The translations under genes and the position numbers were made by a program. A stretch of 64,000 nucleotides of DNA from Halobellus inordinatus (GTDB lineage Archaea > Halobacteriota > Halobacteria > Halobacteriales > Haloferacaceae), in contig NZ_JANHAV010000005.1 of assembly GCF_024464655.1 (NCBI RefSeq), positions 124,001 through 188,000 of the forward strand, written 5' to 3'. Positions 1-64,000 of this stretch are shown here, one piece after another. Below the pieces are notes generated by a model that was not told the origin of the DNA, did not search any database, and worked only from the letters and a program-made list of their open reading frames with translations. How positions within the stretch are numbered: the stretch's first letter is position 1; the number at the start of each line of letters is the position of its first letter.

Positions 1-364
1 TCATCCGGTTGATGTCGTGGCGGCGCTTTTCTTCGAGGTCCGAGCCGGTGACGTGGGTGGTCTCCCCGCTGAAGAAGTCGCTTCGGCGGTTGGCCATCCA
101 CTCGGGGATGTGCTCGTCGAAGTTCTCGACGGCGTCGACGACTGCGTCGATCTCGTCGTCCTCGAGCAGACCGAACGTCGCGTGTCGGTCTACGTCTGCG
201 GCCTCGGCAACGATGCGCGCCGTGCGCTTGCCGATACCTTTCATGTCGGTGAGACTCCGCTCTACCGTCTTCGTCCCGTCGAGATCGGTTTGTCCGATCC
301 GGACGAAGTATCGGAGGTCTTCCTCCTCCTCGGGAGCGTCGTCCTGTGGTTCTTCTGCACTCAT
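1..364 (-). CDS. rps13: 30S ribosomal protein S13 (uS13), C-terminus cut by the window edge
   Basis: Read on the minus strand from the ATG at 364, the protein has an acidic haloarchaeal extension (MSAEEPQDDAPEEEED) and then the uS13 core: FVRIGQTDLDGTKTVERSLT followed by the helix-two-turn-helix segment MKGIGKRTARIVAEAADVD. S13 lies in the small-subunit head and contacts the P-site tRNA and 16S rRNA. About 121 residues are visible and the gene continues beyond base 1, so the basic tail that usually reaches the tRNA is missing here. The tRNA-Ser gene lies immediately upstream on the same strand, so the two may share transcription. Identification is secure from the GIGKRTA motif. Confidence 0.95.
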   Translation of the reverse strand, partial: MSAEEPQDDAPEEEEDLRYFVRIGQTDLDGTKTVERSLTDMKGIGKRTARIVAEAADVDRHATFGLLEDDEIDAVVDAVENFDEHIPEWMANRRSDFFSGETTHVTGSDLEEKRRHDINRM

Positions 365-387
365 GACTTTTTGGAAAGTCTGGTGAG

Positions 388-472
388 CGTTGCGGCGGGG
401 ATTCGAACCCCGGAGGCATTACGCCACAGAGTTAGCAACCCTGCGCCTTGGGCCAGGCTTGGCTACCGCAAC
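388..472 (-). tRNA. tRNA-Ser(GCU)
   Basis: On the minus strand, acceptor strands GTTGCGG (472-466) and CCGCAAC (395-389) pair perfectly, with discriminator G at 388. The anticodon arm is CAGGG-TTGCTAA-CTCTG, giving anticodon GCT. A long variable arm (class II) and the T loop GTTCGAATC are present. The long arm and the anticodon agree on serine, reading AGC/AGU codons. CCA is not encoded. It lies between rps13 and the thioredoxin-like gene. Confidence 0.93.
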
Positions 473-559
473 ACACTCGGTCTGGTACTGTCGCCCTCTC
501 GGACTCGGGAGCGGACCTCCCTACAGCGTATCGCAGTCTGAACAAGTCGTGGTCACTAC

Positions 560-748
560 TTAAACATCACGATAGGGCACTGGAGTGAGACCGATCCACA
601 CGGCCTCGTCGCAGCCGAAAAGTGGCCGACTGCGACCACCCGACGGCCACGGATCGCAGTCCGCTTCGAGCGGCGCGTCGGGACTGATTCCACCGGCGAC
701 GGACCCACACACCGAGGTCGTTCTCAAGTGCGGCTCCCGCTCTGTCAC
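560..748 (-). CDS. Possible small hypothetical protein (62 aa or slightly longer)
   Basis: A minus-strand frame begins at a GTG at 748 (MTEREPHLRTTSVC...) and ends ...WIGLTPVPYRDV just before the tRNA-Ser upstream region. Third codon positions are about two-thirds G/C, which is lower than the neighbouring real genes. The frame stays open upstream of 748 (VISYHTG). No domain is recognised. It could be a small haloarchaeal protein or a chance frame between two promoters. Confidence 0.25.
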   Translation of the reverse strand: MTEREPHLRTTSVCGSVAGGISPDAPLEADCDPWPSGGRSRPLFGCDEAVWIGLTPVPYRDV

Positions 749-837
749 GCCGGTGTGGTACGAGATGACGTAACGGGTGTGCGCGGGATCGGTCAGGCTG
801 CCGGCAATATATACCTGTGGACGACAATTTCACACCT

Positions 838-1200
838 GTGAGCACCGACGCCCCCGCAGCCGATTCGACACCTGGACGACCCGTACGCCTCGACAGCGAA
901 GCCGACCTCGACGCCCTCGTCGCCGAGCACGACCGTGTGCTCGTCGAGTTCTACACCGAGGGCTGTGCGCTGTGTGCGAGCATCGAGCCCGTGATCGGCA
1001 ACGTCGCCCGCGCGCACGACGACCTCGCCGTCGGCGTGGTGAACCCGCGTGACGATCCAGTGCTCATCGAGCGCTTCCAGATCCAGAGCGCGCCGACGCT
1101 CGTCCTCTTCGAGGACGGCGAAATCGTCGGGAGGCTGGCCAGCGGCTTCCAGGGCGGCGACGCTATCGACGCGTTCCTCGAGGACCCAGAATCGGTGTAA
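838..1200 (+). CDS. Thioredoxin-like protein
   Basis: The product is about 120 aa with a thioredoxin fold: strand VLVEFYTEGC, active-site-like motif CALC (in place of the usual CGPC), helix SIEPVIGNVARAH, the cis-proline segment SAPTLVLFEDGE and the closing GRLASGF. It is probably a cytosolic thiol-disulfide exchange protein. Two GTG starts are possible, at 817 and 838. I chose 838 (GTG AGC ACC) because a TATA-like AATATATA at about 805-812 then sits about 28 bases upstream, as for a leaderless transcript. The CALC dipeptide suggests a redox potential unlike that of classical thioredoxin. Confidence 0.85.
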   Translation: MSTDAPAADSTPGRPVRLDSEADLDALVAEHDRVLVEFYTEGCALCASIEPVIGNVARAHDDLAVGVVNPRDDPVLIERFQIQSAPTLVLFEDGEIVGRLASGFQGGDAIDAFLEDPESV

Positions 1201-1361
1201 TCGACCGCTGAGCGAATCACCCGCTGCTCGATTGCTGACGCTATCTGTTCTCTGACCCGTTCGTCGCTGACGCTGTCTGCTCTTTGACCCGTCGTATCTC
1301 CAACTGACGGTCGCCGCTTCCTATTCGGAGAGAAATGCGGCATCCCGAGTCGGTCGACGAC

Positions 1362-2090
1362 CTAATCGTCGACGGCAGGGATTTGCTGTCCGGTCACCCG
1401 TTCGACCACGGCCAGGAAGTTGTCGAAGAGCTGTGTCACGGCTTCCGTCTCGGCGTGTCGATCGGGCGTGATATCCGCGAGGACCGCCTCGACCGTCGCG
1501 TCGGGGACGTCACCGCGCTTGTCTTCTGCGACCTCACGCGCCGTTTCGAGGTCGTACTCGGGGTGGAACTGAACGCCGAACGTCGGTCCCAGCGAGAACG
1601 CCTGGCAGGACTGCTCGTTGCCGGCGAGTTCGATCGCGCCGGGGGGGAGCTGCAGCACCTCGTCGGAGTGCGACTCGAAGGCGAGAAACTCGCCGGGCAG
1701 CCCCGTGAAAAGCGGCGAGTCGTCGTAGCGCTCGATGCGGCGATAGCCGAGTTCGTACTCGTCCATCTCGGCGACGCACCCGCCGAGCGCGTCGGCGAGC
1801 AACTGGTGGCCCCAACAGACGCCGAGCATCGGGACGCCGAGTTCGTGCAGGTCTCGGACGAGTTCGACGAGGGTGTCCATCCACGATTCGCGTTCGTAGA
1901 CGGCCGTCTGCGACCCCGACACGACGACGGCGTCGTAGGGCCACGAGCCGTCGGCACCGGGCCACTCGGGGAACTCGCTCTCGCTCACTGTGAAGACCGT
2001 CACGTCCGCGTCGAGCGCGCGCCGGAAGTTCCGCTCGGCCGCAGTGTCGCCCACGGATGCGTCGAAGAGGGCGATCTCGGGCGTGGTCAT
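1362..2090 (-). CDS. Class I glutamine amidotransferase, GMP-synthase-like domain
   Basis: The 242 aa product is a stand-alone triad-type glutamine amidotransferase. The nucleophile elbow GVCWGHQLLADALGG carries the catalytic Cys and the oxyanion region, and FGVQFHPEYD carries the catalytic His, with the Glu two residues later. Such domains hydrolyse glutamine to ammonia for a partner, or act as gamma-glutamyl hydrolases. No synthase partner is adjacent, so the substrate is unknown. I preferred the ATG at 2090 (MTTPEIALF) over an upstream start because an AT-rich TTAATATTG box at about 2117-2125 fits a leaderless promoter. Confidence 0.88.
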   Translation of the reverse strand: MTTPEIALFDASVGDTAAERNFRRALDADVTVFTVSESEFPEWPGADGSWPYDAVVVSGSQTAVYERESWMDTLVELVRDLHELGVPMLGVCWGHQLLADALGGCVAEMDEYELGYRRIERYDDSPLFTGLPGEFLAFESHSDEVLQLPPGAIELAGNEQSCQAFSLGPTFGVQFHPEYDLETAREVAEDKRGDVPDATVEAVLADITPDRHAETEAVTQLFDNFLAVVERVTGQQIPAVDD

Positions 2091-2313
2091 ATCTCCCGAT
2101 ACGTGGCGGCGACCCATTAATATTGTTTAGAATGTTCACCGACGCGCACAACCGCCACGAAAGCCGGGCCGGTCGGTATGCGTCGGCACTGAGCAGTCAC
2201 TACTACTGGGACGATGCGGGAGGCGTCGGACGTTCAAACCGGCAGCCAGACGCCAGCGACGCCGTGCGGCACCCAGGAGGACCGAGAATCTCCACACAGG
2301 TATGTCCGGCAGG

Positions 2314-3285
2314 TCAGGAGTGAGAGATCGGCGCGTCGATGTACTCGTCGTTGACGACCCACTCGCCGTCTTCTTTGATCATATACTCGCCGTAGTAGGG
2401 GACGCGGTTGGCGACGGTCTCGCGGAAGGTCTCGCGGATCTCCTCGCGTGTCATCTCGCCCATCGAGCGCAGATCGTCGTTACGGTTCAGACAGCCCTTC
2501 AGATACCCTTCGTGCGTGACGCGTACGCGGTGACAGTTCGCACAGAAGTTCGGGTTCTCGACGGGATCGACGATCTCGACCATCCCCTCCCCGACGTAGT
2601 ACCGCCGGCGATTGTGCATCTCGCGGGTCTCGACCCGATCGGCCGTCTCTGCGAGCCAATTGTGGACGCGCTGGATGTCGATGTTCCACTCGGGGTGGCC
2701 GGTCAACTCCGGCATATACTCGATGAGTTGGAGTTGGAGTCCGGGGTTCTCTGCGACGTGGTCGACCATCCCTTCGACGTACCCGGCCGTGTGTTCGAAG
2801 ACGACCATATTCAGTTTCACCGGGTCGAGTCCGGCTTCGAGCGCGGCTTCGACACCTTCGATGACTCTCTCGTACGCGCCGGACTGCGTGATCTCGGCGA
2901 ACGCCTCGGGGTCGAGCGCGTCCTGTGAGACGTTGACCCGTTCGAGGCCGGCGTCCCGGAGGTCCTCGGCACGACCCGGGAGAAAGGTTCCATTCGTCGT
3001 CAACGAGACTTCCATCGAGTCGGGCGTGCGTTCGATGATCTCTTCGAGGTCTCCTCTGAGCATCGGCTCTCCGCCGGTGAACTTTACCTTCCGGACGCCG
3101 AACTCCGAGACGACTTCCAGAAAACGCACGACGTCGTCGGCGCTCATCTCGTCGTCCTGTGGGTCCATTGGGCCACGAGTGTCGCCGAGCCCCTCGTTGT
3201 GACAGTAGACGCAATCGAAGTTGCATCGGTCGGTCAGGGAGACGCGAACGCCGGACACCTCGCGCCCGAAGTCGTCTTCGAGCAT
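2314..3285 (-). CDS. moaA: GTP 3',8-cyclase MoaA (molybdenum cofactor biosynthesis)
   Basis: This is a radical-SAM enzyme of 323 aa. The N-terminal cluster motif CNFDCVYCH (CX3CX2C) lies near residue 22 and is followed by KFTGGEP, the SAM-binding GGEP-type motif. The C-terminal second cluster appears as [19 protein letters not shown], which is diagnostic for MoaA and binds GTP. The enzyme converts GTP to 3',8-cyclo-GTP, the first step of molybdopterin synthesis. Length and both cysteine sets are complete. It is divergent from the downstream Mrp ATPase at 3435, so promoters for both lie in 3286-3434. Confidence 0.95.
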
Positions 3286-3434
3286 CGTCAGTGTCTTCGT
3301 GGGGATGCTGATAAATTCGCCGCCGCTCTGGACCGCTACGTAATCATTTATATTTACACTTTGGGTCGGTATTACCCAGATCCGTTACCTCCCTGGTCAA
3401 AACCCTTATCGGCCGTTCCCCCCGACTCCGCTGT

Positions 3435-4478
3435 ATGAACGTCGAAGCCGTCCGCGAACGCCTCCGCGCGGTCTCGGATCCAGACCTCGGCGACGACATA
3501 GTCTCGCTCGGTCTCGTCAACGCCGTCGACGTCGACGACGCCAACTCCGTTCGAATCTCGCTCGCGCTCGGCGCGCCCTTCTCGCCGACCGAGACGCAGA
3601 TCGCGAACGACGTCCGGGACGCACTTTCGGACACCGAGTACGACGTGGACCTCACAGCGAGCGTCCCCTCGGAAGTCGATCCCGACGAGGACGTACTCCC
3701 CGACGTGACGAACGTGATCGCGGTCGCCTCGGGGAAGGGCGGCGTCGGGAAGTCGACCGTCGCGGTCAATCTCGCGGCCGGGCTCTCGAAACTCGGCGCG
3801 CGCGTCGGCCTGTTCGACGCCGACGTCTACGGCCCGAACGTGCCCCGGATGGTCGCCGCCGACGAGGCCCCGCAGGCCGCAGACGACCAGACGATCGTCC
3901 CACCCGAAAAGTACGGGATGAAACTGATGTCGATGGCCTTCCTCGTCGGCGAGGACGACCCCGTCATCTGGCGCGGTCCGATGGTGCATCAGCTTCTCAC
4001 CCAACTCGTCGAGGACGTCCAGTGGGGCGAACTCGACTATCTGGTGCTCGACCTCCCGCCGGGCACCGGCGACACGCAACTGACCGTCCTCCAGACGCTG
4101 CCGCTCACGGGCGCAGTGATCGTCACGACGCCGCAAGACGTCGCGGTCGACGACGCACGCAAGGGACTGGAGATGTTCGGCAAACACGACACGAACGTCC
4201 TGGGGATCGTCGAGAACATGTCGTCGTTCCGGTGTCCGGACTGCGGATCGAGCCACGACATCTTCGGCGCGGGCGGCGGCGAGGCCTTCGCCGCCGAGAA
4301 CGATCTGCCCTTCCTGGGTGCGCTCCCACTGGACCCGTCGGTCCGAACCGGCGGCGATGGCGGCGACCCGGTCGTCTTAGAAGACGGGGAGACAGCCGAC
4401 GCCTTCCGGCTGATGACCGAGAACGTGGCGGATATGGTCGGCGTGGTTCGCCGGCGCGACGCCGCGACGAGGCAGTAA
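3435..4478 (+). CDS. apbC: Mrp/ApbC-type P-loop ATPase, iron-sulfur cluster carrier
   Basis: The product is 347 aa. Residues 1-85 form a MIP18/DUF59-type domain (AVSDPDLGDDIVSLGLV), followed by the deviant Walker A of the MinD/Mrp family (GKGGVGKS). LFDADVYGPNVPRM and the Walker B-like DYLVLDLPPGTGD follow. Near the C-terminus CPDCG supplies the CXXC typical of cluster-binding Mrp/NBP35 proteins. The expected role is assembly and transfer of 4Fe-4S clusters to apo-enzymes, which suits its position beside the radical-SAM enzyme MoaA. An AACCCTTATCGG box at about 3401-3412 is a plausible promoter element. Confidence 0.93.
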   Translation: MNVEAVRERLRAVSDPDLGDDIVSLGLVNAVDVDDANSVRISLALGAPFSPTETQIANDVRDALSDTEYDVDLTASVPSEVDPDEDVLPDVTNVIAVASGKGGVGKSTVAVNLAAGLSKLGARVGLFDADVYGPNVPRMVAADEAPQAADDQTIVPPEKYGMKLMSMAFLVGEDDPVIWRGPMVHQLLTQLVEDVQWGELDYLVLDLPPGTGDTQLTVLQTLPLTGAVIVTTPQDVAVDDARKGLEMFGKHDTNVLGIVENMSSFRCPDCGSSHDIFGAGGGEAFAAENDLPFLGALPLDPSVRTGGDGGDPVVLEDGETADAFRLMTENVADMVGVVRRRDAATRQ

Positions 4479-4558
4479 GCCCGCGCCGAAGCGCTCACTC
4501 GTGGCTCTGCCTTTCCCCGGATGCAACATCTTTTGACTGCGGGGGACCGACACCCGGT

Positions 4559-5194
4559 GTGGACGCCGAACAGGACTCGCTCGAGAACCCTTTCAGTATG
4601 GACGCCGACTGCCGAAACTGCGCCGGCCTCTATGACGCCCGGACCAACGTCGTGCACGGCTACGGCGACGTCGGCGGGGAGTTCCTCTTCGTTGCCGAAC
4701 GGCCCCACGCCGGCGCCGATCGGACCGGCGTGCCCTTCACGGGCGATGCCCCCGGCGAGCGCCTCCAGTCGATTCTGGGCGAACTGGGCTTCGCGCGCTC
4801 GGCCCCCGACGCCGACGAACCGGACCTCCAGAACGCCTTCGTGACGTATCTCACGCGCTGTCGACACCCCGAGCGCCCGCCGACCGACGAGGAGGTCCGG
4901 ACGTGTGAGCCGTACCTCAACGCCGAAATCCGGATGATCAACCCCGAGATCATCGTCCCGATCGGCCAGCGGACGCTCGACGCGCTCGCGACCGACTACA
5001 CGACGAACAGTCCCGGCGACGTCGACGTCGAGGACGCGCACGCGACGACGATCCGCGGGCGCGGCTTCGAACTCGTTCCGATGCTCCCGCTCGAGGCCCA
5101 GACCGACGCCCAGACCGAGGCGTTCGTCGAGCATCTCCTCGACAACGTCTTCTCGCGGGACTATCGGCAGACGAAGGGCCGTCGCGGCCGCTGA
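4559..5194 (+). CDS. Uracil-DNA glycosylase, family 4-like (iron-sulfur)
   Basis: This 211 aa protein has the UDG-fold motif FLFVAERPHAGADRTGVPFTG (the family 4 motif A region with PF.G) and a C-terminal IGQRTLDAL segment. Four cysteines occur in the family 4 pattern: CRNC near the N-terminus, then RC and TC separated by 14 residues, as expected for a 4Fe-4S cluster. It should excise uracil from DNA and initiate base-excision repair. The GTG at 4559 fits a box at about 4526-4535; an internal ATG at 4598 is the alternative. It follows apbC on the same strand. Confidence 0.85.
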   Translation: MDAEQDSLENPFSMDADCRNCAGLYDARTNVVHGYGDVGGEFLFVAERPHAGADRTGVPFTGDAPGERLQSILGELGFARSAPDADEPDLQNAFVTYLTRCRHPERPPTDEEVRTCEPYLNAEIRMINPEIIVPIGQRTLDALATDYTTNSPGDVDVEDAHATTIRGRGFELVPMLPLEAQTDAQTEAFVEHLLDNVFSRDYRQTKGRRGR

Positions 5195-5322
5195 GTTGCT
5201 GAGTCGGGCGATAAGCCCCTTCCGCGGACGCTAAGTCGCTGACGCAAGCGCAGAGTGAGCGGCCGTGCCGAGTCGGATGCGGGAACGTCGGGTTGAAGAG
5301 CGCCGACCGCCGAGAGGAAGGT

Positions 5323-6090
5323 ATGACCGTCGTCGCCGTCTTGGCCGATCCGCCACGCCCGGGACTCGCACTACCGAGGCTCGCAGAGACGAGCCCACTC
5401 TCGGAGTCGGAGGCCGCAGAGCTCTCGGAGGCGATGCTCCGCGATACGCTCCGTGCTGTCGAGCGCTCCGGAGGCGAACTCCTCGTGAACTACCGTCCGG
5501 ACGACCACCTCCCGGACGCCTCCGTCGATCCCGACGAGTCGGCCGAGGACGCGCTGCGTGCGATCGCAACGGACGTTCTCGACGACCCCGAGGAGGCGCG
5601 CTTCGAGGTGCAGGTCGGCTCGAATTTCTCCGCGCGTGCGGGGAATACCATCACACACCTCCTCCGCGAGGAGGGCGTCCAGTCGGCCGCCGTCGTCCGC
5701 GGTGACGCGCCGTTCTTACTCCGCTCGACGGTGGATTCGGCGGCGATGAAGCTCCGCACCAACGAGGTCGTCCTCGGACCGTCGACCGACGGGCGCGTCT
5801 ACTTCGCGGGCTTCAAAGCCCCGATCGACTTCGAGGGCGCGTTCACCGCGCCGGAACTGGAGACGCTCGTCGCCAGCGCGAACGACGCCGACCGCGGCGT
5901 CGGATTTATGCAGATGCAGCCGACGGTCCGGACCGGCTCGGATCTCGCCACGCTGGTCTCGTCGATCCGCGCACGCTGGCAGGCCGAGCGCGTCGTCCCC
6001 GAGCACACTGCGGAGTTCGTCGTCGACGCGGGACTCTCGGTCGTCGCGGACGACGCGAGAGACGGCGACCTGACGCTCGTGCGGGAGTAG
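5323..6090 (+). CDS. DUF2064-like nucleotidyl/glycosyltransferase-fold protein
   Basis: The protein is 255 aa, starting at ATG 5323 (MTVVAVLADPPRPGLALPRLAE). It resembles the GT-A-like DUF2064/CofC group: an N-terminal 'VLADPPRPG' phosphate-region strand, a central AVVRGDAPFL that recalls the Asp motif of nucleotidyltransferases, then EVVLGPSTDGRVYFAGF, which matches the family's 'LGPA.DGG.Y..G' signature. The substrate is unknown. An in-frame upstream start (MKSADRREEG) exists but is less likely. A tRNA-Ser follows. Confidence 0.65.
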   Translation: MTVVAVLADPPRPGLALPRLAETSPLSESEAAELSEAMLRDTLRAVERSGGELLVNYRPDDHLPDASVDPDESAEDALRAIATDVLDDPEEARFEVQVGSNFSARAGNTITHLLREEGVQSAAVVRGDAPFLLRSTVDSAAMKLRTNEVVLGPSTDGRVYFAGFKAPIDFEGAFTAPELETLVASANDADRGVGFMQMQPTVRTGSDLATLVSSIRARWQAERVVPEHTAEFVVDAGLSVVADDARDGDLTLVRE

Positions 6091-6178
6091 GCCGCGCCCG
6101 CGCCTCGGTCTCCCGCCTCCGCGGCCCGTCGGCCGCGACCGACAACTCTTAGACGCGCCGTCAGAAACGACCACCTGC

Positions 6179-6261
6179 GGTGGGATGGCAGAGCGGCCTA
6201 TTGCGCCTGCCTTGAAAGCAGGTGGCGTTATGCCTCCTGGGTTCGAATCCCAGTCCCACCG
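6179..6261 (+). tRNA. tRNA-Ser(UGA)
   Basis: Acceptor GGTGGGA (6179-6185) pairs with TCCCACC (6254-6260), with discriminator G at 6261. The anticodon arm CCTGC-CTTGAAA-GCAGG gives anticodon TGA. The long variable arm GGTGGCGTTATGCC and the T arm CTGGG-TTCGAAT-CCCAG are clear. It decodes UCA, with wobble to other UCN codons. It is the second serine tRNA of the window. Confidence 0.94.
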
Positions 6262-6384
6262 CATATTCTACCGCACACGACACCACCGACCACCGCGAGC
6301 GGTGCGTCTATCGTGGCCTCGTCGCCATCGCCCGCGCGCCGACAGATGCGTAACGGCTTTGCCGTGGCCTCCCAACACGCGGGT

Positions 6385-6705
6385 ATGGACTGGCCACACG
6401 ACCCCGACGGCGAGCAGGGATCTGAGGGACGACGCAAGTACGGCCACGCGGTGATCGCAAAAAAGGTCGACGAGGACGAGGACTTCCCGCTGTCCCGCGA
6501 GGAGTTCGTCGCGGAGTACGGCGACGACCCCGTTCGACTCGACTACGAGCGCGTCGTCTCCGTCGCTGATATCTTCGAGCACGTCGACCAAGCGGAGTTC
6601 GACGACTTCGTCTCGTTCCACAAGGCCGTCGGTCGCGCGATGCGCGAGAACGGCTACTGGTTCTACGAGGGCGCAGAGAAGTTCGTCGGCTCGAACGAAG
6701 CCTGA
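6385..6705 (+). CDS. Conserved haloarchaeal protein, DUF5785-like
   Basis: This small acidic protein of 106 aa begins MDWPHDPDGEQGSEGRRKYGHAVIAKKVDEDEDFPL and continues with a helical region DYERVVSVADIFEHVDQAEF. The pattern matches what I recall of the haloarchaeal DUF5785 family, whose function is unknown. The ATG at 6385 is preferred over one at 6313 because the intervening segment lacks the acidic bias. The gene is followed directly by the nested inverted-repeat elements. Confidence 0.7.
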   Translation: MDWPHDPDGEQGSEGRRKYGHAVIAKKVDEDEDFPLSREEFVAEYGDDPVRLDYERVVSVADIFEHVDQAEFDDFVSFHKAVGRAMRENGYWFYEGAEKFVGSNEA

Positions 6706-6750
6706 TCGCTGACAGCTGTCGATCGTTTTTCATACTGCCGGACAGAACTA

Positions 6751-6911
6751 TAGCAACATTTGCAACTGATAGGGATTATCGTAACTGTTCGGAGATTCTC
6801 GCCGTATCGTCCGGCGAGAAATCTATGAGGACTTGCGATAACCCCTATGATTGCTCATCCGATCACACGACAGCGTACGATCGGATGAGTGAAGACTTGC
6901 AAATGCTACTA
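6751..6911. mobile_element. Inverted-repeat element A, copy 1, nested in C and interrupted by B
   Basis: The left end TATAGCAACATTTGCAA and the reverse complement of the right end, TATAGTAGCATTTGCAA, match at all but two positions. A TA dinucleotide flanks both sides (6749-6750 and 6912-6913), consistent with a TA target duplication inside element C. Related uninterrupted copies lie at about 36666-36741 and 57837-57920. They share the GTTTGCAA termini and a central palindrome around GATCGCACGAC. Without element B this copy is about 80 bp. Confidence 0.75.
6769..6848. mobile_element. Inverted-repeat element B, copy 1, nested in A
   Basis: The ends ATAGGGATTATCG and CGATAACCCCTAT are near-perfect inverted repeats. 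The interior contains GGAGATTCTCGCCGTA. The 4-base sequence TGAT occurs on both sides (6767-6770 and 6848-6851), so B appears to have duplicated TGAT within element A. A second copy with an inverted interior lies at 57917-58000. No coding capacity. Confidence 0.75.
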
Positions 6912-6973
6912 TATGTGGGAAGTATCGGCACCCCGTGGGTGCCAGATGATTCGTGAACGGCTGTCCGACAGTA

Positions 6974-7195
6974 TCAGGATCCGTCGCCGAAGAGCCGCTG
7001 CCACAGCGACCGATCGCGTGCACGCTCGGCGAGCAGCACCGAGCACTCGACCTCTTCGATGACATCAAGGACGAGCGTAGCCCGCCCGTCGACGGCTGCG
7101 AGGTACGGAAAGACCGCCGCGGCCGTTCGCGCCGCGTCGGCGTCGTTCGAGACGGGGACAAGGGGCCGGGCGAACAGCGGATCGACCTCACTCAT
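6974..7195 (-). pseudogene. UspA-like N-terminal fragment, probably truncated by element C
   Basis: The 73 aa frame begins MSEVDPLFARPLVPVSNDAD and continues AAAVFPYLAAVDGRATLVLDVIEE, like the first strand-helix-strand of a universal-stress-protein domain. UspA domains are about 140 aa, so half is missing. The stop codon TGA (6976-6974) uses the last base of element C, so the frame ends exactly where the element begins. Either the insertion truncated a longer gene or this is a naturally short protein. The family call is tentative. Confidence 0.5.
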
Positions 7196-7376
7196 CGGCT
7201 GGGTGTGTCGACCGCTCGTCGTCCGCCGCGTTCGTTGCGTCCGTCGACGGCCAGCGGGGTGCGAACTGATGGCTGAACGAGACGCGTCGCCGACCGAGAG
7301 GAGGTGTCGTTCCGGAGTGCAATCATACGGGATTCGTATGGCGCCATCGGGTTCCCACTTCGGGTCGCACAACTGT

Positions 7377-7775
7377 TCAAATCGCAGTCACCCACGCGCG
7401 GTAATCCTCAGCACGGTCGTACACGTCCACGAACACCTGATCGGCGAACGCCGCCAGCCGATTGGCGTCCGAGCGCGCGGTGATGCGAACGTTCGTTCCC
7501 TCGGCTTCTTCTGGGGACTCCAACTGCTCGACTCGGAACTCGGGGAAGTCGTCGACCAAGTCGTTCAGCCGCTCTAACTCCGCGTCGTCGACGTCGAGGT
7601 TGAACGTGCTCTCGGCGAACTGGACCCACGGAGCCGGGGAGTCCTCCCCGTCGACGTCGGCGTCGTGGTCGGCTTCGAGGGTCAGGAAGGCGCTCGCCCG
7701 CTCGCGGTGGGCCGCGATGGCGTCGGCGAACAGTTTGCGTCGCTCCGTCGGGTCGTCGGCGTCGAATCTGCTCAT
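7377..7775 (-). CDS. Conserved haloarchaeal hypothetical protein (132 aa)
   Basis: An acidic soluble protein beginning [27 protein letters not shown] and ending [22 protein letters not shown]. No catalytic motif or membrane segment is visible. Composition and codon use match neighbouring core genes. It is divergent from adk, sharing the 7776-7913 intergenic region. I know similar proteins only as uncharacterised haloarchaeal families. The stretch 7196-7376 upstream of the UspA-like fragment holds no convincing gene. Confidence 0.7.
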
Positions 7776-7913
7776 ACGGACTCCTCTCGGGCGATCCTGA
7801 AAAGATTGCTCGAACCGAGCGACGTGATGTGTACTAACATACGACACGATATTGTACACGGTCGACAGACGCGTTTCTTCAACGTTATACGGGCGGACGC
7901 AGACTGGTGCGAT

Positions 7914-8552
7914 ATGGGCAAGCACATCCTGCTTCTGGGCCCGCCGGGCGCCGGAAAGGGAACACAGTCGAAACGTCTCGCCGCCGAGTTCGACCTCGAA
8001 CACGTGACGACCGGCGACGCGCTCCGTTCCAACAAGCAGATGGACATCAGCGATATGGACACGGAGTACGACACGCCGGGCGAGTATATGGACGCCGGCG
8101 AGCTCGTCCCCGACGAGGTCGTCAACGCCATCGTCGAGGAAGCGCTCACGAGCGCCGACGGCTACGTCCTCGACGGCTACCCGCGGAACCTCGAACAGGC
8201 CGAGGTCCTCTCGGAGATGACCGACCTCGACGCCGTCGTCTACCTCTCGGTCGATACCGAGGAACTGGTCGACCGGCTGACCGGCCGCCGCGTCTGCCCG
8301 GAGTGTGGCGCGAGCTACCACGTCGAGTTCGAACCGCCGGAGGAATCGGGCGTCTGCGACGAGTGCGGCGCCGAACTCGAACAGCGCGACGACGACACCG
8401 AGGAGACGGTCCGCGAGCGCCTCCGCGTCTACGAGGAGAACACGGCCCCCGTCGTCGAGCACTACCGTGACGAGGGTGTCCTCGTCGAGGTCGACGGCGA
8501 GGGCACGCCGGACGAGGTCTTCGAGTCGATCGTCGACGTCGTCGACGAGTAA
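7914..8552 (+). CDS. adk: Adenylate kinase
   Basis: The 212 aa enzyme has P-loop [10 protein letters not shown] at residues 10-19, the NMP-binding region TTGDALRSN, the motif [11 protein letters not shown] and a long LID. The LID contains four cysteines (CPECG and CDECG) of the zinc-binding type. It catalyses reversible phosphoryl transfer between ATP and AMP. The ATG at 7914 (MGKHILLLG) is preferred because it gives the standard length. It is followed by the EMC3-like insertase, cmk and truB, an order seen downstream of the archaeal spc ribosomal operon. Confidence 0.96.
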
Positions 8553-8691
8553 CGACCGCCAGAAGTGAGCGGCCGCCGCGACGGTTCCAGTTATTTCTTG
8601 GCGATCAGGCGTGGGCTGACCTGCCGAGTGACGCGTGCTGACACGCCGAGAGTAAAAGCTTCATAACCGATGGGGGGTTATCTGCGGGTAG

Positions 8692-9615
8692 ATGCCACGA
8701 ATCGAATCGAAGGTTCGCACCCTCGTCTCCAAGGACGACGGGATGCGCGAGGCCGTCGAGACGGTCCTCGATCAGGCCGACGACGGCGAGGTCCGGTGGC
8801 TCGACGTGAAGGGCGACCTCACGTCCGGCCAGTGGGGCCGCCTCATCGAGAAAGAGATCCTCGTCGAAGGCGAGGAGGGGTTCCAACTGGCCGACGCCGA
8901 AGCGACCCGGGAGGGTCTGGAACCCGCTTCGAGCACGACCACCAGCGGGTCCGCCAGTAGCGCGTCGACGTCGGACTCCGACGACGAGTCGTCGTGGTCG
9001 ACCTACGACAAGGGCGCGGCCGTCGTCACGCTCGGGCTCTTCGTCGGCTACTCCTGGAAGCCCCTCCGGGACGTCATCGGCACGACGATGGACGTCGCGC
9101 TCGGACCGCTCGGAGAGATGCTTCCCTTCTACGCCGTCGTGATGATCCTCGCGCTGGCGACGGGGCTGTACTCGACGCTGCTGCAGGCGAACCTGATGGA
9201 TATGGACAAGATGTCCGCCTACCAAGAGCGGATGAAAGACATCCAGGAACGCCGGAAGGAAGCGAAGGAAGCCGGCGACGACGCCGCCCTCGACGCGATC
9301 CAGGAAGAGCAGATGGACGCGATGGGCGATCAGCTCGGGATGTTCAAAGAGCAGTTCCGGCCGATGGTGTGGATTATGTTCCTCACGATCCCGGTGTTCC
9401 TCTGGATGTACTGGGCGATCGGCGTCGGCCAGAACGCGACCGCACACGTTCCACTCGATCCGCTGGTGCTCCCGCTTCGCGGACAGGTCGCGTGGACCGA
9501 GTCCGTGATCGGTCCGATCCAGGCGTGGATTGTCTGGTACTTCCTCTGCTCGATGGGCTTCACCCAGATCATCCGCAAGAGCCTGAACATCGACATCTCG
9601 CCGACGACCTCCTGA
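8692..9615 (+). CDS. DUF106/EMC3-TMCO1 family membrane-protein insertase (YidC/Oxa1 superfamily)
   Basis: The protein is 307 aa. It has an acidic soluble N-terminus, a Ser/Thr/Asp-rich linker at about residues 82-102, then membrane segments (AAVVTLGLFVGYSW; FYAVVMILALATGLYSTLL; a segment after MVWIMFLTIPVFLWMYW; a C-terminal IVWYFLCSMGFTQII). Between the second and third membrane segments lies a charged coiled coil (MKDIQERRKEAKEAG). This three-TM core with a cytosolic coiled coil is the hallmark of archaeal DUF106 proteins. They belong to the Oxa1/EMC3 insertases that help place helices in the membrane. Confidence 0.9.
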   Translation: MPRIESKVRTLVSKDDGMREAVETVLDQADDGEVRWLDVKGDLTSGQWGRLIEKEILVEGEEGFQLADAEATREGLEPASSTTTSGSASSASTSDSDDESSWSTYDKGAAVVTLGLFVGYSWKPLRDVIGTTMDVALGPLGEMLPFYAVVMILALATGLYSTLLQANLMDMDKMSAYQERMKDIQERRKEAKEAGDDAALDAIQEEQMDAMGDQLGMFKEQFRPMVWIMFLTIPVFLWMYWAIGVGQNATAHVPLDPLVLPLRGQVAWTESVIGPIQAWIVWYFLCSMGFTQIIRKSLNIDISPTTS

Positions 9616-9693
9616 GCGGACACGACACGTCTGCCCTCACACGGCGTCGGCCGTAAAGACAACCTCTTTTACCCGCCTTCCCCCAGCAAGAGT

Positions 9694-10272
9694 ATGTTGT
9701 TGACCGTCTCTGGCCCCCCGGGGGCCGGCAAGAGTACTACCGTCACGGCTCTCGCGGAGGCGTTCGACCTCGAGCACGTGAGCGGCGGCGATATCTTCCG
9801 CGAACTCGCAGCCGAGCGCGGGATGACCGCCGTGGAGTTCAATCGGCTCGCCGAAGACGACGATCAAATCGACCGCGACCTCGACCGTCGGCTGCGAACC
9901 GTCGCACTCGAACGCGACGACGTCCTGCTGGAATCGCGGCTCGCCGGCTGGCTCGCGGGCGACGCCGCCGACCTCCGGCTGTGGCTCGACGCGCCGATCG
10001 AAGTCCGAGCCGCACGGATCGCCGAACGCGAAGACAAGCCGGCAGAGACTGCACTCGCAGAGACCCGCGAACGCGAGGAAAGCGAGGCGCTCCGGTACCA
10101 GGAGTACTACAGCATCGACATCTCCGATCTCTCCATCTACGACGTCGCGCTGAACACGGCCCGCTGGAGCGAGGAGGACGTCCCCGACATCCTGACGGCG
10201 GCAGTCGAGGCGTACGATCCGGCCGCAGACGAAGGAAAGTACCCCGTCGAGGGCGTCAGCTACGACTTCTAA
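9694..10272 (+). CDS. cmk: Cytidylate kinase
   Basis: This is an archaeal-type CMP kinase of 192 aa. The P-loop [10 protein letters not shown] (residues 7-16) is followed by [11 protein letters not shown], the NMP-binding helices, [12 protein letters not shown] and RIAEREDKP of the lid. It phosphorylates CMP/dCMP. An AT-rich stretch about 25-30 bases upstream ('CCTCTTTTACCC') is a likely promoter. It lies 15 bases before truB and is probably co-transcribed. Confidence 0.93.
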
Positions 10273-10287
10273 TCCGACCCTTCGACA

Positions 10288-11172
10288 ATGACATCACTCC
10301 GCGGACCCCCTGACGAACGCTCCGTCGACGAACTGCTGTCGTTTGGCGTCGTAAATCTCGACAAGCCACCCGGCCCGTCGGCGCATCAGGTGTCCGCGTG
10401 GGCCCGCGACCTGACGGGCGTCGACCGCGCCGCACACGCCGGAACGCTCGACCCGAAGGTGACGGGCTGTCTCCCCATCCTGCTCGGCGACGCGACGCGG
10501 CTGGCGCAGGTGTTTCTCGAAGGCGCCAAAGAGTACGTCGCAGTCTTGGAACTCCACGGCCCGGCACCCGCGGACCTCGACGCCGTACTCGCGGAGTTCG
10601 AGGGCGAGATCTATCAGAAGCCCCCACGCAAGAGCGCCGTCGCGCGTCGCCTCCGCTCCCGGGAGATCTACGACCTCGAACTGCTCGAAGTGAAAGACAG
10701 GCAAGCCCTGATCCGCATCCGTTGTGAGAGCGGGACGTACATTCGAAAGCTCTGTCACGACCTCGGGCTGGCGGCGGGGACCGGCGCACATATGGGTCAT
10801 CTCCGGCGGACCGGAACCGATCCCTTCGACGACAGAGATCTCGTTTCGACGGCCGACCTGACGGATGCGCTCGTCTTTGCCGAGGAGGGCGACGAGGAAC
10901 CGCTCCGCGACGTCGTCAGCCCGGCCGAACGAGCACTGACGCACCTCCCGCGACTCACCGTCGCATTCTCGGCCGCCGAACAGATCGCCGAGGGCGCACC
11001 GATCTATGCCCCCGGAATCGTCGACGTCGACGACGCCACAGCATCTGCGACCGACGGAACGCTCGTGGCGTGCTTCACCCCCGACGACGCAGCGGTGTGT
11101 CTCGGACGACTCGTCGGCGATCCCGACGCAGATATGGGCGAGGTCGTCTCGATCGAACGGGTACTCGTTTAA
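10288..11172 (+). CDS. truB: tRNA/rRNA pseudouridine synthase Cbf5/TruB
   Basis: At 294 aa the protein has the TruB catalytic motif AGTLDPKVTGCLPILLG with catalytic Asp, then KEYVAVLELHG, the IYQKPPRKSAVARRLR segment and GTYIRKLCHDLG. A C-terminal PUA-like region (APGIVDVD...DAAVCLGRL) follows. In archaea this enzyme (Cbf5) forms tRNA Psi55 alone or with Nop10, and serves H/ACA-guided rRNA modification. That links it functionally to the H/ACA-like RNA proposed at 32800. It ends shortly before tRNA-Pro. Confidence 0.94.
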   Translation: MTSLRGPPDERSVDELLSFGVVNLDKPPGPSAHQVSAWARDLTGVDRAAHAGTLDPKVTGCLPILLGDATRLAQVFLEGAKEYVAVLELHGPAPADLDAVLAEFEGEIYQKPPRKSAVARRLRSREIYDLELLEVKDRQALIRIRCESGTYIRKLCHDLGLAAGTGAHMGHLRRTGTDPFDDRDLVSTADLTDALVFAEEGDEEPLRDVVSPAERALTHLPRLTVAFSAAEQIAEGAPIYAPGIVDVDDATASATDGTLVACFTPDDAAVCLGRLVGDPDADMGEVVSIERVLV

Positions 11173-11292
11173 GCACTCGGAGCAGCTGTCGGGTCTTCGA
11201 TAGCGCGCGACCGTCACGTGTGAGCGACTGTCTTCCAGCGCGAGGAAACGAAGGACTTAACGGTGACAGCAGTCTCTGAACGAATGCACCCT

Positions 11293-11363
11293 GGGACCGT
11301 GGGGTAGTGGTATCCTCTGCCGATGGGGTCGGTAGGACCTGAGTTCGACTCTCAGCGGTCCCA
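11293..11363 (+). tRNA. tRNA-Pro(GGG)
   Basis: Acceptor GGGACCG (11293-11299) pairs with CGGTCCC (11356-11362), with discriminator A at 11363. The anticodon arm TGCCG-ATGGGGT-CGGTA gives anticodon GGG. The T arm contains GTTCGACTC. The 3' half of the gene borders the decaying accessory segment 11430-15300, the usual position for integrated archaeal elements. I found no repeat of the tRNA 3' end downstream. Confidence 0.94.
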
Positions 11364-11429
11364 TGGCCGATTTCTCCAAGAAGTTCGGGTAACAGTTGAA
11401 TTAGCCGTTAGTCTCGGGGGTGCGTCAGC

Positions 11430-11696
11430 GTGACGCCGCTCGACTTCGCAGCAAAACGCGACAGTGGCTCGGCCAGCTGGAAACGCGCCGATCCTGAAGC
11501 GGCACTAATCGAGCGGCTCTCGTGGGACACGTGGCTCGTCACACTCCCAGACGGCGACGATGTTCTGGGCGACAGCGACGTCCACGACGCGATCTTCGAC
11601 GCGATGGCGAACGCCGACGCGCCGATCGCGAAAGCCGTCGACGAGTACGTGGCCGGAAAGATGGCCGCGCACCGGTCGAGGGTGTACGAGGGATGA
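11430..11696 (+). CDS. Hypothetical protein of an integrated element (88 aa)
   Basis: From GTG 11430 the frame reads MTPLDFAAKRDSGSASWKRADPEAALIERLSWDTWLV and ends KMAAHRSRVYEG. It is the first gene after tRNA-Pro and overlaps the next frame by ATGA, a compact arrangement typical of haloarchaeal proviruses and plasmids. No domain is recognised. Confidence 0.6.
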   Translation: MTPLDFAAKRDSGSASWKRADPEAALIERLSWDTWLVTLPDGDDVLGDSDVHDAIFDAMANADAPIAKAVDEYVAGKMAAHRSRVYEG

Positions 11697-11963
11697 CGAC
11701 GCTGCCCGACTACAGCGGCGGCGTCGATCGCGACGACTGGCGCGAGTACGTCGTCGAGGATTCGCTGACGGGCTACCTGATCGACATCGCGGGATGCAAC
11801 GAGGTCAAAACGCGAAACGGCTGAAGTTGCTGTGCTGTCCGGTCTGCGGCAACTCGTGGATGTGCAGTGGGACGCGGAAGGCGAGAATCCGCTGGCCGCG
11901 CATCTCGAAGTCGCGCACGAGCCTGAAGACTTCGGCCTGTCAAAGCGAGGTGACCGCCAGTGA
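11693..11963 (+). pseudogene. Zinc-finger-type provirus gene with two apparent frameshifts
   Basis: Frame 1 starts at ATG 11693 (MTTLPDYSGGVDRDDWREYV...) and stops at 11824. Frame 2 continues with RLKLLCCPVCGNSW, giving a CPVCG zinc knuckle. Frame 3 resumes with NPLAAHLEVAHEPEDFGL and ends at 11963, supplying the H-X4-H pair. Read together, the three pieces form one C2H2-like protein of about 90 aa. Two indels near 11815 and 11850 therefore break the gene, unless they are sequencing errors. Confidence 0.65.
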
Positions 11964-12158
11964 CACTCAGAGAGTGTGTCGCTCGAATCGCACCAGCCAG
12001 CGAGGTGCACCCTGACCAGAAGATCGCGGGGTCGCTGACGGCTGAAGAGGCCGGCATCGCGCTGTTGGTTCTGTCTGGTCAGGAACGGCGAGTTCGAGAA
12101 GGCTGGCATCGTCGCCAACGCTGGTGCTGCCGAGGAGGTCGACGATGAGCCGGTCTGA
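11960..12158 (+). pseudogene. Small provirus gene with one apparent frameshift
   Basis: The frame from GTG 11960 reads MTLRECVARIAPASEVHPDQKIAGSLTAEEAGIALLVLSG and then becomes basic nonsense. A shift near 12075 restores a plausible acidic end, LVRNGEFEKAGIVANAGAAE, ending at the TGA at 12156-12158, which overlaps the next start. Composition changes sharply at the break. I do not recognise the product. Confidence 0.55.
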
Positions 12159-12372
12159 ACGCGTGGTCGGCGCGGCAGAGAACGTCGACCTCCGCGAAGC
12201 GGACGACGTGACGCCGTTCGATCGGGACGTCGACGACCGACGCGTCATCCCGGCGTACTGCTGTACGTGCGAGAAATCGACGACGATTCCCGCGGAATCA
12301 GGCCGGACGCGACGCTGGGAGTACGAGGAGCTGAACGCATCACACGTGGTCGATTACTGGAAGGAAGACTAA
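12145..12372 (+). CDS. Hypothetical provirus-type protein with CXXC
   Basis: The 75 aa protein reads MSRSERVVGAAENVDLREADD...VIPAYCCTCEKSTTIPAESGRTRRWEYEELNASHVVDYWKED. The CCTC motif could bind a metal, but only one pair is present. It overlaps both neighbours by a few bases and appears intact. Confidence 0.6.
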   Translation: MSRSERVVGAAENVDLREADDVTPFDRDVDDRRVIPAYCCTCEKSTTIPAESGRTRRWEYEELNASHVVDYWKED

Positions 12373-12487
12373 TGAGTACCACGCGTAGCGACGACCGCCG
12401 GAGAAGAAGGTCATCTACTGTACCGAGTGCGGCTCGGTCCACCCGCTCGACGCGCAGTGCAAACCGTGGGGTGACGAAGATGTCTGA
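12372..12487 (+). pseudogene. Frameshifted zinc-ribbon microprotein
   Basis: The start ATG at 12372 opens MSTTRSDDR. A one-base shift near 12400 then gives EKKVIYCTECGSVHPLDAQC, ending KPWGDEDV with the stop at 12485-12487. The shifted frame carries the CTECG...C metal-binding pattern expected of such small proteins, whereas the unshifted frame is Arg/Ser-rich. Its stop overlaps the ATG at 12480 of the next gene. Confidence 0.6.
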
Positions 12488-12497
12488 AAACGGAAAC

Positions 12498-12903
12498 GAT
12501 AGTCTGCGAGGAGTAGTTACTCAGATTCAGAGTGATGTGACACGACACCGTCAAATTAGGGTAATACTGAAGCTACCGACATCTGAGTCAGTTTTGGGCC
12601 GTGAAGTGAAGCGATCCACCACTCCCTGCAGCCACCTCTTCTTGATTCCGGCGGGAATCGATCACCGCTCCACAATTCGGACACTCGTAAGTGAGCGAAT
12701 TGGCGAAGACGTGGATAATCCAGTCTCCATTGATGTGGCTCTCGTGACCGCACGCAGGGCAATAGAGCGTCGCCTTGTCGGCCGGCTGTCGCTCAGTAGT
12801 GGAAGTAGATGGCGTCACTTCCATATATACTCCCCAGACGGGGATAACGGTGTCGTACTTCAGCACGAGCGCTGACTCGTTACTGACGGTAGGCAGGATA
12901 GTC
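12498..12903. mobile_element. Small insertion with 7 bp target duplication, carrying a zinc-ribbon gene
   Basis: Direct repeats GATAGTC at 12498-12504 and 12897-12903 bound 392 bp of lower-GC sequence. The only convincing gene inside is the minus-strand zinc-ribbon frame 12588-12824. The terminal inverted repeats are weak (TGCGAGGAGT... versus CTGCCTACCG...), and no transposase is present, so it would be mobilised in trans. Confidence 0.65.
12588..12824 (-). CDS. Zinc-ribbon protein, DUF8106-like (78 aa)
   Basis: The frame from ATG 12824 reads MEVTPSTSTTERQPADKATL, then YCPACGHESHINGDWII and YECPNCGAVIDSRR. This is a textbook two-knuckle zinc ribbon (CPACG and CPNCG) of a type common in haloarchaea, where I recall it as DUF8106. 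A TATATA directly precedes the start. It lies within the 392 bp insertion and runs opposite to the host genes, so it looks like passenger cargo. Confidence 0.75.
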   Translation of the reverse strand: MEVTPSTSTTERQPADKATLYCPACGHESHINGDWIIHVFANSLTYECPNCGAVIDSRRNQEEVAAGSGGSLHFTAQN

Positions 12904-13002
12904 CCAAAGACGGAGCCTCGCACTACTGCGAGGCGGTCAACGAGCGACTGCCGTACGCTGAACAGGACTGTGCGTACTGCCGGCGATACTTGGAGGTCAG
13001 CG

Positions 13003-13224
13003 ATGGCGACACGTAGCGACGATACGACGGCCTCGAAGCCGCCCGCGGTGATCGACGTGGACGTGGTCGGCGATCGTGTGCTGGCGACGGTCGACCGCGG
13101 CGACGTCTCGATCGTCGTCGGGGGACCAGCGGGGACCTCCGGCGAGGAGCTCAAGGAATTGCTCGGCGACGTGCCGGAGAAGATTGAGTTCGTCGCGGAA
13201 CTGTTCAACGGGGGCGATCGCTGA
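13003..13224 (+). CDS. Hypothetical provirus-type protein (73 aa)
   Basis: The protein starts MATRSDDTTASKPPAVIDVD and continues VVGDRVLATVDRGDVSIVVGGPAGTSGEELKELLGDVPEKIEFVAELFNGGDR. It is acidic and appears complete. Its stop overlaps the next start (TGATG). No domain is recognised. Confidence 0.6.
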   Translation: MATRSDDTTASKPPAVIDVDVVGDRVLATVDRGDVSIVVGGPAGTSGEELKELLGDVPEKIEFVAELFNGGDR

Positions 13225-13355
13225 TGGCGGCGTGTAACGCCGACGGCTGTGAGGAGCAAGCCATAGCGATCGTGATCGACGAGGATGGTTACCGGAACGC
13301 CTACCGCTGCCGGGGCTGCCTCGCGTCCGATCTCGACCTCGGAGGTTCTGACTGA
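13224..13355 (+). CDS. Zinc-finger microprotein (43 aa)
   Basis: This very small frame reads MAACNADGCEEQAIAIVIDE followed by DGYRNAYRCRGCLASDLDLGGSD. The two cysteine pairs CNADGC and CRGC could form a single zinc site. The TGATG overlap with the gene upstream supports real translation. Function unknown. Confidence 0.55.
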   Translation: MAACNADGCEEQAIAIVIDEDGYRNAYRCRGCLASDLDLGGSD

Positions 13356-13432
13356 TCGAGTAGCCCTGGGGTAAAATAGACGGACAATTCCGCGCTAACA
13401 AGATTTATTCCGTCTCATCTCGTACGGCGCGT

Positions 13433-14008
13433 ATGGAAGAACCGCGCGAGGAGCTGAAGGCCGACGCCGACGAGCGTGCCGAAGCACCCGACTTCGAGGC
13501 TCTGACTCCTCCGGAGGAGTTGGTGCGTGGCGACCGAACGCGGGACGACTTCTTCGACGCCGTCCTCGCCCTCGACAGTCCGGCAACGGCGAAGGAAGTC
13601 GCCGAGCTTGCGGGCCACGGTGTCGATGCCGCACGCGAGTACTTGGACTGGTTCGAGCGGATGGGGATCGTAACGCAGGTCACGGACTCACCAGCCACCT
13701 ACGAACGGAACCAGGAGTACCTGAACTGGCGACGGGTCCAGAAGCTCCGCCAGCAGTACGCTACTGACGAGCTTCTCGACTTTCTGAAGATGGAATCAGA
13801 GCGCGCAGAGACGTTGCAGAGCGAATTCGAAGTCGAGTCGCCGGACGAAATCTCGATTACACGCTATGCGAGCGAGACAGACCAATCCATCGAGGACGTC
13901 TGGGAACGCCTCTCTGCGTGGCAGACAGCCCGCCGTCGGGTGGCGCTGCTCGAACGAGCACTTACGACACGGTCCGGTGACGGTGCCGATATGCAGTCAG
14001 CGGTATGA
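13433..14008 (+). CDS. Winged-helix DNA-binding protein, possible antitoxin of the pair with the next gene
   Basis: The 191 aa product has a helix-turn-helix around residues 45-85 (DSPATAKEVAELAGHGVDAAREYLDWFERMGIV). A helical C-terminus follows (RRVQKLRQQYATDELLDFLKMESERAE), which is likely to mediate dimerisation. Similar haloarchaeal proteins are annotated DUF7342-type wHTH. It overlaps the downstream gene by ATGA, and AAGATTTATT at about 13400-13409 is a likely TATA box. The tight coupling to a small TumE-like protein suggests a toxin-antitoxin pair, with this as the repressing antitoxin. Confidence 0.7.
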   Translation: MEEPREELKADADERAEAPDFEALTPPEELVRGDRTRDDFFDAVLALDSPATAKEVAELAGHGVDAAREYLDWFERMGIVTQVTDSPATYERNQEYLNWRRVQKLRQQYATDELLDFLKMESERAETLQSEFEVESPDEISITRYASETDQSIEDVWERLSAWQTARRRVALLERALTTRSGDGADMQSAV

Positions 14009-14448
14009 GCGGCGACGACGAGAACGCGTCAGATTCACGTAGCGGTGCACCGATCGATTTCGACCGACTCGACGCGATCCGAGAGCGTTTCTCGGCTGGT
14101 GACCGCTTCGAGCGAATCGACGACCAGCCAGCGTTTGCGCCGGAACGACTGGTCGGGGTGTACGACCAGCGGTTCTACCCGGAACGAATTCGTGCTGCCC
14201 GCCTGGAGGTCGTCTGGTACGAAAACGGAGACTTCTCGATTCACTACCACGAGGAACACGAGCGTGGCGAGTTCGATCACAGATGGGACAGGCACCCATC
14301 CAGTCACAACACCCGTGACCACGTTCACCCGGGGCCTGATGCACCGACGCCCGGTGACGACGCGTCACATCCGGCTGATTGGCGAGACGTGCTCTCGACG
14401 GTTCTCTCGGAGATCGAAGCCCGGCAGCGTGCCTTCTGGGGCGAGTAG
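14005..14448 (+). CDS. TumE-like putative toxin
   Basis: The 147 aa protein contains RLEVVWYENGDFSIHYHEEH followed by FDHRWDRHPSSHNTRDHVHPGPDA and ends DVLSTVLSEIEARQRAFWGE. This His-rich pattern resembles, from memory, haloarchaeal proteins assigned to the TumE toxin family (formerly DUF6516). The many histidines and the central HNTRDH segment could be catalytic. The ATGA overlap with the HTH gene fits a two-gene module. The family call is from pattern memory only. Confidence 0.55.
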   Translation: MSGDDENASDSRSGAPIDFDRLDAIRERFSAGDRFERIDDQPAFAPERLVGVYDQRFYPERIRAARLEVVWYENGDFSIHYHEEHERGEFDHRWDRHPSSHNTRDHVHPGPDAPTPGDDASHPADWRDVLSTVLSEIEARQRAFWGE

Positions 14449-14552
14449 CGGAGGCTTCTGACCCCCCGTGATCGATCCGCGACTCTTCTTGCGCGATCGC
14501 TTGGAGCAGGTCGCTTGCGAGGTGGAGATGCAAGCGAGATATTCAGCAGACG

Positions 14553-14993
14553 TCAAACGCTATCGTTTCGAAACTGCAGTAGGTCCACTGTGACGGGGAG
14601 GTTGTCGAAGTCGTCGTCTGCGCCGACGACCAGTGTTGCGTTCTGCTCGTGTGCGAGCGTCACGGTGTGAGCGTCCGCGAGAGAGATGTGGCCATCGGCT
14701 TTGATTTCACCGGCGACCCGCCAATCCGCCCGATCAATTTGCAGACCGCGACGTTCCAGGGTACGGAGATCGCGGTCGGATTCCCGAAGGGATTCTTTCG
14801 TTGGCTTCCCCTCATCCGTCCCCTCGAAGCGCGCGATGAGATAGAAGATCTCGCTGGCGTTCGCCTCGGCGATCCGACCCGGCACACCTCCCGCAAAAAC
14901 ATCGGTCAGTAGATCGGCGACAGTATCGTGGCCGGGCTCACTGTAGAGGAACGCGATGATAGCCTCGGTGTCGAAAACGTAGCCCGAACTCAT
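14553..14993 (-). CDS. vapC: VapC-type PIN-domain ribonuclease toxin
   Basis: The 146 aa PIN domain shows the first acidic residue in YVFDTEAIIAFL, the conserved Glu in ANASEIFYLIARFEG, the ISLADAHTVTLAHE segment with the third acidic residue, and the terminal GADDDFDNL. These four acidic positions chelate Mg for RNA cleavage. It is coupled by a 4-base overlap to the AbrB-type antitoxin gene. It lies just after the TumE-like pair, in the accessory segment beyond tRNA-Pro. Confidence 0.92.
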   Translation of the reverse strand: MSSGYVFDTEAIIAFLYSEPGHDTVADLLTDVFAGGVPGRIAEANASEIFYLIARFEGTDEGKPTKESLRESDRDLRTLERRGLQIDRADWRVAGEIKADGHISLADAHTVTLAHEQNATLVVGADDDFDNLPVTVDLLQFRNDSV

Positions 14994-15298
14994 TCGTCGA
15001 CGTCCTCGTCCGCAGACGGACGAAGCCGTTCAGCGCGCTCATCTTCGCGGCGGCGTTCTTCGTCTTTGTGCTCGCGCACTTTGTCCAGCACCTCACCAGG
15101 CTCGTGCTCACCGGCGTGGATGCCGTGGAGTTCCTCAACCGAGGGAACAGGCTCGATGACGATGCGTCCCTCCTCTTCGTAGACGAATACTTCTCCCGGC
15201 GTTTCGATGCCGAACTTCTCACGCAGCGCTTTCGGAATCGTTGCTTGCCCTTTCTGCGAGACTTGTATCACTTGCTTAGCTTGGGTATTACTCGACAT
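14990..15298 (-). CDS. vapB: AbrB/MazE-fold antitoxin of the VapBC pair
   Basis: The 102 aa product begins MSSNTQAKQVIQVSQKGQAT and continues IPKALREKFGIETPGEVFVYEEEGRIVIEPV, the swapped-hairpin AbrB/SpoVT DNA-binding fold. The charged helical tail would wrap the toxin. As in most such modules it precedes the toxin, and the complex probably represses its own promoter. AT-rich promoter sequence lies at 15299-15340. Confidence 0.9.
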   Translation of the reverse strand: MSSNTQAKQVIQVSQKGQATIPKALREKFGIETPGEVFVYEEEGRIVIEPVPSVEELHGIHAGEHEPGEVLDKVREHKDEERRREDERAERLRPSADEDVDE

Positions 15299-15437
15299 TA
15301 TTTGTTGTACTATATTCTTCGTGTATTACTAAGCGTGTCGCCGATGAGATTCGGAACTCCGGACATCTCCGCGACGTACGGGTCCACACAACCGGCACGA
15401 GCTTCGAAAAAGAATGCCGTCCCGTGGAAGCTGACAG

Positions 15438-16712
15438 TCAGGGCTTGAACGGTGCCACCTTTGTACTCGTACCTTCGTCTTCGAGTTCGGTTTCGAAGTT
15501 GGAGATCGAGTTTCGAATTAATTTGTTGTTCTCCGCCACGGGTTCATACTCACTGCTCGTATCGTTGTTTTCCTTGTGTACAGCGACGCCGATCTGCCCT
15601 TCTGGGTCGGTTTCGCCTTTGAGGGTGTTGTTGACCACTTTGTTGTTGCTGACGGATGCGTCCATCTGGGTTAGCGCTCCTCCATACGGTTCGGTCACTG
15701 ACTCAAGCAGAGCCCCGTATTCCACCTTCTCCACCTCGTTGTTGGTGAATTGGTTTTTATCAGCAGATGCGTTGAACCATCCCCACGAACCGCACGATAG
15801 GCCGATATCAGCATCCTTGACAGTGTTCTGTTTAACACTCACACCATCGCTTTCGAATATGAGGATGCCGGCGGCAACAGGTCCCTCGTCGCTGTACCTG
15901 TTCCCAGTGACCTCGTTCTGATGGACGAGTCCCTCAGCTCCGAAGCCAATTTGGATTCCATTCGGACCCCAAGCCTCACCAATATCGCCTGAGGTTTCAA
16001 CCGTGTTATTTCGGACTTTGGCCGTTGGTGACGGGTGAGCGCCTCCGTCACCGTTTGCGCCGATGCCGCCCCTCTCGTAATCTCGGACAATGTTTCCAGT
16101 TATCTGAACGTCGGAGTCACCGTAAGCGAGGATTCCGAACGTCTCTTTCCCGCCAACACCGACGTTTTTGATAGTGTTTGAGTCGATGGTGCCGGACGCG
16201 TTCCGATACAGCACTGCGGGTTTGCGTCTTGCATCGGGCTGTTCTGACTGACCATCCAGGGTCAACCCCTCGATGTCGACGTCAATAGTGCCGGCTCCGC
16301 TGACATCCCCCGAATCCACTGTCCCGCCGAACGCGAAAACCATCGGCTCCCACGTTGGGCCGCTCTCCGCGATCGTGAAACTCTCCTTTGATGTTCCGGG
16401 CTTGATCGTCGGAGTCGTTCCCTCCACGGCTTTCAAATTCAGTGATTTGTTAATTACGAGCTGCTCGGCATAGGTTCCTCCGTCGATGCAGATCGTATCA
16501 CTCGACGAGGCAGATCCGATCGCGTCCTGGATCGAGGCGTAATCGTCTGGAACAGTAATATCACAATTTCCGTTTCCTTTCCCCTTCCCATTGCCGGGAC
16601 TCGCGAGTGCAGTACCAGTTAATCCGGAAACACTGACTGTGCCGATTGCTAGTGTTTTCAGTGTCTCTCTGCGGCCGAACGCCTTCGTTGTCGAATTGTC
16701 TTTTTCAGCCAT
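15438..16712 (-). CDS. Secreted right-handed beta-helix protein with Tat-type signal
   Basis: The 424 aa product has an N-terminal twin-arginine-like signal (FGRRETLKTLAIGTVSVSGL, then ALA). The mature part starts ITVPDDYASIQDAIGSASSSD and is typical of pectate-lyase-fold/NosD-like repeats. Repeated Asn-rich turns such as NTIKNVGVGGKETFGILAYGD and QNTVKDADIG mark successive coils. It is likely an extracellular carbohydrate-binding or lyase-like protein, but no catalytic residues can be assigned. Base composition is more AT-rich than neighbouring core genes, suggesting transfer. Confidence 0.75.
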   Translation of the reverse strand: MAEKDNSTTKAFGRRETLKTLAIGTVSVSGLTGTALASPGNGKGKGNGNCDITVPDDYASIQDAIGSASSSDTICIDGGTYAEQLVINKSLNLKAVEGTTPTIKPGTSKESFTIAESGPTWEPMVFAFGGTVDSGDVSGAGTIDVDIEGLTLDGQSEQPDARRKPAVLYRNASGTIDSNTIKNVGVGGKETFGILAYGDSDVQITGNIVRDYERGGIGANGDGGAHPSPTAKVRNNTVETSGDIGEAWGPNGIQIGFGAEGLVHQNEVTGNRYSDEGPVAAGILIFESDGVSVKQNTVKDADIGLSCGSWGWFNASADKNQFTNNEVEKVEYGALLESVTEPYGGALTQMDASVSNNKVVNNTLKGETDPEGQIGVAVHKENNDTSSEYEPVAENNKLIRNSISNFETELEDEGTSTKVAPFKP

Positions 16713-16906
16713 AGGCAGTCAGCTCCTCATTCTCGAATATATAATCGTGAACTTTGTTGATATACCTTGACAAGTATAAACCAAATGCAGAGTATAACCA
16801 AGAAAGTTGAAGATAACTAGATCACTCAGACTCAATCTGATTACTTTCTCCTCCCACAAATAAAATATAATATTCATTCATTGTCTATATTATACGATCC
16901 GAGGTT

Positions 16907-17065
16907 ATGTCGCACATCGTTACTGTAAATCAGGAGACACTAACCCAGCAGAGAGTTCTGGGACGTTGCGACTACTGCACGACCTATGGGAATGTCGAAA
17001 GAGTCCAAGCGATGTTAGCTGCTCGTCCCAGTTTGACATTGCGCCGCAGTCTGTTTGAGAAGTAA
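16907..17065 (+). CDS. Possible 52 aa microprotein with CXXC
   Basis: The frame reads MSHIVTVNQETLTQQRVLGR then CDYCTTYGNVERVQAMLAAR and ends SLFEK. One CDYC pair is present. There is no overlap with other genes, and the upstream TCATTGTCTATATTATAC is promoter-like. It may equally be a remnant. Confidence 0.3.
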   Translation: MSHIVTVNQETLTQQRVLGRCDYCTTYGNVERVQAMLAARPSLTLRRSLFEK

Positions 17066-17230
17066 CCTCCGAACCGCTGTTTTCGCGATTGACTCGTTAC
17101 ATCCTATGTGCCCACGTGAGAGCAGCCGATTCGTCGGCCACCCGTCAGGACACACCCTTCTACCCCGGTATAAATCGGTTATACCGTTAAGCTACAGAAC
17201 AATGCGGTTACGGGCCCTTCATTCAATTGT

Positions 17231-17380
17231 ATGACGAAGAGAAACCCTACCGACGATCGAGGCAGAGAGACCGAACCGAACTTCTATCTCCCCGCCGGAT
17301 CCCCCTCAATGTCCGTCGCCGGTCGGATTGAGCGTATCTGGGCGAAGTTGTTCAGCCACGGCGTCGAAACGCCGGCGTAG
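17231..17380 (+). CDS. Possible 49 aa microprotein or gene remnant
   Basis: The frame starts MTKRNPTDDRGRETEPNFYL and ends RIWAKLFSHGVETPA. No domain is recognised. The preceding sequence (17160-17225) is AT-rich. It could be the broken start of a longer gene. Confidence 0.25.
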   Translation: MTKRNPTDDRGRETEPNFYLPAGSPSMSVAGRIERIWAKLFSHGVETPA

Positions 17381-17644
17381 CTGCGAATGAATGCGGTGAA
17401 CCACCCGGTCCAGGTAGATTGGATCGAGTTCTGAGTGGGACTCATATTCTGACTACCGTGTACGAGGAGTAGGCACTCGAGACAGTATTTATCGTGTCAA
17501 CCCACCTTGACTAACCGACTCACTTAACACACCACACGCCCACAACTACGACTCCGATAGCAAACATCGCAGTGTACATCTTCGTCGGATATCTCAAAAC
17601 TCATTGATTGCAGAACCATACAACAAATACGCAGCTACAGAACA

Positions 17645-18310
17645 ATGGCCGATATTAAAGCGGTCGTCAGAGTCGAGCACCCTGACATAGTGCTCACAGA
17701 GACAGTCAACCACGACCGAAGCGCGAAAGTCAAATCGGTGTCAGAGGCGGGAACTGATCCCACATCGGGGAAGTTCTTCTATCGTATCGAGTCCTCGGAC
17801 TTCTCGCGGTTTGAGGAAGGATTGCGGAGCGATAACACCGTCGGCGAATTCGAACGCGTTATCGAAACCAGAGACGAGGAAGCCATCTATAGCTTCGAGT
17901 ACACGGACGAAGCGAAAATCCTCTCGTCGGTTATTTCGACCGCGAATGGTGTCACACTCGAAATGGAGAACGAGGGAAGGGCGTGGATATTCACGATATG
18001 GGTGCCCGAACGAACGAACCTGACCCATCTCTGGAACTATGCACAACAGCACGACATCGACATCGACTTACTGCGCGTGAACGAATACGATAGTTTGGGC
18101 ACCAAAGACGCGGGGTTGACCGATAGCCAACGAGAAGCACTGCTCGTTGCATTGGAGACAGGGTATTTCGAAGAACCACGGAACGCAACGCTCAGCGAGG
18201 TCGCCGCTGATCTGGACATCTCACAACCCGCCGCCAGCGGTCTTCTTCGGCGTGGAACCAAGCGACTCGTCGTATCGTCTCTGGTGGATGACAGTGACGT
18301 ATCAGATTGA
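17645..18310 (+). CDS. Bacterio-opsin-activator-like HTH-10 transcription regulator
   Basis: The 221 aa protein has an N-terminal alpha/beta sensor region (MADIKAVVRVEHPDIVLTET). The C-terminal HTH_10 domain is diagnostic: LTDSQREALLVALETGYFEEPRNATLSEVAADLDISQPAASGLLRRGTKRL. Such one-component regulators are common in haloarchaea and respond to metabolic or light/redox cues. It lies convergent with the phosphatase-like gene at 18380, so it is near but not co-transcribed with the ebo-like cluster. Confidence 0.9.
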   Translation: MADIKAVVRVEHPDIVLTETVNHDRSAKVKSVSEAGTDPTSGKFFYRIESSDFSRFEEGLRSDNTVGEFERVIETRDEEAIYSFEYTDEAKILSSVISTANGVTLEMENEGRAWIFTIWVPERTNLTHLWNYAQQHDIDIDLLRVNEYDSLGTKDAGLTDSQREALLVALETGYFEEPRNATLSEVAADLDISQPAASGLLRRGTKRLVVSSLVDDSDVSD

Positions 18311-18379
18311 TCAACGTCTCAAAACGCACTGACCACCTACCGTCTCTGACAGTAGGCCCTGCGGTCAGCTTGCTACGCG

Positions 18380-19789
18380 TCAGTCCGAAGTCGACCGCAC
18401 GCCAGACAGCAGCGATGCCGCCTCGAAGTCCATCTCCAGCCGCCCTTCGACCCCGAGAAGCGTCGCGATCGTCGGCGCCACGGCCCGCGCGTCGACCGGT
18501 CCGTCGGGTGACAACGTCTCCGGAGCGGCAGGGCCGCCGAGCCCGTACACTCCTCGCGTCTCCTCGTCGACGCGGCCGTGTGAGCCGCCGATCTGTGTCG
18601 GGTCGAGCGAGGCCAGTCCAGCATCGCCGACGAAGAGCTCGCAGGGGTCGAAGCCGGGCTTGGCGTGGATGTCCATATCCGTGGCGTACGATGGGGCCGC
18701 CTCGTTGGCGTCCCACCAGTAATACTGGAACCAGGCGTCTGGTTCGGCGACTAACACGAGGTCGCCCGCGTTCGGATGGTCGATACCCCGCGCCGCCGTT
18801 CCGTCATCGTCCAGCATCTGGGCCACGCCGTCGAGCGCTTCGAACGTCTCGCGGGCGGCGGCGACCACGTCAGCGTCGGCGTACACGTGCGCGACTTGGT
18901 GGTCGACCATCGCGAAGGCTGCCGAGCGTGAGAGATCGACCTCCTCGCCGCCGTGGCCGTCGTCGGTCACCGAAAGTAGCCCCGCTTGTCGAAGCGCGCG
19001 GTTGGGGAACACCGGCGTATCGACCGAGTGGAACCCGTACTCGCTGACGACGTTCACGACTGTCTCCTGCCAGCGCTCGTCCGCACGGAGGAACGACAGA
19101 AACGAACCGAGGAGTTCGTCGACAGTTTCGAGCGCCGCGTCGGTCTCGGGCGCGTCGGGGCCGTGCCGCTGCGCGTCGTAGTCGAGGTGCGGGACGTACA
19201 CCCAGAGTAGGTCGGGGTCGAACCGTTCGATCGCCTCGCGCGCGGCGGTCAGGATCCACTCGCTGCTTCGCTCGTTCGCGGCCGGCCCCCAGTAGTTGTG
19301 GAGCGGGAAGTGGCCGTACTCGGCCTCCAGATCGTCGTACAACCCGTCAGGATTGGTCCAGCAGTTCATCTCGAGTATGTTGTTGTCCTCGTCTTCGATC
19401 GGCGACGGCGTTACCGACACGTCGGCGTTCGTCCCGACGAGGTGCTGGAAGAACAGCGCGCCGGTGGTGAGACCGGCGTCGGCGGCGGCTTCCCAAATCC
19501 GAGTGCGGTCACCTCGGTCGCGCTCCCAGAAGGCCACCGCGTCCGCGTCGCGGTCGTACTCGCCGTTCGCCACGTCGCCGTGGGCCGCTGGCGAGCGTCC
19601 GGTCGCGAGCGTCGTCTGGGCCGGGACCGTGACTGCGGGAAACGGAGGCCGGAGGTCGGCCGTGTGCTCCTCGTCGAGCAACCCGGTCAGGTTCGGCGCG
19701 TGGCCACCGCCGAGGTGGTCAGACTGGAGACCGACGACGTCGAGGACGACGACGCGCCGGTCCGCGGCCGGCCCGTCGGAGACGGTCAT
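18380..19789 (-). CDS. Alkaline-phosphatase-superfamily hydrolase (nucleotide pyrophosphatase/phosphodiesterase type), EboF-like
   Basis: The 469 aa enzyme begins RRVVVLDVVGLQSDHLG and has PPFPAVTVPAQTTLATG, where the Thr/Ser nucleophile of type I phosphodiesterases lies. The metal-binding Asp/His residues follow in LWVYVPHLDYDAQRHGPDA, and GGSHGRVDEETRG lies toward the C-terminus. It should cleave phosphomonoesters or phosphodiesters. It overlaps the upstream inositol-phosphate-synthase-like gene by 4 bases, so the two are translationally coupled. In bacterial ebo clusters a member of this superfamily is EboF, hence my functional placement by context. Confidence 0.82.
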   Translation of the reverse strand: MTVSDGPAADRRVVVLDVVGLQSDHLGGGHAPNLTGLLDEEHTADLRPPFPAVTVPAQTTLATGRSPAAHGDVANGEYDRDADAVAFWERDRGDRTRIWEAAADAGLTTGALFFQHLVGTNADVSVTPSPIEDEDNNILEMNCWTNPDGLYDDLEAEYGHFPLHNYWGPAANERSSEWILTAAREAIERFDPDLLWVYVPHLDYDAQRHGPDAPETDAALETVDELLGSFLSFLRADERWQETVVNVVSEYGFHSVDTPVFPNRALRQAGLLSVTDDGHGGEEVDLSRSAAFAMVDHQVAHVYADADVVAAARETFEALDGVAQMLDDDGTAARGIDHPNAGDLVLVAEPDAWFQYYWWDANEAAPSYATDMDIHAKPGFDPCELFVGDAGLASLDPTQIGGSHGRVDEETRGVYGLGGPAAPETLSPDGPVDARAVAPTIATLLGVEGRLEMDFEAASLLSGVRSTSD

Positions 19790-20994
19790 TCGACAGCCGC
19801 CTCCATCGAGTGGCGGTCGACGTACGCGTCGAGCAGCGCGAACTGTCGCGAGAGGTCGTGTTCGTCGACGCCGATCGGGGCCTTGAAGAACGACGCGAGA
19901 TGCCGCTGGAGCCCCCCTTCGCCGCGCTCGTCGGCGTGGGCGAGCAAGCGAACGAGGTCGAGCACGAGCGGAGCGGCGAGTGCCGAGTCCGAGCCCTCCC
20001 AGGTGAACTGCATCTTCATTTCGGTGTTCAGGAAGCCCTCGAAGTGGACGTAGTCCCAGGCGGTCTTCCAGTCCCCCAGCGACGGTGTGTAGTCGATGCG
20101 GACCCGGTTGTGCTCGATATCGGGCAGGATGGAGTCGAGCACGCCTCCCTTGCTCGCCAATTTGCCGGCCTTGTTGGCCTCGTCTTCGAGGACCTGACCG
20201 TCGTCGTTGCCGAGGACGTTGTGGCCCTCCCAGGACCGCACGTGGAGGTTCCGCCCGCCGAACATCGGCGCGAGTGCCGACTTCACGAGAGTCTCACCCG
20301 TCTTGGCGTCCCGTCCCGTGTGCGGAACGTTCCGATCGTCGGCGAGTTCCCGGAGGCCGCCGAGTGCCGAGCCAGTGCTCGGCGTGAAGTTGACGTAGGG
20401 GTGTCCGTCGACGATCGCGGCGTACGCGTAGAGTGCGCTCGCGGGGAGGTCGCGGTCGTTTTCGGCGATCGCCCGCTCGAACGCATCGAGCGTGTCGTAT
20501 CGGTCCGGATCCTCCAGCGGCGGCTCGGTCGAGGCGACGTTCACCACCACCACACGATCGAGGTCGTGCTCCCGACGGAACGCCCGGTAGTCGTCTCGGA
20601 TGCGGTCGACGACCTCGCCCACCGGGAGCCGTTCGTCCAGCGAGCCCCTGTCGGCGAGGTCGTCGACGGCCGCCCCGCAGTTCAGCGCCGTTCCCGTCTC
20701 GATCCGTCTGTCGATGTGGCGGAGGTCCTCGGCCACTGTGTCGACGATTTCCGGAGATGGGACGCCGTTCTCGGAGAGATTTCGCGCCGACTCCAAGAGG
20801 CTCTGCTCTCTGATGTCGTGGCCGCCGAAGACGAACTCTCCGACGTCGGGGAGCGCCAGTCGCGAGTACGGCTCCCGGGCCGTCACCAGGCCAGTCGTGT
20901 CCGTTTCGCCGCGGGCCAGTGCTCGCGCGCCTGCTATCGCGGTGGTCGCGACGTTTCCGCGCGCGCCGGTCAGCCAAACACCTGTGCTTGTCAT
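19786..20994 (-). CDS. myo-Inositol-1-phosphate synthase family enzyme
   Basis: The 402 aa protein opens with a Rossmann start (GVWLTGARGNVATTAIAG). It carries NVASTEPP, NFTPSTGSALGGL and GRDAKTGETLVKSALAPMF, then the long C-terminal motif VRIDYTPSLGDWKTAWDYVHFEGFLN. These match the Inos-1-P synthase family, which converts glucose-6-phosphate to inositol-3-phosphate with NAD. The ATG at 20994 (MTSTGVWL) is preferred over an upstream start. Here it is coupled to a phosphatase-superfamily gene, and faces away from the TatD/TIM/UbiA genes. It may make a cyclitol substrate rather than ordinary inositol. Confidence 0.85.
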   Translation of the reverse strand: MTSTGVWLTGARGNVATTAIAGARALARGETDTTGLVTAREPYSRLALPDVGEFVFGGHDIREQSLLESARNLSENGVPSPEIVDTVAEDLRHIDRRIETGTALNCGAAVDDLADRGSLDERLPVGEVVDRIRDDYRAFRREHDLDRVVVVNVASTEPPLEDPDRYDTLDAFERAIAENDRDLPASALYAYAAIVDGHPYVNFTPSTGSALGGLRELADDRNVPHTGRDAKTGETLVKSALAPMFGGRNLHVRSWEGHNVLGNDDGQVLEDEANKAGKLASKGGVLDSILPDIEHNRVRIDYTPSLGDWKTAWDYVHFEGFLNTEMKMQFTWEGSDSALAAPLVLDLVRLLAHADERGEGGLQRHLASFFKAPIGVDEHDLSRQFALLDAYVDRHSMEAAVE

Positions 20995-21189
20995 TGGCGT
21001 AGGTACTCCGTGTCGAACTAGCGACATTGTTATGACACGCCTGAACGAGACAGGTACCGCTGGGAGGGCGACACTCGATCGAACGGGCCTGAGAGCGCTT
21101 ATTTGACCTTCTATTCGCTGTTTTTTCTGTTTCTGCAGCCGGTAGTAAGAGACTCATAACGAAGTGAGAACTACCTGATAGCTGAATCG

Positions 21190-21990
21190 ATGCGCGTGAT
21201 CGACCCCCACATGCATATGGTATCACGGTCAAGCGAAGACTACCGCCGAGCCCGGCGGGCGGGAATCGAGTGCTGCATCGAACCGGCGTTCTGGAGCGGG
21301 ACAGACAAACGTCACGCGGGCTCGTTCTTCGACTACTTCGAGCACATCACCGACTTCGAGACCGAGCGCGCCGAGCGCGCGGCCGGGATGGACCACTACG
21401 TCACCCTCGGGCTCGAACCAAAGGAGGCGAACTACCCCGAGATGGCCGAGGAAGTGATGGAACGGCTCCCCGAGTTCCTCGACCGCGAGAACGTGGTCGG
21501 CGTCGGCGAGATCGGGCTCGATCAGGGGACGGACGCCGAGGAGTACGCGTTCCGCAAGCAGCTCCGGATGGCCGAGGAACGCGAACTCCCCGTCATCGTC
21601 CACACGCCCCACGAGAACAAGCCGGAGGGAACCGAGCGGCTCGTCGAGATGATCCAAGAAGAAGACGTCACCGAGGAACGGATCATCATCGACCACAACA
21701 CCGAGAACACGATCGACACCAGTCTGCAGACCGACTGCTGGATCGGATTCACCCTCTATCCGGGCAAAATTGCGGACGAGAAGGCCATCGACCTGCTCGA
21801 GGAGTACGGCACCGACAGGATGATACTCAACAGCGCGGCCGACTGGGACCCCTCGGACCCGCTGGCGGTGCCGAAGGCCCGCGACAAGATGCTCGACCGC
21901 GGCTGGGACCGCGAGGCGGTCCGCACGGTCGTCTTCGAGAACCCATACGCGTTCTTCGACCAGTCGCCCAACTTCGATTACGAGCCCTGA
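21190..21990 (+). CDS. TatD-family metal-dependent hydrolase, EboB-like
   Basis: The 266 aa TIM-barrel amidohydrolase begins MRVIDPHMHM with the first metal pair His-X-His. It continues VVGVGEIGLDQG (metal-bridging Glu), ELPVIVHTPHENK (metal His), IIDHNTENT and MILNSAADWDPSDP (terminal Asp). All canonical TatD metal residues are therefore present. Rather than a nuclease, the cluster context suggests hydrolysis of a small-molecule intermediate. It is followed six bases later by a TIM-barrel epimerase-like gene on the same strand. Confidence 0.88.
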   Translation: MRVIDPHMHMVSRSSEDYRRARRAGIECCIEPAFWSGTDKRHAGSFFDYFEHITDFETERAERAAGMDHYVTLGLEPKEANYPEMAEEVMERLPEFLDRENVVGVGEIGLDQGTDAEEYAFRKQLRMAEERELPVIVHTPHENKPEGTERLVEMIQEEDVTEERIIIDHNTENTIDTSLQTDCWIGFTLYPGKIADEKAIDLLEEYGTDRMILNSAADWDPSDPLAVPKARDKMLDRGWDREAVRTVVFENPYAFFDQSPNFDYEP

Positions 21991-21996
21991 GAGCCG

Positions 21997-22824
21997 ATGC
22001 AATTTGCATTCTCAGCCAACGCGTTCCAGCCGTACGATCAGCTCGAAACCGTCGAGATTCTGGCCGACATCGGGTACGACGGGGTGGAACTCCTGCTCGG
22101 CGCGTCGCACCTTCACCCCGCAGACACGGGCCAAGCGGACATCGCCGCGGTCGAGAACGTGCTCGACGATACGGGCCTCGAGATAAGCAACTGTAACGCG
22201 TTTATGATGACTGCGGAGGGCTTTCAACACCCTTCCTACGTCGAGACCGATCCCCGGTACCGCCAGCAGCGCATCGACTACACGCACGAGTCGCTCCGTC
22301 TGGCCGACGCCATCGGAGCCGACTCGATTTCGATCCAGCCGGGCGGCCCCGTCCCTGCAGACCGGTCCTACGAGTGGGCGATGGAGACGTTCAGAGAGAG
22401 TATGCGGTCGATCGTACAGATCGCCGAACCCCTCGACGTCGACGTGCTGATCGAACCCGAGCCGGACCTGCTGATCGAGACGACAGACCAGTATCTCGAC
22501 ATCGCAGACCGTGTCGACTCGGAAGCGGTCGGCTGCAACTTCGATGCGGGACACCTCTTTTGCGTCGGCGAGGACCCCGCCGAGGCCGTCGGCCGGGTCG
22601 TCGATCAGACGCCCCACTACCACGTAGAGGACATTCCGGCCGACCGCACGCACGAGCACACCCAACTGGGCGACGGCGCGATGGACATCGACGGCTTTCT
22701 CGAAGCCGTCGCGGAGACGGGCTACGATGGATTCGTCACCGTCGAGCTATACCCGTATCAGGAGACCGCGGCTGAGACGGCGCGCGAGGCGTACGAGTAT
22801 CTCGACGAGCACGGGTGGATCTGA
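21997..22824 (+). CDS. Sugar-phosphate isomerase/epimerase (xylose-isomerase-like TIM barrel), EboE-like, first of three
   Basis: The 275 aa protein starts MQFAFSANAFQPYDQLETVE, then ILADIGYDGVELL, with metal-ligand segments DVLIEPEPDLLIE, NFDAGHLFCVGED, YHVEDIPADRTHEH and GYDGFVTVELYPYQ. This Glu-Asp-His-Glu pattern is the AP-endonuclease-2/xylose isomerase family. It probably isomerises or epimerises a sugar or cyclitol intermediate. It is eight bases before the UbiA gene. Confidence 0.86.
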   Translation: MQFAFSANAFQPYDQLETVEILADIGYDGVELLLGASHLHPADTGQADIAAVENVLDDTGLEISNCNAFMMTAEGFQHPSYVETDPRYRQQRIDYTHESLRLADAIGADSISIQPGGPVPADRSYEWAMETFRESMRSIVQIAEPLDVDVLIEPEPDLLIETTDQYLDIADRVDSEAVGCNFDAGHLFCVGEDPAEAVGRVVDQTPHYHVEDIPADRTHEHTQLGDGAMDIDGFLEAVAETGYDGFVTVELYPYQETAAETAREAYEYLDEHGWI

Positions 22825-22831
22825 TCGGACG

Positions 22832-23770
22832 ATGGCTCACTCTCGACGCGGCACACGCCGGGTTCGACGCACTGTGGCCGCGTACGCCGAGTTAGTTCGC
22901 GTTCCGAACCTCTTCACTGCGCCGCCGGACGTGATAGCCGGGGCCGCACTCGCCGTCGCCGCGGGCGGGACGGCCACGGTCCCGGCCGTCGCCGGCGTGG
23001 CCGCCGCTTCGGTGCTGCTCTACGCCGCTGGGACGGCCCTCAACGACTTTTTCGACGCCCCCGTCGACGCGGAGGAATGTCCGGAGCGACCGATCCCTGC
23101 CGGTCGAGTATCGCGCCCGACGGCCGGTGTTTTCGGAGCCGCGTTGCTGCTCTGTGCGGTGCTCCTCGCAGTCGCTGCAGCCGGCGCTACTGCCGGAATC
23201 GGGGCACTCGCGGTCGCAACGGCGGTCGTCGCGTACGACGGCGTGCTGAAGGGCGGACCGGCGGGGTTCCTAGCGATGGGCGCGGCGCGCGGACTGAACG
23301 TCCTGTTCGGGACGACGGCTACAGACGCGACGGTCGCGTCGCTGCCCCTGTGGGCGCTCGGTATCCCGGTCGTGCTCGCCACGTACGTCGCGGGCGTGAC
23401 GCTGGTGGCCGCAACGGAGACGACCGGGGCGTCGCGACGGTCGGTGGTGATCGCTGGCGGCGCCGCCGGAGTCGCCGGGACGGTCGCGGTGACCCTCCTC
23501 GCGACTGTCGGCCTCACCGCCCACGGACTCGCTGCCGGCGTCGGCATCGTACTCGCGGCCGCGTTTCTCGTCGTGACGGGACGAGCGCTCGCACGGGCCT
23601 ACCGTGACCCGTCGCCGGAGACGGTCGGCCCGGTCATCGGGACGTGCGTGCTCGCGCTCGTGCCGCTCGATGCGGCGGTCGCGGCCGTCGCTGGCGCCGG
23701 ATGGGCGCTGGTCGCGATCGCGTTCGTCGGTCCCGCAGTCGGACTGTCACAACTGTTCGCCGTCTCGTAA
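22832..23770 (+). CDS. UbiA-family prenyltransferase, EboC-like
   Basis: The 312 aa protein is mostly hydrophobic, with eight or so membrane helices. The first Asp-rich motif is visible as NDFFDAPVDAEECPERPIPAG (NDXXD type). The second motif appears weakened to YDGVLKGG. UbiA enzymes transfer prenyl chains to an acceptor in the membrane. Its place between two TIM-barrel genes suggests the acceptor is the product of this pathway, possibly a polar cyclitol- or sugar-derived head group. The start at 22832 (MAHSRRGTRR) avoids overlap with the preceding gene. Confidence 0.86.
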   Translation: MAHSRRGTRRVRRTVAAYAELVRVPNLFTAPPDVIAGAALAVAAGGTATVPAVAGVAAASVLLYAAGTALNDFFDAPVDAEECPERPIPAGRVSRPTAGVFGAALLLCAVLLAVAAAGATAGIGALAVATAVVAYDGVLKGGPAGFLAMGAARGLNVLFGTTATDATVASLPLWALGIPVVLATYVAGVTLVAATETTGASRRSVVIAGGAAGVAGTVAVTLLATVGLTAHGLAAGVGIVLAAAFLVVTGRALARAYRDPSPETVGPVIGTCVLALVPLDAAVAAVAGAGWALVAIAFVGPAVGLSQLFAVS

Positions 23771-23894
23771 GGAGGATGATGACACGTATGCATCAGAGAC
23801 ACACGATTCACCGAGCCGGATTCGAATCGACGACGGCGCACCGACGACGAACCGTAGCTGCCGGCCGCCCCGGCAGGCGCAGAGGGGGGCAGTG

Positions 23895-24743
23895 ATGGTC
23901 GAGTTGGCCTTCTCGACGAACGCCTATTCCGAATACGGACTTCCGGAGGCGGTTCGGCGCATCGCCGATCACGGCTACGCTGGCGTCGAGATTCTCGGCG
24001 ACGAGCCCCACGCCTACTTCCCGACGTTCGACGGCCGCGAAGAGCGCGCGCTGTGCGATGCCCTCGCGGAGACCGATCTGTCGGTGGCGAACGTCAACGC
24101 GAACACGGCGATGGGCTACTACGACGACGCGCCGCCCTCGGCGTTCTTCGAGCCGAGCGTCATCACCGACGACGAAGCGGCCCGCGAGTGGCGCATCGAG
24201 TACACGCACCGCGCCATCGACCTCGCGGAGGCGGTGGGGTCGCCCGCGGTCTGTCTCGCGACCGGCCGACCGCTCGCGGGCAACCCGCCGAAACGGGCGC
24301 AAGAGACACTTCGCGCGTCGCTCCACGAGATCCTCGACTACGCAGAGCCGCGGGGCATCGACGTCGGCATCGAGTTCGAACCGGAACTACTCGTCGAGTG
24401 CACCGACGAGGTGTTAGCCCTGATAGACGACGTCAGCCGCGAGTCGCTGGGCGTCAACCTCGACGTCGGGCACGCGGCCGTGTACGGCGAGGACCTCACC
24501 GAGACCATACACCGAAGCGCGGGCCACATCACCGGCGTGCACGTAGAGGACATCGTCGGCGGCCGCCGGGGCAAACACTACCACCGGATCCCCGGCGAGG
24601 GCGACCTCGACTTCCGGGCCATCTTCGACGCGCTGGACGACGTCGGCTACGACGGGTTCGTCACCGCCGAACTGTACACGTACCCGCACGAGCCCGATCG
24701 GGCAGCCGAGCGTGCGTACGAGGAACTGGTGCAATACTGCTGA
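23895..24743 (+). CDS. Sugar-phosphate isomerase/epimerase (TIM barrel), EboE-like, second of three
   Basis: The 282 aa protein begins MVELAFSTNAYSEYGLPEAV and has VGIEFEPELLVECTDE, VNLDVGHAAVYGEDL, VHVEDIVGG and GYDGFVTAELYTYPHEPDRA. It is a clear paralogue of the gene at 21997, with the same metal ligands. The duplication suggests two related isomerisation or epimerisation steps. The 120 bases between UbiA and this gene contain a short Arg-rich frame that I do not support as a gene. Confidence 0.86.
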   Translation: MVELAFSTNAYSEYGLPEAVRRIADHGYAGVEILGDEPHAYFPTFDGREERALCDALAETDLSVANVNANTAMGYYDDAPPSAFFEPSVITDDEAAREWRIEYTHRAIDLAEAVGSPAVCLATGRPLAGNPPKRAQETLRASLHEILDYAEPRGIDVGIEFEPELLVECTDEVLALIDDVSRESLGVNLDVGHAAVYGEDLTETIHRSAGHITGVHVEDIVGGRRGKHYHRIPGEGDLDFRAIFDALDDVGYDGFVTAELYTYPHEPDRAAERAYEELVQYC

Positions 24744-24936
24744 GGTGCAGGACTATTGAGATCACTCTCGCTTCCTGTCGGGCCTGCGGCGGACGTCAGT
24801 GGCCACTGGCAAAACAACGTCCGGCGCTCCCGAGACAACTCTGGAGTGCTGCAATACGTCACGGACGTCTGGCAGACAGCATCAGCACTCGGATATCGAC
24901 CGACATCACCTTCCTGCTACGCCACAGACTACCGCT

Positions 24937-25251
24937 GTGTCAGAGACGTTTCACGGCGACGTACTGCGTGTCATTCCACCAGACGAACTCACCGAGCACG
25001 ATCTCGAACCGGCCTTAGAGGAACTGGCTGCATCGCGTGGCGTCCTGGTCTGTCGCCGCGGGGGCCATCCCTCGCTGTTGGAACTCATATGGGCGTTCGT
25101 GAGGCGAGACCCAATCGAGGCGGTCACTGTCGTTGCGGACGTCGAAGACGAGGACATCACCGAGGGCGACGAGATAACCGCACAGATCACAGAGACGGAA
25201 CTATTCGGTGTCTACGAGGTAACCGGCACTATGGACGTTGACCGGGCTTGA
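24937..25251 (+). CDS. Uncharacterised small protein in the ebo-like locus (104 aa)
   Basis: From GTG 24937 the frame reads MSETFHGDVLRVIPPDELTE, then HDLEPALEELAASRGVLVCRRGGHPSLLELIWAFVRRDPIEAVTVVADV and a very acidic end. No motif is recognised. It sits between the second and third TIM-barrel genes on the same strand, so a role in the same pathway is possible. The stretches 24744-24936 and 25252-25491 hold no other gene that I can support. Confidence 0.5.
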   Translation: MSETFHGDVLRVIPPDELTEHDLEPALEELAASRGVLVCRRGGHPSLLELIWAFVRRDPIEAVTVVADVEDEDITEGDEITAQITETELFGVYEVTGTMDVDRA

Positions 25252-25491
25252 TACTGTTCGCGAAATAGTAGGGGCCTGATAGTCGCAGCGCGCGGCAGCG
25301 CGAATAGCTGCGTGTTCGTTGTCAGGATCGATCGCGGGATCCAGAGACCGAACCGAGTTGGTTCCGATAGCTATCATTACTCGCCTCCGACTCCACTGCC
25401 GGTAGAACGCGGCATAACTCGCGGCGATTGGCCGATTAGTGAGGAAATATGCGTTCTATAACAATACACGCGCCAGCGGACTACAGAAACT

Positions 25492-26415
25492 GTGACCGAC
25501 ATACCTCGACCAGCGTTGCAACTCTACAGCGTGCGAGCGCTCGACGATTCGCTCCCGGACATCGTTCGCCGGGCCGCGGCGGCCGGCTACGAGGGCGTCG
25601 AATTCGCCCATCGCTTCCGGGAGGAACCGCCAGAGGCGGTCGCGGCCGCCCTCAGCGAGACCGGGACTGTCCCTGTCGGCGTCCACGCCGAACTCCCGCT
25701 CGTCGAAGCGGCCCTCGAAGGCGAAAACGACCTCCTCGACCGCTGCTCGACGATCGGCTGTGACCGATTGATCGTGCCGCACATCTCGTTCGGACACCTC
25801 AGATCGCGGAACGCGGTTCAATCCCTCGCCCAGCGACTCCGCGACGCCTCGGTGGCGTTAGACGACCACGGCATCGATCTCGGCATACACAACGTCCGGC
25901 ACTACCTCTGGCCGCTGCTGCCGGACGTCGTGGAGACGATCACGGACGCAGCACCGTTGCCTCCCGGCGTCGAGAACGCCGCGACGATGGCGGCCAGTCG
26001 TGCACTCCGCGCGGGTCGCCAGCCGAAAGCCACCAACACCGGCCTCTGGAATCTGATCACGCAGACGGAGGCTACGGACCTCTTCTTCGAAGTCGAGGTC
26101 GGAGAGATCCGTGCCGCCGGGTTCGATCCCGTCTCCGCGTTTCCGATGTTCGGTGATCGACTCGAACTACTGCACCTGCGAGACGTTGCACCCACCGGAC
26201 GCTTCGGAGCCTTCGAAGACGCGCCGCACGGGGAGGGCGTCCTCGATATGGAACGGATCTTCGCCGCCGCTCGCGACACGGGCGTCGAGTGGATCGTCTA
26301 CGAGAACGAACTCGACGTCGACGCCGACTCGAAGATCGATCACGGGGCCGCGTTCCTGCGCAAACACCTCGGCCAGAACCACGATCCCGACGTTCGCCTC
26401 GCAGACGCCGAGTAG
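25492..26415 (+). CDS. Sugar-phosphate isomerase/epimerase (TIM barrel), third of three
   Basis: This 307 aa protein starts at GTG 25492 (MTDIPRPALQLYSVRALDDS). The LQLYSVR opening and GYEGVEFAHRF are typical of the IolE/IolI-like sugar-phosphate isomerase group. Later segments include FFEVEVGEIRAAGFDP, LLHLRDVAPTG and VEWIVYENELDVD. It is more divergent from the other two barrels than they are from each other. A promoter region of about 240 bp separates it, so it may be transcribed independently. Confidence 0.82.
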   Translation: MTDIPRPALQLYSVRALDDSLPDIVRRAAAAGYEGVEFAHRFREEPPEAVAAALSETGTVPVGVHAELPLVEAALEGENDLLDRCSTIGCDRLIVPHISFGHLRSRNAVQSLAQRLRDASVALDDHGIDLGIHNVRHYLWPLLPDVVETITDAAPLPPGVENAATMAASRALRAGRQPKATNTGLWNLITQTEATDLFFEVEVGEIRAAGFDPVSAFPMFGDRLELLHLRDVAPTGRFGAFEDAPHGEGVLDMERIFAAARDTGVEWIVYENELDVDADSKIDHGAAFLRKHLGQNHDPDVRLADAE

Positions 26416-26447
26416 GGGACGATCTCGCGGTCACACAGCGGGCGGGA

Positions 26448-27002
26448 TCACGCCGCGAGCCACTGCCGGATCGCGCCCACGACCAATCGATCGAGTGCCC
26501 GGGTCGCGGTTCCGAACGCGACGAAGAAGACGGCCGTCTCCAGGAACGCCCGAATCACGAAGCCACCGGGATCGGCCGTCGAAACGACCCGGACGAGGGA
26601 GGGAATTGTTGTCATCGCGGTATCGAAGGTCCAGGCGGCGACGACCCCGCCGACGAGCAGCGCTGCGAGATAGAACTCCGTTTGCGGTTCCGAGAGCGTG
26701 CCGCGCTGTGTTGCCTCGTGACGGACTGCGTCCGCCGTCCCGACGCCGAGCGCCGCCAACTGTCGCCGCGCCTGATCGAGCACCGTAACGACCAGCACGA
26801 ACCAGAGCGCGGCTGCGAGCCCGAATCCGATAGTCGACGGTGCGACTGATAAGATGTCCGCGAGGACTGCAGTGACGCTCGGAGTGACGCGGTCGACGAC
26901 GACGTAGAACAGCGCGTATCCGAGGACGGCGTCGATAGGGCCGTACGCCGGCACGGACGGGCCACTGCCCGCTTCGACTGGGCGGTCGGCGTCGGGGGCC
27001 AT
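26448..27002 (-). CDS. Hypothetical membrane protein (184 aa)
   Basis: Starting at ATG 27002 (MAPDADRPVEAGSG), the protein has about four hydrophobic segments, for example AVLGYALFYVVVDRV, STIGFGLAAALWFVLVVTVL, FYLAALLVGGVVAAWTF and FLETAVFFVAFGTA. It ends LDRLVVGAIRQWLAA. No family is recognised. It is downstream of, and convergent with, the third TIM-barrel gene and probably independent. Confidence 0.65.
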   Translation of the reverse strand: MAPDADRPVEAGSGPSVPAYGPIDAVLGYALFYVVVDRVTPSVTAVLADILSVAPSTIGFGLAAALWFVLVVTVLDQARRQLAALGVGTADAVRHEATQRGTLSEPQTEFYLAALLVGGVVAAWTFDTAMTTIPSLVRVVSTADPGGFVIRAFLETAVFFVAFGTATRALDRLVVGAIRQWLAA

Positions 27003-27101
27003 ACGTACACAGACGTTTCGGGACAGTATCAAAACCGTCCCCGACGCCACTCTCGTAGCTCCCCCGGGTCGGTCTGCTGTTCGCTGCCGTGACCGCCCCG
27101 T

Positions 27102-29045
27102 CTACCGGAAGAGCACGGTCGGCCGGCGGGCGACTGACGCCACCGATTCGTCCGCGTCGATACCGGGCAGTCGGATCGTCGCCGTCGTGCCACCGTCGTC
27201 GGCGGCGCCGATCCGGAACGACCCGCCGTAGCGCGTCACGATCCAGTTGACCAGCCACAGTCCCAAGCCCGAGCCGTGTTGCAGTGCGGTTTCGTTACCA
27301 GAGGCGATGACTCCCGCTTCCATCTCGTCGATTCCGGGGCCGTCGTCCCTGACCGTGAGTTCGATCCAGTCGCCGTCGTCGACGACGTCGATCGCCACCC
27401 GCGGAGTAGGCGACGGGTCGTGCTTGATGGCGTTCTCGACGAGTTCCGAGACGGCCCGCCGTAGCTCCGGGCCGGCACAGATATCTGTACTCGTTCGGAT
27501 CGTTCGTTCGATCGTCGCCTCAGCGAAGGCGTCTCGGTGACTTTCGAGGACCGCCGCGACGAGCGCGTCGGGGGCGAGCCGCCGGGGGTCACGGTCGCCG
27601 CGTGCGTACTGTTCCAGTTCGCGGGCGCGATCGGACAACTCGACCAGTTCCTGTGCGATGTGCTGGATTCGGTCTTCGGCGTCGGTCCCGGTCTCCATCG
27701 AACGCTGTCGCTCGCCGTTCCATCCCAGGATCGCGTTCAGGTCGTTGCGCAGATTGTGCCGGAGCACCCGATTGAGGAGTTGGATCAGTTCCTCGGTTCG
27801 CTTACGCTCTGTGACGTCGTTCTGGAACCCGAGATAGTGCGAGAGCGTCCCCCCGTCGTCTTCGACGGGCGCGAGGCGGACCTGATTCCAGAAGGGGGTC
27901 CCGTCCTTCCGGTAGTTGATGAGCTCCACCGTCACCGGGTCGCCCGCGTCGATCGCCGACCGGAGGCGACTCACCGCGTCCGGGTCCGTCGCCTCCCCCT
28001 GGAGAAACCGACAGCTTTGGCCGGTCGCCTCCGCGGCCGGATATCCCGTTACGCGCTCGAACCCGCGGTTCACGTAGACGAGCGGGTTGTCCGGCTTGCG
28101 CACGTCCGCGATCGAGATACCGACCTGCGCCTCCTCCATCGCTCGGTTTTTGACGCGTAGTTCCTGCTCGCGCTCTTTCCGATCCGTGACGTCCCGACCG
28201 ACGCCCTGGATCCCGACGACCTTGCCTCCGCCCGTCACCGGCGTCGCGTTGACCTCGATGACGACGACAGTACCCGACTGATCGAGGAAGTCCAGTTCCA
28301 TCCGCGCGACCCCCTGTTCGTCGAGGACGTCTACGTAGCCCGCCATCGCCTCCTCGGCCGACGATTCCGTCATAAAATCGACGAAGGATTCGCCGACCAA
28401 CTCGTCGGGGTCGTAGCCCAAGATCCGCTCGACGGCCGCGGACACGTAGGTGAATTTGGCGTCGAGATCGAGCCGAAACAGGATGTCGAAGCTCGTCTCG
28501 GCGATCCCCTCGAACCGGCGCTTCTCACGCCTCAACCGTCCGTTTTGCTTCTCGATTTCGCGCTCGTAGGCGTCCCGTTCCAGTTCGCTACTGACGAGTT
28601 TCGCCAGGAGTTCCTGAAAGACCTCCTCGGCTTCCGAGAACGGTTCCTCGCGCTCGTCGTCGGCGGCAAAGCAGACCGTACCGTAGATCTCGTCGTTCAC
28701 GACGACTTTGGCGCCGATGTACGTGCCCAACCCGAACGTCTGGATCGCTTGCTCGTCGATAGAGGACGCGGCCGCGTCGTGCGTCGCGAACGGGCTCTCG
28801 AGTTCGATCGTTCGCTTACAGTAGGCGTCCCGGAGTGGGCACTGTTCGCCCGGCTGGATGAGGTGGTGATCACCCGTCGCCTGGACGATCTCCTGCATTC
28901 CATCTTCGATTCTAGTAAGAAATCCGATAGGAAGGTCGAGGTAAGCGGATCCGATTTCGAGCGCGCGCGTGATCTTCTCTTCAGTCTCCCGATTCGGATC
29001 GGCGAACACGTCGTAGAGCCGCTCGCGATACGAATCGGAATCCAT
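27102..29045 (-). CDS. GAF-PAS-LOV sensor histidine kinase, candidate blue-light sensor
   Basis: The 647 aa protein has, in order, a GAF-like domain (about residues 20-160, with CPLRDAYCKRTI and GTYIGAKVVVNDEIYGTVCFA), a coiled linker, a PAS domain (about 180-290), and a second PAS at about 300-420. The second PAS contains GQSCRFLQG with the cysteine at residue 345. That matches the LOV photoactive-site consensus GXNCRFLQ, except Ser for Asn. A kinase core follows: LLNRVLRHNLRND (phospho-accepting His), SELVENAIKHD (N box), RDDGPGIDE (G1) and HGSGLGLWLV (G2). No response regulator is adjacent. It has no membrane segments and is cytosolic. Confidence 0.9.
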   Translation of the reverse strand: MDSDSYRERLYDVFADPNRETEEKITRALEIGSAYLDLPIGFLTRIEDGMQEIVQATGDHHLIQPGEQCPLRDAYCKRTIELESPFATHDAAASSIDEQAIQTFGLGTYIGAKVVVNDEIYGTVCFAADDEREEPFSEAEEVFQELLAKLVSSELERDAYEREIEKQNGRLRREKRRFEGIAETSFDILFRLDLDAKFTYVSAAVERILGYDPDELVGESFVDFMTESSAEEAMAGYVDVLDEQGVARMELDFLDQSGTVVVIEVNATPVTGGGKVVGIQGVGRDVTDRKEREQELRVKNRAMEEAQVGISIADVRKPDNPLVYVNRGFERVTGYPAAEATGQSCRFLQGEATDPDAVSRLRSAIDAGDPVTVELINYRKDGTPFWNQVRLAPVEDDGGTLSHYLGFQNDVTERKRTEELIQLLNRVLRHNLRNDLNAILGWNGERQRSMETGTDAEDRIQHIAQELVELSDRARELEQYARGDRDPRRLAPDALVAAVLESHRDAFAEATIERTIRTSTDICAGPELRRAVSELVENAIKHDPSPTPRVAIDVVDDGDWIELTVRDDGPGIDEMEAGVIASGNETALQHGSGLGLWLVNWIVTRYGGSFRIGAADDGGTTATIRLPGIDADESVASVARRPTVLFR

Positions 29046-29261
29046 ACTATTTCACCGTGAGCGCGGTGGTTAGAAAAGCATGACGGCTAGCCGCAGAGGG
29101 AGAATCGAGACTCCGCCTCGTTTCAGTGGGGCCGGTGTCCCACCGGGAAGTTCGATTCCCTGGGGAGTGCGAAGTTGTACAAAAATCCATCGACGGCCTG
29201 CGCCCCTCCGCGGTCGATGTCGGGTTTATACGGATGAGCCGACCCTCGGACGGACTGCAGT

Positions 29262-30509
29262 ATGTCCCCCGACTCTCGGCCCTCCACCGATCGAACGCGA
29301 CGGCAGTTGCTCTCCGGCGGCGGCGCGGCACTCGCGGTGTCCCTCTCGACACTGACGGCTGGCTGTCTGTCCAGTCTCCCGCCACTCGGCGGCGATCAGC
29401 GCTACGGCCGCGTCGGCGTCCCGCCAGCAGGCGACCCCGGATACCGAAAGTGGTTGCCGGCGCCGTCGAGCGTCGACTCCTCGGCCGATCCGTACCACTT
29501 CACCGCGCTGGGTTCGACCGCGCTTCGTCCGGAGGCTCCCGAAAAGTTCGTCGGACGGCAGGCCCACGCCAGAGCCGCACTGGACGCCTTCGGCATCGGC
29601 TTCGAGAACTACGACCGATTCGTCGGGTCGAACTTCGGTGTCGTCGTCGAGGCGTCGTTCGACCGCGCCGAGGTCACACGAACCGTCGCCGGCACCGGCT
29701 ACGAACGCGACGGCGACTACCGCGGATACGCGACGTTCGTCCGGTCTGACGTCCCCCGCCGGGTCGCGATCGGCGACGACGCCATCGTGTGGACGAGCGC
29801 GTACCAGCACGACGCCCCGAACCTGGAAGCGCTCGTCGATGCCGGAGCGGGCGAGCGACAGCGGTATCACGAAGCCGACGCCGCCTTCGATCGACTCACG
29901 GCGGCTGCGGGCGGCAACCCCTATCTGGGCGTCAACACGGGCGTTCGCGACCCGACAGACCGCCCGGTGATGCTCGCCGACGCGATTCGGTTCGACGACG
30001 ACACCGCCTATCAGGTCGTCCACTATCACTACGCCGACGGCCGGGCGCCGACGAGCGCGGCTCTCGAAGCAGCACTGCGCGAGGACGACTACCGGTTCGT
30101 CGACGGCGCCGACGAGTTCGACGTCCGGGTCGAGGGGCGCGTCGCGACCGTCGAGACGCAGGTCCCGCTTCGCTCCGACCGCGAACTCGCCCCCGAGTAC
30201 GACCTCCCGCAGGTGACGTGGGGAGCGACCTACGATCCGGGCGCCGACGCGGTGACGTTTAGACACGAGGCCGGCGAATCGGTCCCCGCCGACAGGCTCT
30301 ATTACGACCTCGATCGCCCGTCTGTGCCCGGGAAGATCGAAAAGCGCGACCTCTGGACCGGCACTCGGGAGGTTGCGGCCGGTGCAGAGACGACCGTCGA
30401 TCTGAGCGATGATCCGGAGGCGACCGGTGTGAGCCTCGTCTATTCGACCGGCGGCGTCGGATTCCACGTACTCTTCGGCCGCGACGTTCGGGGTGAGACC
30501 GATGACTAG
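29262..30509 (+). CDS. Tat-exported lipoprotein, function unknown
   Basis: The 415 aa protein has the signal TRRQLLSGGGAALAVSLSTL ending in the lipobox TAGC, so it is probably Tat-exported and lipid-anchored on the outer face of the membrane. The mature part is alpha/beta, with two repeated-looking halves (LDAFGIGFENYDRFVGSNFGVVVE; LREDDYRFVDGADEFDV) of no known family. A GGTTTATACGG box near 29223 is a likely promoter. Its stop is near the wHTH gene at 30616. Confidence 0.75.
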   Translation: MSPDSRPSTDRTRRQLLSGGGAALAVSLSTLTAGCLSSLPPLGGDQRYGRVGVPPAGDPGYRKWLPAPSSVDSSADPYHFTALGSTALRPEAPEKFVGRQAHARAALDAFGIGFENYDRFVGSNFGVVVEASFDRAEVTRTVAGTGYERDGDYRGYATFVRSDVPRRVAIGDDAIVWTSAYQHDAPNLEALVDAGAGERQRYHEADAAFDRLTAAAGGNPYLGVNTGVRDPTDRPVMLADAIRFDDDTAYQVVHYHYADGRAPTSAALEAALREDDYRFVDGADEFDVRVEGRVATVETQVPLRSDRELAPEYDLPQVTWGATYDPGADAVTFRHEAGESVPADRLYYDLDRPSVPGKIEKRDLWTGTREVAAGAETTVDLSDDPEATGVSLVYSTGGVGFHVLFGRDVRGETDD

Positions 30510-30615
30510 CGTCGCTGTCGTGACGCCGAGCGCCGGTTCGTCGCGTTCCACGGCCGACCGACAACCAACCGCAGAGACGATCCAGTATGAGACCCAGAAT
30601 CTATGCCGGAGTCGG

Positions 30616-30975
30616 ATGATACGTGAGGGTGAGATGGCCGACGTGGACCTCGCAACCGTCGTCGCGCTGCTCGACGACGAGCACGTGCGGTCGATCCTCG
30701 TCGCGACGAGCGAGACGCCGCGTTCGGCCACCGAACTCGCAGCGCGCTGTGAACTCTCGACGTCGTCGATCTACCGTCGGCTCGACCGCCTGACAGAGGC
30801 CGACCTCGTCGGCGAGCGGACCCGACCGCGGTCGGACGGACACCACGAGACGGTCTATGCCTCTCGGCTCGACCGTTTCGAGGTCACGATCCGCGACGGC
30901 GAGTTGTCGTGGGAGATCGAACGCGAGAGCGACGACGTCGCCGACCAACTGACGCGGCTGTGGGGGAAGCTCTGA
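30616..30975 (+). CDS. Winged-HTH (ArsR-like) transcription regulator
   Basis: The 119 aa core reads VVALLDDEHVRSILVATSETPRSATELAARCELSTSSIYRRLDRLTEADLV and then has a beta wing, typical of ArsR/TrmB-like winged helices. ATG starts at 30616 and 30634 are both possible. It overlaps the next gene as TGATG. In haloarchaea such regulators are often paired with a small three-helix membrane protein, as here. Confidence 0.82.
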   Translation: MIREGEMADVDLATVVALLDDEHVRSILVATSETPRSATELAARCELSTSSIYRRLDRLTEADLVGERTRPRSDGHHETVYASRLDRFEVTIRDGELSWEIERESDDVADQLTRLWGKL

Positions 30976-31298
30976 TGTCTGTCGCCGGACTCGGCTCCCC
31001 GATCGGCCTGCTGGCGGGCGCTGCAGCGACACTCTCGGCGCTCCTCGGTCTCTATATCGGGTATCAGGCGTATCGCGGCCTCCGCCGGAACGACGAGCGC
31101 TCGATGCGGTGGCTCTCTGTCGGAATGATTCTCCTCTTCGGGCTGACGTACACGCTCGCTGTCGCCGGCCAAGGGCTGATCGCGTTCCGCGTCCTCCCGA
31201 TCCGCTTTCAGAACGTGATCCGCCTGCTCGTCCGGACGACCCAGGTCGTCGGACTGGTATGTATCGCCTACTCGCTTCAGATCGCGACCGGGCGGTGA
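30975..31298 (+). CDS. Small membrane protein, DUF7521-like
   Basis: The 107 aa protein has three hydrophobic helices: GLLAGAAATLSALLGLYIGY, WLSVGMILLFGLTYTLAVAG and VGLVCIAYSLQIA. Charged loops (RGLRRNDERSMR) separate them. The fixed TGATG coupling to a wHTH gene is the arrangement I associate with haloarchaeal DUF7521. It may sense a membrane signal for that regulator. Confidence 0.72.
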   Translation: MSVAGLGSPIGLLAGAAATLSALLGLYIGYQAYRGLRRNDERSMRWLSVGMILLFGLTYTLAVAGQGLIAFRVLPIRFQNVIRLLVRTTQVVGLVCIAYSLQIATGR

Positions 31299-31379
31299 CC
31301 ACCTCCCGCGCTTCGACAGGATCTGTTCTGCGCCCCCGACAGCGACAGTATAATACCGGACCGGGGTCGCTGTAGCCAT

Positions 31380-32762
31380 ATGGAGCGATTCGACGTAGCA
31401 GTCGTCGGCGGGGGTCCTGCGGGGTCGGCCGCCGGACACGCCGCCGCGTCGGCCGGCGCGTCCGCGGTAGTCCTCGAAAAGGGGGTTCCGCGCGCGGATC
31501 GGCCGGACCGACTGGGACCGGACTCGACGGACGCCGCGGGCATCCTCGACTACTGGGTCGACATAATGGGCATCCACCCCGACGAGATGCCCGACGACGT
31601 CGTCCTCGGCGAGTTGGATCGAGCGGAGTTCATCGGACCCAACGAGTCGATCACGCTGCGGTCGACCGGGATCGAATCGTCGTACGACAACTTCGGATTC
31701 TGTATGCAGCGGGCGCGCTTCGACGACTTCCTCCGCGGCCGCGCGGAAGACGCCGGAGCGTCTTATCGGGTCGGCGTCTCAGTTCGGGGCGTCGAGAGCG
31801 ATCACACCGGCGGCGGACCGCGGCACCGCGTCGAACTCGCGAGCGGCGACGCCATCGGCGCCGACTTCCTGATCCTCGCCGACGGCCCGCAGCGACAGGT
31901 CACGACCGGCGTGCTCGACGAGTATCTCCCGTTCGACATCACCGAGCGCCTCTCGACGCGGGAGACGAACCACATCGCCTACCAGGAACACCGTCGCCTC
32001 CCCGAGGAAGTCTTCGAGGAGGTCGCGGGCGCGATCAAGTTCTGGTGGGGGTATATGCCGGGCCACACCGCCTACCCGTGGATTTTCCCGAACGACGACA
32101 ACGTCGCGCGGATCGGCCTGACGATGCCGATCGGGATGGAACTCGACGACCTGGCGAACCCCGAAGACTACCCGCTCTTAGAGCCCGAGGACGACCGGAT
32201 CCCGCAGGGCCGCGAGTACATCCGCCGGCTCCTCGAACAAGAGTACGGCGACGAGTACGACATAGCGGAGGATTTCCCCCTCGTCGAGGACCGCGGGAAG
32301 TCCGGTGGGACCGAGACGTACGCCATCTCCTCGACGCGGCCGATCGATTCGCCGACCGACGCGGGCATCGCCGTCGTCGGCGGCGCGATGGGGTCGACCT
32401 CGGCGTTCCACGAGGGCGGCGATCACACGGCCGTCCGGACCGGCGCGATCGCGGGCGAACTCGCCGCCGCCGGGGATCTTTCGCCGTACAACGACCGCTG
32501 GAAGGACGCCATCGGCGACGAGATCCTCCGCAACGTCGCGATGGCTGACGTCGTCCGCGATTACGACCCAGACGACTGGGACTGGGCGTTCTCGACGGCC
32601 CGGAAACTCCTCGACAACAGCGAGGGCTACGGACTGTTCGACACGAGCAACATCAGCGCGGGCTTCAGCGCCGCGCGACTGGTGACGACCTACAAGCGCA
32701 CAAAGTTCTCGTTCCGCAACGGCAAGTACGTCCAACTCACCGAATCCGAATACACGCTGTAG
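31380..32762 (+). CDS. Geranylgeranyl-reductase-family FAD-dependent oxidoreductase
   Basis: The 460 aa protein starts with the dinucleotide-binding motif VAVVGGGPAGSAAGHAAASA. It has CMQRARFDDFLRGRA, and a C-terminal GIAVVGGAMGSTSAFHEGGDHTAVRTGAIAGEL, matching the second FAD-contacting motif of the GGR family. The WGYMPGHTAYPWIFP segment corresponds to the substrate pocket. It probably reduces isoprenoid double bonds in archaeal lipids or other prenylated compounds. A TATA-like GTATAATACC lies about 25-30 bases upstream. Confidence 0.87.
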   Translation: MERFDVAVVGGGPAGSAAGHAAASAGASAVVLEKGVPRADRPDRLGPDSTDAAGILDYWVDIMGIHPDEMPDDVVLGELDRAEFIGPNESITLRSTGIESSYDNFGFCMQRARFDDFLRGRAEDAGASYRVGVSVRGVESDHTGGGPRHRVELASGDAIGADFLILADGPQRQVTTGVLDEYLPFDITERLSTRETNHIAYQEHRRLPEEVFEEVAGAIKFWWGYMPGHTAYPWIFPNDDNVARIGLTMPIGMELDDLANPEDYPLLEPEDDRIPQGREYIRRLLEQEYGDEYDIAEDFPLVEDRGKSGGTETYAISSTRPIDSPTDAGIAVVGGAMGSTSAFHEGGDHTAVRTGAIAGELAAAGDLSPYNDRWKDAIGDEILRNVAMADVVRDYDPDDWDWAFSTARKLLDNSEGYGLFDTSNISAGFSAARLVTTYKRTKFSFRNGKYVQLTESEYTL

Positions 32763-32799
32763 CGCGCTGAGTCGGAACGGCCTTGAGCGTCGACTTCGT

Positions 32800-32989
32800 A
32801 ATACGGGTGCGCACCCTTAGTCCCCGCCCGAGTACTCCCATCACGGGAGCGATGACGAGGCGGCGAACCCGGGTGTGCGACATATGGGACGTCCGTGCCC
32901 CAAAGACGGGCCGCCTGACACGAGGGTTTCCCGGCCGACGCGGCACGCAGCCCCGGGATGAGGCCGGCCGTTAGTGTTCCGGGCGTACA
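32800..32989 (+). ncRNA. Candidate two-hairpin H/ACA-like guide RNA
   Basis: Two stem-loops each end in ACA immediately after a lower stem. Hairpin 1 pairs 32809-32816 with 32871-32878, followed by ACA at 32880-32882. Its upper stem CCGCC/GGCGG ends at 32863, leaving 16 bases to ACA. Hairpin 2 pairs 32889-32895 with 32980-32986, followed by ACA at 32987-32989, and its upper stem ends at 32971, leaving 15 bases. The 14-16 base rule and GA/UGA kink-turn-like sites fit archaeal H/ACA RNAs used with Cbf5. I could not match the pockets to a known rRNA target. CGACCTTTT follows and could end transcription. Confidence 0.45.
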
Positions 32990-32990
32990 T
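32972..32990 (+). repeat. Repeat core R0 at the 3' end of the candidate RNA (possible attachment site)
   Basis: TAGTGTTCCGGGCGTACAT, the 3' arm and ACA of hairpin 2, recurs exactly at 33127-33145. It recurs with one mismatch at 34212-34230 and with two at 35314-35332. Mobile elements commonly use the 3' end of a small RNA gene as an attachment site, and this copy is the only one joined to the complete hairpins. Confidence 0.6.
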
Positions 32991-32994
32991 CGAC

Positions 32995-33063
32995 CTTTTG
33001 CAGCGCTCGCTCCGCTCGCTTGCAAAAGCTCGACCAAAAGCCCGCGTCAGGGGCTTCGCCCCT
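32995..33063 (+). other. Hairpin-rich spacer between R0 and R1
   Basis: CTTTTGCA (32995-33002) and TGCAAAAG (33021-33028) form an inverted repeat around CGCTCGC-rich sequence. AGGGGCTTCGCCCCT forms a second hairpin near 33049-33063. There is no gene in 32998-33106. The first hairpin may act as a terminator of the candidate RNA. Confidence 0.4.
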
Positions 33064-33106
33064 TCCTTGGCCTCGCGCTCACATTCGCTCGCGCGGGTGA
33101 ACCATA

Positions 33107-33178
33107 ACTAGTAGAAACTCGCCCGGTAGTGTTCCGGGCGTACATCTTAAATTACTTACTAAAAGTATTATAAATAGC
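33107..33178 (+). repeat. Cassette-boundary repeat R1
   Basis: The order is ACTAGTAGAAACTCG, then the perfect stem CGCCCGG/CCGGGCG (33120-33126 and 33134-33140) with loop TAGTGTT, then GTACAT, then an AT-rich arm (TTACTTACTAAAAGTATTAT). The 19 base core is identical to R0. R2 and R3 have the same architecture in the same orientation. Confidence 0.7.
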
Positions 33179-33438
33179 ATATAGCATCGGCTACAATCTT
33201 TTGTCGAGGTCGGTCTCCCGAAGTAAACTGGTATACTACTGTAAGGCTGGGAAATTGCTGCTGATGAAGAGCATAAAACGATGACTGCTGGGTTGCTTTT
33301 CTCCGATGGTGATCGATTCGTATCGGTATCAGAATACGCTTCGTGGTATCAACATCTGCGATCCTCTGGACCACAGACGGACGCGAGAGAGAATCCGGGG
33401 AAGCCTTTAGTACATCTAATACAAAACAGTACACACAT

Positions 33439-33801
33439 ATGCCAATCAGTGCTGATCGGTTCGAGGAGATCGATAACGACGAGGGACAACCAAGACCCGA
33501 GACGAATGCTGCCAGGATACTCGAATTTCTCGAAGAGCATGCACACGAGGCGTTCACTCAAACCGAGATCGCAGAGGCGACCAAGGTCAAGCGTGGCTCG
33601 GTCGGACCGACACTGGTTCGGCTTCGGGAACGCGGGCGAGTAGACCACAGAGGACAGTACTGGCGAATCAGTGATCACGACCGGAGCGTTGACGCCGCAA
33701 CGATTCATGCGAGTGAAGTCGCAGCAAGCCACGAAGAAGCACCGTTCGAGTACGACGAGTGGCAGCAGTACGCGGCCGATCCGCGTGAACAGCGTGAGTG
33801 A
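33439..33801 (+). CDS. Winged-HTH antitoxin-like protein of the cassette MazF module
   Basis: The 120 aa protein begins MPISADRFEEIDNDEGQPRP. Its HTH reads EFLEEHAHEAFTQTEIAEAT followed by KVKRGSVGPTLVRLRERGRVDHRGQYWRI, a MarR/ArsR-like winged helix. The acidic C-terminus (FEYDEWQQYAADPREQRE) could occupy the toxin's RNA groove. It overlaps the downstream MazF-like gene by 8 bases. The segment 33179-33438 before it is AT-rich and holds no supported gene, only a probable promoter. Confidence 0.78.
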   Translation: MPISADRFEEIDNDEGQPRPETNAARILEFLEEHAHEAFTQTEIAEATKVKRGSVGPTLVRLRERGRVDHRGQYWRISDHDRSVDAATIHASEVAASHEEAPFEYDEWQQYAADPREQRE

Positions 33802-34147
33802 TACCTATCAGAAGGGGGACGTCTTCTGGGCTCCCGATCCCTTCAGACAGGGATCGAATCCTCGACTCTGGTTAGTTCTGGCCGCAGAGCAGCTACCGTA
33901 TCCCGGCGAGGAGTACGTTTGTGCTGCACTCACGACAAGCGACCTTCCGGCAAACCACGAGGTCGGAGATGCGTGGATTACTGGCCGAAACCCCGATAAG
34001 ACATCGTACTGTTCTCCGTGGGTTATTGGAACGGTCAAACACCGTGCCGTAGCGAATCCACAGGGATGCATCACAACGGAGTTCACCGATCAAATAATTA
34101 CTCAGAGTAAAGCGGTTCTTGACGGGTCTTGGGAGCTGTCGGAGTAG
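33794..34147 (+). CDS. MazF/PemK-like endoribonuclease toxin
   Basis: From GTG 33794 the 117 aa protein reads MSDTYQKGDVFWAPDPFRQG and then SNPRLWLVLAAEQLPYPGEEYVCAALTTSDL. The KGDVFWAPDPF...RLWLVL pattern matches the first strands of the MazF/PemK fold, and PWVIGTVKHRAVANPQGCIT the later core. It would cleave mRNA. A GTG at 33785 is an alternative start. The module is bounded by repeats R1 and R2. Confidence 0.75.
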   Translation: MSDTYQKGDVFWAPDPFRQGSNPRLWLVLAAEQLPYPGEEYVCAALTTSDLPANHEVGDAWITGRNPDKTSYCSPWVIGTVKHRAVANPQGCITTEFTDQIITQSKAVLDGSWELSE

Positions 34148-34177
34148 ATCAGGAAACCGTGTGCTCGACTCATTATA

Positions 34178-34262
34178 CTTCCACCGAGCCTACTAGTATA
34201 TTTTCGCCCGGTAGTGTCCCGGGCGTACATTCTTATATGCTACTAGAATTAATTGTAAATAA
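34178..34262 (+). repeat. Cassette-boundary repeat R2
   Basis: TTCCACCGAGCCTACTAGTA is followed by the stem CGCCCGG/CCGGGCG with loop TAGTGTC (core 34212-34230), then GTACAT and TACTAGAATTAATTGTAAAT. Upstream flank and core match R3. The core lies 1,085 bases from R1. The rest of 34148-34480 holds nothing else that I can support. Confidence 0.7.
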
Positions 34263-34480
34263 TTCAACTAGTTTCAACTGGGTCTATTGTCTGGACAGAG
34301 TAGTCCACAGAGAACCCCATTATCGGCGTATCCCCGGGAAAATCGATGATGACGGGCCGGGAATAATGTCTGCCGGGGGTGCTGTGTGTCTGTCAGGTTT
34401 GGATGTCCACGCTGAATAAAGCGCGCGTATTGCTCACTCCTGGTTATCGGATTTCAGGGCCACTTCCATATCGTTTGTCT

Positions 34481-35080
34481 CTATATCCCGAGCCACTCAT
34501 CGTTGCGGATCTGGTACCCCTTTGCCCGGCAGAACTTGGCCGCTTGTCGCCGTACAGCACGGGATCCCGGAAGTTTTTCTTTGTCTCGAATGCGTTCGAT
34601 AATCCAATCGCTAATGGCCTGGATCCCTTCATCGTCGTCATCGGCGTCAATGGCTTTGAGCTCCTTGAACGTCATTTCGTAGGCTTTGCGCTGTGACCAA
34701 CGGAGATCCGCGTTCGGGAGCGTCTCGCTGGCTTCTACAACCCGTTTCATGGCCGCGGCGACGGTCGGCCGCTGGACTGCAACACTGACGGCAACGGGCG
34801 AATCGAACGTCTCCTCGTCCGTCGCCGGCAAGAGTTCTTCGATCGTGTAGCTCCCGTCGGCCGATTCAACCTTGAGGTCGCCGGCGGCAGCGATGAGCTG
34901 GGCCCCCGTTGCCGGGAATTCAACTGATTCGAGTTCCGACTCAAGATCGCCGAACTCTTCTGCCTCTACCGGTGGCTCCGGTTCGTCCCCCCGCTCTAGT
35001 TCTGCGGCAACGTCGCGCTCTCGCTGACGTCTATCGGTGTCCCGCGCTTGCTCCTCTCGGCTGTTCTTGTCATCTGCCAT
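34481..35080 (-). CDS. Cassette gene: acidic protein with DUF5789-like segment (199 aa)
   Basis: The protein starts MADDKNSREEQARDTDRRQR and is strongly acidic and helical at first. The segment VEFPATGAQLIAAAGDLKVE followed by SADGSYTIEELLPA resembles the PAT-E-L...G...ELL pattern of haloarchaeal DUF5789. The C-terminal half (WSQRKAYEMTFKELKAIDAD...RRQAAKFCRAKGYQIRND) is basic-helical and unknown. It is the sole gene of the cassette between R2 and R3 and runs opposite to the MazF module. Confidence 0.65.
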   Translation of the reverse strand: MADDKNSREEQARDTDRRQRERDVAAELERGDEPEPPVEAEEFGDLESELESVEFPATGAQLIAAAGDLKVESADGSYTIEELLPATDEETFDSPVAVSVAVQRPTVAAAMKRVVEASETLPNADLRWSQRKAYEMTFKELKAIDADDDDEGIQAISDWIIERIRDKEKLPGSRAVRRQAAKFCRAKGYQIRNDEWLGI

Positions 35081-35280
35081 CTTCGATTGTAGGCTCTCTA
35101 GTCGGATAGGCCTGTGGCTGGTGAACCAGGAATTCCTAGCGCCTTACTGTCATATTGATGATACTAACGGCTCAAAGTTCACCCGTGTTCAACATTATCA
35201 CAGAGTCGTGTCTCCAATCCCAGAGTTCGGCATCTGTGTCGTATTTACTGGTTTAAAGCCCCCAAAACGTTCTATTTTAG

Positions 35281-35365
35281 TTCCACCGGACCTACTAGTA
35301 GAAACTCGTCCGGTAGTGGTCCGGGCGCACATTTTGGAGATACTAATAGAGTCAATTACGAATGG
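35281..35365 (+). repeat. Cassette-boundary repeat R3
   Basis: TTCCACCGGACCTACTAGTA is followed by CGTCCGG/CCGGGCG with loop TAGTGGT (core 35314-35332), then GCACAT and TACTAATAGAGTCAATTAC. The stem keeps pairing through a G-T wobble. It lies 1,102 bases from R2, so the two cassettes are nearly equal in length. No other gene is seen in 35081-35490. Confidence 0.68.
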
Positions 35366-35490
35366 TTGACTGGCCCTATGGGAGCCATCATTCATACGTA
35401 TTGTCACGTAGTGGGTGTCTCTCGCTGTGTTTGGATTCTCAGCCGCACACAAGGAGAGTGCATCACCACGGACGAGAACCCCAGAGCCGA

Positions 35491-36345
35491 TCAACGCCGT
35501 TCCATACCCAGATAGAGGACGACAATAGCACACAGATAGAGTGTCATCCCCCCGACGACCCCCCACGTCAACATATTCGACGGGTCGAAGTTGTGCCAGA
35601 CTCGGGCAACACCAACCAGTACCATCGTGAACCCGAGTATCTGGCTCTGGACCAGTATGCGGGCGGCACTCCAGCGCAGGTCGAGCACGACGACCCCGTT
35701 GACGACACCGAAGAGTGCGAACCAGCCGGCAAGAATTCGTGCCGTCAGCGGGGAGACTGCCCACGGCCACGCACCAATCATTATGTCGGGGAAGATAAAC
35801 AGGATGACGGCACTGACGGTGACGACGACGCCGAGGCCACCTCCCAGCACTCGGACTGCTCGTGGTAGAACGGGTCCACTGTCTCTCTCCTCTCTGGGGT
35901 CAGTCCGGCAATTAAGTACCCATAACGCGGGGACGAGCACCGGCGTGACAGCGTAGAGAATCACCCAGAGGTAGAACGTGTGGTGGCTGTGGTTGAAATT
36001 TTCCCAGTGGAGGACAGTGGCGATGGCCATCGCCCACGTGAACGTGGCGATGCCGAGAAACACCGGAGCGACCCTGTGCCACTCGTCTACGGTGGCGACT
36101 CGGTAGAAAAAATACACGCCCGCTCCGTAGCCAGCACCCATTATGATCGGTGTCATCTCGGGCCGAATCGTCCACGCGAAGAACTCAGCAGTCCGAGTTG
36201 GCTCCCCGTAGAGAACCAGAAATGCCGCGGCGAGAAACGGGATGATGAGACGTGCGACCCATCGAGTGATAGGCAGGACCTGGTCCTCCCGATTCTGCGC
36301 GTCCCCCAGCAACACCTGTACTCGTGGCTGTTCAGTCAGTTTCAT
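35491..36345 (-). CDS. Multi-pass membrane protein, function unknown (284 aa)
   Basis: A soluble N-terminus (MKLTEQPRVQVLLGDAQNRE) is followed by about eight hydrophobic helices, for example LIIPFLAAAFLVLYG, FLGIATFTWAMAIATVLHW, YLWVILYAVTPVLVPALWVL and LYLCAIVVLYLGM. HWENFNHSHHTF is a conspicuous His-rich loop. No transporter family is recognised. It lies just beyond repeat R3. Confidence 0.7.
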   Translation of the reverse strand: MKLTEQPRVQVLLGDAQNREDQVLPITRWVARLIIPFLAAAFLVLYGEPTRTAEFFAWTIRPEMTPIIMGAGYGAGVYFFYRVATVDEWHRVAPVFLGIATFTWAMAIATVLHWENFNHSHHTFYLWVILYAVTPVLVPALWVLNCRTDPREERDSGPVLPRAVRVLGGGLGVVVTVSAVILFIFPDIMIGAWPWAVSPLTARILAGWFALFGVVNGVVVLDLRWSAARILVQSQILGFTMVLVGVARVWHNFDPSNMLTWGVVGGMTLYLCAIVVLYLGMERR

Positions 36346-36665
36346 CGGTAATCCGACCCACTCTCTGATCCGATTTCGGGGAGAGTGTTTTCCCCGGTAA
36401 ACAATCGCCCCGCCGAAGATGGACGCTCAAGCAATGTCGACTGCCAAAGCTACTCTCGGACGGCTTGCGATCTGGTACACGTCGGTTCATACGACACCAA
36501 TCCCTCATTGTTATTCGTTAACATATATCATAAAGGTTCCCGAATCGACACCGTACCATCGCGTCGAACCGTGGGAGGCAGACGAAAATAGCGCGTCGCC
36601 CCGAGGTACTATCGTCCGCCAGGACCGACTAACTCCTGAATCTACCAGGCGTTTGTCGGTTGCGA

Positions 36666-36741
36666 CAGTACCGTTTGCACCTCACGCGCGATCGCACGAC
36701 AGCGTGTGATCGATGCACGATCGTTGCAAACGCGAACGTTA
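36666..36741. mobile_element. Inverted-repeat element A, copy 2
   Basis: The left end CAGTACCGTTTGCAC and the right end TTGCAAACGCGAACGTTA flank the palindromic interior GATCGCACGACAGCGTG. Both interior and termini match the copies near 6751 and 57837. The right edge reaches the stop codon of the MFS gene at 36739. No coding capacity. The rest of 36346-36665 holds only the promoter of the gene at 36345. Confidence 0.7.
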
Positions 36742-38031
36742 GTCTTGCGCAACTGTCTGGCCCGCCTGCTCAGGTGCGGGCGCAGGTGGTTCGTGGGTTC
36801 CGAAGTCGGGGTGCGTCTCTTCCATCCAGACGTACACGATCGCCCCGGAGACGAACATCAGAGCGGCGATGATGTAGAACGCCGCCTCGGCGTTCACGAA
36901 CTCCATCGAGAGCCCGATCAGGATTGCACCGACGCCATAGCCCGAGTCGCGCCACATACGGTAGACGCCCATCCCGGTCGCGCGCCACGTCGGATGGGCG
37001 GCGTCGCCGGGAACGGTCATCAGATTCGGGTAGAGCAACGCCATTCCGAGGCCGGACACACCAGAGAGCACGGTCCACGGGAGATAGCCCTCGACGAGAA
37101 CCATCCCGAGGACGCCAGCCCCAGTGAGGAACATTCCGGCGAGGACAGGTGGCCGGCGGCCGATGCGGTCGGCGAGTCCGCCGGTCGCAATCTGCAGGAA
37201 GTACATCGCGCTGTGAACGCCGACGACGAACCCGACTGCCGCGATTCCAAGCCCCTGGCTGGTGAGATACAGCGGGACGGCGAGCCAGAACAGCGTATCG
37301 ACGAACTTCTCGATGTGGCCGGCCTGTGCCGCCGCGAACAGCGTCTTGTCGCCGTAGGTTGCGCGCTTCAGCACGTCGACGAACGGGAGGTTCGCGTCGT
37401 GGTGGTCTTCGTCGTCGACCTCCGCCTCTGCGAGTTGGACGGTCTCTTTGATCAGGAAGATCGAGATGAGGAACGCGAGCACGACGACGGCTGCGAGGAA
37501 GTAGAACGGCTCTGGCCGGAGGCTCGTCCGGGCCGCGATGACGCCGGTGACCCAAGCACCGACGGCGACGCCGGTGTAGCCGAACGCCTCGTCGATACCG
37601 ACGGCGAGACCGCGCTGATCCGGCCCCGCGATGTCGATTTTGGCGTTGATCGCCATACTCCAGGTCAGCGCCTGGTTGATGCCCAGCAGGACGTTCCCGA
37701 CGGTGATCCAGCCCCAACTGGGCGCGAAGATGAGAATGACGGGAAGCGGGAGCGCAGTCACCCACCCGAGGACGAGCACGGGCTTGCGGCCGTACTCGCC
37801 GCCCCACTTGCCGGCGTAGAGGTTGAGGAGCGCCTTGACGAAGCCGAACGAGACGACGAACGAGCCGATCACGAACAGCGACTCGACGCCGAGCACGTCC
37901 CGGCCGAGAACGGGTACGACCGCCCGTTCGGACCCGATAGTCAGCCCAGTCGCGAACACTAGGAGGACGTGCAGCGAGAACTGCCCGAGGTGTTCGCGGA
38001 TACCCTGTTTGAGTTCAGTGTCTGTCCTCAT
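36739..38031 (-). CDS. Major facilitator superfamily transporter
   Basis: The 430 aa protein has 12 predicted helices. Typical MFS signatures are seen: the loop 2-3 motif as GKWGGEYGRKPVLVLG (G-X3-D/E-R-X-G-R) and its repeat in the second half as GGLADRIGRRPPVLAG. A charged central loop (AEAEVDDEDHHDANLP) separates the halves. The substrate is unknown. The divergent regulator at 38210 may control it. Element A copy 2 abuts its stop codon. Confidence 0.88.
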   Translation of the reverse strand: MRTDTELKQGIREHLGQFSLHVLLVFATGLTIGSERAVVPVLGRDVLGVESLFVIGSFVVSFGFVKALLNLYAGKWGGEYGRKPVLVLGWVTALPLPVILIFAPSWGWITVGNVLLGINQALTWSMAINAKIDIAGPDQRGLAVGIDEAFGYTGVAVGAWVTGVIAARTSLRPEPFYFLAAVVVLAFLISIFLIKETVQLAEAEVDDEDHHDANLPFVDVLKRATYGDKTLFAAAQAGHIEKFVDTLFWLAVPLYLTSQGLGIAAVGFVVGVHSAMYFLQIATGGLADRIGRRPPVLAGMFLTGAGVLGMVLVEGYLPWTVLSGVSGLGMALLYPNLMTVPGDAAHPTWRATGMGVYRMWRDSGYGVGAILIGLSMEFVNAEAAFYIIAALMFVSGAIVYVWMEETHPDFGTHEPPAPAPEQAGQTVAQD

Positions 38032-38209
38032 AGATCACTCCCGTCGAACGTCACGGCGCGCTGCTCTCCGTTGGCGTCCGGTAATTCGTTACTGACTCGA
38101 TCAGGGCTGCGTTCCGGCATCAGTATACACCCGTATGAGACATATTGGGATATAGGTACTGCCGGACATAGCCGGTACTGTTAATTTATCTTAGCACAGA
38201 GACAACACA

Positions 38210-38944
38210 ATGAGTCTGTACGAGGCTTCGTTTCGGGTCAAACACGAGTGTCCGTATCGCGAAATTTCGGAGCATCACCCGGATCTCACCATCCGTGAGT
38301 GGTATCTGAGTGACTGTCAGGTAGTCGAACTCACGTCGCCAGGAACGCCGGCGGACGAACTCCTCGACGAAATAGGCGACCTCGGAACGGTTCTGCACAG
38401 GTCGGTCGACGAATCGGGCCTTCACGTCGTCACCCAGTCTTGTCTCTGCTCGCTCGAAGACTCGATCATCGAACGGTTCGAGAAGTACAACACCCTGTAT
38501 CAGCCACCGACGGTTCACCACCAGGGCTGGGAGCACTACTCGGTGATCGCATTCGACGAGAGCGACGTCCGCGCACTCCTGCAGGATCTGGAAGCCGATC
38601 GCGACATCGAGGTGCTCTCGAAGACGGCGATCACGGAACAGCAGATTCCCCACAGTATGCTCGCCCCGGTCGATCAGTTGTTCGAAGACGTGACCGACCG
38701 ACAGATGGCGGCGTTGCGGTTGGCGTTAGAGAGCGGGTATTACGAGCAGCCCCGGAAGACGTCGCTCCGAGCGCTGGCAAAGCAGACGGCCGTCGCGCGC
38801 TCGACGTACGAAGAACACCTCCGGAAAGCGGAGAACAAGATTCTCACGAACGCCGGACAGTTTTTGCGACTGGTTACGGCGACGTCAACGGGAGACCCAT
38901 TAGAGATAGAACGGAACCGACAGCCCGAGCAGCGAGCAGACTGA
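38210..38944 (+). CDS. Bacterio-opsin-activator-like HTH-10 regulator with N-terminal Cys residues
   Basis: The 244 aa protein begins MSLYEASFRVKHECPYREIS and ends with HTH_10: VTDRQMAALRLALESGYYEQPRKTSLRALAKQTAVARSTYEEHLRKAENKI. Cysteines in HECPY, SDCQ and QSCLCSLED could bind a metal or sense redox. It is divergent from the MFS gene. TTAATTTATCTTAG about 30 bases upstream of the start is promoter-like. Confidence 0.88.
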   Translation: MSLYEASFRVKHECPYREISEHHPDLTIREWYLSDCQVVELTSPGTPADELLDEIGDLGTVLHRSVDESGLHVVTQSCLCSLEDSIIERFEKYNTLYQPPTVHHQGWEHYSVIAFDESDVRALLQDLEADRDIEVLSKTAITEQQIPHSMLAPVDQLFEDVTDRQMAALRLALESGYYEQPRKTSLRALAKQTAVARSTYEEHLRKAENKILTNAGQFLRLVTATSTGDPLEIERNRQPEQRAD

Positions 38945-39126
38945 CCAAGCCGTTTCATACGGACGGTATCGGTACTCCGTCCGGGGCGATCGTGAGGGTT
39001 GTAACGGCGTCCTCGACGATCCCGAGACAGACCTGTTGTCTCGTGTGACTGGACGCATTGGTATCGAGCACGTTTCAGGCAGACAGAATCCACCGACCCG
39101 CATCCAAACGCTGGAGTCGGCGCCGC

Positions 39127-39573
39127 TCAGGAAGTGGTCGCGAGTGCGTCGATATTCCGCAGCGCCCGCCGGCAGACCGCCGCGTACGGGGCTGCGAGCA
39201 ACGGGATCTCGAAGGCGGCGCAGCAGCCCCCATCTACTCTCTCGACGCGATGCCCCGTCGCCGGAATGCCGGCGACGCGCCAGGTCCAGCGGTGGTCGGC
39301 ACAGGAGGTGACGACGAACGAGACCCGGAGGCCGCCGACAGTTCGAATGCGGCCGGTCGTCCCCTCGCTGATCCGACGGTCCCGACACTCGACGGCAGTT
39401 ATCGACGGCCCCCACCGCGGCCACTGCTGGGTGTCGATGAACAGGTCCCACACGCGATCGGGTGCGGCGTCGATCTGCCGGGAGACGATCAGTCGGCGGC
39501 CGTCCGGCGTCTCCGCGATCTCGCGGTGCGTCGTCACAGTGTGACAGACGACTGCCGTGTGAATAACACTCAC
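39127..39573 (-). CDS. SRPBCC (START-like) family protein
   Basis: The 148 aa protein has the SRPBCC opening LIVSRQIDAAPDRVWDLFIDTQQWPRWGPSI, followed by strands GLRVSFVVTSCADHRWTWRVAGIPATGHRVERV and a C-terminal helix. The fold forms a hydrophobic ligand cavity. Cyclase- and coenzyme-Q-binding-like relatives exist, but no ligand can be assigned. Starts at the first ATG or at an internal GTG (VTTHREIAETPDG) are both possible. Confidence 0.78.
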   Translation of the reverse strand: MSVIHTAVVCHTVTTHREIAETPDGRRLIVSRQIDAAPDRVWDLFIDTQQWPRWGPSITAVECRDRRISEGTTGRIRTVGGLRVSFVVTSCADHRWTWRVAGIPATGHRVERVDGGCCAAFEIPLLAAPYAAVCRRALRNIDALATTS

Positions 39574-39614
39574 GGCGGCGCACGGTGGTTGTCGAGAAGT
39601 GGCTCGCCGTTCGA

Positions 39615-40727
39615 TTAGATGTCGGCGACGTCTTCGATGGCGTCCGTCAGGGCCTTGATCGACTCGAGGTCGTGTTCGCCCATATGACCGATGCGGAACG
39701 TCTTCTCGCCGAGGGTCGAGCCGTAGCCGTTCGAGAAGACCATATCGTACTGCTCGGAGACGGCGTCGATCGTCCCGGCGACGTCGATGCCCTGCGTGTT
39801 CTCGATGCAGGCCACCGTCTGGGACTCATAGCCCGTCTCGGGGAACATATCGAAGTGTTCGTGCGCCCACTCGCGCGTGTACTCGGCCATCTCCCGGTGA
39901 CGGTCCGAGCGCCCCTCGTGACCCTCTTCGAGCATATACTTCATCTGCTTGCGGTACGCCAGCATTATCGGGATCGCCGGCGTGGAGTGCGTCTGACCTT
40001 TCCGATCGTAGTAATCGAGCGCGCGCTGGAAGCCGCCGTACCACGACGCCTCGTCCTTCTCGAGTTCGCGCTCGTAGGCGTCGTCGCTGACGACGCAGAC
40101 GGCCAGTCCCGGCGGCATCGCGAACGCCTTCTGCGTCGAGGCGAAGATGACGTCGATGTTGTGTTCGTCGATGTCGACGTAGTCGCCGCCCAGCGACGAC
40201 ACCGCGTCGACCACGAAGTAGGTGTCGGGGTACTCGGCGACGACGTCACCGATCTCCTCGATGGGGTTCCGGACGCCGGTCGAACTCTCGTTCATCACGC
40301 ACGCGACGACGTCGTAGTGTTTGTCACTCTCTTCGATCGCCGCTCGCACGTCTTCGGGTTTGACCGCCTGCCCCCACTCGTATTCGAGGCGGTCGACGTT
40401 CTTGCCGAGCCGCTCGGCCACGTTGGCGTGGCGCTCGCTGAAACTCCCGCAAGTCGGCACGAGTATGTTCTCGTCGACGAGGTTCAGCGTGGACGCCTCC
40501 CAGAACTCCGTCCCCGACGCCGTGAGGATCATCACGTCGTTGTCGGTGCCGAGGAAGTCCTTCGTGTCCTCGACGATCGTCGTGTACAGGTCCGTCATCC
40601 GGTCCATTCGGTGACCGAACATCGGCTGGCACATCTCCTCGATGACGTCCCCGCGTACCTCAGTCGGCCCCGGGATGTACAGCGTCTTGTCCGGATAGTC
40701 GTCTTTGTATTCGCGTTTCTGGGTCAC
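39615..40727 (-). CDS. Class V aminotransferase, alanine-glyoxylate/serine-pyruvate type
   Basis: The 370 aa PLP enzyme begins MTQKREYKDDYPDKTLYIPG (the PGPTEV region). It shows MFGHRMDRMTDLYTTI, ILTASGTEFWEAS, the Asp of the PLP site in YFVVDAVSSLGGDYVDID, and the Schiff-base Lys in FASTQKAFAMPPGLAV. It probably exchanges amino groups between alanine or serine and glyoxylate or pyruvate. Length and motifs are complete. Confidence 0.9.
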   Translation of the reverse strand: MTQKREYKDDYPDKTLYIPGPTEVRGDVIEEMCQPMFGHRMDRMTDLYTTIVEDTKDFLGTDNDVMILTASGTEFWEASTLNLVDENILVPTCGSFSERHANVAERLGKNVDRLEYEWGQAVKPEDVRAAIEESDKHYDVVACVMNESSTGVRNPIEEIGDVVAEYPDTYFVVDAVSSLGGDYVDIDEHNIDVIFASTQKAFAMPPGLAVCVVSDDAYERELEKDEASWYGGFQRALDYYDRKGQTHSTPAIPIMLAYRKQMKYMLEEGHEGRSDRHREMAEYTREWAHEHFDMFPETGYESQTVACIENTQGIDVAGTIDAVSEQYDMVFSNGYGSTLGEKTFRIGHMGEHDLESIKALTDAIEDVADI

Positions 40728-40951
40728 GGAATCACCTAGCTACGGTCAACTGCGCAGCGGGAGGTCATGGTACTTTTGATTCCCCACTGGGATGGACGGC
40801 GGTGCTTCTGGCGTGGCTACCTGTGCGGGGCCGGTTGGGATCTGACGGCTGATGAGTTGCCCTCGCCTGCTGCTGTACCGCGAGCAATATTAATAACAAG
40901 AAAATATCGAATAGCCAAATTTATTATTTTGTGTCATAGATTTATTACTCG
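40728..40951 (+). promoter_or_regulatory. AT-rich promoter region of the cobalt/nickel transporter operon
   Basis: The last 60 bases before cbiM are strikingly AT-rich (AATATTAATAACAAGAAAAT; AATTTATTATTTTGTGTC) and provide several possible TATA boxes, the nearest about 30 bases before ATG 40952. I looked for a cobalamin riboswitch and did not recognise one. Confidence 0.5.
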
Positions 40952-41629
40952 ATGGCACACATTCACCTCGGCGAAGGTTCGTTCCCGCTCTGGGCGCTCG
41001 CTCTCTGGACACTCATCGGTACCGGGCTCATCGGCGTGGTCGTCTACCGCATTCGGAAAGGCGGTATCGAGACCCGCCAGATCGCGCTCGCCGGCATCGC
41101 CGGCGCGGCGAGTTTCGCGGTCTTTCAGCTGAACATCCCAGTGTGGGGCGGGATCCATATGAACCTCACCGGCCTCGTCGGCATCCTCGCCGGGCCGCTC
41201 CTCGGCGCTCTGATCGCGCTCGTGGTGAACATCTTCTCGGCGGCGCTCGGACACGGGGCCGTCGGATTGTTGGGCGCAAACACGCTCGTCAACGCGTCGG
41301 AGGCCGTCGTGGCCTACTACGCGTTCCGCACGCTGGTCGGATTGGACTGGGACGTCTTCCCCGCGAGCACGGGGGCGGCGACGCTCGGTCTCTCGGCCGG
41401 CGCGGTGTTGATGGGGGCGATCATCGTCGTCAGCGGCGTCAACGGGAGTGCCCTCCCCCGCGCTGACCTCACGGTCGCTGTCGCCGGATTGGTCGGGCTG
41501 AATCTGGGCGTCGCCGTCGTCGAGGGGCTCTTGACCGGGTTCGTCGTACAGTTCCTCGCGTCGGTCCGCCCCGACCTCGTCGGCCTCGTCGACCGCCTCG
41601 GCCGCGACGCCTCGGAGGTGACGGCCTGA
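40952..41629 (+). CDS. cbiM: CbiM/NikM-type substrate-binding component of a cobalt/nickel ECF transporter
   Basis: The 225 aa protein starts MAHIHLGEGSFPLWALALWT. The N-terminal MAHIH provides the metal-chelating ATCUN-like region characteristic of CbiM/NikM. Seven or so membrane helices follow, with VWGGIHMNLTGLVGILAGPLLG, VNIFSAALGHGAVGLLGANTLVNASEA and VVEGLLTGF conserved. It captures Co(II) or Ni(II) for import driven by the CbiQ/CbiO genes downstream. The next three genes overlap or nearly abut. Confidence 0.92.
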   Translation: MAHIHLGEGSFPLWALALWTLIGTGLIGVVVYRIRKGGIETRQIALAGIAGAASFAVFQLNIPVWGGIHMNLTGLVGILAGPLLGALIALVVNIFSAALGHGAVGLLGANTLVNASEAVVAYYAFRTLVGLDWDVFPASTGAATLGLSAGAVLMGAIIVVSGVNGSALPRADLTVAVAGLVGLNLGVAVVEGLLTGFVVQFLASVRPDLVGLVDRLGRDASEVTA

Positions 41630-41952
41630 TGAAGCGCTGGACGCAGTACGGCAGCCTGCTCGGCCTCCTGGCGGTGTTTTTCGCCGCGGGGCTGTGGGGT
41701 TTCGCTGCCACCGGCGGCGCGGTTCCGTGGGCCAAGCGGTCGGCGACGACGCTGCAGCGCGGTATTCAGGAGGGCGGCGGCGGGCTCGTCGACCTCGGAC
41801 GCGGGGTCGTCGTCGCCGGCCCGATCCGGAACGGTGGTCTGGTCGTCGAGTTCCTCGCCGTCGCGGCTCTCTTCGCGCTCGTCGGCGTCGGACTGTACGT
41901 CTACGCCGACCGATACCGCGGCCTCGAAGACGCAAAACGGACGGGGCGGTAA
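41629..41952 (+). CDS. CbiN/PDGLE-like small membrane component
   Basis: The 107 aa protein overlaps cbiM (TGATG). It has two transmembrane helices (LLGLLAVFFAAGLWGFAA and VVEFLAVAALFALVGVGLYVY) separated by an extracellular loop. In ECF metal transporters this position is occupied by CbiN or a PDGLE-domain protein that helps load metal into CbiM. The sequence itself is too divergent for a firm family call. Confidence 0.75.
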   Translation: MKRWTQYGSLLGLLAVFFAAGLWGFAATGGAVPWAKRSATTLQRGIQEGGGGLVDLGRGVVVAGPIRNGGLVVEFLAVAALFALVGVGLYVYADRYRGLEDAKRTGR

Positions 41953-41958
41953 CCGAAG

Positions 41959-42762
41959 ATGCTCTCGAATCACGTGCCGGACCCGCGACTCGTCACGGCC
42001 TACGCCGAGCGCCGCGACGGGCCGCTTCACCACGTCAACCCCTGGACGAAACTCGGCGTCGTCGGCGCGCTCGTGCTCGCCGTGACGGTGGTCGACCGGG
42101 CCGCAGTGCTTGCAGGCCTCTACGCCGTCGTCCTTCTCGTGTACGTCACGGCGGGGCTCCCGGCCGGGCGGTTGCTGCGCTGGTACACGGTCCCGATGCT
42201 CTTTATCGTCTCCGTGGCGGGCCCGCTGGCGTTCCTCGAACCGGGCACGCCGATCGGTGGCGCGCTCGCGACGCCGCTCGGCGACGTTTCGGTGACGGTC
42301 GCCGGTCTCGTATTGTTTCTCGAACTCGGCTTCCGGTCGCTGACCGTCGTCACGTTCACGCTGGCGGCCGCGATGACGACCCGGTACTCCGACGTCGCCT
42401 ACGTCTTGGGGCGGGTCCTTCCGCGGCCGGTCGACCAAGTCGCGCTGCTCACCTACCGGTTCACGTTCGTGATGATCGAGACGCTCGAAGACCTGGTGAA
42501 AGCCGCTGTGGCCCGCGGCGGGAACCTCTCGGAGTTCTGGTCGAACAAGCGCCTCTACGCACGCATTCTCGGAATGACGATGCTGTCGGCCATCGAGCGG
42601 GCCGAACGGCTCGTCAAGTCGATGGAAGCCCGCGGGTACGACGGCGACCTGACGCTGTACGGCGACGTGCCGCGGCCGCCGGTCCACGAAACCCTTCTGG
42701 TCGGCGGTTCCTACGCCGCCGTGCTCGGGTACGCCGCGATCACGACGGGGGTGGTGCTGTGA
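41959..42762 (+). CDS. cbiQ: CbiQ/EcfT transmembrane component
   Basis: The 267 aa protein contains HHVNPWTKLGVVGALVLAVT at the N-terminus, a membrane region with about five helices, and the coupling segments VAYVLGRVLPRPVDQVALLTYRF and ERAERLVKSMEARGYDGD. The Ala-Arg-Gly motif (EARG) contacts the ATPase. It links CbiM to CbiO. The gene overlaps cbiO by 4 bases. Confidence 0.92.
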   Translation: MLSNHVPDPRLVTAYAERRDGPLHHVNPWTKLGVVGALVLAVTVVDRAAVLAGLYAVVLLVYVTAGLPAGRLLRWYTVPMLFIVSVAGPLAFLEPGTPIGGALATPLGDVSVTVAGLVLFLELGFRSLTVVTFTLAAAMTTRYSDVAYVLGRVLPRPVDQVALLTYRFTFVMIETLEDLVKAAVARGGNLSEFWSNKRLYARILGMTMLSAIERAERLVKSMEARGYDGDLTLYGDVPRPPVHETLLVGGSYAAVLGYAAITTGVVL

Positions 42763-43631
42763 ACCGCGCGGAGACGCCCCTCGTCGATCTGCGATGTGAA
42801 GCGCACACGTACCCGGACGGAACAGTCGGAATGCACGACGTCGAGTTCAGCGTCTACCCCGACGAGGTCGTCGCGCTACTCGGCGGGAACGGCGCGGGGA
42901 AGTCGACGTTGCTCGAGCATCTGAACGCGACGCTCGTCCCCGACGAAGGCGAACTCGTGATCGAGGGAACGCCCGTCGCCAACGGCGACGAGCGACGCGC
43001 CCGGAAGACGGTCGGCTTCGTCTTCCAGGACGCAGACGCCCAACTCGTCGCGCCGACCGTCCGCGACGACGTGCTGTTCGGGCTCCAGAACTACGGCGTC
43101 TCGGGCGAGGAAGCGATCGAACGCGCTCGCGACGCGCTCGATGCGGTCGACGCTGGCCACCTCGAAGACCGGATTCCGCACTACCTGAGCGGCGGCGAAA
43201 AACGGCTCGTGGGGCTGGCCGGCGTGCTGGCGCTGCAGCCGAGCGTGATCGTCCTCGACGAACCGCTCGCGGGGTTGGATCCCGAACGCTCTCGGCTGGT
43301 CGCCAGACATATCGAACAGGTCCATAGGGACGGCGTCAGCGTCGTGCTCTCGACGCACGATCTCGACTTCGCGGCCGAGGTGGCAGACCGCGTCTGCGTG
43401 ATGGCCGACGGCAACATCGTCGGCTGTGGGACACCGCGAGAGGTGTTCTACGACGACGAACTGCTTGCGACGGCGAACCTCCACCCTCCGAGTCCAGTCC
43501 GCGTCGCCCGGTCGGCGGGCCTCGACACGTCCGAACGGCCGGTCACCGAGAGCGAACTCGCCGCCGCCATCGCGGACGCGTCGACGACCGATCGAACCGC
43601 CCGCACAGTCGCCGACGGGACGGACGTCTGA
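42759..43631 (+). CDS. cbiO: CbiO/EcfA ATPase of the cobalt/nickel transporter
   Basis: From GTG 42759 the 290 aa ATPase has Walker A GGNGAGKST, Q-loop FVFQDADAQLVAPTV, signature YLSGGEKRLVGLAGVLALQP, Walker B IVLDEPLAGLD and the H-loop in VVLSTHDLDFAAEVAD. A C-terminal extension of about 50 residues ends ...RTVADGTDV. The final A of its stop codon is the first base of inverted-repeat element C, so the original C-terminus may have been altered by the insertion. Confidence 0.93.
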   Translation: MNRAETPLVDLRCEAHTYPDGTVGMHDVEFSVYPDEVVALLGGNGAGKSTLLEHLNATLVPDEGELVIEGTPVANGDERRARKTVGFVFQDADAQLVAPTVRDDVLFGLQNYGVSGEEAIERARDALDAVDAGHLEDRIPHYLSGGEKRLVGLAGVLALQPSVIVLDEPLAGLDPERSRLVARHIEQVHRDGVSVVLSTHDLDFAAEVADRVCVMADGNIVGCGTPREVFYDDELLATANLHPPSPVRVARSAGLDTSERPVTESELAAAIADASTTDRTARTVADGTDV

Positions 43632-43711
43632 TACTGTCGGACAGAACGATGTGAGGCGCATCGGTACCCTGTGGGTGCCGATATGATTCGCGAACTGCTG
43701 TCCGACAGTAT
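43631..43711. mobile_element. Inverted-repeat element C, copy 2 (uninterrupted, 81 bp)
   Basis: ATACTGTCGGAC (43631-43642) and GTCCGACAGTAT (43700-43711) are perfect inverted repeats. The interior matches the copy at 6732-6974. It lies between the convergent cbiO and RimK-like genes, using the last base of the cbiO stop codon as its first base and ending 14 bases before the stop of the next gene. Confidence 0.8.
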
Positions 43712-43724
43712 GACCCTGTCGGGA

Positions 43725-45059
43725 CTACTCCTCGCCGGACACTTCCGCGTGGTCCTCGACGCGCCGGCTCACGTCGAGGCGGTAGTTCTTCAGGATGTCG
43801 CGCCCCAGGAGAAGCGGATGCGTCATATGCGTCCGGTCTTCGATGTTCGCGGCGACGGTGTACTGCTCGCCGCCGATCCCGACGACGAGGTCAACGACCG
43901 GCCGCGTCTTGGACTGCTTCGAACTCCCCGAGCGCACGCGCGAGACAGTATGGATCGGGCCCGCACCGATGTCCGCGGCGAGCCGCAGATCGATGCTCGT
44001 TCTGGACGCTCCGGAGTCAGACTTGGCTACGACCGTCTTCCGTCCGCTGGTCCCGCTGACGACCACCTGTTCGGTGAAGCCGATCGTGATCGCTTCCTCG
44101 GGAGAGACTGACACCGGCGCCGGTTTACAGGCGGGCACCGAGTCGTCGAGCGTCGACGAGAGGCTCTCTACCCGCTCGAGGTCGACCGAAGCGCCGGCGT
44201 GTTCGATCGCCTGCCGAGCGATGTACGGGGCCGGACTGCGCCCCGTCGCCCGGTAGAAGCCTTTGAAGCCGGCCGTCGGGTTCACTTCCAGAATGTACCA
44301 GCCGTCGTCGCCCTCGATGAGATCGACGCCGGCGTAGTCGAGGTCGATCGCCGCCGCTGCTTGCCGAGCGAGTTCTAAGACCTCCGCTGGAACGGATTCT
44401 GTCACGTCCTCGATGCTCCCGCCGCGGGCGACGTTCGTGCGCCAGTCGCTGTCGGCGGCGTAGCGGCACATCGCGCCGATCACCTCGTCGGCGACGACGT
44501 ACACCCGAAGATCGTGCGGGGGTTCGTCGTCCCGACCGACGAACTCCTGCAGAAACGCCCGTCGCTTCCCGACGCGGGCTGTCAGCGGATCGCTAGTCTT
44601 CACCTTCCACGCGCCGCCGCCGTGCGTCCCGATGGCTGTCTTGTAGACCGCCTCCTCCCCGAACTCCCCGCGGAGTTCGTTGAGCCGGTCGTTGCTGAGC
44701 GCCAGTGCGGTGCGCGGAACCGGAAGCCCCTGGTTGATCAGTTCGACTGCGGCGGCGGTCTTGTGCACCGCCTGCGCCGTCGCATCCGGAGTATTCAGCA
44801 TCGGTCGCACGCCCGCTAGCGTCCGCGCTAGCCCGAGTTCCTCCGCAGGCTGATCCGTATTCGAGAGGAGGAGTCGATTGACGACCACGTCGACGTCGGG
44901 ATCGAGCGTCGCCTCGTCGCCGCCGAGCCGCACGACCGTATTCTCGGATCGGAGCCACTCGGTGTCGTGGCCGAGCGCCTCGACGGCGTTCAGAATCGCT
45001 TTCGTCTCCTTGCTGTTGTGGAGGCTCAAGACGCCGACGCGGACCGGCGTCTCACTCAT
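43725..45059 (-). CDS. RimK-type ATP-grasp ligase fused to a retropepsin-like (RimB/DUF785) protease domain
   Basis: The 444 aa protein has an N-terminal ATP-grasp domain of about residues 1-290: VYKTAIGTHGGGAWKV, RAFLQEFVGRDDEPPHDLRVYVV and DGWYILEVNPTAGFKGF carry the ATP and Mg ligands. Residues about 310-440 form a retropepsin-like domain with KTVVAKSDSGASRTSIDLRL (DSGA active site) and HPLLLGRDILKNYRLDVS. RimK ligases add amino acids to protein or small-molecule acceptors, and RimB-like proteins are proposed to trim them. The fusion joins both activities. Acceptor unknown. Confidence 0.85.
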   Translation of the reverse strand: MSETPVRVGVLSLHNSKETKAILNAVEALGHDTEWLRSENTVVRLGGDEATLDPDVDVVVNRLLLSNTDQPAEELGLARTLAGVRPMLNTPDATAQAVHKTAAAVELINQGLPVPRTALALSNDRLNELRGEFGEEAVYKTAIGTHGGGAWKVKTSDPLTARVGKRRAFLQEFVGRDDEPPHDLRVYVVADEVIGAMCRYAADSDWRTNVARGGSIEDVTESVPAEVLELARQAAAAIDLDYAGVDLIEGDDGWYILEVNPTAGFKGFYRATGRSPAPYIARQAIEHAGASVDLERVESLSSTLDDSVPACKPAPVSVSPEEAITIGFTEQVVVSGTSGRKTVVAKSDSGASRTSIDLRLAADIGAGPIHTVSRVRSGSSKQSKTRPVVDLVVGIGGEQYTVAANIEDRTHMTHPLLLGRDILKNYRLDVSRRVEDHAEVSGEE

Positions 45060-45230
45060 CAGTAGGTCTCTCCGCGTATCGGATGATTTCGTCCATCGTT
45101 GGCACGCTCCGGGGCGGACCGTACCGTCACGAGCGCAATTGTTATGCGGATATTTCTCACGGTCCGAGAACGAATACGGCCGGATTACCGGACGCTGGCG
45201 GTCGAGAACGGCGACGCATCCGCCCCAGTC

Positions 45231-46151
45231 TCAGAAGAGCACGAACGAGGGAAGATACAGCAGCACGCACACGGCCGCACCTCGCCGGTCGATGCCGCGC
45301 TGCCAGTACATCAGCCCGAGGACGGCCAACGAGACGGCCAGCATATACCCGGTCGAGACGAACACGGTCTGTGAGTTGGTGACCGCCACGTCGGCGACGA
45401 GCGCGCCGATGCCCAGCGAGAATACCGGATCAGTGATGTTACTTCCTAGAAGAGAACCGACCGAGATGCCGGCCTCGCCGCGCCTGGCCGCGAGTCCGGC
45501 GACGGCGATTTCGGGCGCGGTGGTTCCGAGACCAGTCAGGAGGCCGACGAGAAATTCGGGGATGCCGAGGAGTCGAGCGATGGCGATCCCGTTCGTCACC
45601 ATCAGATACCCGCCGACGACTACCAGCGCGATCCCGGCGACGATCCAGGGAATCGCCCGCTGTGGAGGTGTCTGCTCTTCGGCGACTTCTTTCGTTACTT
45701 CGCCGCCGCCTTCGTTCGAGTAGAGGTCGTGGAGGAACGCGACGTACGCGAGCATCATCAGCGCCCCCTCCGAGCGGATTATCTCCCCGTCTTCGAGAAC
45801 GAGGATCATGATCACCATCGCGAGAATCATCGCGCCGCCGTAGACGAGGACGTTCCGTCGCTCGGCTTCGATCCGGGCGATGAAGGCGACGACGCCGATC
45901 GCGAGCGTGATCTGCGCCGTCTCTGACCCGACGATGTTCCCGACGAGGAGGTCGCCGGCGCCGTAGACCGACGCGTAGATCGAAGTGGTCATCTCGGGGA
46001 TCGACGTCCCGATCGAAATGACGGTGACGCCGATGAAGAAGGCCGGCACCCCGTAGTACAGTGCCAACTCCGCGGCCGCGTCGATGGTGCGGTCGGCACC
46101 GACTAACAGGAGCGCCAGGCCGGCGAGAAATCCGGCGACTTCGAGGAGCAT
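45231..46151 (-). CDS. CaCA-family calcium/sodium antiporter
   Basis: The 306 aa protein has ten membrane helices in two inverted halves. The alpha-1 repeat reads VTVISIGTSIPEMTTSIYAS with GNIVGSETAQI, and the alpha-2 repeat reads GLGTTAPEIAVAGLAARRGE with GSLLGSNITDP. These carry the acidic residue (PE) of the cation site in each half. It should exchange Ca for Na or H, and in a halophile may serve ion homeostasis. I chose the ATG at 46151 (MLLEVAGFLAG); upstream in-frame sequence is basic and unlikely to be translated. Confidence 0.92.
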   Translation of the reverse strand: MLLEVAGFLAGLALLLVGADRTIDAAAELALYYGVPAFFIGVTVISIGTSIPEMTTSIYASVYGAGDLLVGNIVGSETAQITLAIGVVAFIARIEAERRNVLVYGGAMILAMVIMILVLEDGEIIRSEGALMMLAYVAFLHDLYSNEGGGEVTKEVAEEQTPPQRAIPWIVAGIALVVVGGYLMVTNGIAIARLLGIPEFLVGLLTGLGTTAPEIAVAGLAARRGEAGISVGSLLGSNITDPVFSLGIGALVADVAVTNSQTVFVSTGYMLAVSLAVLGLMYWQRGIDRRGAAVCVLLYLPSFVLF

Positions 46152-46310
46152 CCGATATCGGACAGACGCTCCGATCCGAGTAAAAGGTGGGCGCCGACGG
46201 CGACGGACGCTGGTCCTCCGAGACGGGGACGGTGCTACGAGGTGGGGGCTGCTTCCAAGAAAACAAGAACCGAAGTGAGAGTAAAACACGAATAGATCAA
46301 ACAAGCGAAT

Positions 46311-46445
46311 ATGGCGGGGCCACAGCAGTCCAGCGGTGGGGACGACGACGCGCTCGAGGAGGGCGAACTGCCGAGCCCGGAGAGCGATGCCGCACGCTCC
46401 TGTAAGGCATTCATCGACCGGGAGTGGCGCAAACTGCAGGAGTGA
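46311..46445 (+). CDS. Small acidic hypothetical protein (44 aa)
   Basis: The frame reads MAGPQQSSGGDDDALEEGEL followed by PSPESDAARSCKAFIDREWRKLQE. The strongly acidic start with a helical tail resembles genuine haloarchaeal microproteins, and an AT-rich region (GAGTAAAACACGAATAGATC) precedes it. No function is known. Confidence 0.5.
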   Translation: MAGPQQSSGGDDDALEEGELPSPESDAARSCKAFIDREWRKLQE

Positions 46446-46656
46446 CCGACAGCCCGGCGCGCTGCGTCAGGTCTGCGCGCTACGCTTCGCTGTGACTCGT
46501 CCCCGCCGTTTCCCGGTGGGGAGAGGGCGCCGACTGCAAAACCGGAGAAAGCGGACTTAATCGGGATGAAACGGGTCCGGAGCTGCTGAAATCCGCACGC
46601 ACCGTTTTCACCATTGATATGCCATCCGCACCGAGAGCGGACCGGAGGCACCACCG

Positions 46657-47064
46657 ATGAAACTCCAGACGATCGTCGCGATCGGTCTCGCAGCACTGAT
46701 GCTCACCACGGGAGCGGCCGTGGCTGTGCCCGGTGCAGCGCCGACCGACGCAGCCGGTTCGACGAACGGCGCCGCCGACGCACACGGCGAAGCCACCCAC
46801 GGAGCCGATACAGCAGCCGCTGACCGAGCGGCCGACCGACCAGAAATCGCGTCGGAAACACCTCACGACGCGAACGCCGCGTCGGGGGACGGTCCCCGCG
46901 CGGACCTCCCCGACCCGGTCCCGGACCGCGTCGCGCAGATCCATTCGCTGATCCGCCAGTCGCTGGCCGGGACGCTCGGTGAGCCGCTCGGCCAGGCTAT
47001 CGACAGTCCGAGCAGCGATGACACAGCCGCTGAACACCCCGCTGACGAATCTCGATACCGATGA
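46657..47064 (+). CDS. Secreted hypothetical protein with signal peptide
   Basis: The 135 aa protein begins MKLQTIVAIGLAALMLTTGA with a Sec-type signal ending VAVPGAA. The mature part is low-complexity, Ala/Asp/His-rich (ADAHGEATHGADTAAADRAA), with a helical tail (VAQIHSLIRQSLAGTLGEPL). It overlaps the membrane-protein gene downstream by ATGA. Role unknown. Confidence 0.65.
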   Translation: MKLQTIVAIGLAALMLTTGAAVAVPGAAPTDAAGSTNGAADAHGEATHGADTAAADRAADRPEIASETPHDANAASGDGPRADLPDPVPDRVAQIHSLIRQSLAGTLGEPLGQAIDSPSSDDTAAEHPADESRYR

Positions 47065-47468
47065 TCGCTCTCCAGTACGCCGGGCCCCCGCCGCTGGCCG
47101 GCGGATTCGATCCCCTCGAAGGGCTCGTCGTCTTCGCCGTGAGTCTCCTCATCGGCGGGGCGGCGATCCACGTCGCGGCCGAACACGTCGTCTCTCGGCG
47201 GCGGACGGCCAGCCTGACGTTCGAACACGCCATCCTCACGGCGCTCCTTGGTGCAGTCGTCTGGGCGCTGCTCGCCTGGATCCCGCTTGTCGGCTCGCTG
47301 CTCGCGCTCGCGGGCTGGGTCAGCGTCATCCGCTGGCGCTACCCGGGCGGCTGGGTCAAGGCGGGCGTGACCGGCGCGGCCGCCTGGGCCGCCGCGGTCG
47401 TCACGCTCGCGGCCCTGGAACTGCTCGGCATCAGCGCCGTGTCGGCCCTGGGCGTTCCCGGGGCCTGA
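47061..47468 (+). CDS. Small membrane protein (135 aa)
   Basis: The start codon at 47061 overlaps the previous stop. Four hydrophobic segments are visible: LEGLVVFAVSLLIGGAAIHVA, HAILTALLGAVVWALLAWI, LVGSLLALAGWVSVI and AAAWAAAVVTLAALELLGI. Coupling to the secreted protein suggests a joint role. No family is recognised. Confidence 0.68.
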   Translation: MIALQYAGPPPLAGGFDPLEGLVVFAVSLLIGGAAIHVAAEHVVSRRRTASLTFEHAILTALLGAVVWALLAWIPLVGSLLALAGWVSVIRWRYPGGWVKAGVTGAAAWAAAVVTLAALELLGISAVSALGVPGA

Positions 47469-47502
47469 CAGACTCCCGATTCTTCTCCGTAGCCGCGCGG
47501 CG

Positions 47503-48240
47503 CTATCCGCTGATGACGGTTCCAGCGGCGTCGCCGGCCAAGAACGTCTCCAGGGCGTCGGGGCCGAACACGTGCGCCGGCGCCCCGAGTTCGAGGAGCG
47601 CACGGACTTTTGCGGCCATCCCACCCGTCACGTCCGTCGACTCGGAGCCGCCGAGCGCGTCCGCGACATCGTCGAAAGCCGTGATTTCGGGGATGACTTC
47701 GCCGTCGTCGTCGTAGACGCCGGGCACGGTCGAACAGAGCCCGACGCGGTCGGCGTCGAGGCCGTTCGCGAGCCGTGTGACCAGTTCGTCGCCGCTGATG
47801 ATCGTCGCGCCCGCGTCCGCCTGCGCGATGACGTCGCCGTGGAGGACGGGAACGAACCCCTCGTCGAGCATCGTCGCCGAGGAATCGAGCGGAAATACGA
47901 GGTCGGCGTCGGCGTCGCGTGCCCCGACGGAGAACGGGTGGACCGGCAGCGCCGGGACGCCGGCGTCCTGCAACCGCCGGATGACTTCGTCGTTCAGGCG
48001 ACGCATCGCGTCGTGGATCGCCCACACGCCCGCGGCGTCGTGGCTCCCCTCCGAGAGGCTGACGCCGTGTTTCTCCGCCTGGTGGTGGCCGAAGCTCCCG
48101 CCGCCGTGGACGAGAGCGAGCCGGGAGACGTCGGCCGCGGCGATCGTCTCGACCGCCGCGTCGAGAGCTGCGTCGTCGACGGTCTCGGGCGTCTCCTTGT
48201 CGGTGACGACGCTCCCGCCGAGTTTGAGGACGACCGTCAC
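47503..48240 (-). CDS. ipk: Isopentenyl phosphate kinase
   Basis: The 245 aa amino-acid-kinase-fold protein has VVLKLGGSVVTDK (the N-terminal Lys/Gly motif), LALVHGGGSFGHHQAEKHGV with the catalytic His of archaeal IPKs, and TIISGDELVTRLANGLDADRVGLCSTVPGVYD plus STDVTGGMAAKVRALLEL. It phosphorylates isopentenyl phosphate to IPP in the modified archaeal mevalonate pathway. It overlaps mevalonate kinase by 4 bases, so the two pathway genes are co-transcribed. Confidence 0.95.
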   Translation of the reverse strand: MTVVLKLGGSVVTDKETPETVDDAALDAAVETIAAADVSRLALVHGGGSFGHHQAEKHGVSLSEGSHDAAGVWAIHDAMRRLNDEVIRRLQDAGVPALPVHPFSVGARDADADLVFPLDSSATMLDEGFVPVLHGDVIAQADAGATIISGDELVTRLANGLDADRVGLCSTVPGVYDDDGEVIPEITAFDDVADALGGSESTDVTGGMAAKVRALLELGAPAHVFGPDALETFLAGDAAGTVISG

Positions 48241-49310
48241 CGGCGCTCACCCTCCGCGTTCGGCTCCGCATCGGAGCGCGCGCTCGCGTCCGGCCCCAAC
48301 TCCTCTACGCGGACGCCCTCGCGGTCCAGTTCGGCCCGGAACGCGTCGCGGCACTCGGCGGTGTAGCGCAGCGCTGTCCGCGTCTCCGGCGTCTCGTCGA
48401 GCGCGACGATACAGCCGCCGCCGCCCGCGCCGGTGAGCTTTGCGCCGTGGGCCCCGGCCTCGCGGGCGGCCCAGACCATATTGTCGAGCGTGCGCGAGGA
48501 GACGCCGAGCGCTTCGAGCAGCCCGTGATCGAAGTTCATCAGCCGGCCGAGTTCGGAGAGCAGTTCGTCGGTGGGTTCGGATTCGGGGTCGGCGTCGGCG
48601 AGCATCGACTCGCCGGTGCGGACGATGTCGCCGATGCTCTCGACGGTGTCGGCCGCGAAATCGTACTCCTCGCGGAGCGTCCGGACGCCCGCGACGAGTT
48701 CGCCGGTGTCTCCCGCGCCGCCGTCGAAGCCGACGACGAACGGGAGGTTCGGCGTGTCGATCTGTCGGCAGTCGTCGCCCTCGACGCGCACGGCTCCGCC
48801 CATCGCCGAACAGAACGTGTCCGCGCGCGAGGCCTGGCCGTCCTGGACGTCGTACTCCGCGCGGTAGGCGCGGTCGGCCAGTTCCTCGGGCGCGAGCTCG
48901 ACGCCGAGCTCCCGCGTCGCGGCGTCGATGCCGGCGACGACGACGGCCGCCGAGGAGCCGAGCCCCGCGCCGAGCGGAATCTCGCTCTCGACGGTGATGT
49001 CGAAGCCGGCGTCGGGTGCGTCTGCGGCGTCACGGGCCTGTTCGACGGCGGCGTCGACGTAGCCCACCGCGGCGTCGACGAGCCCTTCCGGAACGTCGAC
49101 ATCGGGTCGGTAGCCGGTGTCGCCGGCGTACTCGACGGTGAAGCCGTCGAGACTCAGATCTCGCGCTTCGACTCGGATGTGGTCGTCCGTGCGGGCATCG
49201 ACGGTGACTGTGGCCCGGCGCTCGATCGCGCAGGGGACCGCCGGTTCGCCGTAGACGACCGCGTGCTCCCCGAAGAGATAGACCTTCCCGGGGGCGCTGG
49301 AGACGATCAT
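48237..49310 (-). CDS. mvk: Mevalonate kinase
   Basis: The 357 aa GHMP kinase starts MIVSSAPGKVYLFGEHAVVY, has the ATP-binding motif IPLGAGLGSSAAVVVAGIDA, and the third GHMP motif GAHGAKLTGAGGGGCIVALDE. It phosphorylates mevalonate for isoprenoid lipid synthesis. It is the upstream gene of the mvk-ipk pair. Confidence 0.95.
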   Translation of the reverse strand: MIVSSAPGKVYLFGEHAVVYGEPAVPCAIERRATVTVDARTDDHIRVEARDLSLDGFTVEYAGDTGYRPDVDVPEGLVDAAVGYVDAAVEQARDAADAPDAGFDITVESEIPLGAGLGSSAAVVVAGIDAATRELGVELAPEELADRAYRAEYDVQDGQASRADTFCSAMGGAVRVEGDDCRQIDTPNLPFVVGFDGGAGDTGELVAGVRTLREEYDFAADTVESIGDIVRTGESMLADADPESEPTDELLSELGRLMNFDHGLLEALGVSSRTLDNMVWAAREAGAHGAKLTGAGGGGCIVALDETPETRTALRYTAECRDAFRAELDREGVRVEELGPDASARSDAEPNAEGERR

Positions 49311-49405
49311 AGGGGAGGAATACCGGGGGTCCCGCTTAAGCTATCCGACCGGAAGCGAGCGACGCATCCGATGGTGGTAGAGAATCCGACAGCCGGAACA
49401 GAGTC

Positions 49406-49495
49406 ACAGCAGGAACGGAACCAACAGCAGGAACGGAACCAACAGCAGGAACGGAGCCAACGGTAGGAGCGGAGCCGACAGTAAGAACGGAACCG
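49406..49495. repeat. Five decaying 18 bp tandem repeats
   Basis: The unit ACAGCAGGAACGGAACCA occurs at 49406-49423 and 49424-49441. It then drifts through 49442-49459, 49460-49477 and 49478-49495 with one to several changes. The array lies between mvk and the gene at 49505 and is not in a supported coding frame. Confidence 0.8.
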
Positions 49496-49504
49496 ACAGA
49501 TCGG

Positions 49505-49801
49505 TTACTCCTCGACGAAGTCGTCGAGTTCGGTCACCTCGGCGTCTCCGCGGAGGTATTTCGCTGCGGCGGCGAGCGCGACGAGGAAACCGACCGCGAC
49601 TAGCGCACCGAGCAGGCGACCGCCGGAGGTCGGGCACATCCCGCTCGATTCGTCGGTCGCGTCCTCGTTCGCGTCGCTGTCAGACGACGCGCTGCCCTCG
49701 TCGTCAGTGGAACCGCCGATCGCGGGTGCGGTGTTCGTCGCCTCGAAGCTGAGGCCGTCGTGCAGATGAATCTCGAAGAACGTGAACGATCTCTCTGACA
49801 T
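49505..49801 (-). CDS. Single-pass membrane protein (98 aa)
   Basis: The protein starts MSERSFTFFEIHLHDGLSFE and has a Ser/Asp/Glu-rich linker (TDDEGSASSDSDANEDATDE). One membrane helix (LLGALVAVGFLVALAAAA) is followed by KYLRGDAEVTELDDFVEE. It may be a small anchored signalling or surface protein. No family is recognised. The ATG at 49801 is used; an upstream in-frame start (MPRVGVSKRE) exists. Confidence 0.65.
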   Translation of the reverse strand: MSERSFTFFEIHLHDGLSFEATNTAPAIGGSTDDEGSASSDSDANEDATDESSGMCPTSGGRLLGALVAVGFLVALAAAAKYLRGDAEVTELDDFVEE

Positions 49802-49906
49802 CTCACGTTTCGATACGCCGACACGAGGCATAACCGTTGTGGGGATGGGTCCGAGAGCGAGACCGAGAGCCGGTGGTTTCAGGTGTCAGGCAATCGGAGC
49901 AGGCCT

Positions 49907-50971
49907 ATGGACGACGATAAACACGCATTTCTGACGGACCTACTGACGACGCCCAGTCCCTCGGGATTCGAGGCGGTCGGGCAGCGAGTGTGGCTCGACT
50001 ACGTGCGCCCGTTCGCCGACGAGGTCTGGACCGACGAGTACGGCAACGCCGTCGCGGTCCACGAGGGTAGCGAGGACGCCGACGTCTCCATTGCGTTCAC
50101 CGGCCACGCCGACGAGATCGGCTACATCGTCCGCGACATCACCGAGGACGGCTTCCTCCGGATCGGCGCGATCGGGGGCGCAGATCGGACGGTGTCGAAG
50201 GGCCAGCACGTCACCGTCCACGCCGAGACCCCCGTCGCCGGCGTCATTGGGCAGACAGCGATCCACCTGCGCGATTACGAGGGCGAGGAGTACGACGACA
50301 TCGACGAGCAGTTCGTCGACGTCGGGGCCGACGGCGAGGACGAGGCGCACGACCTCGTCGAAGTCGGCGATCCAGTGACCGTCGAAACGCGCGTCCGCCC
50401 GCTCCACGGGACGCGACTCGCCGCGCGCGGAATGGACAACCGCGTCGGGATCTGGGCCGCCGCCGAGGCGCTTCGCTCGGCCGCCGGAGCCGACGTCGAC
50501 GCGACAGTCTACGCCGTGAGTACGGTCCAGGAGGAAGTCGGCGTCCAGGGGGCGAAGATGGTCGGGTTCGACCTCGACCCCGACGCGGCTATCGCCGTCG
50601 ACGTGACGCACGCGACCGACAACCCCGATATCCCGGGCAAACGCACCGGCCCCGTCGAGCTCGGCGCGGGACCGGTCGTCTCCCGCGGCAGCGCGAACCA
50701 CCCGTCGCTCGTCGATCTCGCTCGCGACGCCGCCGAAGACGCCGACATCGACGTGCAACTTCAGGCGACCGGGACCCGAACGGGGACCGACGCCGACGCG
50801 TTCTACACCGCTCGCAGCGGCATCCCCGCGCTGAACGTCGGGATCCCCAACCGCTATATGCACACGCCCGTCGAAGTCGTCGACACCGAAGACCTCGACG
50901 CCGTCGGCGAACTTCTCGGGGCGATGGCAGCCGCGGCCGTCGACGCCGCTCCGTTCGGCCTCGACCTGTGA
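49907..50971 (+). CDS. M42-family metallo-aminopeptidase
   Basis: The 354 aa protein shows VSIAFTGHADEIGYIVRDIT (first metal His-Asp), the bridging Asp in ARGMDNRVGIWAAAEALR, the catalytic Glu pair in VSTVQEEVGVQGAKM, VDVTHATDNPDIPG and a final metal His in IPNRYMHTPVEVVD. These match the di-zinc M42 glutamyl-aminopeptidase/endoglucanase-like family, usually cytosolic dodecamers that trim peptides. The start at 49907 (MDDDKHAFL) gives standard length. Confidence 0.92.
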   Translation: MDDDKHAFLTDLLTTPSPSGFEAVGQRVWLDYVRPFADEVWTDEYGNAVAVHEGSEDADVSIAFTGHADEIGYIVRDITEDGFLRIGAIGGADRTVSKGQHVTVHAETPVAGVIGQTAIHLRDYEGEEYDDIDEQFVDVGADGEDEAHDLVEVGDPVTVETRVRPLHGTRLAARGMDNRVGIWAAAEALRSAAGADVDATVYAVSTVQEEVGVQGAKMVGFDLDPDAAIAVDVTHATDNPDIPGKRTGPVELGAGPVVSRGSANHPSLVDLARDAAEDADIDVQLQATGTRTGTDADAFYTARSGIPALNVGIPNRYMHTPVEVVDTEDLDAVGELLGAMAAAAVDAAPFGLDL

Positions 50972-51094
50972 GCCGTCCGGGGAGCACGGACGGTCGATCG
51001 TCCGCTGGGCGGAGAACGAGCGGCGTGTCGTACCCTCACACGGCCGTTCGGGCGAAAGAAAACCGTTAAAAGTCGCCGCAGGGTGTTGTGAGGT

Positions 51095-51574
51095 ATGGCT
51101 GGAACTATCGAAGTACTCGTTCCCGGCGGGGAGGCGAACCCTGGTCCGCCGCTCGGTCCGGAACTCGGACCGACCCCTGTGAACGTGCAGGACGTCGTCC
51201 AGCAGATCAACGACGAGACGGCTGCGTTCGACGGGATGGAAGTCCCCGTCACCGTCGAGTACGAGGACGACGGCTCCTTTACGATCTCTGTCGGCGTTCC
51301 GCCGACGGCCGAACTCGTCAAGGACGAGGCCGGCTTCGAGACCGGATCGGGCGAACCCCAGGAGAACTTCGTCGCCGATCTGACCGTCGAACAGGTGAAG
51401 AAGATCGCAGAGCAGAAGTCCTCTGACCTGCTCTCGTACGACTCGTTCAACGCCGCGAAGGAGGTCGTCGGTACGTGTACCTCCCTCGGCGTCACGATCG
51501 AGGGCAACGACCCGCGCGAGTTCAAAGAGCGGATGGAAGACGGCGAGTACGACGACGTCTTCGCCGACGAGTAA
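51095..51574 (+). CDS. rpl11: 50S ribosomal protein L11 (uL11)
   Basis: The 159 aa protein contains EVLVPGGEANPGPPLGPELG, the conserved proline-rich tract of the L11 N-terminus, and the C-terminal rRNA-binding region VKKIAEQKSSDLLSYDSFNA followed by AAKEVVGTCTSLGVTIEG. L11 forms the GTPase-associated stalk base on 23S rRNA. It precedes L1-L10-L12, separated by a 400-base leader region. Confidence 0.96.
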   Translation: MAGTIEVLVPGGEANPGPPLGPELGPTPVNVQDVVQQINDETAAFDGMEVPVTVEYEDDGSFTISVGVPPTAELVKDEAGFETGSGEPQENFVADLTVEQVKKIAEQKSSDLLSYDSFNAAKEVVGTCTSLGVTIEGNDPREFKERMEDGEYDDVFADE

Positions 51575-51890
51575 CTCGCGGTTCAGACTCCCCCGACGGA
51601 ATCGGGCACGGTGCGTTGTCGCCGTGACCCCACTCACTGCGGACGCCTTTCTCTCTGCGGTTCGATCGGTCGCGAGCGGCGCGTCTCTCGACGCCCGACC
51701 GTCGCCACAGGACCGTCGGGCAACCGCCGCATTGGAACCGGTGCGGCCGCGTTCTACAGAGAAAGCAAGGCGAGTGCCTCGGGGCTTGACCCCGAGGCGG
51801 TTCACCGTGTCGACTATTCCCACGAATACGGGGTTTCGCGCCCGAAAACGGCCGGTACGTGGGATCTGCTTCGACGGACTTAAGGCCGCC
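51575..51890. other. Intergenic region upstream of the L1 leader with a strong hairpin
   Basis: About 315 bases without a convincing gene. A perfect 9 bp stem (GCCTCGGGG/CCCCGAGGC, loop CTTGA) lies at 51776-51798. A plus-strand frame through it reads AAFYRESKASASGLDPEAVH, but its N-terminal part looks non-coding. A TATA-like ACTTAAGG near 51878 is a likely start for the L1 operon transcript. Confidence 0.5.
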
Positions 51891-51972
51891 ATTCCCGTTC
51901 GATTCGACGAGACAGGCAGACGCCTGTTTCACTGACCCGTAGGAGCAATCCTGCGTACTACGGAGGTGAATA
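51891..51972 (+). promoter_or_regulatory. 5' leader of the L1-L10-L12 operon, probable L1 autoregulatory site, with Shine-Dalgarno
   Basis: The leader ends GGAGGTGAATAATG, a strong Shine-Dalgarno a few bases before the L1 start, in contrast to the leaderless starts nearby. Upstream, ACAGGCAGACGCCTGT can form a hairpin. Archaeal L1 operons are known to be controlled by L1 binding to such a leader that mimics its 23S rRNA site. This site is inferred by position and structure. Confidence 0.5.
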
Positions 51973-52611
51973 ATGGCAGATACGATAGTTGACGCAGTCT
52001 CTCGCGCACTCGACGAGGCACCCCCACGGAACTTCCGTGAGACGGTAGACCTCGCCGTTAATCTGCGCGATCTCGACCTTAACGACCCGTCGAAACGTGT
52101 CGACGAGTCTGTGGTTCTGCCCAGCGGCACGGGCCAGGAGACACAGATCGTCGTGTTCGCGAGCGGTGAAACCGCTCTCCGAGCCGAGGAGGCCGCCGAC
52201 CAAGTTCTGGACGGCGACGACCTCGAAGAGCTCGGAGACGACACCGACGCGGCAAAAGACCTCGCCGACGAGACCGACTTCTTCGTGGCCGAAGCCAGCA
52301 TGATGCAGGACATCGGCCGCTTCCTGGGGACGGTTCTCGGTCCGCGCGGTAAGATGCCGACGCCGCTCCAGCCGGACGACGACGTCGTCGAGACAGTGAA
52401 CCGAATGAAGAACACGGTGCAACTCCGCTCCCGCGATCGCCGGACGTTCCACACCCGCGTGGGTGCACAGGACATGGACTCCGAGGAGATCGCGGACAAC
52501 ATCGACGTCATCATCCGTCGTCTGGAGGCGAACCTCGAGAAGGGTCCCCTCAACATCGATTCGATGTACGTGAAGACGACGATGGGACCGTCCGTGGAGG
52601 TGCCCGCATGA
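51973..52611 (+). CDS. rpl1: 50S ribosomal protein L1 (uL1)
   Basis: The 212 aa protein begins [20 protein letters not shown] and contains [20 protein letters not shown], the [20 protein letters not shown] signature of L1, and a C-terminal [16 protein letters not shown]1 forms the mobile stalk at the E site and represses its own operon in archaea. It overlaps L10 by 4 bases. Confidence 0.96.
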
Positions 52612-53660
52612 GCGAGAGCGCATCCGCCCGACGAACGGAGACGATCCCCGAGTGGAAGCGCGAGGAAGTCGCCGAACTCGTCGAGTTCCTCGAGCGTTAC
52701 CAGTCGGTCGGCGTCGTCGACGTCGCCGGCATCCCGAGCCGCCAGCTACAGAGTATGCGGCGCGACCTTCACGGCAGCGCCGAACTGCGGATGAGCCGCA
52801 ACACGCTCGCTGTTCGCGCGCTCGAAGACGTCGACGACGGCCTCGAAGAACTCGTCGAGTACGTCTCGGGCCAGGTGGCGCTCGTCGGCACCAACGACAA
52901 CCCGTTCGGGCTCTACAAACAGCTCGAAGCGTCGAAGACGCCCGCACCGATCAGTGCCGGCGAAGTCGCGCCCAACGACATCGTCATCCCCGAGGGTGAC
53001 ACGGGCGTCGACCCCGGTCCGTTCGTGGGCGAGCTGCAGCAGGTCGGCGCCGCCGCGCGCATTATGGACGGTTCGATCCAGGTCACCGAGGACTCGAAAG
53101 TCCTCGAAGCCGGCGAACCCGTCTCCGAAGAACTCGAAGGCGTGCTCTCCGAGCTCGGTATCGAGCCGAAGGAGGTCGGTCTCGACCTCCGCGGCGTCTT
53201 CTCCGAAGGCGTCCTCTTCGAGCCGGACGAACTCGCGATCGACGTCGACGAGTACCGCGCGGACATCGAGTCCGCCGCTGCCGCCGCACGGAACCTCGCG
53301 GTCAACGCGACGATCCCGACGGCGCAGTCCACGCCGACGCTACTCGCGAAGGCCGCTGGCGACGCGAAGGCCCTTGGGCTCTTCGCCGCCATCGAGGACC
53401 CCGACGTGCTGCCTGACCTCGTCGCGAAAGCCGACGCCCAGGTCCGCACGCTCGCGGCACAGATCGACGACGACGAGGCACTCCCGGAGGAACTCCGGGG
53501 GGTCGAGGCGCCCGCACCGGCTGCCGAGGAGGCGGCCGAAGCGGACGCAGAAGAGGAATCGGCCGACGAAGACACTGACGAACAAGAAGCCGACGCCGAC
53601 GACACCGACGACGACGATGACGACGACGGTGCCGAAGGACTCGGTGCGATGTTCGGATAA
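52608..53660 (+). CDS. rpl10: 50S ribosomal protein L10 (uL10, P0)
   Basis: The 350 aa protein starts [20 protein letters not shown] and has [35 protein letters not shown] long helical spine carries the L12 dimers, and the C-terminus is extremely acidic, ending [15 protein letters not shown] like eukaryal/archaeal P0. It anchors the L12 stalk on L11 and 23S rRNA. Confidence 0.95.
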
Positions 53661-53678
53661 CACACGAGGTATACGACA

Positions 53679-54017
53679 ATGGAATACGTTTACGCAGCTC
53701 TCATCCTGAACGAATCGGGCGAAGAGATCAACGAAGACAACGTCACCGCAGTTCTCGACGCCGCTGGCGTCGACGTCGAAGAGTCCCGCGTGAAGGCGCT
53801 CGTCGCCGCACTAGAGGACGTCGACATCGAGGAGGCCGTCGAGACGGCCGCCGCCGCACCCGCACCCGCTACGGGCGGCGCCGCTGGCGGCGAGCCCGCG
53901 GCCGCTGACGAGGGCGACGAAGAGGAAGAAGCCGAAGAGGAAGCCGAGGAAGCAGCCGACGAAGAAGAAGAGGACGAAGAGGCCTCCGGCGAGGGTCTCG
54001 GCAACCTCTTCGGTTAA
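53679..54017 (+). CDS. rpl12: 50S ribosomal protein L12 (P1 type)
   Basis: The 112 aa archaeal L12 reads [20 protein letters not shown], then an Ala/Gly hinge ([19 protein letters not shown]) and a very acidic [20 protein letters not shown] end terminating GLGNLFG, matching the L10 tail. It recruits translation factors. It is the last gene of the operon. Confidence 0.96.
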
Positions 54018-54205
54018 TTCCGACACGCCCAAAGCCGACGACGCCGACCGTCCGATCCGGACGTCGCGCCGACTCGTCTTTCGATCCGATTTCTTTCGAC
54101 GCTCCCGCGTGAGCGACAGCGCTCCGTCGCAGTCTCCAGACTCCCGCCATCAGCGTCCCGCTCGACACGAACGTTCAAATACGAGGCCGGGGCCACTCCG
54201 TCGCG

Positions 54206-55483
54206 ATGGCGACGCCGACAACGATACTCGCGTACGCGTGTCTGGGCGTGGGACTCGGCGCGCTCACCGGACTCGTCCCGGGACTCCACGTCAACAGCGT
54301 CGCGTTCGTCCTCGTCGGCGTCGCACCGAGCATCGACGGACCGCCGGCCGCCGTCGGCGCGGCGGTTCTCGCGGCCGGCGTCGTGCACACGTTCCTCTCG
54401 GTCGTCCCCGGACTTGTGCTCGGCGTCCCGGACGCCGCGACCGCACCGGGAGCGCTCCCCGGACATCGACTCGTGCTGGCCGGTCGCGGCCGCGAGGCGA
54501 TCCGGCTCTCCGCGCTCGGGAGCAGTATCGCGCTCCTCGTCGCTGTCGGGGTCGCGCTTCCGCTGTCGCACGTCGTCGCCGGCGGCCGCGAGTGGTTGCT
54601 CGCCGCCCTCCCAGTGCTACTCGCGGGCGTCACTGCGCTGCTCGTCCTCGCCGAGCCGACGCGTCGGAGTCGGCTGGGTGCCCTCCTCTGTGTCGCACTC
54701 GCAACCGGACTGGGACTTCTGACGCTCGATCTCCCCGTGTCGGGGCCGCTGTCACCCGACGGAGCGGCGTCGATGCTCGCTCCGCTGTTCGGCGGATTGT
54801 TCGGCGCGCCGGTGCTACTGGACGCGCTGGACGCGCACGGGTCGATCCCGCCACAGGACGGCGTGACGCTCGGACTGTCGCGGCTCGAAGCACTCCGGGC
54901 CGGCCTCGCGGGCGTCGGCGGGGGCGCGCTCGTCGGATATCTCCCCGGCGTCTCCGCGGGTGTCGCAGCAGTCCTCGCCCTCGGTGGTTCCGGAGGGAGC
55001 GGGCCGGCGGGCCGCGGCTCGGACCGGGCGTACGTCGTCGCCACGAGCGGGGCCGATACGGCGACAGCTGTATTCGCGGTCGCGTCGCTGGCCGTCCTCG
55101 GCGCGCCGCGGAGCGGCGTCACCGTCGCGCTCACCTCGCTCGGCGTGGCGGGGCGGACGACGGCGACGAGTACGGGCGAAGCCGCGAGCGTCCCGTTCGG
55201 CCTCCTCGATATGCTGCTCGTGATCGCGCTGGCCGCGAGCCTCGGGATTGTGGTCCTCGTCACTCTCGGTGATCGGTATCTCCGTCTCGTGCGCGTGCTC
55301 CCGCGACGGCCACTCGTCGTCGCCGTGCTCGGGCTGCTCGTCGCGCTGGCGCTCGGGTTCGGTGGCGTCCTCGGGGGCGCGGTGTTCTGTCTCGCGGCGC
55401 TCGTCGGATTGATACCGCCGCGCGTCGGCGCGCGACGCGTGCACCTGATGAACGTGCTCCTCGGCCCGATCGTACTCGGATGA
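54206..55483 (+). CDS. TctA-like (tripartite tricarboxylate transporter permease type) membrane protein
   Basis: The 425 aa protein has about eleven helices. LGALTGLVPGLHVNSVAFVLVGVAP in the first part and VGGGALVGYLPGVSAGVAAVLAL in the second recall the two G-PG motifs of TctA/DUF112 permeases, and VATSGADTATAVFAVASLAVLG lies between. No binding protein or small TctB is adjacent, as is usual for the archaeal members. Substrate unknown. Confidence 0.72.
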   Translation: MATPTTILAYACLGVGLGALTGLVPGLHVNSVAFVLVGVAPSIDGPPAAVGAAVLAAGVVHTFLSVVPGLVLGVPDAATAPGALPGHRLVLAGRGREAIRLSALGSSIALLVAVGVALPLSHVVAGGREWLLAALPVLLAGVTALLVLAEPTRRSRLGALLCVALATGLGLLTLDLPVSGPLSPDGAASMLAPLFGGLFGAPVLLDALDAHGSIPPQDGVTLGLSRLEALRAGLAGVGGGALVGYLPGVSAGVAAVLALGGSGGSGPAGRGSDRAYVVATSGADTATAVFAVASLAVLGAPRSGVTVALTSLGVAGRTTATSTGEAASVPFGLLDMLLVIALAASLGIVVLVTLGDRYLRLVRVLPRRPLVVAVLGLLVALALGFGGVLGGAVFCLAALVGLIPPRVGARRVHLMNVLLGPIVLG

Positions 55484-55528
55484 GCGGGAAAGACAACCGT
55501 TAAAAGTCGCGGACGGGTGCTGTAGTGT

Positions 55529-55708
55529 ATGAGCCAGTCCGAGCAGCGACACGCCCGGCAGTGCGTGTCCTGTGGCATCAACATCTCCGGCATGAGCGCG
55601 GCAACGTTCAACTGTCCGGACTGTGGCCACGAGATCTCGCGGTGTGCGAAGTGCCGAAAGCAGAGCAACCTCTATGAATGCCCCGACTGTGGGTTTATGG
55701 GACCCTGA
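55529..55708 (+). CDS. Double zinc-finger microprotein (59 aa), HVO_2753-like
   Basis: The frame reads [59 protein letters not shown]. Four CXXC-type knuckles (CVSCG, CPDCG, CAKC, CPDCG) provide eight ligands for two zinc ions. The size, motifs and the adjacent aEF1B gene match what I recall of the Haloferax volcanii zinc-finger protein HVO_2753. It lies 3 bases before aEF1B and is probably co-transcribed. Confidence 0.88.
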
Positions 55709-55711
55709 ACG

Positions 55712-55978
55712 ATGGGAAAGGTAGCCGCTAAGATCAAGGTGATGCCGAACAGCCCCGAAATCGACCTCGACGAACTGCAGGAGCGACTCGAACAGTCGCT
55801 CCCCGAGGGCGCGAAGATCAACGGCTTCGAACGCGACGACGTCGCGTTCGGGCTGGTCGCGCTGCTCCCCACCGTGATCGTTCCCGACGACGCCGGCGGA
55901 ACGGAAGCGGTCGAAGAAGCGTTCACCGACGTCGACGGCGTCGAAAGCGTCTCCGTCGAGAACGTCGGCCGAATCTAA
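55712..55978 (+). CDS. Translation elongation factor 1-beta (aEF1B)
   Basis: The 88 aa protein begins [20 protein letters not shown] and contains [20 protein letters not shown] plus the C-terminal [22 protein letters not shown]. This alpha-beta sandwich is the archaeal guanine-nucleotide exchange factor for EF-1alpha. The family is 85-92 aa, so the gene is complete. The coupled zinc-finger gene is immediately upstream. Confidence 0.94.
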
Positions 55979-55993
55979 AAGCGGCGACTGCGG

Positions 55994-56278
55994 TTACGCC
56001 TGCTTTCTCTCGTATCGCTGTAAGAAGAGAACACCGACCACTGGCGAGACGAGAAAGCCCAGCCCCAGCGCCACGAACAGGGGGACGGCACCGAAGTCGA
56101 GACTCGCCACGGCCGCGACGCCGAGCAGTGCTCCGAGGAGGATGCTCACGGCGACGCCCATCCCGAACTGTTCGAGACGCGAACTAGAGTCACTGTGCGA
56201 CGATCCGTCGTCTCCATCGGTTAGCGCGGCATCGACCTCGTCGGGAAGCTGACCGCCTGATGCGTATTGCTGTGCCAT
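55994..56278 (-). CDS. Small membrane protein (94 aa)
   Basis: The protein starts [20 protein letters not shown] and has an acidic N-terminus and two helices, [21 protein letters not shown] and [22 protein letters not shown], ending RYERKQA. No family is recognised. It is convergent with aEF1B. Confidence 0.65.
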
Positions 56279-56426
56279 ACCTGATACTACGACGGCCTCC
56301 GTTTTAGGTTTTGTCGGCGATTCCCAGCCTCACAGAAGCCCGTGCGATAGACCCAGAAACGGCGCGGGCTCACGAGACGGGAACGTGCGTTTTATAACCG
56401 CGTCGAAAGTACTGACTCCAACGACT

Positions 56427-56717
56427 ATGCCGAGTTCCAACGGTCCACTTCACGGAACGCGAGGAAAGCTCTCGAACAAGCCGCGCGACCGCGGGACGTC
56501 GCCGCCGCAGCGCGCGATCCAGGAGTACGACGAAGGTCAGAAGGTCCACCTGAAGATCGACCCGAGCGTGCGCGAAGGCCGCTTCCACCCGCGCTTCAAC
56601 GGACACACGGGCGAGGTCGTCGGCAAACAGGGCCGCGCGTTCAAGGTCCAGATCGTCGACGGCGGCAAAGAGAAGACCCTCATCACTCGTCCCGCTCACC
56701 TGCGCGCCCAGGAGTAA
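56427..56717 (+). CDS. rpl21e: 50S ribosomal protein L21e
   Basis: The 96 aa protein reads [60 protein letters not shown], as in the archaeal/eukaryal eL21 family. The start at 56427 follows the TATA-like TTTATAACC at about 56390. It heads a run with rpoF and DUF655. Confidence 0.95.
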
Positions 56718-56729
56718 CACGCTCCGCCG

Positions 56730-57086
56730 ATGACCATCTTCAAGGAAAAAGTCGACGAGGAGTATCTGACCGTCTCAGAAGTCAAAGCACTCCTCGAGGA
56801 CGTCGAAGCCGAGCGTGCCGCGGACGAGGAGCGCGAACTCCAGTACGAACTGGCTCGCGCCGTCGAACACGTGAACCGGTTCGCCCACCTCGACCCCGAG
56901 GAGTCGCGTGAACTCGTCGAGGAACTACTCGAACTGGAGAAGGTCGACGCCCCGACGGCGATCAAGATCGCGGACCTCCTCCCGCAGAGCCGGGACGAAC
57001 TCCGCGCAGTGTACGCACAGGAACGGTACGCCCTGAGCGGCGAGGAACTCGACGACGTGTTGAACGTCGTCGCGAAGTACGTCTAA
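56730..57086 (+). CDS. rpoF: DNA-directed RNA polymerase subunit F (Rpb4)
   Basis: The 118 aa protein starts MTIFKEKVDEEYLTVSEVKA and contains the HRDC-like region DAPTAIKIADLLPQSRDELRAVYAQERYALSGEEL. RpoF pairs with RpoE (Rpb7) to form the polymerase stalk. It lies 12 bases after L21e and before DUF655, the usual archaeal order. Confidence 0.94.
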   Translation: MTIFKEKVDEEYLTVSEVKALLEDVEAERAADEERELQYELARAVEHVNRFAHLDPEESRELVEELLELEKVDAPTAIKIADLLPQSRDELRAVYAQERYALSGEELDDVLNVVAKYV

Positions 57087-57150
57087 TCCGACCAGACGGT
57101 TCGTCGCCGTCGGCCAACTATTTAAATAGGCCGTGGGCGTACGTCATCGT

Positions 57151-57795
57151 ATGACCACGACCGAGAGCGGAGACGCCGACGACGCGAGCGAGTCGGAAGG
57201 CGGCGACGACTCCGGCGCGCAGGGCGAGACGGACGCCGCAGCGATGCGCTATGCGGTCGTTCTCGATCACCTGCCGCACGGCCGTGCCGACGACGACCGC
57301 CCCCGACACCGAAAGTCTCCTCTCGCGTACGCGCTCGGTGAGCGCGATTTCCGTCTCTTCGAACTCACGCTGAGCGACGACACCGACATTTCGATCGGCG
57401 ACCGGGTCGTGATCGGCCCGACGGAAGCCCGCGACGCCGTCGAGGGGTTCAAAGAGGTACGGTACGACGACATCTCGAACACGGCGAACGCCGAACTGGA
57501 GTACGCAATCGAGGAGATCGTCGACGCCAACGAGCAGCGCTTCGTCGACTTCTACAACGACGCCCAGCCGATCACGCTGCGGCTCCACCAACTCAACCTC
57601 CTGCCCGGCATCGGGAAGAAACTCCGCAACAACGTCCTCGATCAACGCAAGCGCGGTCCCTTCGAGAGCTTCGAGGACGTCGAAGAACGGGTCTCGGGGC
57701 TCCACCGGCCGAAAGAGATCCTCGCCGAGCGGATTATGGAGGAACTCCGCGACGACGACCTGAAGTACAAGACGTTCGTCGGACGCGAATCGTAG
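57151..57795 (+). CDS. DUF655 family protein (putative RNA-binding, helix-hairpin-helix)
   Basis: The 214 aa protein has an acidic N-terminus, an S1/OB-like region (YAVVLDHLPHGRADD...IGDRVVIGP) and a C-terminal LHQLNLLPGIGKKLRNNVLDQRKRGPFESFEDV. LPGIGKKL is the helix-hairpin-helix-like motif of DUF655. Its conserved place between rpoF and ksgA suggests a role in transcription or ribosome biogenesis. The start at 57151 follows TTTAAATAG (57121-57129). Confidence 0.9.
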   Translation: MTTTESGDADDASESEGGDDSGAQGETDAAAMRYAVVLDHLPHGRADDDRPRHRKSPLAYALGERDFRLFELTLSDDTDISIGDRVVIGPTEARDAVEGFKEVRYDDISNTANAELEYAIEEIVDANEQRFVDFYNDAQPITLRLHQLNLLPGIGKKLRNNVLDQRKRGPFESFEDVEERVSGLHRPKEILAERIMEELRDDDLKYKTFVGRES

Positions 57796-57836
57796 CGCAG
57801 CGCCGTCGAGAGTCGTTCGGCGGCCGTCTACTTCCT

Positions 57837-57920
57837 ACAGTAGCGTTTGCAACTGATTACACAGCCGATCGCACGACTGCGTGCAATTCGGTGCGTGAAG
57901 ACTTGCAAACGCAACTATAT
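57837..57920. mobile_element. Inverted-repeat element A, copy 3 (uninterrupted)
   Basis: The left end ACAGTAGCGTTTGCAAC and the right end TTGCAAACGCAACTATAT are inverted repeats around a palindromic interior (GATCGCACGACTGCGTGC). The ends, the GAAGACTTGCAAA motif and the size (84 bp) match the copy nested at 6751-6911. It is directly followed by element B. Confidence 0.78.
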
Positions 57921-58000
57921 AGGGATTATCGTAAGTCCGCATAGATTTCTCGCCGGACGGTACGGCGAGAATCTCCGAACGGTGACGATAAGCCCTATAG
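57917..58000. mobile_element. Inverted-repeat element B, copy 2 (inverted interior)
   Basis: ATATAGGGATTATCG and CGATAAGCCCTATAG are the inverted ends. The interior ATAGATTTCTCGCCGGACGG is the reverse complement of the interior of copy 1, so the two copies lie in opposite orientations. It overlaps the last bases of element A copy 3. Confidence 0.75.
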
Positions 58001-58060
58001 TTCGAGTTGGGTAGACCACGAGCCGAGACGTTTACACGCGCCCGCCTGCAATCGACGCCA

Positions 58061-58927
58061 ATGACAGATTCGACGCCCGACGCCGCGCCCGATCTTCGCG
58101 ACCCCGACGAGTTGCGCCGTCGGGCCGGCGTGCGCGGCGATCCCGACCGCGATCAGCACTTCCTGATCGACGACCGGGTGCTCGATCGGATTCCGACGTA
58201 TCTCCCCGAGGATGCGGATACGACACATATCCTCGAAATCGGCGGCGGGACCGGTGCGCTCACGGATCGCCTGCTCCGCGTCGCCGAGCAAGTCACCGTC
58301 GTCGAACGCGACCCCGCGCTCGCGGCGTTCCTCCGCGAGGAGTTCGAAGCCGACATCGAAGCCGGGCGATTAGAAATCATCGAAGGCGACGCCCTGGAGG
58401 TCGAACTCCCGGAGTTCACCGCGTGCGTCGCGAATCTCCCGTACGGGATCTCCTCTGAGATCACCTTCCGACTGCTGCCGACGCAGCGCCCGCTGGTACT
58501 GATGTTCCAGCGGGAGTTCGGCGAGCGGATGGCGGCCGAGCCCGGCACCGACGACTACGGCCGGCTGTCGGTGAGCGCCCAGCACTACGCGGACGTCGAA
58601 GTCGTCGAGATCGTGCCGCCGGAGGCGTTCGACCCCGCGCCGGCCGTCGAGAGCGCGATCGTTCGCCTCCGGCCCCGAGAACCGGACTACGAAGTCACAG
58701 ACGAGGCGTTCTTCTTCGACTTCGTGAAGGCGCTTTTCACCCAGCGGCGCAAGACGATCCGAAACGGCATCCGCAACACCGCACACATCTCGGGGCTGTC
58801 CGACCCCGAGGCCGTCGTCGACGCCGTCGAAGACGTCGACGAGGACCTGCTCCGCGCCCGGGCAGGGTCGCTCTCGCCCGCGGCGTTCGCAGAACTGACC
58901 GCCATCGCCGACGAACACGGCCGCTGA
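58061..58927 (+). CDS. rsmA: 16S rRNA dimethyladenosine transferase KsgA/RsmA
   Basis: The 288 aa methyltransferase has the SAM motif ILEIGGGTGALTDRLLRVAE, VERDPALAAFL, GDALEVELPEF, the catalytic NLPYGISSEITF (NLPY motif) and VQ-like IVRLRPREPDY. It dimethylates two adjacent adenines near the 3' end of 16S rRNA. The ATG at 58061 gives standard length. It follows elements A and B. Confidence 0.95.
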   Translation: MTDSTPDAAPDLRDPDELRRRAGVRGDPDRDQHFLIDDRVLDRIPTYLPEDADTTHILEIGGGTGALTDRLLRVAEQVTVVERDPALAAFLREEFEADIEAGRLEIIEGDALEVELPEFTACVANLPYGISSEITFRLLPTQRPLVLMFQREFGERMAAEPGTDDYGRLSVSAQHYADVEVVEIVPPEAFDPAPAVESAIVRLRPREPDYEVTDEAFFFDFVKALFTQRRKTIRNGIRNTAHISGLSDPEAVVDAVEDVDEDLLRARAGSLSPAAFAELTAIADEHGR

Positions 58928-58928
58928 G

Positions 58929-60134
58929 ATGTCTCACGTGGGACCCCTCCTCGCACTGCAGATCTTCTCCGACGGGGTCGGCAGCACGCTCGCTGGTCTC
59001 CCGCAACTCGTCCCGTCGACCGCCGGTCGAATCGCCGTCACGTTCGCCATCGGCGTCGCGGTGATGGCACTGCTCGCACGGACGGAGTGGCTCCACGCGA
59101 TCGAGCCCGAACAGATCCCACAGACGCTGTGGCACGTCTTCGTAACGTTCGGCACGATGGTCCTTGCGCTGACGGGCGGCGTCGCGATCGTCGCCGTGTG
59201 GGGGCTTTCGGCGGAACTGCTCGGCGTCTTCGGCGACAACTACGGTCCGGAGACCCTCGTCCGGATCGGCATCTCGCTGCTGTTCCTGATCGGTGCGTAC
59301 ACGATGACGGGGCTCGTCCGACAGCTCATCGAGGAGATCGCCGAGACGCGGTCCTCACTCGGTGAGCACGAGCGCGAGATCGCGTTCCGGATCGGGCAGG
59401 TCACGCTGTATCTCCTGGCGTTCACGATCGTGCTCTCGCTGTGGCGGGTGAACGTCGGCGGCATCCTCGTCGGGGCGGGGTTCCTCGGGATCGTCTTCGG
59501 TATGGCCGCCCGACAGACCCTCGGGGCGCTCATCGCCGGGTTCGTGCTGATGTTCTCGCGCCCCTTCGAGATCGGCGATTGGATCCAGGTCGGCGAGTAC
59601 GAGGGGATCGTCACCGACATCACGATCGTCAACACCCGGATCCAGACGTTCGACGGCGAGTACGTGATGATCCCCAACGACGTCGTCTCCTCAGAGAGCC
59701 TCGTCAACCGGAGCCGGAAGGGACGGCTCCGCATCGAAGTCGAGGTCGGCGTCGACTACGACGCCGATCCTGAACGGGCTGCCAAAGTCGCACAGAAGGC
59801 GGTTTCGGGGCTCGACGATCCGATGAGCGTGCCGACGCCGCAGGTCGTGCTCAAGCGACTCGGCGACTCCGCAGTCGTCCTCGGCGTCCGGTACTGGATC
59901 GACAATCCGAGCGCGCGTCGGAAGTGGCGCTCACAGACCGCGGTCATCGGCGCGGTCAAGGAAGCGCTCGAAGCCGAGGACATCAAGATCCCGTTCCCGC
60001 AGCGCGAACTCACCGGCCGGGAGGAGGCCGGCGGCTTCGTCCTCGCGGGTGACGACACGGGCGCCGAAGCAGCATCGAGCGAGGAGCAAGCGCCGCCGGC
60101 GGAAGCGGCGAGCGACGGGGGTGAGTCGTCGTGA
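58929..60134 (+). CDS. MscS-family mechanosensitive ion channel
   Basis: The 401 aa protein has four to five N-terminal helices (LLALQIFSDGVGST...; AVTFAIGVAVMALLAR; TMVLALTGGVAIVAVWGLSA; VTLYLLAFTIVLSLWRVNVGG). The MscS pore and beta domain then read LVGAGFLGIVFGMAARQTLGALIAGFVLMFSRPFEIGDWIQVGEYEGIV. The SRPFEIGDW signature is diagnostic. It releases solutes on osmotic downshift, critical for a halophile. It overlaps the next gene by 4 bases. Confidence 0.93.
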   Translation: MSHVGPLLALQIFSDGVGSTLAGLPQLVPSTAGRIAVTFAIGVAVMALLARTEWLHAIEPEQIPQTLWHVFVTFGTMVLALTGGVAIVAVWGLSAELLGVFGDNYGPETLVRIGISLLFLIGAYTMTGLVRQLIEEIAETRSSLGEHEREIAFRIGQVTLYLLAFTIVLSLWRVNVGGILVGAGFLGIVFGMAARQTLGALIAGFVLMFSRPFEIGDWIQVGEYEGIVTDITIVNTRIQTFDGEYVMIPNDVVSSESLVNRSRKGRLRIEVEVGVDYDADPERAAKVAQKAVSGLDDPMSVPTPQVVLKRLGDSAVVLGVRYWIDNPSARRKWRSQTAVIGAVKEALEAEDIKIPFPQRELTGREEAGGFVLAGDDTGAEAASSEEQAPPAEAASDGGESS

Positions 60135-60814
60135 GCGAGGAGACGAAGCAGGACCTCGCGGATCGGCGCGGGATGGAAACGAAAGTCTACCAGCCCGCAG
60201 AGGACTCCGGGCTCCTCGCCGCCGCCGTCGAAGCGCGTGGTCGCGGGCGGTTCCTGGAGGTTGGTACCGGCTCGGGGTGGGTCGCCGAACAGGCGGCCCG
60301 CGAGGTCGACGCCGTGACCGACGTTGTCGCGAGCGACCTCAGCCCGCACGCCTGTCGGGCGGCGCGTCGTAGGGCACTCGGCGACCGCGGTGGCGACGCG
60401 GACGAGAGTGAACAGTCTGCGATCGACGGCCGCGACGCCGCCATCTTCGACGTGGTGCGCGGGAACCTCGTCGAACCGTTCGCCGACAGTGCGTTCGACA
60501 CAGTCGCGTTCAATCCGCCGTATCTCCCAACCGATCCCGAAAACGAGTGGGGCGACTGGATGGAGCAGGCGCTCTCGGGCGGGGAGTCCGGCCGAGAACT
60601 CGTCGATCCGTTCCTCGACACCGTCGGTCGCGTCCTCGCACCCGGCGGCGTCGTCCTGTTGCTCGTGAGTTCGCTCACGGGATACGATGCTGTGATCGAC
60701 CGCGCGGAAGCGTGCGGCTTCGCCCACGAGGTCGTCGTCGAGGAGTCTTATCCGTTCGAGTCGCTCTCGGTGGTCGCGCTGACACAGACGCCACCCGACC
60801 CCGGTGAGAGATAA
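60131..60814 (+). CDS. HemK/PrmC-like (HemK2 type) class I methyltransferase
   Basis: From GTG 60131 the 227 aa protein begins MSEETKQDLADRRGMETKVY and has YQPAEDSGLLAAAVEARGRG, the SAM motif FLEVGTGSGWVAEQAAREV, and catalytic NPPYLPTDPENEW. NPPY with the EDS motif marks HemK2/Mtq2-type enzymes, which methylate the glutamine of the GGQ motif in release factor aRF1 or similar acceptors. Coupled to mscS only by position. Confidence 0.9.
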   Translation: MSEETKQDLADRRGMETKVYQPAEDSGLLAAAVEARGRGRFLEVGTGSGWVAEQAAREVDAVTDVVASDLSPHACRAARRRALGDRGGDADESEQSAIDGRDAAIFDVVRGNLVEPFADSAFDTVAFNPPYLPTDPENEWGDWMEQALSGGESGRELVDPFLDTVGRVLAPGGVVLLLVSSLTGYDAVIDRAEACGFAHEVVVEESYPFESLSVVALTQTPPDPGER

Positions 60815-60873
60815 CTAGAGCGCATTTTCTGCTTTAGCAAATATTAAGCGGCGGCATTTCGTAGCCTCTATCG

Positions 60874-61887
60874 ATGACAGAACTCGTAGCGACGACGCCC
60901 GGCCTGTTCCCGCTGCCGGACTGGGCGAAGTCGGACTTATCGGACCTCAAAGGACACCAGAAAGGCGATCTGATCTCCGGCGACGAGTCCGAAGCGATCG
61001 TCTCAACGTACGAGAACGCGCGATCGGAAGTCGTCGACGACCAGCTCGACGCCGGCCTCGACCGCGCCGTCGAGGGACAGCTCCGCTGGGACGATATGAT
61101 CGCGCACCCGCTCGCGGTCCACGACAACGTCGAGACCGGTGGCATCGTCCGCTACTACGACAACAACAACTTCTATCGCGACCCGCGCGTCGTCGACGAT
61201 CTGACTCCCTCCGGCGACGTTGCGGCCGAACTAAAACAGGCGTCCGAACTGTTGGACGGCGCCGCGCCGATGCAAGCGGTCCTCCCCGGCCCGTACTCAC
61301 TGGCCGATCTGGCGACAGACGAACACTACGGCGACGCGGAGACGTTCCTCTCGGCCATCGCGGAGTTCCTCGGCGGCGAAGTCGAGGCGTTCCCCGAGCA
61401 CGAGACGCTGTTCCTCTTAGAGCCCTCGCTCGTGGAGTCCGCACCCGACGACGACCTCGCCGAGGCCGTCCCCGAAGCGATCGACGCCGTCGCGGGCGCG
61501 ACCGACGCCGACGTCGTCGTCCACACGTACTTCGGCGCGCTCGACGAGAAGACCTACGCGCACCTGCTGGACGCAGACGTCTCGGCGGTCGGCCTCGACG
61601 TCGTCGCCGGCGACCGCGAACAGACAGTCTACAACGCCAGCGAGTACGGCGTCACCGACGACGTCGCGCTCGGCCTCTCGGACGGGCAGAACACGCTCGT
61701 CGAATCGCCCGAGACGCTCCGCGAACGCGTCGAGTGGTTCGAAGAGCAGCTTCCTGCGACCGACTTCGAGACCGTGTATCTGAGTACGAACACCGAGCCG
61801 TTCTATCTACCCGTGAACAAACACCAAGAGAAGCTCGCCGCCCTCGCTGCAGCCGCCGACCTCGACGCGGAGGTGGCTGCGGAATGA
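60874..61887 (+). CDS. MetE-like N-terminal-type protein (methionine synthase paralogue without zinc ligands)
   Basis: The 337 aa protein starts MTELVATTPGLFPLPDWAKS and has VLPGPYSLADLA, a match to the UROD/MetE barrel. At the position of the zinc Cys-His pair it has VVHTYFGALDEKTYAHLLD, with no HXC, and the C-terminus reads VYLSTNTEPFYLPVN. It is therefore probably non-catalytic as a zinc methyltransferase, or is a partner domain, as seen in split archaeal MetE pairs. TATA-like AAATATTAAG at about 60839. Overlaps the next gene by 4 bases. Confidence 0.85.
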   Translation: MTELVATTPGLFPLPDWAKSDLSDLKGHQKGDLISGDESEAIVSTYENARSEVVDDQLDAGLDRAVEGQLRWDDMIAHPLAVHDNVETGGIVRYYDNNNFYRDPRVVDDLTPSGDVAAELKQASELLDGAAPMQAVLPGPYSLADLATDEHYGDAETFLSAIAEFLGGEVEAFPEHETLFLLEPSLVESAPDDDLAEAVPEAIDAVAGATDADVVVHTYFGALDEKTYAHLLDADVSAVGLDVVAGDREQTVYNASEYGVTDDVALGLSDGQNTLVESPETLRERVEWFEEQLPATDFETVYLSTNTEPFYLPVNKHQEKLAALAAAADLDAEVAAE

Positions 61888-62948
61888 CGCGTCACGCCGA
61901 CAACCGCGAGCAGTTCCGCCCGGACGACCACGACGCCGATCACTTCCTCCTGACGACTGTCGTCGGGAGCTACCCCAAACCGAAGTGGCTCAACCGCGTG
62001 CGCGAACTCTCCGAGGACCCCGAATCGAAGTTCGACGCGGAGGACCTCGACGAAGCGCACGACGACGCGGCCCGCCTCATCACCGAGGAACACGAACGAG
62101 CGGGCCTCGACACCGTCGTCGACGGCGAGATGCGCCGTGAGGAGATGGTCGAGTACTTCGCCCACCGGATCCCCGGCTACGAGTTCAACGGCCCGGTGAA
62201 AGTGTGGGGACACAACTACTTCGACAAACCCTCGGTCGTCTCGGCGGTCGAGTACGACGAACCGTGGCTCGTCGACGAGTTCGAGTTCACCTCGAACGTC
62301 GCCACGAAGCCGGTGAAGGTTCCGATCACGGGGCCGTACACGCTCGCCCGCTGGTCGTTCAACGAGGCCTACGAGGACGAGGAAGCGCTCGCGTACGACC
62401 TCGCGGACCTCGTCAACGAGGAGATCGAGCAACTGGTCGACGCCGGCGCGCGCTACATCCAGATCGACGAACCCGCGCTGGCGACGACGCCGGACGACCA
62501 CGCGATCGTCGGCGAGTCGCTCGAACGCATCGTCGACGGCATCTCCGAGGACGTCCGTATCGGGCTGCACGTCTGCTACGGCGACTACTCGCGGATCTAC
62601 CCCGAGATCAACGACTTCCCGATCGACGAGTTCGACGTCGAACTCTGTAACGACGGCTACGAGCAGATCGACGTGTTCCAGGAGCCGGCGTTCGAGCCGG
62701 GTCTCGCGCTCGGCGTCGTCGACGTTCACGACGCGGAAGTCGAATCCGTCGAGGAGATCAAGCGCAACATCAAACAGGGACTGAAGGTCGTCCCGCCGGA
62801 GCGACTCACCATCTCGCCGGACTGCGGCGTGAAGCTCCTGCCGCGTGAGGTCGCCTACCAGAAGATCGAGAATATGGTCCAGGCCGCCCGCGAAGTCGAG
62901 GCCGAACTCGACGCCGGCGAAATCGACGTGACTGCGCCGCAGGCGTAA
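61884..62948 (+). CDS. metE: Methionine synthase, catalytic (core MetE type)
   Basis: The 354 aa protein contains LLTTVVGSYPKPKWLNRVR, the methyl-acceptor region VPITGPYTLARWSFNEAY, the substrate site DAGARYIQIDEPALATTPDD, and zinc ligands in IGLHVCYGDYSRIYP (HXC) and ISPDCGVKLLPREV. It methylates homocysteine to methionine using an as-yet-uncertain methyl donor. ATG 61884 overlaps the previous stop. The two genes together correspond to a full MetE split in two. Confidence 0.92.
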   Translation: MTRHADNREQFRPDDHDADHFLLTTVVGSYPKPKWLNRVRELSEDPESKFDAEDLDEAHDDAARLITEEHERAGLDTVVDGEMRREEMVEYFAHRIPGYEFNGPVKVWGHNYFDKPSVVSAVEYDEPWLVDEFEFTSNVATKPVKVPITGPYTLARWSFNEAYEDEEALAYDLADLVNEEIEQLVDAGARYIQIDEPALATTPDDHAIVGESLERIVDGISEDVRIGLHVCYGDYSRIYPEINDFPIDEFDVELCNDGYEQIDVFQEPAFEPGLALGVVDVHDAEVESVEEIKRNIKQGLKVVPPERLTISPDCGVKLLPREVAYQKIENMVQAAREVEAELDAGEIDVTAPQA

Positions 62949-63051
62949 TCACAGCGGCTCTGTTCGACATTTTTCTTGCCACTGCGCGTCTACTGATTGC
63001 CCGGAGTGCCGGCTTCGGACGATAAAAACTCGCGATAGCGCTGGGACGGCG

Positions 63052-63333
63052 TTACTCGGCGTCTTCGGCCTCCGCGGCGTCCTCGTCGCTATCGCTACCG
63101 CACGTAGAGCCGTATTCGAGCGCGAGGACGACGCCGCCGGCGAGCGCCGAGAGCGCCGACTGTGCGCGCGTCGCCGAGACGTACCACTCGGAGGGTTCGA
63201 GATCTTCGGGGTTCTCGTAGCCCACGAGGACGAACCGCTCGGCGAGGTCGAGGACGCGGCGCGGGAACAGCGCCCCCACGAGGCCGAAGATCATCGTCGA
63301 TGCCGCCATCAGTTTCGTACACGTACTACGCAT
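63052..63333 (-). CDS. Small hypothetical protein with hydrophobic N-terminus (93 aa)
   Basis: The protein reads MRSTCTKLMAASTMIFGLVG, then ALFPRRVLDLAERFVLVGYENPEDLEPSEWYVSATRAQSALSALAGGVVLALEYGST and an acidic end. One or two membrane helices are likely. No family is recognised. It lies between metE and ndk. Confidence 0.6.
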   Translation of the reverse strand: MRSTCTKLMAASTMIFGLVGALFPRRVLDLAERFVLVGYENPEDLEPSEWYVSATRAQSALSALAGGVVLALEYGSTCGSDSDEDAAEAEDAE

Positions 63334-63481
63334 AGCCGCGGCTAGGAACTGGTGAAAAAAGAGGGACGCGGTCGCTCCCAGTCGGTGAGAGCCGCGCGGG
63401 GCAGTCGGGCGGGGCCGACCGCGAAGCACCGCTGGCGAGCGCAGAAAGCGAGAGCGAGAGAGAAAGACGCGTGTGGCCGCG

Positions 63482-63946
63482 TTATTCGTACAGCCAGGCC
63501 GCGTCGATCCGCTCGTAGTCGAGCAGTTCGTCCTCGTCGAAGAAGAGGTCGATCTCGCGTTCGTTCGCACCCTCGTCCTCGTGGTCCGAGGCGTGGATGA
63601 CGTTGCGACCGAGGTCGAGGCCGAAGTCGCCGCGGATCGTACCGGGGTCGGACTCGGCGGGGTCGGTCTCGCCGACCATCGATCGGACCTGACGGGTCGC
63701 GTCCGCGCCTTCCCAGACCATCGCGAAGACCGGACCGGAGGTGATGAACTCGACGAGGTCGTCGAAGAACGGCTTGTCCTCGTGTTCACCGTAGTGGTCG
63801 TGTGCGAGGTCCTGGTCGATCTGGATGAACTTCCCGCCGACGAGCTTCAGACCGCGCTCTTCGAAGCGGGAGACGATCTCCCCGATCAGCCCGCGCTGGA
63901 CGCCGTCGGGCTTGACCATCACGAAGGTGCGCTCGTCGTTGCTCAC
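63482..63946 (-). CDS. ndk: Nucleoside diphosphate kinase
   Basis: The 154 aa enzyme starts at GTG 63946 ([20 protein letters not shown]) and has the phosphate loop, the catalytic His in [22 protein letters not shown] (NXXHXSD), and the C-terminal WLYE. It transfers phosphate between nucleoside di- and triphosphates. Its start overlaps the stop of the upstream L24e gene (TGA inside GTGAGC), the usual L24e-ndk order in archaea. Confidence 0.96.
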
Positions 63947-64000
63947 TGTTCGCCCTCGGTGGCGCCACCTGCTTCGGTCCACTCCAGATCGCGGGGCTCG
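63943..64000 (-). CDS. rpl24e: 50S ribosomal protein L24e, C-terminal end only
   Basis: The last 18 codons read [18 protein letters not shown] before TGA at 63945-63943. EPRDLEWTE is the typical end of the archaeal eL24 protein, and the gene order L24e-ndk is conserved. The window cuts off the zinc-finger part. The identification rests on this tail and the context. Confidence 0.75.

Follow-up and report, generated by a model that had tools for sequence, protein, structure and literature searches.

Successive insertion of three MITE families into one another in Halobellus inordinatus, with target sites of two of them often at gene stop codons

The window analysed here, a stretch of 64,000 nucleotides of a Halobellus inordinatus contig, contains three short inverted-repeat elements nested inside one another: element C (78 bp) is split by element A (80 bp), which is itself split by element B (78 bp). 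The nest had been placed at 6732–6974 by the initial annotation, and its exact span is 6733–6973. Each layer has its own target duplication (TSD), which is TCA for C, TA for A and TGA for B, and the locus reads TCA-C-TA-A-TGA-B-TGA-A-TA-C-TCA. A interrupts C after base 16, and B interrupts A after base 19 (with the TGA target counted). The features of the locus and the other copies in the window are as follows.

6313–6705, + strand: gene of a DUF5785 protein (Pfam PF19098, E 8.8e-52), upstream and convergent; adjoins the empty site in congeners
6730–6732: left TSD of C (TCA), same as 6974–6976
6733–6748: element C, left part, TIR TACTGCCGGACAG
6749–6750: left TSD of A (TA)
6751–6766, + strand: element A, left part, TIR TAGCAACATTTGCAA
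6767–6769: left TSD of B (TGA; target CTGA within A)
6770–6847, + strand: element B, complete, 78 bp, TIR TAGGGATTATCG..CGATAACCCCTA, 75/78 identical to consensus
6848–6850: right TSD of B (TGA)
6851–6911, + strand: element A, right part, end TTGCAAATGCTACTA
6912–6913: right TSD of A (TA)
6914–6973: element C, right part, end CTGTCCGACAGTA
6974–6976, - strand: right TSD of C (TCA), the minus-strand stop TGA of ORF 6974–7372
36667–36733, - strand: degraded A copy, profile score 32.3
43632–43710: free C copy of 79 bp, with a TSD TGA that forms the stop of an ABC ATPase gene ending at 43631
57839–57917, + strand: A copy abutting the next B
57920–57997, - strand: B copy abutting A

Excision of B leaves an A of 80 bp and excision of A leaves a C of 78 bp, close to the approximately 80 bp predicted for each, and the TA duplications proposed on both sides of A were seen at the expected places. 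The ends of the other two elements had to be redrawn. C had been given the ends ATACTG..CAGTAT but terminates in TACTG..CAGTA, flanked by the 3-bp TSD; B had been described as ATAGGG..CCCTAT between copies of TGAT and is indeed present, but its ends are TAGGG..CCCTA (exactly 78 bp) and its TSD is TGA, the fourth base being a chance match. Among the copies in the window that had been regarded as intact, the free C near 43631 was recovered, whereas the A near 36666 proved to be degraded. The A and B near 57837 and 57917 both exist, but as they abut head to tail and have a TA sequence in common, they cannot be treated as independent copies. A similar abutment was observed at C11:167052–167209, and the B copies of both pairs have no clear TNA duplication. 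On a plasmid of Halobellus sp. DFY28 (L212:2985–3145), two A elements stand in direct succession with TA between them, as if one A had entered beside the end of the other.

As the initial annotation had assumed, the boundaries of the elements are fixed by other copies, which are numerous throughout the genome (3.41 Mb, 23 contigs), where A, B and C are all multicopy hairpin MITEs. A fixed-length pattern allowing up to three TIR mismatches matched 79 copies of B of exactly 78 bp and 50 copies of C of exactly 79 bp in this genome, in which the reversed control pattern for B and C had no match; 36 of the 40 pattern-defined copies of A were exactly 80 bp long. An early list of B copies included two spurious rows of 58 bp. 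A profile search of 144 fetched stretches (457 kb) yielded 75 matches for B, 65 for A and 61 for C, with split halves counted. With lengths of 78–80 bp, TIRs of 12–15 bp, a near-palindromic sequence without coding capacity, many fixed-length copies at unrelated sites, and target duplications in 36/50 (A), 63/72 (B) and 53/57 (C) copies, the elements have the properties of MITEs. The nest very probably arose by successive insertion of three unrelated families of non-autonomous, palindromic cut-and-paste MITEs.

The consensus of each of the three families folds as one long hairpin (-42 to -46 kcal/mol) and many copies lie at gene 3' ends, as might be expected if the elements were host signals, such as terminators or 3'-end RNA hairpins, that are preserved rather than just mobile DNA. 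Covariation was mixed and weak, however: the observed counts of doubly changed pairs were reached by 270 (A), 294 (B) and 8 (C) of 300 shuffles, and the corresponding cell counts by 6, 69 and 38 of 300 shuffles, respectively. Moreover, Rfam contained no match, the hairpins of A and C are broken by the nest, and insertion is evident from the TSDs and empty sites. A functional RNA hairpin was rejected on the basis of the Rfam result and the covariation, and a preserved host signal is very unlikely as an explanation of the three families.

An identical 3-bp TSD was found in 63 of the 72 full-length copies of B and 53 of the 57 of C; these counts leave out matches to B or C that were truncated or broken, seven in all. 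The triplet was of the TNA type in all 53 C duplications and in 59 of the 63 B duplications (TGA/TCA in 50, TAA/TTA in 9), so that the exceptions for B comprise nine unequal duplications among the 72 copies and four other triplets among the 63. The TNA was preceded by C in 52/59 B and 36/53 C copies, and followed by G in 40/59 and 27/53, respectively. The target of B and C is C|TNA|G. A lies mostly in C|TA|G, with a perfect TA|TA in 36 of the 50 copies scoring at least 60 and the C..G flank on 55 of 72 strand-pooled sides.

The order of insertion that had been read from the nest, C followed by A and then B, held up: each interruption carries its own TSD, and B is the least diverged of the three elements. 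At the nest, B is identical to its family consensus at 75/78 positions (96%), C at 69/79 (87%) and A, which is a member of a divergent subfamily, at 65/80 (81%). This divergence agrees with the order as regards B, the youngest. In nine of 13 congeners (G014, G010, G012, G008, G003, G015, G006, G002 and G004) both flanks are intact and adjacent without the nest, and in the remaining four of those examined the right flank was not recognised. Since the flanks are joined without the nest in these nine congeners and B is closest to its consensus, the nest is lineage-specific with B as its latest arrival. The evidence supports one insertion after another, first of C, then of A and finally of B.

Nesting is not confined to this locus. 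One CTGA site within A is occupied by B in five loci (C1, C16:311194, C16:442191, C19 in this window, and C21) and by C in one (C21:121245), A lies in B at one TA in two loci here (C11:320773 and C19:54766) and one in a congener (L574), and A interrupts C in three loci (the window, C11:588308 and C20:197603). The identical position of the B-in-A junction in five loci could also mean that A, with a B already in it, spread as one composite unit that then entered C, and two of these loci, C16:311194 and C16:442191, resemble each other in A (94%) as well as in B (95%). However, the orientation of B relative to A in the window and C21 differs from that in both C16 loci and C1, the nearest relative of each of the five nested Bs is a free B, and the same site of A was used by a C element as well. 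The initial annotation had taken an identical A-in-C junction elsewhere as the mark of such a composite; at both C11:588308 and C20:197603, A is inserted at other places in C. The composite reading is therefore largely refuted and highly improbable as an account of the nest; spread as a unit was rejected on the orientations and nearest neighbours of B. Both orientations within A, together with the closeness of nested to free Bs, indicate repeated insertion; what makes nesting recur is that each family bears a target of another, not the transposition of a composite. As a rough estimate, about 1.7% of the non-coding CTGA sites of the genome are used, and the 65 such sites in A would be expected to receive about one landing, versus six seen, so that landing in A is enriched but not extreme. 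A different insert, about 130 bp long and with CACTGAAAC..GTTTCAGTG inverted repeats, splits the A copy at C18:112984–113196 of G000 (L192).

Under successive insertion, C would have entered first, into the TGA stop of a minus-strand gene, where the 3-bp duplication would have restored the stop; A would have followed into a C|TA site within C, and B would have come last, into a CTGA site borne by A. The sequences themselves show the ends and TSDs of the elements, their order, the empty sites and target motifs, and the reuse of the same inner sites; the movers would be unseen transposases of the IS5/PHIS kind acting in trans, IS1031-like for B and C and a TA-duplicating relative for A. The C element of the nest probably sits on the stop codon of a minus-strand gene. 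The minus-strand ORF 6974–7372 has a coding score of 11.6, just below the cut-off of 12 used elsewhere, and the 73-residue C-terminal part had no Pfam match; we infer that it is a real gene.

Landing on stop codons is common in families B and C. The duplicated triplet was the in-frame stop of a coding-like ORF in 27 of the 63 B and 24 of the 53 C copies with identical TSDs, or in 30/72 and 26/57 when all full-length copies in the fetched stretches are counted, with gene calls made by a simple home-made finder. In comparison, 86 of 1741 CTGA sites away from the elements were at stops, and 92 of 946 when the control was restricted to CTGA sites that were non-coding or at stops. Restricting the comparison to sites no more than 60 bp from a gene 3' end still left an over-use of stops, with odds ratios of 3.1 for B (p 0.008) and 2.6 for C (p 0.03). 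The restricted control, these odds ratios and the codon score of ORF 6974–7372 were computed before a correction of flanks that changed the number of identical B TSDs from 62 to 63. Of 23 B copies listed from relatives, 19 were examined and 17 of these were at stops, versus 4 of 105 control sites. One stop-sited B in another genus of the family provides, with its own TGA, the end of a long open frame that is hydrophobic as translated. Where the two TSD copies of a B element differ, the stop copy is intact and the other one changed (L236, L564, L585, L590 and L591, and C2:4499, C11:369004 and C17:264649 of G000). This decay of the non-stop copy looks like selection on the stop copy, an argument that is partly circular through the calling of stops.

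The C|TNA|G rule might make the TGA stop a preferred landing pad at which the TSD restores the stop; insertion would then be silent by design, and stacking of the elements in one another would follow from the same rule. In its boldest form, this proposal has an unseen transposase actively drawn to sites of translation termination; as a whole it is tentative and rather doubtful. Active targeting, for instance by way of terminating ribosomes or the context of gene ends, instead of motif and selection, could draw on the excess that remains near gene 3' ends and on the high frequency of stops among the B copies of relatives. Yet the motif itself reads CTGA and gene ends tolerate insertion, the excess that is left is modest and was obtained with the simple gene finder, and over half of the copies of B and C in this genome lie away from stops. 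Active targeting is improbable on this evidence, and is no longer claimed because the excess fell to about threefold with the control near gene 3' ends. The bias most likely results mainly from a target motif that matches the stop codon combined with the survival of harmless insertions. A habit of landing on stop codons would account for the tolerance of a compact prokaryotic genome to well over 150 MITE copies, and it offers a defined, testable safe-harbour rule (CTGA at a gene end) for an archaeal transposition system.

Several searches were directed at an autonomous partner, which would be expected to carry the TIR TAGGGNTTATCG, TACTGTCGGACAG or TAGTAGCGTTTGCAA. None of the listed exact B or A ends in this genome faced a partner at transposon distance, most of them belonging to short copies, and TIR pattern scans of this genome and the genus revealed no autonomous partner. 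The same was true for 32 congener stretches, 29 around seemingly unpaired or isolated ends and three around known C copies. Of these 29 ends, 27 lay within profile matches for A or B, those at L550 and L570 being partial; the others were one lone B end (L565) and one weakly matched B copy (L566). None of the five transposases of PF01609, the single Pfam transposase family searched, had matching ends in this genome. Three pattern scans of viral contigs gave, among the matches listed, single ends only and no A, B or C profile match; at least five viral loci had two loosely matched ends 434–2690 bp apart. The phage collection gave no match and the plasmid collection three Halobellus records only; in two of the eight possible 50-kb stretches of a Halobellus plasmid, no transposase was among the annotations listed.

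Transposase groups that duplicate TA and are related to IS5/PHIS exist. B and C share with the IS5/IS1031 group and with PHIS (NuwaII) the 3-bp TNA duplication, present in 59/63 B and 53/53 C copies, and the C|TNA|G target. In the sources consulted in part, the IS1031 group is described as preferring TNA with a 3-bp repeat and the eukaryotic NuwaII as using C|TNA|G (PMC12016507, PMC4482050). Unlike A, B and C, these groups are defined by their transposase, and since none with matching ends was found here, the link to IS5/IS1031 is drawn from the duplications. B and C presumably work like elements of the IS5/IS1031 (PHIS) type, without being assigned to that class.

Nested MITEs as such are already known, and landing on stop codons is the unusual feature; no work on MITEs landing on stop codons appeared among the titles and abstract openings surveyed. 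In plant genomes, MITEs occur nested within MITEs, with Tourist-like elements duplicating TNA and Stowaway-like elements TA. The nest resembles these in its layering and in both kinds of duplication, but its host is an archaeon and its elements are far shorter (78–80 bp), and no sequence in common is claimed. The closest precedent for nesting, as far as the part of the source consulted goes, is Haloquadratum walsbyi, where short, transposase-free inverted-repeat elements (MITEs and SMRs) of about 80–110 bp are present in many copies, mobile elements show a strong tendency to insert into one another (192 events counted), and one element group uses a fixed kind of place inside another (PMC3119063). 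Like them, A, B and C are haloarchaeal, short, transposase-free and multicopy, and land in other mobile DNA. The SMRs are described as lacking a target duplication and hitting IS605-type palindromes (PMC3119063), whereas all three families here duplicate TA or TNA and nest mutually, with stop codons of genes serving B and C as targets; the duplications set them apart from SMR-A, and together with the TIRs also from the IS605-related PATEs, which have neither. In this archaeon the order of insertion can be read from the nest, which shows that MITE nesting can arise from target sites borne by the MITEs themselves.

Matches were found in 13 of the 60 genomes searched, including the window's own, and 12 of the 13 belong to the genus Halobellus. 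A divergent C subfamily was observed in the congener G004 (L545, L548, L550 and L557), with ends TACTGTCGGC..GCCGACAGTA and scores of 28–32; three of its four copies (L545, L548 and L557) have identical TNA duplications. A scan of 84,980 species genomes, which may not include those most closely related to the window's genome, recovered B with its two exact ends in two more stretches of DNA, each from a Halovenus MAG (family Haloarculaceae). These B-like elements, L596:3598–3674 (77 bp) and L597:469–546 (78 bp), have exact TIRs and lie away from stop codons without a clear TNA duplication.

Follow-up and report, generated by a model that had tools for sequence, protein, structure and literature searches.

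The ebo cluster (EboA-F) has been described in Bacteroidota, Cyanobacteria and the plastids of eustigmatophytes (PMC5133447, PMC6282210). A prenyl-cyclitol product was proposed earlier for the bacterial cluster (PMC5133447), and in Nostoc the genes are needed for an extracytoplasmic step of metabolite processing (PMC6282210). For one of the enzymes, the prenyltransferase EboC, a flavobacterial representative farnesylates quinoline acids in vitro (PMC9235831). The product of this widespread cluster has been an open question since 2016, and the literature searched describes no product, mutant or assay for any ebo cluster of the type that contains inositol-3-phosphate synthase (MIPS).

The current work concerns a window of 64,000 nt, the whole stretch of DNA analysed, from the haloarchaeon Halobellus inordinatus (GCF_024464655.1, NZ_JANHAV010000005.1). 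Positions 18380-24743 hold a six-gene block, which is probably a haloarchaeal MIPS-type ebo cluster making a prenylated, inositol-derived lipid held in the membrane.

Composition and conservation of the block

The block consists of two divergent units, a minus-strand pair for the EboF-like protein and MIPS, whose genes overlap by 4 bp, and the plus-strand series TatD-TIM1-UbiA-TIM2 (Table 1). Pfam matches recovered all of the protein families that a sequence-only reading of this DNA had named.

Table 1. Features of the six-gene block (positions in the window)
Feature	Position	Strand	Evidence
EboF-like protein, nucleotide pyrophosphatase/phosphodiesterase (NPP) fold, altered metal site	18380..19789	-	PF01663, E 3.9e-54
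Inositol-3-phosphate synthase (MIPS)	19786..20994	-	PF07994, E 4.3e-49; PF01658, E 1.5e-32
Divergent intergenic region, putative promoters	20995..21189	.	Sequence; equal divergent layout in relatives
EboB-like TatD-family metal-dependent hydrolase	21190..21990	+	PF01026, E 4.4e-20
TIM1, xylose-isomerase-like TIM barrel	21997..22824	+	PF01261, E 5.4e-44
EboC/SCO3242-like UbiA-superfamily membrane prenyltransferase	22832..23770	+	PF01040, E 1.7e-20
TIM2, xylose-isomerase-like TIM barrel	23895..24743	+	PF01261, E 2.5e-40

Among 292 sampled Halobacteria, UbiA and MIPS occurred together in 37 genomes, MIPS alone in one and UbiA alone in none. Of the 37 genomes with UbiA, 31 carry the complete block with its divergent gene order unchanged, if one whose EboF is broken is counted, and the MIPS/EboF gene pair was intact in two genomes where it is separated from the remaining block genes. 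Because of this recurrence, the clustering of the six genes far exceeds chance; the unity of the block is well supported, and the scattering in close relatives that the sequence-only reading had named as evidence against itself was not seen. That reading had counted three TIM barrels, of which TIM1 and TIM2 belong to the block; the third (25492-26415), however, is not a conserved neighbour even within the genus and was rejected as a member. The gene of an HTH_10 regulator (17645-18310) was rejected on the same grounds, and so was DUF7526, which is not conserved in relatives. An empty-site comparison within the genus located the right flank in two block-free relatives, and the insertion boundary was not resolved in it. 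Near the haloarchaeal blocks, neither a tblastn match to EboA, which diverges fast, nor an additional conserved open reading frame was found.

EboC-type prenyltransferase

In the tree, the UbiA protein of the block lies inside the EboC/SCO3242 family, far from the digeranylgeranylglyceryl phosphate (DGGGP) synthase of the same genome. It matches the models NF045897 (SCO3242; 7.6e-50) and NF035940 (EboC; 1.5e-48), both below the curated cut-offs. The haloarchaeal sequences form a clade (SH-aLRT 98) beside the MIPS-type EboC proteins of Actinomycetota and Gemmatirosa (87). A core function in archaeal lipid or quinone synthesis, which would have spoken against an ebo relationship, is ruled out by the tree and the separate DGGGP synthase gene (L085).

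The AF2 model of the protein (pLDDT 95.4) has DGGGP synthase (6m31) as its best fold match in the PDB, and this enzyme is the nearest solved structure by sequence and fold alike. The acceptor of DGGGP synthase is a polyol phosphate, which it prenylates on a hydroxyl group. Both the family and the fold of the block EboC are well supported, and together they support a predicted prenylating activity. The first Asp-rich motif is retained (NDxxDxxxD; N71, D72, D75 and D79). The second such motif of UbiA enzymes has been lost throughout the EboC family, with a single E196 in its place; the prenyl donor may therefore differ.

MIPS and the exchange for EboD

The MIPS of the block is the single copy in the Halobellus inordinatus genome and matches the Archaeoglobus fulgidus enzyme (1u1i, E 7.7e-89). 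Positions equivalent to A. fulgidus D225, K274, K278, K306, D332 and K367, which we take to be the catalytic residues, are conserved. That the protein would perform the MIPS reaction is well supported by these intact residues. EboD gave no match in any haloarchaeal locus examined; MIPS is present there instead.

The bacterial comparison covered 80 loci; four others, two from the genome under study and two on haloarchaeal plasmids, were left out. EboD was present in 41 and MIPS in 16, and no locus had both, so that the two are mutually exclusive in this set. Streptomyces loci annotated by NCBI combine MIPS with the SCO3242 prenyltransferase, EboA, TatD, EboE and a phosphodiesterase-fold gene, and related MIPS-containing sets occur in Planctomycetota, Gemmatirosa and Desulfotignum. 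MIPS thus stands in the EboD place, as had been proposed, but these bacterial loci rule out the exchange as an archaeal novelty.

Alternatively, MIPS and the EboF-like protein may supply myo-inositol for ordinary inositol-headgroup phospholipids, the proximity of UbiA, TatD and the TIM barrels being incidental. Haloarchaea are reported to contain lipids with this headgroup, whose biosynthetic route has been worked out only in part (PMC8305020). Block-free MIPS genes exist in two genomes (G297 and G207), as a second copy in Halobaculum salinum (G329), and on a Halomarina plasmid, where the gene adjoins a glycosyltransferase. This explanation is nevertheless unlikely: across the sampled Halobacteria MIPS is limited to the genomes with the UbiA block and one other, and in several bacterial phyla it is found in place of EboD among the same accompanying genes. 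Since haloarchaeal MIPS is usually part of the block, an annotation that assigns it to inositol phospholipid synthesis may be mistaken.

EboF-like protein, TatD and TIM barrels

The best fold match of the EboF-like AF2 model (pLDDT 90.6) in the PDB is Xac NPP (2gsn, E 1e-20). The nucleophile T54 and the ligands D203 and H404 are retained, but V19, Q207, E250 and Y251 replace the remaining metal ligands, and the two-metal ligand set of NPP/alkaline-phosphatase-type hydrolases is incomplete. The loss of most canonical ligands makes the label of phosphatase unsafe. SEYG and DHQxxH are family motifs common to the block protein and Nostoc EboF, the latter motif (296-301) being invariant within the EboF family. 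Moreover, EboF is also present in clusters of the EboD type, in which the cyclase presumably releases the cyclitol without a phosphate group; together with the missing NPP ligands, this makes a role as a simple inositol phosphatase doubtful.

Identities to the proteins of bacterial MIPS-type clusters are 40-46% for EboF and 41-45% for TatD, whose metal-ligand set (H7, H9, E107, H138, H169 and D218) is conserved across 98 homologues. With the NCBIfam matches and the tree, they bear out the kinship of UbiA, TatD and the phosphodiesterase-fold gene with ebo.

TIM1, in which E153/D183/H209/E250 are conserved, groups with TIM2. Both lie apart from EboE and score 28.5 (TIM1) and 21.8 bits (TIM2) against an EboE cut-off of 250 bits; neither barrel is EboE proper. 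TIM2 adjoins UbiA, an arrangement conserved across haloarchaea, and its homologues lie next to EboC in Planctomycetota and Desulfotignum.

Both barrels give weak matches to the IolO, IolE and hydroxypyruvate isomerase models, as would be expected if the block served the catabolism of inositol-type or keto-sugars, in which secreted dehydrogenases would oxidise sugars outside the cell and keto-sugars, once imported, would be processed by TatD and the TIM barrels. The surroundings of the block in Halocatena salina and Haladaptatus pallidirubidus indeed include genes for ABC transporters, PQQ-type dehydrogenases, ThuA, DUF1080, Gfo/Idh/MocA and mandelate-racemase proteins. However, in most genomes the core block recurs without such neighbours, MIPS is biosynthetic, and a catabolic role for a membrane prenyltransferase is not obvious, all of which makes this explanation very unlikely.

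Linkage to secreted redox enzymes

Nineteen copies of secreted glucose/sorbosone-dehydrogenase-type (GSDH) proteins are encoded within 10 kb of the block, where 0.8 are expected. Blue-copper and multicopper-oxidase genes are also linked to it, and two Streptomyces loci (L077/L078) contain ScyD/ScyE-type propellers. The presence of GSDH was rejected as a marker of the block, as it is found in 275 of the 292 genomes, block-bearing or block-free alike, and only its position is enriched; in 23 of the 37 block genomes, that of Halobellus inordinatus included, no gene of this kind lies within 10 kb.

A broader idea is that the products of MIPS-type and EboD-type clusters alike are prenylated cyclitols, held in the membrane, which secreted beta-propeller and copper redox enzymes use as carriers or cofactors. 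This is speculative and rather improbable; if true, it would reveal a new class of lipid cofactors common to bacteria and archaea. The redox partners would be of the ScyE type in cyanobacteria, the ScyD/E type in Streptomyces and the GSDH type in haloarchaea.

The block might instead make, in place of a saturated lipid of the cyclitol type, an aromatised, prenylated, quinone-like electron carrier or cofactor, starting from a ketone derived from inositol. This would accord with the linked GSDH and copper-protein genes, the IolE inosose-dehydratase superfamily of the TIM barrels and the aromatic acids accepted by EboC in vitro (PMC9235831), but is very unlikely given a block without inositol dehydrogenase, MIPS residues that point to a normal inositol-phosphate product, and GSDH in block-free genomes. 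Such a compound would serve secreted dehydrogenases and copper oxidases.

Proposed pathway

For the prenylated inositol lipid, we infer the reactions of TIM1, TIM2, TatD and EboF, as well as the prenyl donor and the acceptor used by EboC, the sequence in which the steps occur, the product and its biological role, as follows. MIPS would convert glucose 6-phosphate to myo-inositol 3-phosphate. TIM1 and TIM2, as metal-dependent enzymes of isomerase, epimerase or dehydratase type, may remodel the cyclitol or a cyclitol conjugate together with TatD, and the EboF-like protein may act on a phosphorylated intermediate. EboC would attach an isoprenoid chain, of which geranylgeranyl is the likeliest, and the resulting prenylated cyclitol would be retained in the membrane. 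In some hosts at least, this product may serve secreted redox enzymes encoded nearby, a role comparable to the part that ebo plays in scytonemin synthesis, at its extracytoplasmic step.

A cluster organised around MIPS, whose chemistry is known, narrows the search for the product to inositol-derived prenyl lipids, and its occurrence in culturable haloarchaea, among them Halorubrum saccharovorum and Halogeometricum limi, makes gene deletion and lipidomics possible.

Comparison with known systems

The block EboC resembles DGGGP synthase in its NDxxDxxxD motif and as its nearest solved structure; it differs in belonging to another clade, in lacking the second Asp-rich motif and in being encoded separately from that enzyme.

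Like the ebo cluster EboA-F, the block groups EboB-type TatD, EboC-type UbiA and EboF-type phosphodiesterase-fold genes, and both contain a carbocycle-forming enzyme and a TIM-barrel isomerase. In contrast to that cluster, it has MIPS and no EboD, and the two TIM barrels that it has instead of EboE come from a different subfamily; EboA gave no match in its loci, its genes lie in two divergent units and its host is an archaeon. EboD and EboE, which define the strict EboA-F set, are absent from it; in the broad sense, the EboC-type UbiA with adjacent EboB-type TatD and EboF-type genes makes it, by sequence, an ebo cluster. Its linkage to GSDH echoes that of cyanobacterial ebo to ScyE.

The EboC loci of Planctomycetota and Desulfotignum (L098, L111, L118, L125) share the TIM2-type barrel adjoining EboC and the lack of EboE, and several have MIPS and/or EboF; they are more loosely clustered, with an extra barrel (TIMX) and with EboB distant or missing. 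The MIPS/SCO3242 clusters of Actinomycetota, on Streptomyces plasmids (L076-L079) and as SCO3242/SCO3243 in the CDA region of S. coelicolor (PMC3610822), also have EboA and EboE, and TIMX in place of TIM1/TIM2. They nevertheless group MIPS, an SCO3242-type UbiA, a TIM barrel, TatD and a phosphodiesterase-fold gene, and their EboC is the nearest to the haloarchaeal clade in the tree. The haloarchaeal block follows this Actinomycetota pattern of the MIPS-type ebo cluster, since its MIPS keeps the catalytic residues and has EboC, TatD and EboF as neighbours.

Gene content and conservation of the block

The six genes of the block lie in two divergent groups, the inositol-3-phosphate synthase (MIPS) and EboF-like genes against TatD, TIM1, UbiA and TIM2. 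MIPS is single-copy in the Halobellus inordinatus genome. Immediately left of the block, positions 14000-18000 of the window have a G+C content of 0.51-0.57, against about 0.65 in the surroundings, possibly an edge of inserted DNA.

Genes of the block, with positions in the window
Gene	Position	Strand	Pfam assignment	Spacing
EboF-like, phosphodiesterase fold	18380-19789	-	firm	4-bp overlap with MIPS gene
MIPS	19786-20994	-	firm	
TatD	21190-21990	+	firm	
TIM1	21997-22824	+	firm	6 bases after TatD
UbiA	22832-23770	+	firm	7 bases after TIM1
TIM2	23895-24743	+	firm	124 bases after UbiA

Orthologous UbiA was found in 37 of 292 sampled Halobacteria genomes; two further matches are weak (about 36% identity) and without block genes around them. 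The genes are not scattered in close relatives: 31 of these 37 genomes keep all six within 20 kb in the same divergent order, one with a broken EboF gene; in four loci (L041, L055, L063, L067) an additional gene intervenes or one of the two units is inverted. In the remaining six, the block is cut by a contig end or the MIPS gene is located elsewhere. MIPS was found in all 37 of these genomes and in a single further one (Fisher p 3e-46 for co-occurrence with UbiA, related genomes being counted as independent); among 170 genomes of the family, TatD occurs in 19, MIPS in 19 and both in 18. The six-gene block is one unit, and unbiased clustering of its neighbours gave no additional constant member. 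The third TIM barrel (25492-26415), which the sequence-only reading had placed in the locus, and the HTH_10 gene were rejected as members because they are not conserved in relatives.

Outside the class Halobacteria, a phylum-wide sample of 345 genomes gave no matches. The patchy presence of the block inside genera and its plasmid location in Halobaculum salinum, Halocatena salina and Natronococcus CG52 suggest a history of transfer and loss. The block of Haladaptatus pallidirubidus is also plasmid-borne, but without adjacent MIPS. MIPS genes outside the block also occur in haloarchaea, at loci L209 (genome G297), L210 (G207), L212 (Halobaculum salinum, G329) and L220, a Halomarina plasmid on which a glycosyltransferase gene adjoins MIPS; these are read here as a second use of MIPS.

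Predicted enzymes and product

Among solved enzymes MIPS is closest to the synthase of A. fulgidus (7.7e-89), whose Lys and Asp positions, which we take to be catalytic, are conserved; on these grounds myo-inositol 3-phosphate is the expected product. The MIPS and EboF-like genes stay paired when parted from the rest of the block (genomes G255 and G249), suggesting that their products act in a common step. The EboF-like model has the fold of nucleotide pyrophosphatase/phosphodiesterases (NPP). Across the EboF family most metal ligands of that fold are replaced, which makes a standard two-metal mechanism unlikely, while DHQxxH is invariant and DIHxKPGxDP nearly so. The annotation of EboF as a phosphate-moiety hydrolase (PMC5133447) rests on family membership, and the phosphodiesterase label may be misleading.

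An E/D/H/E metal set is conserved in both TIM1 and TIM2, which are probably isomerases, epimerases or dehydratases; the TatD metal set is complete. In EboC, the UbiA protein (model pLDDT 95), the first Asp-rich motif is intact and the second is a single Glu, invariant (E196) throughout the EboC/SCO3242 family. Its closest solved protein in both sequence and fold is DGGGP synthase, an enzyme that prenylates a polyol phosphate on a hydroxyl. In vitro, a flavobacterial EboC transfers farnesyl to quinoline acids (PMC9235831); the activity of the family thus extends to non-native substrates.

MIPS would supply myo-inositol 3-phosphate, sharing a step with the EboF-like protein; TIM1 and TIM2 would isomerise, epimerise or dehydrate; and EboC would attach a prenyl group. 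We infer this order of steps and, as the simplest sum of the enzymes, a prenylated, inositol-derived membrane compound. The prenyl-cyclitol idea of the sequence-only reading is not new, such a product having been proposed for bacterial ebo in 2016 (PMC5133447).

Secreted redox enzymes

In Nostoc ebo mutants the scytonemin monomer builds up inside the cytoplasm; the role proposed for ebo was to carry this monomer into the periplasm, the site of ScyE action (PMC6282210). Within 10 kb of the block in the 37 genomes, 19 glucose/sorbosone-dehydrogenase-type (GSDH) genes were counted against 0.8 expected, distributed over 14 genomes against 0.78 expected (loci including L033, L036, L039, L041, L050, L052, L055, L067 and L091). 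Several of the encoded proteins carry blue-copper (plastocyanin-like) domains and signal-like N termini. Six blocks have Tat-type multicopper oxidase genes nearby, and a multicopper oxidase gene also adjoins the cluster of Streptomyces plasmid locus L078. No GSDH gene lies near the block in the window. GSDH occurs in 275 of the 292 Halobacteria genomes and, as an enzyme class, is therefore independent of the block. A ScyD/ScyE-type propeller is also found in two of the Streptomyces plasmid loci; the Streptomyces propeller matches that of Nostoc at E 2.6e-22 and a haloarchaeal GSDH weakly (1e-5). Support of secreted redox enzymes may be a common theme of ebo.

Relationship to bacterial ebo clusters

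The best NCBIfam matches of UbiA are SCO3242 (7.6e-50) and EboC (1.5e-48), each below its curated cut-off. A GTDB genome scan with the UbiA alignment gave a best 80 loci, of which 74 are bacterial; together with six plasmid loci these made a typed set of 80 bacterial loci. Among the matches listed and the six plasmid loci, 41 contain EboD, 16 MIPS and 23 neither; none of the 80 combines EboD with MIPS, and extra TIM barrels accompany 12 of the 16 MIPS loci against 0 of the 41 EboD loci. TIM2 and EboE were never found in one locus among the listed matches compared. The TIM tree has three groups: EboE; a separate group, TIMX; and TIM1 and TIM2 with TIM2 of planctomycetes and Desulfotignum. In a quick EboC tree with many weak forks, the haloarchaeal proteins form a single clade (SH-aLRT 98) beside Actinomycetota and Gemmatirosa proteins (SH-aLRT 87), very distant from the DGGGP synthase of the H. 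inordinatus genome itself, so that UbiA does not group with this core archaeal lipid enzyme.

Locus typing and the two trees together assign the haloarchaeal locus to a MIPS-type ebo variant. The earlier description "ebo-like" holds in that UbiA groups with EboC/SCO3242, but the locus lies outside the strict EboA-F cluster. In the Gemmatirosa MIPS-type cluster, a small uncharacterised ORF (L081:3991-4602; no NCBIfam match) between EboE and TatD occupies the slot expected for EboA, or for EboG of PMC5133447; in Nonomuraea, EboA is fused to a TIM barrel (L080:10344-11819).

An inositol-type cluster is absent from the ebo papers PMC5133447, PMC6282210 and PMC9235831, and no description of a MIPS-type or archaeal ebo cluster was found in the literature searched, most subscription journals lying outside it. 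The Streptomyces MIPS-type gene annotations were already public, and the CDA region of S. coelicolor contains SCO3242 together with SCO3243, the latter annotated as myo-inositol phosphate synthase (PMC3610822). On Streptomyces plasmids, NCBI annotates consecutively MIPS, SCO3242 prenyltransferase, sugar phosphate isomerase, an EboA-domain protein, TatD, EboE and a phosphodiesterase-fold gene. These clusters resemble the haloarchaeal block in MIPS, SCO3242-type UbiA, TatD and the phosphodiesterase-fold gene, and contain the EboA-domain protein and EboE in addition.
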